23,363 bases of DNA from a virus: positions 1 through 23,363 of the IMG/VR virus record IMGVR_UViG_3300025132_000311; one strand, given 5' to 3'. Of this stretch, positions 1 through 23,363 are shown one piece after another. Below the pieces are notes generated by a model. It had not been told where the DNA came from and made no database searches. It was given only the letters and a program-made list of their open reading frames with translations. Made by a program: the position numbers and the translations under genes. Every line of letters starts with the position of its first letter. The stretch's first letter is position 1.

Positions 1-1671
1 GGGTCTTTAACGGACGCACAGACTGTTGCGAACTATCCTCTAGGTGTATATGCAGATTCAACTACCTCTGTATATGATGCTAGTTTTATATCAGGTGCTG
101 TCGATCAGGTCAATTATACATATAGAAAACTTGGTGGTGATATTCTTGATGTTGAATTGACACAAAAGAATGTGTTTGCTGCATATGAAGAATCAGTTCT
201 AGAGTATTCTTATATACTTAACATCCACCAGGCAAAAAATTCACTTGGAAGTGCTCTTGGTGGCCCTACAGGTTCGTTTGATAATGATGGACAATTATCA
301 GGTTCTGAGGTTCTATCAGATCTTGGGTTAAGACTTCCTAGATTTAATTATGGTTATGCTAAAATGGTTGGAGACCGAACTTCAATTGAAACTGGTATCG
401 GTGGCGTTTCACCAATCTACTCAGCATCAATAGATTTAACCAGCGGAAAACAAGATTATGATCTAGACAATATCATTAGAACAACAGAAACAACAGCGAG
501 CACAGATGAGAGTTTAATTGATTTTGCCGGTTTTAGTAATAATGATGATTTTACAATTACTGTCCCAGCCGCAGTTAATGGCACTGGCACCGCCATTACA
601 ATTAGATTGACCGGTGGCGATGCGACGGGAGAAGTTTCAACAGCAGCTAGTGTTGTAGCAATTGGCGTCAGTTCAGGCCCCAGTGCTGGCACAGTTGCCG
701 AAACTGTTGTTGATGCAATCAACGGATTCTTTGGAACCGGTGGGACATATAATCACAGCTTTGCTTCTGCTAATGAGGGTGTTAATACTGGTGTTCCTGG
801 TGTTATTGCCACTCTTGTCTCATCAACTAAAATTAAATTAACTTCTAGTGTTGCTGGCACAGATGGTAATGATATTACAATCACAGCAGGAACTGGTGAT
901 GCTGCAACTACCGGTACCGCATCTGGCGGCGCTACCAATCAATATTTCGGTCCAGATTTAAGAAACCACGCAAATGATAGAATTATGGTTCGAAGAGTTT
1001 ATTTTAAAACCCCACACTCCATGTGGAGGTTTTATGGATATTATGGTGGATTAAACTCTGTTGGCAACTTATCAACATACGGCATGTTTGCCGATGATTC
1101 AACATTTGAAGTTGTGCCACCTTGGCAAAATAAAATGCAGGCGATGGCTTATGAAGATGCCATCTATACAAGAAACTCTCACTACTCTTATGAGATAAAG
1201 AATAACAATTTAAGAATACACCCTAGACCAGTATCAGGTAGCCCCTCTAAGATGTATGTGGAGTTTTCAGTAGAGGTTGGCGCTTTTGATACCGTGTCAG
1301 GTTCCCTGGATAATGGAGCAAGGACTGGTATTAACAATATGAATACGCTTCCTTTTACAAACTTACCATATAAAAAGATTAATGCTATTGGTAAGCAATG
1401 GATTCGTAGATTTGCTTTATCACTAACAAAAGAGATGCTCGGTCAGGTTAGAGGCAAGTTTGCAACGGTGCCAATTCCCGGTGAGTCGGTTACTTTAAAT
1501 GCTTCTGATTTGTTATCGCAGGCGAAGGAAGAGCAAGAAAAGTTAAGAGAAGAACTTAAAACTGTCCTTGATGAGATGACTTATCAAAAACTTGCCGAGC
1601 AAGAAGCAACAATGGCCAAGTCTGTAAGTGAGACTTTCCAAACAGTTCCTAACTTTATTTTCACGGGGTAA
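1..1671 (+). CDS. Neck/head-closure virion protein, gp13-like (5' partial)
   Basis: The frame is open from base 1, so this is the C-terminal 556 residues of a longer protein. The TTG at 157 is internal and not a start. The C-terminal part (a segment with INAIGKQWIRRFALSLTKEM, then a VPIPGESVTLNASDL segment and a charged helix) has the flavour of T4-like gp13 neck proteins, and the position just before gp14-, gp15- and gp18-like genes agrees. Visible codons 171-310 form a Gly/Thr/Ala-rich, probably beta-rich module that recurs almost unchanged in the tail sheath gene; the flanking regions are not related to the sheath. A helical, possibly coiled-coil stretch (KEEQEKLREELKTVLDEM) lies near the end. 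The gene stops at TAA, five bases before the next start. Coding status is certain; the gp13 assignment is an inference from order and recalled sequence pattern, and another portal-proximal structural role is possible. Confidence 0.6.
   Translation, partial: GSLTDAQTVANYPLGVYADSTTSVYDASFISGAVDQVNYTYRKLGGDILDVELTQKNVFAAYEESVLEYSYILNIHQAKNSLGSALGGPTGSFDNDGQLSGSEVLSDLGLRLPRFNYGYAKMVGDRTSIETGIGGVSPIYSASIDLTSGKQDYDLDNIIRTTETTASTDESLIDFAGFSNNDDFTITVPAAVNGTGTAITIRLTGGDATGEVSTAASVVAIGVSSGPSAGTVAETVVDAINGFFGTGGTYNHSFASANEGVNTGVPGVIATLVSSTKIKLTSSVAGTDGNDITITAGTGDAATTGTASGGATNQYFGPDLRNHANDRIMVRRVYFKTPHSMWRFYGYYGGLNSVGNLSTYGMFADDSTFEVVPPWQNKMQAMAYEDAIYTRNSHYSYEIKNNNLRIHPRPVSGSPSKMYVEFSVEVGAFDTVSGSLDNGARTGINNMNTLPFTNLPYKKINAIGKQWIRRFALSLTKEMLGQVRGKFATVPIPGESVTLNASDLLSQAKEEQEKLREELKTVLDEMTYQKLAEQEATMAKSVSETFQTVPNFIFTG
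511..930 (+). repeat. 140-codon surface-like module, copy 1 (in neck-like gene)
   Basis: This in-frame block runs from the codon before LIDFAGFSNNDDF to the codons ending TASGG. It aligns without gaps to 4077-4496 in the tail sheath gene; by hand count about 113 of 140 residues are identical. The DNA is also close: the first roughly 40 bases after the block start differ at one position. It is rich in Gly, Thr, Ser, Ala and Val with few charged residues, as in beta-sandwich decorations of phage surface proteins. Confidence 0.9.
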
Positions 1672-1676
1672 TATGA

Positions 1677-2174
1677 GTGGCAAGAGATGAAACAAAAAAA
1701 TGGTCACAACCTAGCCAACCACCTCCTCCATTATTTCTTGGAAAGAAGGAGAAGGACCTGGTTAAGCAGGTTAATGATGAACTTATCGAAAGAGTCATTG
1801 GCCAGCCCGTATTGTATTATCCAATCAGCTTAGAACACACAAACTTTCATCCTTTATATGGCGAGGCAATTGAGAAGGTATTCCTTCCACCTGTCCGAGT
1901 GTATGCCCTCGTTGAGTGGCAATCATTTGAGACAGAGTTCCAAAAGTATGGTATTGATCGTAAATCAGAGATAACGGTACATTTTCATAAACGTCGTCTA
2001 ACAGAAGACCAAGACTTATTTGTTCGTGTTGGTGACTTTGTTAATTATGGCGGTATCTTTTATGAGATTGTGACTTTGGCAGAGCCAAAACAATTATTTG
2101 GTCAAGTTGATGATAGATTGGAAATCTCGGCTAAGTGTATAAGAGCGAGAAAGGGGCTATTCGATGGGAACTAA
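1677..2174 (+). CDS. Neck protein, gp14-like head-tail joining protein
   Basis: This 165-residue protein starts at GTG 1677, with GGGG at 1665-1668 as the likely ribosome binding site. An ATG at 1673 is out of frame and stops after five codons. The N-terminus is proline-rich (QPSQPPPPLF), followed by a segment with YYPISLEHTNFHPLYGEA and VYALVEWQSFETE, and a C-terminus with a GDFVNYGGIFYEIV strand pattern and an RARKG motif. This pattern, the compact size and the position between a gp13-like and a gp15-like gene suggest the gp14-type neck protein, which helps attach the tail to the head vertex. T4 gp14 is longer (256 aa). The end overlaps the next gene by 11 bases, implying translational coupling. 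Function is moderately supported; coding status is clear. Confidence 0.6.
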   Translation: MARDETKKWSQPSQPPPPLFLGKKEKDLVKQVNDELIERVIGQPVLYYPISLEHTNFHPLYGEAIEKVFLPPVRVYALVEWQSFETEFQKYGIDRKSEITVHFHKRRLTEDQDLFVRVGDFVNYGGIFYEIVTLAEPKQLFGQVDDRLEISAKCIRARKGLFDGN

Positions 2175-3117
2175 TAAAATTACAGATAGAAGAGAGAGTA
2201 ACATTATTAGACCATCAGCACAAAACTATCCACCTCTTAGATCTAGAGACACTCGACCTTCTTATGGCCATACAGAGATTGATGATACTTCCATTATCAA
2301 AGAGAAGATATTAACACCATCGACACTGGAAACAATAGACTTGGCGATGTACGAGTTTATTAACGATAGTCTTGACTTATTTACTACAACAAATGAAGAT
2401 AGAAAAAAGGTTCCAGTTATTTGGGTGTCAGCCGAGAGAGCTTTTCAAGTTAAGAATGACCCTGAACTTCGTGATTCTAATGAGGCAGTAAAGCTTCCTG
2501 TTATTTCTATTGAGAGAAAGAATGTCGAAAAGGGTCTAGATGTTAATAAAAGAATGTTTGGTAATATGCCTGCTTACCCTGATGCGAGAGGTGGTTCAAT
2601 TGTTGTTGCAAGAAAAATCAATCAAGACAAAACTGCCAACTTTCAAAACGCCATGGCAGACAGAAAACATAAACAAATGAACTTTCCAAGAAAGAATGAC
2701 AAAAAAGTTGTTTATCAGACAGTTACAATTCCAATGCCAGTATATGTTCTTAATACCTATGCTGTTACATTAAGAACAGAATATCAACAACATATGAATG
2801 AGTTATTAACTCCATTTGTTACAACACCAGGCACAATAAACCAAGTTATACTTAGGCACGAAGACCATCAGTATTCAGCATTAATTGATGGTGGTTTTAC
2901 CTTTAATAACAACCTTGATAACCTAGCAGAAGAGGAGCGAACTTTTGAAACCGCCATTGAATTTAAGGTGTATGGTTACCTTATCGGAGAGGGTGACAAT
3001 CAAAAGACTCCAAAGATTGTTGTAAGAGAAAATGCAGTTGAGGTCAAAATAGGCAGAGAACAGGTCATTTTAGGTGACATTAATCAGAATTTGAACCAAT
3101 CCTTTTATAGGGAATGA
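2164..3117 (+). CDS. Tail terminator / sheath stabiliser, gp15-like
   Basis: This 317-residue protein begins at ATG 2164 within the end of the preceding gene, with AGGGG-type pairing just upstream. The core contains VPVIWVSAERAFQVK, a GGSIVVARK strand and, around residues 196-250, a segment including RTEYQQHMNELLTPFVT followed by YSALIDGGFTFNNNLDNL. That combination (a helix with MNELLTPF, then an IDG strand) resembles T4 gp15-type tail completion proteins, which cap the tail tube and sheath and bind the neck. Its place immediately before the sheath gene is that of a terminator in T4-type order. T4 gp15 has 272 residues, so the size fits. The first roughly 60 residues look unstructured. The assignment is by order and pattern, not by alignment. 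Confidence 0.55.
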   Translation: MGTNKITDRRESNIIRPSAQNYPPLRSRDTRPSYGHTEIDDTSIIKEKILTPSTLETIDLAMYEFINDSLDLFTTTNEDRKKVPVIWVSAERAFQVKNDPELRDSNEAVKLPVISIERKNVEKGLDVNKRMFGNMPAYPDARGGSIVVARKINQDKTANFQNAMADRKHKQMNFPRKNDKKVVYQTVTIPMPVYVLNTYAVTLRTEYQQHMNELLTPFVTTPGTINQVILRHEDHQYSALIDGGFTFNNNLDNLAEEERTFETAIEFKVYGYLIGEGDNQKTPKIVVRENAVEVKIGREQVILGDINQNLNQSFYRE

Positions 3118-3140
3118 TTTGGATTTTCATTTCAACTCTT

Positions 3141-3152
3141 ACTATTTATTAG
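3141..3152 (+). promoter_or_regulatory. Shared intergenic motif, copy 1 (before sheath gene)
   Basis: ACTATTTATTAG lies 42 bases before the sheath ATG, in the 77-base gap after the gp15-like gene. The same 12 bases occur before the tail tube gene (6769-6780), and a 10/12 match occurs before the 106-aa gene (8506-8517). The recurring position ahead of genes needed in large amounts suggests a promoter element or an RNA processing site. It is not the T4 late promoter TATAAATA. Confidence 0.5.
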
Positions 3153-3194
3153 AGAATCATTGCCTTTATATGTTCATGAAAGGAGAATATCAGA

Positions 3195-6100
3195 ATGTCA
3201 GTAAAGAAGTTTAAGTTCGTTTCACCCGGTATCTTTGTAGATGAAATTGATAATTCAGGAGTTCCCGCTATCCCTGATGCGATTGGACCAGTCGTTATTG
3301 GTCGTGCGGAAAAAGGCCCTGCCTTGCTTCCAACAACAGTGGATTCGTTTTCTGAATTTGTTGATGTTTTTGGTCTTCCAGTTGGTGGTGGCTTGGGTGG
3401 CGATGTTTGGAGAAATGGCAACTTTACCTCTCCCATGTATGGAACATATGCAGCACAAGCTTGGCTTAAGAACAACTCTCCTTTGACCTATGTTCGTCTT
3501 CTTGGTGATGAACACCCTGACTCGGGTGCAACAAGAGCACTAGGCGCTGCTGGCTGGATTGCTGGTGCTGGTACCACGAGCGCAACAATTGCCGATAATG
3601 ATGGAGCATATGGGTTATTTATTATTCCATCGGCTTCTGTGGCAACCAATGCTACTGGAACATTGGCCGCTGTGTTTTATACAGATGGTGCTGTTGTTCG
3701 CTTAAGTGGTTCTGCTTATGCTCCCTTGAGTCTTGGCGCTAGCATTAAAGGCACTATCAATAAAATTGAAAGAAATGGAGCCGGTCTGCCGGTTTATAAC
3801 TCTGGCGCTGATTTTGAATTTACTCTAGAGATTTCTGATACCGACATCGCTACCAATACCGGTGTTGATAAACACGTAATTAACTTTAATAAAGATTCTT
3901 CAAAATATATCCGTAAAGTCTTAAACACTAGCCCTGTTTTGACAAACTCTAATATTGTTGCGAGCGCCAATCAAAAGAAATATTGGCTTGGTGAGACTTT
4001 TGATAAATTCCTCACGAGTGGCGAAACAAATAAGAGCACAGGAAAAACCCCCGTAGTAAGAGCAGCAACAAGCGAAAATTTAATTGATTTTGCCGGTTTC
4101 AGTAATAATGATGATTTTACGATTACAGTTCCGGCCTCAATTGGAGGAACAGGTACCGCCATAACAATTAGATTAACTGGTGCCGATGCGACAGGAGCAG
4201 CTTCAACAACATCTACTGTTGTGGCGGTTGGTGTTAGCTCAACCCCCAGTGCTGGCACAGTTGCAGAAACTGTTGTTGACGCGATTAATGGTTTTTTTGG
4301 CTCTGGCGGGGCTTACAATCATGCTTTTGCTTCTGCGAACAGCGGCGTTAATACCGGTGTTCCTGGTGTTTCTGCTACTCTCGTATCATCAACCAAGATT
4401 AAGCTAACTGCTGATGTAGGGGGCGCTGACGGTAACAGCATCGCCATCGCAGCAGGAACTGGTGATGCCGCAACTGCTGGCAATGCTACTGGTGGTGTTG
4501 GAGACTCTACAACACCTGCATCTCATGCTGGTTTTGCTGGCATGTCTTCGGCTGCGGCAAGAGATTGTTTTGGTTTCATCGCTGCCCTAGAAACACATAC
4601 TAGTGCCAAAAACTGGTCGGATCACCTTGAAGGAATGGCGGCTTCTTCAACCGGTTGGATTTTCTCTCAGCATCTGGCTGCACATACAAATACATTCCAC
4701 CCAGATCCAACCAAGTCCTTTACTGTTCCCTTGTTTAAACTCCACTCTCATACTGGTGGTGAGTGGAATCAAAACAATATTAAGATCTCTATTCAGGATA
4801 TTAAGATTTCTAAAAATAGCACAACTGACTATGGCACATTTACTGTTGTTATTCGCCAGATTAGAGATAATGACGGCTCGCCAAGAGTGCTTGAACAGTT
4901 TAGTAATGTAAATCTTAACCCTAATTCCTTAGACTATATCGCTCGTCGTATCGGTGATAGATATTATACCTGGAATGAAGACAAAAACAAATATATTGAA
5001 AAGGGTGATTATGCTAACCGCTCTGCCTATGTTTATGTTGAAGTTGATACTGACGTAGCAAATAACGCTGTTGATGCGCGCTATGTTCCCTTCGGCTTTG
5101 AAGGCCCTCAAAGGCCAAAACCCTTTACCTTTGTATCTGGAACTGCGGCTAACGCTCACGGTATTAAGGCTTTCGGGCATGTTGCGAGACAAGATACTGA
5201 TATCTTCGGTAATAGTTGTGCCGCTAACGATACAGCGATTGCCCAAGCGATGAATCCAGGGGCTGTAACTGGGTTTGGCATAGCTGGTATGATTGGCCCT
5301 GATAAAACAACCACAAACGATGGTTTAAAGGAAGGAGCATTCCTTACCTATATGGCAGCAGATCTTACTGCTTCGGTTGTATTCCCAACCTTTGCCTTAA
5401 GATCTGGCTCTGTTGATCCATCACTTTCGTCTGGTCGTTTTGCTTACTTTGGATTTGATTCTCGTAGAAGCAACTCCTCAACTAGATTTGAAGAGAGCAA
5501 CGTTGATATTGCCCGTAAGTTAGCACCAGACTTTGATAGCACTAGTAACACCGAAACAGCGTTCTATTTCACACTTGATGATTTGATTAGCAGCGAGGGT
5601 GCTTATATGTATAAGTCAGGCTCGTATGCTAACACCGAGTCGGTCACAGCTAAGGCAAACAGCTATGTTAATATCTTAGACCCAGCTAGTGACGCTAGTC
5701 CTTCTTACGCTGTCAAGGGATTTACTGTTCCTCTGGCTGGTGGTTTTGATGGATTAGATATTACCGAGAGCGATCCTTTTAATAATGCTTCTGGTTTTGC
5801 TCGCTATGATGCTGATGAAATGAAAAACTACGCTTACTACTCAGTTAAGAAAGCTATTAACACAGTTTCAGACGCTGAGCAAGTTGAAGTTAATCTCGCA
5901 ACAGTTCCTGGTGTCACTAATGAGGCTCTTACAGCTCACCTGATTAACACTTGTGAGAGTAGGGGAGACACCCTAGCCATTATTGATCTTAAGGGTGGAT
6001 ATACCCCAATTGCCGAGGATGGTGGCACGCTCGTTAGTGCCGGCACATATGGCAGTGTTAAAGAAACAGTAGACGCCATGCTTGACCGTGGGCTTAACTC

Positions 6101-6746
6101 CAGCTATGGATGTGCCTTCTACCCCTGGGTTCAGATTAGAGATGCGATTAATGACCAGATTGTTTGGGTTCCACCTTCAGTCGTTGCCTTGGGAACGTTC
6201 TCAAGCAGCGAAAGAAAGAGCGCACCTTGGTTTGCCCCTGCTGGATTCACTAGAGGTGGGTTGTCTGAGGGCTCTGCTGGTATCCCTGTCCTGAGTGTTC
6301 GTGAGAAACTTACCTCCGAAGACAGAGATAGTCTCTATGAGAACAACATCAACCCGATTGCATCGTTCCCAGCAGAGGGTATCGTAATCTTCGGTCAGAA
6401 GACATTACAACTAACGCAATCTGCTCTTGATAGAATTAATGTGAGAAGACTTCTCATCTTTGTCAAGAAAGAGATTTCAAGAATTGCCGCTACAACCCTG
6501 TTTGAGCCGAATGTGGAGCAAACTTGGGCTGGCTTTACCGGTCGTGTGATTCCCTTCCTAGAGAAGGTGTCCTCTGGTGGTGGCTTATCTGCTTTCAAGG
6601 TCGTGCTGGATGAAACAACCACCACACCTGACCTTGTTGATAGAAACATCATGTATGCGAAGATCTTCTTGAAGCCTGCTAAGGCGATTGAGTTTATCGC
6701 ACTTGACTTCGTTGTCACGAATTCAGGAGCGGCTTTCGAGGATTAA
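3195..6746 (+). CDS. Contractile tail sheath protein, gp18-like
   Basis: This 1183-residue protein starts at ATG 3195 with a strong GAAAGGAG site upstream. The N-terminus (KKFKFVSPGIFVDEIDNSG, then GPVVIGRAEKGP) and the C-terminal third are typical of T4-family tail sheaths: residues about 960-1025 with GCAFYPWVQIRDAINDQIVW and WFAPAGFTRGGL, and about 1050-1183 with NPIASFPAEGIVIFGQKTLQ, VRRLLIFVKKEI and a last strand FIALDFVV. These regions form the contractile core; the sheath contracts to drive the tube through the cell envelope. T4 gp18 has 659 residues, so this protein carries about 500 extra in the middle, expected to face outward. Part of this is a 140-residue module (residues 295-434) also found in the neck-like protein encoded at bases 1-1671. 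Identification as a sheath is firm. Confidence 0.95.
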   Translation: MSVKKFKFVSPGIFVDEIDNSGVPAIPDAIGPVVIGRAEKGPALLPTTVDSFSEFVDVFGLPVGGGLGGDVWRNGNFTSPMYGTYAAQAWLKNNSPLTYVRLLGDEHPDSGATRALGAAGWIAGAGTTSATIADNDGAYGLFIIPSASVATNATGTLAAVFYTDGAVVRLSGSAYAPLSLGASIKGTINKIERNGAGLPVYNSGADFEFTLEISDTDIATNTGVDKHVINFNKDSSKYIRKVLNTSPVLTNSNIVASANQKKYWLGETFDKFLTSGETNKSTGKTPVVRAATSENLIDFAGFSNNDDFTITVPASIGGTGTAITIRLTGADATGAASTTSTVVAVGVSSTPSAGTVAETVVDAINGFFGSGGAYNHAFASANSGVNTGVPGVSATLVSSTKIKLTADVGGADGNSIAIAAGTGDAATAGNATGGVGDSTTPASHAGFAGMSSAAARDCFGFIAALETHTSAKNWSDHLEGMAASSTGWIFSQHLAAHTNTFHPDPTKSFTVPLFKLHSHTGGEWNQNNIKISIQDIKISKNSTTDYGTFTVVIRQIRDNDGSPRVLEQFSNVNLNPNSLDYIARRIGDRYYTWNEDKNKYIEKGDYANRSAYVYVEVDTDVANNAVDARYVPFGFEGPQRPKPFTFVSGTAANAHGIKAFGHVARQDTDIFGNSCAANDTAIAQAMNPGAVTGFGIAGMIGPDKTTTNDGLKEGAFLTYMAADLTASVVFPTFALRSGSVDPSLSSGRFAYFGFDSRRSNSSTRFEESNVDIARKLAPDFDSTSNTETAFYFTLDDLISSEGAYMYKSGSYANTESVTAKANSYVNILDPASDASPSYAVKGFTVPLAGGFDGLDITESDPFNNASGFARYDADEMKNYAYYSVKKAINTVSDAEQVEVNLATVPGVTNEALTAHLINTCESRGDTLAIIDLKGGYTPIAEDGGTLVSAGTYGSVKETVDAMLDRGLNSSYGCAFYPWVQIRDAINDQIVWVPPSVVALGTFSSSERKSAPWFAPAGFTRGGLSEGSAGIPVLSVREKLTSEDRDSLYENNINPIASFPAEGIVIFGQKTLQLTQSALDRINVRRLLIFVKKEISRIAATTLFEPNVEQTWAGFTGRVIPFLEKVSSGGGLSAFKVVLDETTTTPDLVDRNIMYAKIFLKPAKAIEFIALDFVVTNSGAAFED
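4077..4496 (+). repeat. 140-codon surface-like module, copy 2 (in sheath gene)
   Basis: This is the gapless counterpart of 511-930, occupying residues 295-434 of the sheath. Its boundaries coincide with where the similarity to the neck-like protein begins (LIDFAGFSNNDDF) and ends (a Gly-Gly pair). It lies in the expanded middle of the sheath, where homologues carry outward-facing insertions. Confidence 0.9.
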
Positions 6747-6759
6747 TTTTAAATTTCAA

Positions 6760-6790
6760 GCACTGGGTACTATTTATTAGTGCCTAGTGC
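6760..6790 (+). promoter_or_regulatory. 13-bp hairpin carrying shared motif copy 2 (before tail tube gene)
   Basis: The arms GCACTGGGTACTA (6760-6772) and TAGTGCCTAGTGC (6778-6790) pair over all 13 positions with two G-U wobbles, around a TTTAT loop. The motif ACTATTTATTAG (6769-6780) forms the tip. The structure sits between the sheath stop and the tail tube start, 21 bases before ATG 6812. There is no T-tract after it, so it does not look like a simple intrinsic terminator. It may be an RNA processing or stability element, or a promoter whose flanks happen to be complementary. Confidence 0.55.
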
Positions 6791-6811
6791 GAAGTACAGG
6801 AGAAGAAATGA

Positions 6812-7423
6812 ATGGCAAGTCCAGTTAAAGGAAATACAAATTTTGAATTTTGGTCATCTAACACCGTTGAGCCAAAAAGAGCTTTTAAGTTTATGGTTAC
6901 AATCCCAGGATTCCAGCCATTTCTTGTTGCTAAAGCAGACAGACCTTCTGTCACAATCGGTGAGACCCCTCACAAGTTTTTAAACCACACATTCTATTAT
7001 CCAGGTGTTGCTACTTGGAATGATGTTAAAATTACGTTTGTTGATCCCGGCAACGGACAAGAGCCTAACCAAGACGCCACACTTCTCCTTTACAATAAGC
7101 TTCTTGAGATGGGCTATAGAACCCCTGAATTTGGATTTACTGGTCCTAACGATCTTTCTAAAAATGTTATTTCCAAAGGTCTTTCAACTACGGCCTTTAA
7201 TGAAATTCAAATTCAAACTTTAACACACGGACGACAAATCACAGGCATTAATAATCAAACAACTGTCGGTGAGAAGTTTATTCTCAAAAACGCTTGGCCA
7301 AAAGAAATAAATTTTGGTTCTTTTGATTATAATGGTGAAGATTTGCTCCAACTTGAAGTAACATTTAAGTATGATTTTGCACATCTTAAGAATAAGGGTG
7401 GTACACTCGTACAAGACATGTAA
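6812..7423 (+). CDS. Tail tube protein, gp19-like
   Basis: This 203-residue protein starts at ATG 6812 after a CAGGAGAAG ribosome binding site; an ATG at 6807 is out of frame and ends after six codons. The N-terminal part contains FKFMVTIPGF and the middle contains TFYYPGVATWNDVKITFVDP, a typical pattern of T4/P2-type tube subunits in which 'YPG ... W..V..TF.D' precedes the oligomerisation loop. The C-terminus ends in strands (LLQLEVTFKYDFAHL), as in the gp19 family. Hexamers stack to form the inner tube inside the sheath. The size is slightly above T4 gp19 (163 aa). The position directly after the sheath is the family standard. Confidence 0.93.
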   Translation: MASPVKGNTNFEFWSSNTVEPKRAFKFMVTIPGFQPFLVAKADRPSVTIGETPHKFLNHTFYYPGVATWNDVKITFVDPGNGQEPNQDATLLLYNKLLEMGYRTPEFGFTGPNDLSKNVISKGLSTTAFNEIQIQTLTHGRQITGINNQTTVGEKFILKNAWPKEINFGSFDYNGEDLLQLEVTFKYDFAHLKNKGGTLVQDM

Positions 7424-7443
7424 TTAGACTAAAAGAGGTATAA

Positions 7444-8301
7444 ATGTCAGCTAGAAATAACCAGGAGAGAACGGGGGCTAAGCCCTCTGTTCCATCTCCT
7501 GTTAATAATTTAGATTTTACACAACAGCAGAACTTTTCATTTCCAAAACCAACAGAATTTGTTGAATTACCCTCACAAGGGCTTCTTTATCCAGAAGATC
7601 ATCCACTCCACGGGGTAGAATCAGTTGAGATTCGCTTTATGACGGCGAAAGATGAGGATACACTATCTTCACAAGCATTAATCCGAAAAGGCATAGCCTT
7701 GGATCGTCTTATTCAAGATATTCTTGTTGATAAAAGAATTAAGGTTGAGGATCTTCTTGTGTGTGATAAAAATGCAATCATTATTAGAACACGCATTACA
7801 GGCTATGGCGAAGAGTATAAGACAAAAGTTACATGCCCAGCGTGCTCAAGTGGTGTTACTTATACGTTCAATCTTGGTGATGTGGATACCATCACCACTA
7901 GTGATCTCAAAGAAGCTGGTTTAGATTTTTGTCCAAAAGGAACGTTTAGTATTGAGCTGCCTAAATCAAAAGTTACTGTTAAAGCTAGGCTAATGACTGG
8001 TCGTGATGAAAAACGATTGATTCAGGCTGCTAAAAAGTCTAAAAACAAAGATGCTGTTGATAGAACTTTAACAAACCAGTTAAAAACAATTATTCAAGAA
8101 GTTCAAGGAAAAACCGAAAAGCCAATTATTAATCACTTTGTTGATACGATGCCTGCTATTGATTCAAGGCATCTTAGAAGTTATTATGCAGCTAGAATTC
8201 CCAGGGTTGATTTGACAAGAGAGTTCGTGTGCGAAGAATGTGGGCACGGCGCAGACCTGGAGGTGCCACTTTCTGTGGACTTTTTTTGGCCTAGGGAATG
8301 A
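7444..8301 (+). CDS. gp26-family baseplate/tail assembly protein with zinc ribbon
   Basis: This 285-residue protein starts at ATG 7444 after AAGAGGT. Residues 36-115 contain the family pattern EFVELPSQGLLYP, RFMTAKDEDTLSSQALIRKG and LDRLIQDILVD, matching what I know of the T4 gp26-type 'T4 baseplate' family. Two CxxC pairs (C131/C134 and C263/C266) probably bind one zinc ion. The last residues, VDFFWP, are encoded by a run of seven T bases followed by CCT AGG, and the gene stops six bases later. The gene lies between the tail tube and tape measure genes, where other tailed phages place the tape-measure chaperone pair. I therefore infer an assembly chaperone role, possibly with a minor longer product made by frameshifting into the next frame. 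The family assignment is fairly sure; the chaperone role is inference. Confidence 0.8.
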   Translation: MSARNNQERTGAKPSVPSPVNNLDFTQQQNFSFPKPTEFVELPSQGLLYPEDHPLHGVESVEIRFMTAKDEDTLSSQALIRKGIALDRLIQDILVDKRIKVEDLLVCDKNAIIIRTRITGYGEEYKTKVTCPACSSGVTYTFNLGDVDTITTSDLKEAGLDFCPKGTFSIELPKSKVTVKARLMTGRDEKRLIQAAKKSKNKDAVDRTLTNQLKTIIQEVQGKTEKPIINHFVDTMPAIDSRHLRSYYAARIPRVDLTREFVCEECGHGADLEVPLSVDFFWPRE

Positions 8302-8473
8302 ATATATACAAGCGGTTTATGAACAGATCTTCTTGCTGCAATACCACGGTAGCTGGAGCTTCACAGAAGCATATAACCTACCAGTTCTTATTCGGGGCTG
8401 GTATTTAAACCGACTGAGAGAGCAAATAGAAAAAGAAGCTGAACAGATAGAACAAGCAAAGTCTGGTCGATGA
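8240..8473 (+). CDS. Downstream tail-assembly ORF, likely frameshift extension of the gp26-like protein
   Basis: The open frame is +1 relative to the preceding gene. The only conventional start ahead of its conserved-looking part is GTG 8240, buried in the zinc-ribbon codons and without a clear ribosome binding site; the first 18 residues from there look like out-of-frame noise. From about base 8294 the protein becomes plausible: GNEYIQAVYEQIFLLQYHG, then SWSFTEAYNLPVLIRGWYLN and a charged helix to residue 77. Short proteins with 'FTEAYNLPV..R.WYL..L' are, as I recall, typical partners encoded just after gp26-family genes. Expression by ribosomal frameshifting at 8281-8295 would give a fusion of about 342 residues. 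Independent initiation at GTG 8240 remains possible. Confidence 0.6.
   Translation: MGTAQTWRCHFLWTFFGLGNEYIQAVYEQIFLLQYHGSWSFTEAYNLPVLIRGWYLNRLREQIEKEAEQIEQAKSGR
8281..8295 (+). other. Candidate programmed frameshift site
   Basis: The end of the gp26-like frame reads TTT TTT TGG CCT AGG GAA TGA from 8281. Two slip mechanisms fit the needed +1 (or -2) change. A Pro-tRNA with anticodon UGG could move from CCT to CTA, keeping pairing at all three positions if one G-U is allowed, while the AGG codon is decoded slowly. Alternatively the T7 run could allow a -2 slip. The +1 route would join FFWP to GNEYIQ. Confidence 0.45.
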
Positions 8474-8490
8474 CCGCTACTAATGTTTTA

Positions 8491-8517
8491 TTTTCCTTTA
8501 GGAAAACTATTTACTAC
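8491..8517 (+). promoter_or_regulatory. Small hairpin plus shared motif copy 3
   Basis: TTTTCC (8491-8496) and GGAAAA (8501-8506) form a 6-bp stem with a TTTA loop. The motif variant ACTATTTACTAC (8506-8517) follows at once. ATG 8532 follows, with GGAGG at 8521-8525 as the ribosome binding site. The motif matches 10 of 12 bases of the copies before the sheath and tube genes. Confidence 0.4.
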
Positions 8518-8531
8518 GTTGGAGGCTTGTT

Positions 8532-8852
8532 ATGCTTAATGAAGAAAAAATTGTTCAACCCGAAATTAACTTCGGGGATACTTTAAATGAATCCTGGCTG
8601 GGTATGTTCGGCTATTGGACCAAAGTAATTCTATCACGTATGTTTGGTGGAAGCGCTATTGGTGTATCTGTTAAAGGAACACCGGCACAGGTGAATTCGT
8701 TTGCTAGTGCGCTTTCCAAGGAAAAGAAATACTTGGAAAGTTTTATGAAGCACGGATTGAATAATCCGCAAACTTATAAATCAAAAGCTAAGCTTGATGT
8801 AGCCACAAAAAACTTTGAACGAAACACCGGCATTAAATGGCCATTTAAATAG
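8532..8852 (+). CDS. Small protein of unknown function before the tape measure gene
   Basis: This 106-residue protein has ATG 8532, a clear GGAGG site and its own copy of the shared upstream motif. It has no recognised domain. The middle contains a hydrophobic/glycine stretch (SWLGMFGYWTKVILSRMFGG) that may be a short amphipathic or membrane-associated helix. The rest is mostly helical and Lys-rich (KYLESFMKHGLNN, then KAKLDVATKNFERN), ending in WPFK. It lies between the chaperone-like gene and the tape measure gene, suggesting a role in tail assembly or cell entry. The separate motif suggests expression at a different level from its neighbours. I do not recognise the family. Confidence 0.7.
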   Translation: MLNEEKIVQPEINFGDTLNESWLGMFGYWTKVILSRMFGGSAIGVSVKGTPAQVNSFASALSKEKKYLESFMKHGLNNPQTYKSKAKLDVATKNFERNTGIKWPFK

Positions 8853-8864
8853 GGATAAATTATT

Positions 8865-11105
8865 GTGGCAAATGGACCCCAAGACTTAAAAGATAGACTC
8901 GACGCAATAAACAAAAGAACGAATGCTGAAATTCGTTTAAATGAAGTGCTTGGTCAAAGAACCAATCTTGTTGCTAGCGAGCTAAAGGGCTTTGCTGAGC
9001 AAAGAGAACAGCTTGAAAGACAGCTTACCATCTTGACTAATATAACAGCTGCCCGAGAAGAACTGGATAAGATGACCGATGAAGAGCAGAAAAAAAATAA
9101 AGAACGAGTTGCGCTTCTTGAAAAATTTAAAGGACTCACAGAAAAGCAGATAGAAGCAGAAAAGAAAAGACTAAAAATACAATATGATTATGTGAAAGCC
9201 AGAGAAAAAGAACGAGAAGTTGGACTGGCTATTAGTCAAAATCTTTTACAGTCGGTTGGAGTATCAAACCAGTGGAAAAATACGACAATGGGAATAGCTG
9301 TTGCCGCCAAACAAACCGGTGCTAGCTTTGCCGAAATAGCAAAAAATGCTATGAGAGCAACTTTTTCTGCTGAGACTCTTGATAATGTAATTGGTTCAAC
9401 TTTAATGAAGATTACAGAATCAACCAAGAGTTTGATATTGGCTGTTGATTCTTCTATGGCATCATTCAACAGGATGTTTGGTACGGCAGGTCGTTTGAAC
9501 AGCGAAATGTTCCAACTAAGCATTAACGCAAACCAATCAGGGATTTTGTTTTCTGAGAACATGGAGATAATGCAGGGATTAGCTGGTACATTTGATATGT
9601 TTAATGTGATTTCGACAGCAGCAAGAAAGTCTTTGACTGAAACAGCACAACAGATGTATATATTTGGTGTTGAATCACAAACTTCTGGTAAGTTGTTTAA
9701 TGTATTGGCTAAGTCTTTGGGAGAAGGTTCAAGTCAAATCCAACAGACTGCCACAGGAATTATGGAATTTGCTTTATCAATTGGCGCAGCACCGGAAGAA
9801 ATGGTCCAGTCATTTACCAAACTAATTCCTGAGTTTGTGAGATACGGAACTCGGGCCAAAGATGTCTTTGGGGCAGTTGCCAAACAGGCTAAAGCACTTG
9901 GTACAGAGATAGAAACATTAATTGGAATATCTCAAAAGTTTGACACATTTGAAGATGCTGGCACGACTGCTGGTAAATTAATGGGTATCTTGGGTCAGCC
10001 GGTTGATGTTATGGGACTAATGGAGATGGACCCGGAAGAGAAAATTCGCTCAATTATTGGAATGATTGAAGAATCAGGCATGCAGGCTGAACTCCTTAAT
10101 AACAAGTTTGGTTTGCTTGCAATAGGTGATGTACTAGGCATATCAGCAGATGAAGCAGCAAAATTAGTTAGAGTTGGTATTTCCGGCTATAACGAGCTTC
10201 TTGCTAAACAAAAACAAGAGGCAATTAATGAAGAAAAAAGAGCTGAGCAGTTAAAAGCAGCGCAATCTATAGTTCAAAAATTCCAGCAAATGATACAAGA
10301 ATTTGCTATTGAAAATGAAGATGCTATTTTGGGCTTGATTGACGGAATAAAAGGGTTTCTTCAGGGAATTATTGATGTGGCTGGTTATCTTAAAGGGGCA
10401 TTTTTGCCCACTATTCTGGGCGTGTTGTTTGCACTTAAAATATTTGCCATGCGATGGACAGCTGTTAGTAAGGGCGCAGCCGCAAGTAATGCCGCCTTAA
10501 AAGGAGCAGGAAGCGCAGCCGCCTTTGCTGGTGTGAAAATGGCTTTAGTTGGTGGTGCAATTGCCTTAGCTTCAATTGGATTGGTCGCACTTATAGGATC
10601 CCTCAAAGATTTAACTGGTGAGCAGCTTGAAAAAGTGGCAATTGGCTTTGGAGTAATAGCCGGCTCTGTTTTGTTATTAGCCGGTGCGATGGCTCTATTG
10701 GCAAAAAGTACAACTCTGGGGATTATAGCTTTTGGCGCAATTGCTTTAGGATTGGCTGCGATTGCTTTTTCTTTAAATCTTATCAAGACAGAGGATTTGA
10801 TCGCAGTTGGTAATGTGTTTGCTGGTTTAGGTGCTTTAGCTATGGCTGGTGGTAGTACTGGTAATGTTAGTAGTGCGATGGATGTGGTCTTAGATAAAGT
10901 GGATAATATGAAAAGTGATACGCTTGATAAGTTTAAAGCAGCTGCTGGTAGCAAAACTAATGCTAATTTTTCACCAAATCTTGTCGGTGGCGGCGGTGGA
11001 AAACAGCAAGTGGTATTAGAACTTAAATTAGATCAAGAACAGACAAGATTTATAAATGGCTATATAAGAAAAGCATCAGGAAGAAAAGAATCAATTGGTG
11101 GTTAG
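8865..11105 (+). CDS. Tape measure protein, gp29-like
   Basis: This 746-residue protein starts at GTG 8865, 12 bases after the previous stop, with TAGGGA upstream. Residues 1-125 are strongly charged and predicted helical/coiled-coil (ERQLTILTNI, EEQKKNKERVALLEKFKGLT, KQIEAEKKRL). The middle is helical and alanine-rich. Residues about 496-640 hold several hydrophobic Gly/Ala segments that could span a membrane (AFLPTILGVLFALKIFA; MALVGGAIALASIGLVALIG; IAGSVLLLAGAMALLA; IIAFGAIALGLAAIAFSL). Long helices plus hydrophobic segments, with a position between tail tube/chaperone and baseplate genes, are the marks of a tape measure, which sets tail length and is thought to enter the cell envelope during DNA delivery. 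T4 gp29 has 590 residues, so a somewhat longer tail is possible. The C-terminus is glycine-rich, then basic. Confidence 0.88.
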   Translation: MANGPQDLKDRLDAINKRTNAEIRLNEVLGQRTNLVASELKGFAEQREQLERQLTILTNITAAREELDKMTDEEQKKNKERVALLEKFKGLTEKQIEAEKKRLKIQYDYVKAREKEREVGLAISQNLLQSVGVSNQWKNTTMGIAVAAKQTGASFAEIAKNAMRATFSAETLDNVIGSTLMKITESTKSLILAVDSSMASFNRMFGTAGRLNSEMFQLSINANQSGILFSENMEIMQGLAGTFDMFNVISTAARKSLTETAQQMYIFGVESQTSGKLFNVLAKSLGEGSSQIQQTATGIMEFALSIGAAPEEMVQSFTKLIPEFVRYGTRAKDVFGAVAKQAKALGTEIETLIGISQKFDTFEDAGTTAGKLMGILGQPVDVMGLMEMDPEEKIRSIIGMIEESGMQAELLNNKFGLLAIGDVLGISADEAAKLVRVGISGYNELLAKQKQEAINEEKRAEQLKAAQSIVQKFQQMIQEFAIENEDAILGLIDGIKGFLQGIIDVAGYLKGAFLPTILGVLFALKIFAMRWTAVSKGAAASNAALKGAGSAAAFAGVKMALVGGAIALASIGLVALIGSLKDLTGEQLEKVAIGFGVIAGSVLLLAGAMALLAKSTTLGIIAFGAIALGLAAIAFSLNLIKTEDLIAVGNVFAGLGALAMAGGSTGNVSSAMDVVLDKVDNMKSDTLDKFKAAAGSKTNANFSPNLVGGGGGKQQVVLELKLDQEQTRFINGYIRKASGRKESIGG

Positions 11106-11124
11106 CAATTAAGGAAAATAATTT

Positions 11125-12102
11125 ATGTCCGCTCGTAGAGAAAGAAAAATGATAATTGATGCGTTTAATCAACCTGATTATTCAACCGGATTAATGGGGC
11201 TAACGGATGAAAACCCTCACATTCAAGAAGGTGGCTTAAAAAAAGGTGGCACTTATCTTGAATTTTATCATATTGCTACAAAAAGATCTGCTGTCTTTAA
11301 AGCGTTCTTAGTGAGTCTTAGCGATAGCTTTAATGCTAGCTTTAAACAAGAATCAGCTTTTGGCAGAAGCGACCCTTATCATCTACATGAAGGTAATTCA
11401 CGTTCAATAAATGTTGGTTTTCAAGTCCCAGCGTTTGATGTTGTTGAAGCTGAAAACAATTTGGCTAAAATTTCTTTATTAAGTTCGATGCTGTATCCGG
11501 TTTATGAAGAAGCCGCCACAGGAACAAGCGCGCTTCAACTTAGGTCTCCTCCAATTATTAGAATTAAGTTTGCTAATTTAATTTCTAACACTTTAAATCC
11601 AGGGGGTGGAGCAAAAACGTCAGGTTTGGCGGTCATTATAAATAACTTTGCTGTAAATCCAAATACAGAGCCAGGATTTTTTGTTGTGCCTAGTCCTAGT
11701 GGCGATACTTTATTTCCAAAGTTATTTGATTTATCTTTGGATATGTCTGTTATTCACGAACATACAGTTGGACATCATACAGATTCAAAAACAGTTTTAG
11801 AAGGTATGGCAAATTATCCATATGGAACGGCAAGGACTAGCGCCAGGACATTGAAAGAATTTATTCAAGAAAAAAGAGCAGAAGCTGTGGATCAAGCGCT
11901 GGGTGAGACAAGGGCAGCTGTTGTAGGTCAAGTGGCAGGTTTAACAGCAGCCGCAGCCGCAGCAATACCAGGGGCATCAGCGGCTGTTGTAGTAGCTACC
12001 AACGCAGCATACGACAAATTAGAAGATGATAGAGCCTTTGGCGGTAATGGTAATGACCCTACGAACACCACAAAGAGAACTCAGGAAATACTTAAAGGAT
12101 AA
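11125..12102 (+). CDS. Baseplate tail-tube junction protein, gp48/gp54-like
   Basis: This 325-residue protein starts at ATG 11125 with TTAAGGAAAA upstream. The middle (residues about 55-125: FKAFLVSLSDSFNASFKQES, FGRSDPYHLHEG, RSINVGFQVPAFDVVEAENN, then a MLYP motif) matches the pattern of T4-type gp48/gp54 junction proteins, where 'FGR.DP....G..R.I...F' is tube-like. These proteins initiate tube polymerisation on the baseplate. A later segment (DLSLDMSVIHEHTVGHH) continues the tube-like fold. The last 60 residues are very alanine-rich (LTAAAAAAIPGASAAVVVAT), an unusual extension that may be a hydrophobic helix. Which of the two T4 paralogues it resembles more is not clear. Its place after the tape measure gene fits. 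Confidence 0.7.
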   Translation: MSARRERKMIIDAFNQPDYSTGLMGLTDENPHIQEGGLKKGGTYLEFYHIATKRSAVFKAFLVSLSDSFNASFKQESAFGRSDPYHLHEGNSRSINVGFQVPAFDVVEAENNLAKISLLSSMLYPVYEEAATGTSALQLRSPPIIRIKFANLISNTLNPGGGAKTSGLAVIINNFAVNPNTEPGFFVVPSPSGDTLFPKLFDLSLDMSVIHEHTVGHHTDSKTVLEGMANYPYGTARTSARTLKEFIQEKRAEAVDQALGETRAAVVGQVAGLTAAAAAAIPGASAAVVVATNAAYDKLEDDRAFGGNGNDPTNTTKRTQEILKG

Positions 12103-12106
12103 TAAT

Positions 12107-12448
12107 ATGGCAGAAGATAGATATATCGATAGAGGAATAAGAAACAATTCCCACCCTATGTATAAAACACTTTTTTTTAACCGAGGGGTGAATTTTATTT
12201 CTCATCACCAAACACCAGATTTTGATTATCCCGATGATTTGTTATTAGCAGAGCTAAGTATAAAAGAAGAAGTTTGGAAAACAGGTGATCGTATGTTCAA
12301 ATACGCTCATACGGAATATGGCGATGTTAATTATTGGTGGATTATAGCATTTTTTAATAAAAAACCAACTGATAGCCATTTTGAACTAGGTGATGTGGTA
12401 TATATTCCACATCCACTTGAATCAGTTTTAGAATTTTTGGAAGTGTGA
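12107..12448 (+). CDS. Baseplate wedge protein, gp53/LysM-like
   Basis: I chose ATG 12107 (113 residues), four bases after the previous stop. The longer open frame from 12026 would read 27 extra residues out of frame inside the preceding gene. The core pattern (KTGDRMFKYAHTEYGDVNYW, then WIIAFFNKKPTDSHFELGD and VVYIPHP) is that of gp53-type wedge proteins and LysM-like domains: a 'G..... A...YGD..YWW.IA..N' helix-turn and a final 'G..V.IP' strand. In T4, gp53 joins wedges to the central hub. The size is about half of T4 gp53 (196 aa), leaving only the LysM-like core. The alternative, a LysM peptidoglycan-binding protein, is less likely given the baseplate context. Confidence 0.72.
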   Translation: MAEDRYIDRGIRNNSHPMYKTLFFNRGVNFISHHQTPDFDYPDDLLLAELSIKEEVWKTGDRMFKYAHTEYGDVNYWWIIAFFNKKPTDSHFELGDVVYIPHPLESVLEFLEV

Positions 12449-12465
12449 GAGGTTAAATAACACAT

Positions 12466-15400
12466 ATGTCAAAGGGAATATTAGCCGACACCAAATTAAT
12501 TGAGTATGCTCAAATTGAAGAAAAACTTTTGCCTGACTTTTTAATGGAGTTTAGGAAAGTTATTCTTTTATCTAATTCTGAGGAGGCTAGGGAATTAGCC
12601 AATAAACTTACAGAACTTAATACTAAGTTAGGTAGAGCAATATCAACAGGCTCGCCCAACAGAAGTAGCATAGAACAGGAAATTGCGCGAGTTAGAGAGA
12701 AATTATCTATTGGTGGTGTGGCTTCAAAAGAGCATGAATTTCACGAATTTTGTAAAAGAGAATTAAAAGATTTTAATGACTTTGCTCAAACAATAAAAGA
12801 ACGGGGCGGGCCACGCACAGGAATTACAATACTCAAAAAACGTGAAACGATGAGGCAAAAAATTATACGAGAGTATGTTATGCAGTTTGTTCTCAGAGAT
12901 TCAGAAAGAAGAAAAAAGCTACGTGATGAAGTAATAAGTTTAAATAACATAAATGATAAGGATACTATTGAACTAACAAATATTACTTCTTCGGATCGAA
13001 GCGTTTTTGAAAAAGACTCTAGGTATGAAGGCACAGAAAGTGGGAATTGGGCAGATTATATTGCTAGCGACGGTGGCTCTTTCAGTTGGCAGTATTTTTC
13101 TTCATATATCGTTCGATTTGCTAAGGGGGTAAATCCATATCAGCAGCCGATATTTACCCTTGCCAAGCAAGAAGACGACTCAAACAAAAACTCATCCAGC
13201 TTTACTCCCGATCCCTATATTTCGTTAGGGAAAGATGGAAACGGACCATTAATTAAATTTACAACAGCCGGTGCGCGGAGGGCTTTAGTCGCAGCAGGGT
13301 ATCTAGATAGAGGTAGTGGTGATACAAGTGGAGAATATCTAGTAAGAGAGTTTGAAAATAAAAAAATTCCTGGTGTCATCAATGGCCGCTCCACTATGAC
13401 CCTAGATAAAGGAGTCTTTGTACGAGATGGCGCAGCTACGTTTTTTCCAGTTCTTGGGGCAGACACAGCTGCACCTGATGTGAATAGGTTTATACCCTTT
13501 TCTGGTTATGAACAAAACCCTGTAGGCTCAGCTGGTGGTCGAACGCTTAGTATAGGACTTCCAACAGTTAATTTGGACAGTAGATTAGAGGCACTGTACG
13601 AAACTATTATAGGTAAAACTGCCGATCCTGGTTTTTTACCCTCGGTAATTCAAAACCCTCAAAATGAACAACTTTTCGGAACATACTCTAATATAACAAG
13701 CATTCCACAAAATGCTCCGCTAGCAAACTCAGATTTAATGATTATATCAGCTCGCACAAGTAATAATACTAAACCCAAAGAAGCAGAAATTTTAACAGCA
13801 CAAGAGGTTAGTGACACATTATTAGCTTATTTTATATTAAATAATTTTACAATTGGGTATTTTTACGGTGGGCAAACTGCGAATGGCAGTGGTGTTGAAG
13901 ATTTTAGCACGGCTAGCCGCCTATTTGAAGCAGGGGACTCAATTGAAAGATCTGGTGCGGGTAAAGATATTAATACTGAAGGCACGGTACCCCTTCTAGG
14001 TAGTGATCCGGTTATTAACCCTGCGGGAATTGTAACACCAGCTGCTCTTTCCGGCGCAGGGGTTGGTTTTGATATTGATCTTGATATTGGAGAAGTAAAT
14101 TTAGATGAAAAAAATCAAGAGCTTAAGGAGGCAGGTGTTCTTGAAAAGCTTAAAGAAAGAATTATTGCGAGAACCTTTAGGGAGCAGTGTTTCTTGCTTG
14201 ACCATTATCGCCAGTTGGTTCCGTATATACAAAATGAAAGACGCAAGGTAGAAAATAAACTAAAAAGAAAGGTAGATAAAAAAGCAAAACAATTAACTAA
14301 AGGCAAATCTAACGAGGCAGAGGCATTTGCCCAAGCGGCTGGTTCTTTTTATCCATATTTTACCGCAATTGATCCAAACCCAGCGAAGGTTGCTAATAGA
14401 ATTTCAAGTATAGAAAATTTACAGCCTCTTCTTGAAGCCAAAGTTTCACAATTTTCTTTTCTTGTCCCAAGGGTAAGAATCTATAAGCTTATTAAAAAAA
14501 GAGATTTTTTAAAACTTGTTAGTGGTATTGACAGCGGGATTGAAGGGTCAATTAGACAATTAATGGCTCAAAAGAGGCAATTTAAAAATAAAAAACCACA
14601 TGAGTTTGTTGAAATTGAAATTCCGTTTAAGGCTGCTCCTGATAGCATAGACATTAATGAAATGTTTTTAAATTCAAAACCTAGAGCAGATGGAGTAGGA
14701 CTTCGTAGCATAAACTTTAATTTTATTGGTAAAAACAATTTTGAAGTTGATAAAAATATTGAATGTAATATGAGCCTTTTTTTTAGAAATTTAGAGGATC
14801 TAACTGGTGGGACTAGTGCTGTACGTTTTATTGATTTGATTTTATTTGGATTAAGTAAAAATCGCCCTCAAGTTAATGAATTTAATCAGAGAGTAGATTA
14901 TTTTAGTCCCGACGATTATCGCATGAGGGCGGTATTTGGTTGGGAGATCCCCTCGGATAAGATGAGTGATGAAATTTTAAAGGGTGCCCAAGGGAAAAAA
15001 CTCAAAAAAATATTAAAGAAAAATGTTCTTTCCTTGGAGTTGTTTTTATCTAAACATAAAGTTAATTTTTCACAAGATGGTAGTGGAACCGTTGATATAG
15101 ATTTTGTGGCTGCTCTTCAAGCAGAGCATAATAAAATAGAAAGAGACTTACTAAAATTAAAATCAAAAACATTTAAAAATAGACATTCTAGCGTTGCAGC
15201 TGCGCGACGAAATGTAGAAAATCACGAAAGCATACTTTCCAACAGAAGAGAACGGTATGGCGCACTAAAAGAAAGGCATGCCGAAGTTATTAAAGATAAA
15301 GGTGGCACGAATCTTCTTGAGGATGTTGGCCTTTTGGCAGCTGATCTTTTAGGTATTGGGGATGGTGTTAGGGAACTAGCCGCTGACAGGTCCGATGGCG

Positions 15401-17265
15401 GAATGGAAGCAGATTGGGTGATCAATCAAAAACTAATGGTGGCAAATAATGATATTGATCAATTAGAAAAACAACTAAAGAATGCTAGAAAAACCTTAAA
15501 CTTTCTTGAAAAGTCACAAAAAATTGAATCGTACAGCGCATTTATTAAAAGATTATATCGTCAAGCGATGTTCTATTTTGATTTGCCGGAAGGAAATAAG
15601 AGAATTGCCGATTCTATCGTTGGTATTACTTCAAGAAGAACTATGGTTGAAAGTAGTTCATACGCAGCCGAGATGCGTCTTAAAATTCCTTTAATATCAG
15701 GTCTCACTAGTAGGATTAAAAGTCTTAACGAAGATAAAGTTCTTATGGAGAGGTTGCGTATACAAATTTTGGGTGGTGGCGTAGATAAAAAGCTTGGTGC
15801 TATAGCACTTGAACTAAGTAAAAATGATACTGACGACGGAGGAAAATTATTATATAAATATAAAGAAGGTGAGTTAGAAGATCTTTCTTATTTAGATACT
15901 CTTGGCAGAGAGAATAAAAAAGAGGCAACTATTGACCCCACAGTTCGACGTATTTATTTTACTTACATCGGAGAAGTGTTGTTGGCAGGGTTTTCACTTT
16001 TTCAAGAAACATTTGATCCAAACGTTCTTAGAAACCACCCTGATGATAAAATTAGATATTTGTTCGGAACTGTTCCTTTCTACGATGTAAGCGCAGAAAA
16101 GCCTGTTATCATTAATATGGTGGATATTCCGATAACACTTAACGCCGTTCAGAGATTTTGGTTTGATAAGGTTATACGTTCCAGTAGGACATCGTATAAG
16201 TTAAACGAGTTTATCAGAGATGTTGTGAATGATTTAATCATTCCTTATTTTGGTCCAGATTGTTATCCAAATTATCCACCTTCTCTTTCAAGGAGATCAA
16301 TTATTTCTCTCTTGGATGGAAGAGGAGCACAAGGCAAAGATAGAGTCCCACTAACAGGAAGGGTGGAGAGCTTAGCTAAGATTAAACCTAATCCAGGCAT
16401 TAGTTTTGATAATCCACTAGCAAAGACATATAATTATTATTATGTGTATGTTGCTGGCTCTGAAACTATGGAACTTACAAACAACATGTCTCAAGATACA
16501 AAGAGTGGTTTATATCACTTCTTTATCGGACTAGACCGAGGATTGTTAAAATCGGCTGAATTTAGTCGTTTGGATCAAAGATATCTTAGAGAGATGAGGA
16601 CAATCAGTAAAGAAGACAGAATTAGCGCACAGCTAAGACAGCCTTATAAGGTTGTAATAAAAACTTTTGGAAATACTCTTTTTAGACCTGGTATGTATTG
16701 TTACATTAATCCACGAGTTGCTGGCGGCTCTGCAAAAAGAAAAAATTCACTCACTTATAAAATGAACTTAGGCGGGTACGGAATAATAACAAAAGTTAAT
16801 AATTTTATAGCACCCGGAGTATTTGAGTCAGAGTTGGAGGTTCTCCTTGCCGGTATAGTTGATCCAAAGACACATGATAAGATGAAAGGAGATATTATTG
16901 ATATGCGGGTTAATAGTCTTAACGATAATATTAAATATAGTGATGTAACTGATGGAATGAAAATACCAAATTACTCATCGGCTAGAAACAATATTAACCC
17001 AACCGATGAAGACACGGTGGGTACTGGTGCTGCTAATGAAACGAAAACCTTTACAGTTGAAGGTACTGAGGGGAAAGAAACAATAAAAAGGCCATCTACT
17101 ACGAGAAGGCCCACACCTTCTCGGCCTAATAGGCCAGAGAAAGCGCCGGACAATTGGAGTGCAACCTGCCCTTCCGATGCTGAATGCACAAAGTGGCAGG
17201 GTGGTGACGGATTTTTAATTGAAAAGAGATCAGGTGGTGAGCCGGCACAAAGAGAGATAAATTAA
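12466..17265 (+). CDS. Giant baseplate protein with hub-like C-terminal domain
   Basis: This single open frame encodes 1599 residues from ATG 12466, with GAGAGGTT upstream. Residues 1-190 are helical and charged. Residues about 200-560 are mixed and glycine-rich. Residues about 650-780 include LEAKVSQFSFLVPRVRIYKL and SINFNFIGKNNFEVDKNIEC, beta-rich as in baseplate proteins. Residues about 886-1025 contain coiled-coil stretches (EHNKIERDLLKLKSK; NDIDQLEKQLKNARK). Residues about 1306-1465 (KPNPGISFDNPLAKTYNYYY, YKVVIKTFGNTLFRPGMYCY, GYGIITKVNNF, ESELEVLLAG) look like the ligand-binding half of gp27/gpD-type hub proteins. The tail (about 1535-1599) is a Pro/Arg/Thr-rich linker followed by a short segment with two cysteines (SATCPSDAEC). 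T4 gp27 has 391 residues, so this may combine hub and wedge functions. A structural role is very likely; the exact role is inferred. Confidence 0.65.
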   Translation: MSKGILADTKLIEYAQIEEKLLPDFLMEFRKVILLSNSEEARELANKLTELNTKLGRAISTGSPNRSSIEQEIARVREKLSIGGVASKEHEFHEFCKRELKDFNDFAQTIKERGGPRTGITILKKRETMRQKIIREYVMQFVLRDSERRKKLRDEVISLNNINDKDTIELTNITSSDRSVFEKDSRYEGTESGNWADYIASDGGSFSWQYFSSYIVRFAKGVNPYQQPIFTLAKQEDDSNKNSSSFTPDPYISLGKDGNGPLIKFTTAGARRALVAAGYLDRGSGDTSGEYLVREFENKKIPGVINGRSTMTLDKGVFVRDGAATFFPVLGADTAAPDVNRFIPFSGYEQNPVGSAGGRTLSIGLPTVNLDSRLEALYETIIGKTADPGFLPSVIQNPQNEQLFGTYSNITSIPQNAPLANSDLMIISARTSNNTKPKEAEILTAQEVSDTLLAYFILNNFTIGYFYGGQTANGSGVEDFSTASRLFEAGDSIERSGAGKDINTEGTVPLLGSDPVINPAGIVTPAALSGAGVGFDIDLDIGEVNLDEKNQELKEAGVLEKLKERIIARTFREQCFLLDHYRQLVPYIQNERRKVENKLKRKVDKKAKQLTKGKSNEAEAFAQAAGSFYPYFTAIDPNPAKVANRISSIENLQPLLEAKVSQFSFLVPRVRIYKLIKKRDFLKLVSGIDSGIEGSIRQLMAQKRQFKNKKPHEFVEIEIPFKAAPDSIDINEMFLNSKPRADGVGLRSINFNFIGKNNFEVDKNIECNMSLFFRNLEDLTGGTSAVRFIDLILFGLSKNRPQVNEFNQRVDYFSPDDYRMRAVFGWEIPSDKMSDEILKGAQGKKLKKILKKNVLSLELFLSKHKVNFSQDGSGTVDIDFVAALQAEHNKIERDLLKLKSKTFKNRHSSVAAARRNVENHESILSNRRERYGALKERHAEVIKDKGGTNLLEDVGLLAADLLGIGDGVRELAADRSDGGMEADWVINQKLMVANNDIDQLEKQLKNARKTLNFLEKSQKIESYSAFIKRLYRQAMFYFDLPEGNKRIADSIVGITSRRTMVESSSYAAEMRLKIPLISGLTSRIKSLNEDKVLMERLRIQILGGGVDKKLGAIALELSKNDTDDGGKLLYKYKEGELEDLSYLDTLGRENKKEATIDPTVRRIYFTYIGEVLLAGFSLFQETFDPNVLRNHPDDKIRYLFGTVPFYDVSAEKPVIINMVDIPITLNAVQRFWFDKVIRSSRTSYKLNEFIRDVVNDLIIPYFGPDCYPNYPPSLSRRSIISLLDGRGAQGKDRVPLTGRVESLAKIKPNPGISFDNPLAKTYNYYYVYVAGSETMELTNNMSQDTKSGLYHFFIGLDRGLLKSAEFSRLDQRYLREMRTISKEDRISAQLRQPYKVVIKTFGNTLFRPGMYCYINPRVAGGSAKRKNSLTYKMNLGGYGIITKVNNFIAPGVFESELEVLLAGIVDPKTHDKMKGDIIDMRVNSLNDNIKYSDVTDGMKIPNYSSARNNINPTDEDTVGTGAANETKTFTVEGTEGKETIKRPSTTRRPTPSRPNRPEKAPDNWSATCPSDAECTKWQGGDGFLIEKRSGGEPAQREIN

Positions 17266-17280
17266 TAAGGAATTAATAGA

Positions 17281-18549
17281 GTGTTAGAAAATTTTTCTTC
17301 AAAAAGATCAGCAAAAAAACGCTTTGATGATGGAATTAGACACATCAACGAAGTAGCTCACGCAGCAAGTCAAACGCCCTCTTATACAAAGTTTGACTTT
17401 AAGCATATGCTGCCTTTTTATGGTAAAGTAGATTTTAGGTTAAATCCGATACAGCCAAAACAAGGATTTTTAACATCTATTGGAACAGACCAATTTGGTC
17501 GCCCGGTTCAAGTTTTTGATTTTGTCGCTAGTGCTTTTGATCATTTAAAAAATCATATACAAAGAGGAATATTTTATAATAAATTATCTCAAAATTCTAT
17601 ATTTTCTAGAATTGCCCCCACCACAGCTCTCGTGAATTTAGATTCATCTTACAGAGAGTATATGGAAAATATATTCAATTCTTTTTATGAAAGCTATGTG
17701 TTGATTGGTAATAACCAGGATAAAATCTTAGACTTTTCCTCGTTTTTATCTTTATTTTTAGATTTTTATGAAATGGTTATGAGTAGCAGTAATACTCCTA
17801 TAACAAAATCAGGCTATTATCTATATACACAAACTCCGCTTTTCCACACAGGGCTGGCAATAAAGATTAATTTTGCTGATGTGAATGATATTCAGGATGA
17901 CAGCGGCTATGGATATTTTTGTAGTTCAGCTCGTAAATCTGGTTTTTTGGTTGATACTAACGACCCAACAACGATCATCGCTAATATCAACAATGGTGGG
18001 CAAAAAATGGTTCCTCCCTTTAAGGTACAACCTCAGTTTGGAGAAAAGCAGGTTATTACAGGAATGAGGGAACACCTAGAAAGATTTTCACTAACCGCTG
18101 AGAATGTTTTCAACAAAAGATACTTTTCTATAATATATGATGAAGGATATTTACCTCTTACAGATTTTAATCTTTTGAAAACTTATTTTTTACAATTTTA
18201 TCGTAATATGGTTGATGAGACTCCTGCTGTTTCAATTTCAAAAGCCTGTAACGTAGGAGGTAAGATAAGAACAAATCATAACGTAATTTATAGAAAAGTT
18301 TATTTAAACGATGTCCCTAACGGCTATCCTTCATCCTTTTCAAGAGATTATCCAGATCCGTACTGGTTGGAAATGTATTTGTATATAAAATTACTTGAAA
18401 CCAAAAAAGATATCAATCAAGAAGAAACTTTAAAAAAAGCTTTATATTTTTATAGGACTAGTGGTCTAAAGGCTGCTTTGTTTTTTATAAACCTTTCTAC
18501 TAAAATTGTACCTAGTGTGACTGATGATTATTACCTTTCCCGCATATAG
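17281..18549 (+). CDS. Virion structural protein of unknown role
   Basis: This 422-residue protein starts at GTG 17281, 15 bases after the giant baseplate gene, with TAAGGA upstream. It is rich in aromatic residues (Phe and Tyr), with segments such as YREYMENIFNSFYESYVLIG and YFSIIYDEGYLPLTDFNLL and no low-complexity region. I recognise no enzyme motif or fibre repeat. The placement suggests a baseplate-attached or tail-completion protein. The reading frame ends at TAG 18547-18549. The same frame stays open for 21 more sense codons that encode a Gly-rich tail (see the next entry), so the protein may have a longer form. Confidence 0.65.
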   Translation: MLENFSSKRSAKKRFDDGIRHINEVAHAASQTPSYTKFDFKHMLPFYGKVDFRLNPIQPKQGFLTSIGTDQFGRPVQVFDFVASAFDHLKNHIQRGIFYNKLSQNSIFSRIAPTTALVNLDSSYREYMENIFNSFYESYVLIGNNQDKILDFSSFLSLFLDFYEMVMSSSNTPITKSGYYLYTQTPLFHTGLAIKINFADVNDIQDDSGYGYFCSSARKSGFLVDTNDPTTIIANINNGGQKMVPPFKVQPQFGEKQVITGMREHLERFSLTAENVFNKRYFSIIYDEGYLPLTDFNLLKTYFLQFYRNMVDETPAVSISKACNVGGKIRTNHNVIYRKVYLNDVPNGYPSSFSRDYPDPYWLEMYLYIKLLETKKDINQEETLKKALYFYRTSGLKAALFFINLSTKIVPSVTDDYYLSRI

Positions 18550-18615
18550 TGCTTTTACAGGGTGTGTTCTGTTCCTACAGGTGGCTCAACAGGTGGAGGA
18601 ATGAGTGGATATTAG
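18547..18615 (+). other. Possible amber readthrough extension
   Basis: After TAG 18547-18549 the same frame continues as CFYRVCSVPTGGSTGGGMSG plus Tyr and stops at TAG 18613-18615. The Gly/Ser/Thr-rich ending resembles natural C-termini of phage tail proteins, and the 55-base gap otherwise has no gene. Readthrough, a sequencing or assembly error in the TAG codon, or a recent nonsense mutation would all explain it. The last 11 bases overlap the start of the polymerase gene. Confidence 0.35.
18591..18607 (+). promoter_or_regulatory. Ribosome binding site deciding the polymerase start
   Basis: AGGTGGAGGA (18591-18600) precedes GTG 18605 by four bases. ATG 18601 touches the site too closely and its frame stops after four codons. 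TGA at 18602 closes the polymerase frame upstream, so GTG 18605 is the first possible start. Confidence 0.7.
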
Positions 18616-19657
18616 AGCGTGGTGTGGTGGTAAGAACATTGATGAAGTTTGTCCAGAAGATTTAAAAGATGATTGGAAGAATCTTCAAAAAATCTTAAAG
18701 TCTCACGTAAAGAGCCATCAAATGGTCGGCTTGCCGATTGATGATAGATTTTGGAAAATTCTTCCAAAGCACTTTACGAGCCAAAGAGAGGATCTTAAGG
18801 AATTTATACTAGAAGATATTAAAAATAATATAAATAAACCTTTAAATTATAACTTTCTTATTAATACTCAGGCTTTGATTGATAAGATTACTTCTCAAAA
18901 ACTAAAAATTAATAAAAAAGCCTTGAATGTTGGAACAGCAAAAGCAAGAAGGTTCTATAAGAAGATTGATAGGCTTGAACCTTGTGTAAAATATAACCTA
19001 TATGGCACTAAAACAGGAAGATTGACAGTTGAAAGCGGATATTTTCCCATTTTGAACCTCGATAAGGAGCACAGATGTGTTTTGACACCACAAAATGACT
19101 TTTTCGTTGAACTTGACTTCAACTCAGCAGAACTTCGGGTGGTGTTTTACTTGATGGGGCTAAAACAGCCAGATTTGGACATTCATAATTGGATTAAAGA
19201 TAATGTTTATAAGACAAAGATTACCAGAGACAGATTGAAGAGCAAAACCTTTGCTTGGTTGTATAATCCACAAGCAGAAAACCATCGGCTTGAAAGTTTT
19301 ATTGATAGAAGAAAGTTGGTAAAAAAATATTATATAAATGGAAGAGTGGAGACACCATTTGATCGCAGCCTTGAAGTTGAACCAAATAAAGCACTAAACT
19401 ATTTGATACAATCAACAACAGCAGACTTGGTATTGAGGCAAGCACTTAAAGTGGATGAGTGCTTGGAGAATAAAAAGAGCAAAATAGCATTTATTGTTCA
19501 CGATAGTGTTGTTTTGGATATGTCAAAAGACGAGGTTGAAGAGTTGGTAAAGAGCAGGTTAATATTGGATACATTTAAGAAAACGGACTTTGGAGATTTT
19601 AAGATTAATATGGCTGTTGGAACTAATTATGGAAAGATGTCAAAATGTGACATTTGA
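18605..19657 (+). CDS. polA: DNA polymerase, family A, polymerase domain only
   Basis: This 350-residue protein shows the family A core: TGRL (137-140); motif A with the metal-binding Asp171 in FVELDFNSAELRV; the O-helix motif R208-x3-K212-x3-F216-x3-Y220, equivalent to E. coli Pol I R754/K758/F762/Y766; and motif C VHDS with Asp300. The usual Glu after that Asp is Ser here, and the Gly after the O-helix Tyr is Asn. No 3'-5' or 5'-3' exonuclease domain is present. The fingers are compact: 92 residues between motifs B and C, against 128 in E. coli Pol I. Rhodothermus phage RM378 also keeps its family A polymerase and exonuclease in separate genes, so the missing exonuclease may lie elsewhere. 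The gene heads a replication cluster with an SSB. DNA synthesis is the likely role. Confidence 0.88.
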   Translation: MDIRAWCGGKNIDEVCPEDLKDDWKNLQKILKSHVKSHQMVGLPIDDRFWKILPKHFTSQREDLKEFILEDIKNNINKPLNYNFLINTQALIDKITSQKLKINKKALNVGTAKARRFYKKIDRLEPCVKYNLYGTKTGRLTVESGYFPILNLDKEHRCVLTPQNDFFVELDFNSAELRVVFYLMGLKQPDLDIHNWIKDNVYKTKITRDRLKSKTFAWLYNPQAENHRLESFIDRRKLVKKYYINGRVETPFDRSLEVEPNKALNYLIQSTTADLVLRQALKVDECLENKKSKIAFIVHDSVVLDMSKDEVEELVKSRLILDTFKKTDFGDFKINMAVGTNYGKMSKCDI

Positions 19658-19666
19658 GGGTATATT

Positions 19667-19711
19667 ATGAAACTCACCAAAGAAGCACTTAAACAGTTGA
19701 TTAAAGAAGAG
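19667..19711 (+). repeat. Leader-coding direct repeat, copy 1
   Basis: The first 45 bases of the 166-aa gene match bases 20164-20208 at 43 positions. The last 33 bases (19679-19711 and 20176-20208) are identical. The protein sequences diverge directly after this block. Confidence 0.95.
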
Positions 19712-20167
19712 CTTCAAACTATGGATAAAAACACGGACCTGACAACAGTCGCGGCCAAATCTATGGTTGATCCAGGGAAAAGAATGGAGGAGATACACGG
19801 AGAAAACCTCAAAAAGCTCATCAAGATACTTGGTGACAGAGGACGTGTGTTATCACAACAGTATATTGATTTTGCATTCGATGCTGCTTTTAAAAAAGTT
19901 GTGATGGAGCGGATTTTGGAATTACCTACTGACGATCTCGACGATGAAGACACTGCTTCCTTGGAGGATGCCAAGACCGGAATAAAAAACTTCCTAGATG
20001 GCAACACAGATGACATACCCGAGTTGGCCGAGGAGATCATCGGTCAGGTCAAGCAGAGCAGCCCCGAGTGGGCTAAAAAACACTTTTCGAAGATCGCTCC
20101 CGGCTATAAACCCAGTAAAGGGGCTATGCGTGAATTTGGAATTGAAGTCGAGGAGGACTACAAATGA
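19667..20167 (+). CDS. Protein with capsid-targeting-like leader (166 aa)
   Basis: ATG 19667 follows the polymerase stop by nine bases, with GAGGGT upstream. Residues 1-15 (MKLTKEALKQLIKEE) are identical to those of the next gene. The rest is an acidic, mostly helical protein (PTDDLDDEDTASLEDAKTG; DDIPELAEEIIGQVKQSSPE) with no enzyme motif I know. The leader forms a basic amphipathic helix and contains I-K-E at 12-14, fitting the (I/L)-x-E cleavage rule of the T4 prohead protease gp21, whose internal-protein substrates start with a short leader of this kind. I infer possible packaging into the head and ejection with DNA. The second half (about 19960-20160) is visibly richer in G+C than its neighbours, hinting at a different origin. 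It ends overlapping the next ATG (ATGA). Confidence 0.6.
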   Translation: MKLTKEALKQLIKEELQTMDKNTDLTTVAAKSMVDPGKRMEEIHGENLKKLIKILGDRGRVLSQQYIDFAFDAAFKKVVMERILELPTDDLDDEDTASLEDAKTGIKNFLDGNTDDIPELAEEIIGQVKQSSPEWAKKHFSKIAPGYKPSKGAMREFGIEVEEDYK

Positions 20168-20208
20168 AACTTACTAAAGAAGCACTTAAACAGTTGATTA
20201 AAGAAGAG
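20164..20208 (+). repeat. Leader-coding direct repeat, copy 2
   Basis: This is the partner of 19667-19711. The two differences are silent third-base changes in codons 3 and 5. The similarity ends at codon 15, so a leader cassette rather than a whole gene appears to be shared. Confidence 0.95.
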
Positions 20209-20454
20209 ATTGAAAAAACAGGAGTAGCCAGCGGCAAAGTAACACCAAAGACACAAGGAAGTCTTACCGCACAGGCAATTGAAAAAACGAAACAAGCATT
20301 TAGAGATGGGGATACAGCCGAAGATCAACTTTTGGTCAAGATTATTGATATGATAGGAAGCGCAGCTAAAAAACAGAGTTTAGGAACTGACTCTAAGTTA
20401 CTAAGAATACTTGGTATGATTGAAAAACACATTAATAACAGGAATAAACAATAA
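20164..20454 (+). CDS. Protein with capsid-targeting-like leader (96 aa)
   Basis: This gene begins at ATG 20164 inside the stop of the preceding gene (ATGA), preceded by GAGGAG, so translation is coupled. Residues 1-15 repeat the leader of the upstream protein, including the I-K-E possible prohead-protease site. The remainder (GVASGKVTPKTQGSLTAQAI, then helical Lys-rich segments ending KHINNRNKQ) is small and basic, which suits binding to packaged DNA, as with T4 internal proteins. It shares no clear similarity with its neighbour beyond the leader. No known domain was recognised. The internal-head-protein role is inferred; the gene itself is well supported by its start signal, coupling and the shared leader. 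Confidence 0.6.
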   Translation: MKLTKEALKQLIKEEIEKTGVASGKVTPKTQGSLTAQAIEKTKQAFRDGDTAEDQLLVKIIDMIGSAAKKQSLGTDSKLLRILGMIEKHINNRNKQ

Positions 20455-20492
20455 TGATTTTCGACCACCCTGGCGTTGATAAAGGTAAGTAA
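20454..20492 (+). CDS. 12-codon mini-ORF coupling two genes
   Basis: ATG 20454 overlaps the TAA of the 96-aa gene (TAATG). The frame encodes MIFDHPGVDKGK and stops at TAA 20490-20492, which in turn overlaps the ATG of the tubulin-like gene. Such a chain could pass ribosomes from one gene to the next. The peptide itself has no recognised function and may not matter. Confidence 0.25.
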   Translation: MIFDHPGVDKGK

Positions 20493-21325
20493 TGAGCACA
20501 ATAGTTGGCTTGGGTCAAGCCGGTTGTCAAATAGCAGAGAAGTTTAACCAATATCCACAATACAACACAATCTGTATTGATATAGAAGATGACGGTTATA
20601 CAAACTTTATAAAGATAGCCGAGCAATCTTCACACGAGGATTACGAAGCCAACTATAAAAAACTCAAGATTAAGTGTGATAAGGAAGTATCACTAATATT
20701 AGCAGGAACAGGCAAGATTACAGGATGTTCTTTGCGACTTTTGGAACAACTAAAGAGCAAGAAAGTAAGTATCTATTATATTAAAGCGGACCAGAACGAT
20801 TTAGACGAGAAAGGAAAACTAAGAGAAAGAGCAACATTCTTTATCCTTCAAGAATATGCTAGGTCTGGTGCTTTTGAAAAAATCTGTCTTATTGATAATA
20901 AGAAAGTTGAGGAGATATTAGAAGGACTGTCAGTTCTAAACTATTGGGATAGAATAAATGAAACAATCTGTTCTACCATCCATATGCTGAACTGGTTTAA
21001 AAATACAAAGCCAGTTATGAAGAACTTTATATCAACAGTTCAACCAGCAAAAATAAGCACGATTGGCATACTTGATATGGATAAAGATAAAGAAACCCTC
21101 TTTTATGACTTGACTTCACCACGACATAAGTGTTACTATTATGCAATAAGTAACAAATCTTTAGAGGAAGATGGTTCATTGTTGGGAACAATAAAAAAAC
21201 TAACAAGAGAAAGATTAGAAGACAAGTGTTCATCAAACTATGGTATATTCTCAACTGATTGGGGTGAAAACTATTGTTATGTTGAGCAATACGCTTCAAT
21301 GATACAAGAAATAAATTTACCGTAG
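20492..21325 (+). CDS. Divergent tubulin/FtsZ-like protein
   Basis: This 277-residue protein starts at ATG 20492 with AAAGG upstream. It opens with a nucleotide-binding-like stretch, IVGLGQAGCQIAEKF (4-18), comparable to the first glycine loop and helix of FtsZ and tubulin. Residues 67-87 (SLILAGTGKITGCSLRLLEQ) match the position and shape of the tubulin signature loop, though the canonical GGGTG(S/T)G is reduced to AGTGKITG. LIDNKKVEEI (133-142) corresponds to the Asn-containing loop before helix 7, and 151-169 to that helix. I see no clear NxDxxD (T7 loop) motif, so GTP hydrolysis may be weak or absent. Phage relatives such as PhuZ and TubZ form filaments that position or segregate DNA. It sits between polymerase/leader genes and the SSB, implying action on replicating DNA or heads. 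The alternative is a Rossmann-like protein of other function. Confidence 0.55.
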   Translation: MSTIVGLGQAGCQIAEKFNQYPQYNTICIDIEDDGYTNFIKIAEQSSHEDYEANYKKLKIKCDKEVSLILAGTGKITGCSLRLLEQLKSKKVSIYYIKADQNDLDEKGKLRERATFFILQEYARSGAFEKICLIDNKKVEEILEGLSVLNYWDRINETICSTIHMLNWFKNTKPVMKNFISTVQPAKISTIGILDMDKDKETLFYDLTSPRHKCYYYAISNKSLEEDGSLLGTIKKLTRERLEDKCSSNYGIFSTDWGENYCYVEQYASMIQEINLP

Positions 21326-21375
21326 CACATACTGTGTCTATGGTCTTTGCAGTCGCTTGGGAGATTTGCCAAGTG
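21325..21375 (+). promoter_or_regulatory. Small hairpins in the leader of the SSB gene
   Basis: The 75-base gap before the SSB gene holds CACA-TAC-TGTG (21326-21336) and a stem CTTGG/CCAAG (21356-21360 with 21369-21373), extendable by a G-U and a C-G pair, with an 8-base loop. AGGAG at 21389-21393 then leads to ATG 21401. T4 gene 32 is autoregulated through an mRNA pseudoknot, so a structured leader here is suggestive; the stems are short and could be chance. Confidence 0.3.
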
Positions 21376-21400
21376 TCTTTAACCTTTAGGAGAATTAAAA

Positions 21401-22153
21401 ATGGGTATTGATTTAAAGAAAATGCGAGCAAAACTCGCTTCACTAAGTAATAAGGGTGGAAATGGAAAAAGTGCTTTTTGGCGTCCTCAAGATGGGGAGC
21501 AATCTATCCGAATTGTACCAACGGCTGATGGAGATCCCTTCAAGGAGTATTTCTTTCACTACAATCTCGGGAAAAATCCAGGCTTCTTATGCCCAAAGCG
21601 AAACTTTGGCGATGATTGTCCTGTTTGCAATTTTGTAAGAACACTATATAACGAAGGAGATGAAGAAAGTGTCAAGATGGCTAAGAAACTTAATTCTCGA
21701 CAACGCTTCTTCTCGCCTGTTTTGGTTCGTGGTGAGGAAGCAGAAGGAGTTCGGGTCTGGGGATATGGTAAGATGGCTTACCAAGAACTACTGAACCTCG
21801 TCCTTAATCCTGATTATGGCGACATTACTGATGTCGATGAAGGGACTGACCTTATGTTAAAGTATGGTAAGCCACCGGGAGCATCGTTCCCGCAAACCAA
21901 CCTAACACCTCGTCGTCGCTCTTCACCTCTGGTTGATGATAAAGAAAAGATCAAGACTCTGCTGGAAGCGGTGCCTGAGTTTGAAAAACTTTTTGAGAGT
22001 AAGACAAGCACCGATATTCAAGCAATGCTTGATGAATTTCTCCTAGGCGAGGATGATGCTGAGGATGCTTCGGTTGAAACCGTGAAGTATTCCAAAGACA
22101 GCAGTGGTGGTGATGATGCTGTTGATAAAGCATTTGCCGAGTTAATGGCATAA
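21401..22153 (+). CDS. Single-stranded DNA-binding protein, gp32-like
   Basis: This 250-residue protein starts at ATG 21401 with AGGAG upstream. It follows the T4 gp32 plan: a basic N-terminus (DLKKMRAKLASLSNKGGNGK) for cooperative binding, then a core beginning FWRPQDGEQSIRIVP, then a zinc site H53-x10-C64-x8-C73-x2-C76 matching the spacing style of T4 gp32 (H64, C77, C87, C90), and an acidic C-terminal tail (GEDDAEDAS, DDAVDKAFAEL) that in the family contacts other replication proteins. T4 gp32 has 301 residues, so this version is compact. It coats single-stranded DNA during replication, repair and recombination. It lies three genes after the polymerase-leader block and is followed by hairpin/terminator structures, consistent with the end of a transcription unit. 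Confidence 0.9.
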   Translation: MGIDLKKMRAKLASLSNKGGNGKSAFWRPQDGEQSIRIVPTADGDPFKEYFFHYNLGKNPGFLCPKRNFGDDCPVCNFVRTLYNEGDEESVKMAKKLNSRQRFFSPVLVRGEEAEGVRVWGYGKMAYQELLNLVLNPDYGDITDVDEGTDLMLKYGKPPGASFPQTNLTPRRRSSPLVDDKEKIKTLLEAVPEFEKLFESKTSTDIQAMLDEFLLGEDDAEDASVETVKYSKDSSGGDDAVDKAFAELMA

Positions 22154-22169
22154 AAGGTTTTACCGCAGG

Positions 22170-22193
22170 GGGGCCTGGGTTTATAGAGGTCCC
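22170..22193 (+). other. Hairpin after the SSB gene
   Basis: GGGGCCT (22170-22176) pairs with AGGTCCC (22187-22193), with one G-U pair and a 10-base loop, 17 bases after the SSB stop. It is G+C-rich but lacks a following T-run. It may protect the mRNA end or form part of the terminator region. Confidence 0.4.
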
Positions 22194-22197
22194 AACT

Positions 22198-22250
22198 GAC
22201 AAAAAAGTATAGGTAATAAGCATATGCTTTATTATAAAGGCTTTTTTGTC
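22198..22250. terminator. Inverted repeat, likely bidirectional terminator
   Basis: GACAAAAAAG (22198-22207) is exactly complementary to CTTTTTTGTC (22241-22250). The centre contains the 12-base palindrome AAGCATATGCTT (22218-22229). A-tract and T-tract at the outside ends suit termination in both directions. It separates the SSB gene from the DUF262 gene. No other gene fits the 118-base gap. Confidence 0.55.
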
Positions 22251-22271
22251 CATTAACAGAAGGATGATATT

Positions 22272-23363
22272 ATGAATAATTATAACTTAGAATCGACAAA
22301 ATTTAGATTCTTAAATGCAATGTTTGAAGATGGGGAAATCTATATTCCCGAACACCAAAGAGCGTTTAATTGGCCATCAAAGTTTAAAAATGATCTTATT
22401 GAGGACGTTATTGATGGCAAGTTTATTAATTTATTACAATTGTGTGTTCATCAAAATGGTAAAAAATCTATTGAAGATGGTCAGCAGAGATTTTGCACAC
22501 TGCGCTCGTTTTGTAAAAACGAGTTTAAATTAAACCAGCATAAATCTAAAAAAATTCTTGAAAAACATCAACAGGTGTTTGAGGAGCAAGCAGAAGAACA
22601 AAAACAAAACAATAAAAAAGTTAGCCACGTCTGGAAGCAGTACACCCAAGATAAAAATTTTAGGATAAAGTTTAGCGATCTACCAGAAAAGTTAAAATGG
22701 GACATAAAGAATTATGGTATTCATTATACTGAGTCGGTGTGGGATGAAAGTGAGCAAGCTAGAAGATTTTTAAGAATTCAAAATGCAAATCGGCTTAAAT
22801 ATGAAGATGTGCTTTGGACTTGGGGAACAACGAAAGAAAAAATGTTCTGTGAGGACGTGAGACAAATGGTTGTAAATTTACCTAATGAGGGAAAATTTAC
22901 AAATATATCAAAAACAGCTAATAATAATAGGGAATTAATGGCTTTAGCAATACGCTGTTTAACAGCTGCTATGGTTGGAGTCAATACGTCATCGGCGCAC
23001 GACAAATATTTACAGAGTTTAGAGAATATACAGCTAGATAGACAAAGTGAGAAATATAAAAAGTTTTTAAAAAATCTCAGTCTGACTTTATCAAATTTGG
23101 CAATCTTAGATGATTCTGAAGAAAAGTGGGAATCAGTTCTTTCTTTAAGTCAGATGCGATTTCTATTGGCAATAGGAATGTTTAAAGCTCAAGAGCCAGA
23201 GTTTAAAAATTTATTAAATCAAATTACTTTCAAAAAGTATGTGGAGACATACTTTGAAATAATGAAAGAGACAAAAGAGATTACTAAACAAGTAAAGGAA
23301 AACCCAAGCGTTTTACAAGGCGAGATGATTGTTAGATTTAAAAAACTTACACCTTTTAACGAC
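22272..23363 (+). CDS. DUF262 domain protein, GmrS/SspE-like (3' partial)
   Basis: ATG 22272 follows AGAAGGA (22258-22264), and the frame is open for 364 codons to the window end, so the C-terminus is missing. Residues about 24-36 (IYIPEHQRAFNWP) and about 69-80 (SIEDGQQRFCTLRS) match the two hallmark motifs of DUF262: the 'Y.vP..QR.y.W' element and the DGQQR nucleotide-hydrolysis motif. A Lys/Gln-rich insertion lies near residues 98-118 (KHQQVFEEQAEEQKQNNKK). DUF262 occurs in the modification-dependent restriction enzyme GmrSD and in SspE, usually with an HNH-type nuclease domain (DUF1524) in the same or a neighbouring protein; that part would lie beyond the window. In a phage it may act against competing phages or modify host functions. 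The isolated position behind a terminator suggests an acquired accessory gene. DUF262 membership is fairly sure; the biological role is unknown. Confidence 0.8.
   Translation, partial: MNNYNLESTKFRFLNAMFEDGEIYIPEHQRAFNWPSKFKNDLIEDVIDGKFINLLQLCVHQNGKKSIEDGQQRFCTLRSFCKNEFKLNQHKSKKILEKHQQVFEEQAEEQKQNNKKVSHVWKQYTQDKNFRIKFSDLPEKLKWDIKNYGIHYTESVWDESEQARRFLRIQNANRLKYEDVLWTWGTTKEKMFCEDVRQMVVNLPNEGKFTNISKTANNNRELMALAIRCLTAAMVGVNTSSAHDKYLQSLENIQLDRQSEKYKKFLKNLSLTLSNLAILDDSEEKWESVLSLSQMRFLLAIGMFKAQEPEFKNLLNQITFKKYVETYFEIMKETKEITKQVKENPSVLQGEMIVRFKKLTPFND

Follow-up and report, generated by a model that had tools for sequence, protein, structure and literature searches.

Several kinds of accessory domains have been described in tailed phages. 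Ig-like domains hop between virion proteins, and weak surface binding has been suggested for them (Fraser et al. 2006, as cited in PMC10684548); both Ig-like and additional sheath domains have been described on phage tails by Evseev et al. 2022 (PMC9230969). In the sheath of phage Mu, domain III extends outward, as described in PMC11915804. In addition, domains shared between functional classes of phage proteins, neck passage structures included, have been reported by Smug et al. 2023 (PMC10684548). Here we analysed a virus record of 23,363 bases from an uncultured phage, referred to as the window in its whole length, in which one domain is present in both the neck and the sheath protein.

The gene order of the window runs from the neck to the sheath, followed by the tube and baseplate-hub genes (Table 1). 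The neck protein matched the head-tail adaptor Ad2 (phrog_211, E 2.8e-12, residues 379-526) in the PHROG search and has relatives in immuto, Mel-JY01 and LR756508; its open frame is about 20 residues longer upstream in a second IMG/VR contig (L001). The gene adjoining the adaptor had no PHROG match. The sheath gene matched phrog_23 (E 1.5e-63) and PF17482 (E 1.5e-9), its model aligned with phage sheaths at Z up to 31.6 (the best being the Klebsiella phage KP1-variant sheath), and both the C-terminal domain and the overall fold are those of a contractile tail sheath. Elsewhere in the window, two adjacent genes (19667-20167 and 20164-20454) share their first 15 residues (MKLTKEALKQLIKEE), encoded by near-identical DNA, and differ from there on, a pattern suggestive of a common N-terminal tag or leader. 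The similarity of a 350-residue protein (18605-19657) to a DNA polymerase family (phrog_17) is limited to the C-terminal part of that family.

Table 1. Features of the neck-to-tube region of the window.
Feature	Position	Strand	Remarks
Neck / head-tail adaptor (Ad2-like) gene	1..1671	+	5' end cut by window start
Module copy A	508..933	+	In neck protein, between '...QDYDLDNIIRTTETTASTDE' and '...RNHANDRIMVRRVY'; no aligned relative has it
Conserved helix-loop patch, copy A (module residues 56-100)	664..798	+	Pairwise identity over ten copies
Neck-region gene adjoining adaptor	1677..2174	+	Syntenic in L002/L017/L029; without module
Gene between neck and sheath	2164..3117	+	Syntenic in relatives; without module
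Contractile tail sheath gene, 1183 aa	3195..6746	+	phrog_23, PF17482, structural alignment
Module copy B	4074..4499	+	Sheath residues 294-435, core position 267 (site 2); model mff24c17aa019
Conserved helix-loop patch, copy B (module residues 56-100)	4230..4364	+	Pairwise identity over ten copies
Tail tube gene downstream of sheath	6812..7423	+	phrog_4542 E 4.6e-18

An earlier note on this DNA had claimed that bases 511-930 and 4077-4496 encode the same block in two proteins that are otherwise unrelated, and both parts of this claim were borne out. The frames and coordinates were correct, 113 of 140 residues are identical without any gap, and each copy extends one codon more on each side, so that the block (hereafter the module) has about 142 residues. 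Whole neck and whole sheath proteins compared by blastp gave E = 1e-61 for the stretch with the module; once the module was removed nothing better than E = 0.9 was obtained, and profile comparison of the neck and sheath families gave a probability of 0.6%. The idea that neck and sheath descend whole from one ancestor, of which the block would be a conserved remnant, has therefore a negligible probability: neither blastp nor profiles show similarity outside the block, and the block is missing in relatives of both families. An assembly artefact was also discarded, since the L001 contig, 99.9% identical in nucleotides over 5,301 bases, carries both copies, which therefore are not an assembly error of one record.

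Differences between copies A and B fall mostly at third codon positions (21/14/58), with a dN of about 0.12 and a dS of 0.85 (NG86) to 1.28 (YN00). The resulting dN/dS of about 0.1-0.15 shows selection on the module sequence, and the two copies have most likely diverged under purifying selection. The earlier note had also offered ongoing gene conversion as a reason for the likeness of the copies, and their 78% nucleotide identity over 420 bases would fit with this. Nevertheless, synonymous changes are scattered evenly through the block, without tract structure and with a longest unchanged run of 7 codons (permutation P = 0.63), and a dS in the range 0.85-1.3 is not that of a recent homogenisation; gene conversion is thus unsupported and, in our judgement, very improbable.

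In both host genes the module is an insertion. The neck stretches that flank it are nearly contiguous in the relatives from L002, L017, Mel-JY01 and immuto, and 48 other necks are without exception free of inserts of at least 30 residues at this site. For the sheath, whose aligned core spans residues 26-1165, 72 sequences were placed in a tree built from core columns only, in which the window sheath groups with L035, L036, L037 and L046 (support 99). None of these four nearest sheaths has an insert, and none was found at core position 267 in any other sheath examined. The closest relatives of both hosts being without it, the block is not a core part of either family, in agreement with what the earlier note had supposed. 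Inserts of 115-196 residues are present at core positions 147 or 178 in 15 of the 72 sheaths, the window not being one of them. Four of these sheaths (L002, L017, L029 and L030) carry close relatives of the module and another four (L049, L052, L080 and L108) distant ones, all eight at position 147. The other seven inserts have no clear relation to it (no convincing match in L055, L062, L070, L075, L082 and L099; borderline, 41%, in L069). Furthermore, the L034 sheath holds a distant module relative at a third site. With members at position 147, at position 267 and at this third site, one domain family has thus entered one gene family at different loops. Inserts of several families are concentrated in the loop region around core positions 147 and 178, a hot spot in this respect, and some of them end in a 'GNTAIT'-type motif; for these, no firm relation to the module was found. 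An intein or homing element was considered and rejected: Pfam showed no intein or HNH family, the block lacks a terminal His-Asn plus Cys/Ser/Thr, and the insertion sites are several rather than one conserved site.

Searching the block alone recovered further hosts, namely sheaths, a nozzle, a fibre-like and fibre-side proteins, and all module relatives came from IMG/VR contigs. In a podovirus-like contig (L004), the nozzle protein (PF25675) has two module copies. In this protein of 1816 residues (L004:3652-9102), the main PF25675 region is preceded by a long N-terminal array of beta-rich repeat domains, two of which are the module copies. The podovirus of L004 also has a fibre-like protein of 954 residues (L012:4090-6954), which contains a distant copy and, in addition, a CBM_5_12 carbohydrate-binding module above the Pfam cut-off. 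Lastly, a protein of 249-329 residues with the module is encoded between the T7-type tail-fibre and terminase genes in L003, L014, L032, L127 and L128, which are podovirus-like as well. In L127 (870-1856) and L128 (3773-4759) this fibre-side protein has 329 residues and consists of the module followed by a C-terminal domain of about 115 residues, which is missing from the L003, L014 and L032 versions. No match was found in 50,697 GenBank phage records by tblastn with four different copies at E limits from 0.01 to 1, nor any relative among 294 pattern hits in the GTDB species genomes, a search that relied on a single 8-residue pattern and hence is not exhaustive. The best match by sequence in the PDB was chance-like (E 0.36), and no Pfam or PHROG family covers the module above cut-off; phrog_165 was touched weakly by 5 of 16 copies (best E 0.05).

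The identities of module and host are in conflict in both directions. L029 and L017 sheaths are 86% identical in the module and 59% in the core, and the window and L029 are 69% and 48% identical, respectively, while L002 and L080 show the reverse (module 26%, core 73%). Moreover, the window copies are 57-64% identical to the closer podovirus copies, in host proteins that are non-homologous. Conflict in either direction is what one would expect of a domain whose exchange is independent of the host gene. The module is a horizontally moving accessory domain, and the movement between genes proposed in the earlier note is upheld by the relatives of the hosts that are without it and by its relatives in other proteins. 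Regarding direction, nearly all outside copies of the close family resemble copy B more than copy A, and the branch of copy B is the shorter one (0.055 compared with 0.23), which is why the neck copy is most likely derived from the sheath copy, in a module tree that is weakly resolved and has poorly supported deep branches.

The fold was modelled for copy B with a 16-sequence alignment (A4), with medium confidence (pLDDT 74, pTM 0.77). The predicted order is beta-beta-beta-beta-alpha-(short helix)-beta-beta-beta (beta4-alpha-beta3), strands 4 and 5 being separated by a helix of 12 residues. Foldseek gave nothing below E = 1 on the PDB and borderline matches on BFVD, the best being PhiJL001 gp68 (E 3.5e-3), followed lower by a T7-like tail tubular protein B, a sheath and fibres. 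The VIA-align ranking was led by the A-1(L) sheath, residues 95-184 (Z 8.0 over 87 residues, 2.5 A, a borderline value), and the PhiTE tail chain 9cuy_A, residues 88-176 (Z 7.5), values of Z up to 8 being possible for a common arrangement. They were followed by the P-SCSP1u nozzle gp23, residues 148-240 (PDB 8i4m, Z 6.8), the E1004 tail (5.5), and flagellins and FliD (Z 4-5.5 over 86-95 residues). Independently of these alignments, the module profile matched Mu gpL at about residues 98-200 by hhalign (89%, score 39.4 over 60 columns), compared with at most 14 in 60 column shuffles and about 12 or less in insert-free sheath and neck slices. Taken singly the matches are modest, and the case is stronger because the resemblance is to protein classes that actually hold the module. 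These predictions support a fold of the kind used as an add-on in Mu/A-1(L)-type sheaths, in T7-like nozzles and in flagellin D2, and suggest that sheath add-on, nozzle and flagellin D2-like domains may use one transferable fold. When the sheath was modelled over its full length, the pLDDT of the module region was 30-60, too weak to place the module in space.

Conservation within the module is concentrated in one patch, formed by the predicted helix and the following loop (residues 56-100). In a set of ten close copies that represents four kinds of host protein, its mean pairwise identity is 83%. The two parts flanking it have 51% and 57%, the strand positions 56%, and none of 5000 permutations attained the conservation of the patch. 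This suggests a shared binding surface, and a shared partner outside the virion would be the simplest reason for it, because the virion neighbours differ between the host proteins. We favour weak multivalent adhesion as the putative function; a glycan as the ligand would be a guess that agrees with what has been proposed for sheath add-ons (PMC9230969). It is plausible that both copies lie on the virion surface. That the module would decorate the whole tail, as the earlier note had it, follows from sheath biology and not from the present data. Taken together, we propose, with slightly better than even confidence, that an accessory domain of about 140 residues spreads by in-frame insertion into loops and then binds an outside partner. 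The module would fold independently, insert in-frame into loops of tail proteins and spread between phages; in this lineage, the sheath gene would have gained it at site 2 and the neck copy would then have been made from the sheath copy. The patch would bind a common partner outside the virion, such as a cell-surface glycan or similar, and numerous weak contacts, made by the neck and by each sheath subunit, would help to keep the tail at the cell surface. A more general version, a stick-on binding domain used across morphotypes whose patch recognises one common ligand and whose avidity is multiplied by the neck and every sheath subunit, appears to us rather unlikely.

The main rival to adhesion accepts the same mobile domain and gives it a structural job, the stabilisation of the sheath rings and of the neck-sheath joint through contacts between modules or between module and neighbour. 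According to a proposal in Evseev et al. (PMC9230969), extra sheath domains cement the sheath disk. The two hosts of the module in this phage, neck and sheath, are in contact in the virion, and the patch itself could serve folding or contact within the virion. However, the best-kept patch is common to nozzle, fibre-side and sheath copies, which have different neighbours, and in sister phages the module is restricted to the sheath, lies at a different site or is absent, so that we regard the structural role as doubtful. It has also to be considered that the module could be a neutral or selfish passenger, tolerated in loops and spread by recombination without any virion function, as positions 147 and 178 accept many different inserts in 15 of 72 sheaths and most sheaths have none. 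Nonetheless, the excess of dS over dN between copies A and B and the patch kept at 83% show selection on the sequence, making such a passenger improbable. The unusually conserved patch offers a concrete way to test whether such tail add-ons bind cell surfaces, as has long been guessed.

Among known systems, the add-on of Mu gpL-type and A-1(L) sheaths (phrog_165) resembles the module in the profile match and perhaps in the fold, by the VIA-align score, and the matched region of Mu gpL is probably the outward domain III, judging by its position in the published description. The module differs from it in having about 140 residues and an extra conserved loop, in being optional and movable, whereas the add-on was present in 8 of 8 Mu-type sheaths sampled, and in occurring also in neck, nozzle and fibre-side proteins. 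The T7-like nozzle domain (PF25675), represented by P-SCSP1u gp23, is similar in predicted fold, and a nozzle with two module copies exists in L004, although the module has no sequence match to GenBank phages. The D2 domain of flagellin and FliD (flagellin IN-type) has a similar helix ending in 'AIN' but belongs to a cellular filament, not to a virion, and none of 16 copies matched the flagellin IN motif PF07196 in Pfam at E <= 1. An Ig-like domain was rejected, since the predicted alpha/beta fold with a helix is not an Ig sandwich and the Pfam scan of 16 copies gave no Ig family. The module nevertheless works like an Ig-like accessory domain without being one: it too is optionally present in, and hops between, non-homologous virion proteins. 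The main text of Smug et al. 2023 (PMC10684548) makes no mention of sheath or nozzle, both of which have the module, and among open papers we found no report of one domain common to the neck and the sheath of the same virion. Promiscuous tail add-on domains are therefore already known, while the module family and its sharing between neck and sheath look new, providing a clear case of one accessory domain, from a family unnamed in the libraries, in two unrelated structural proteins of one virion.
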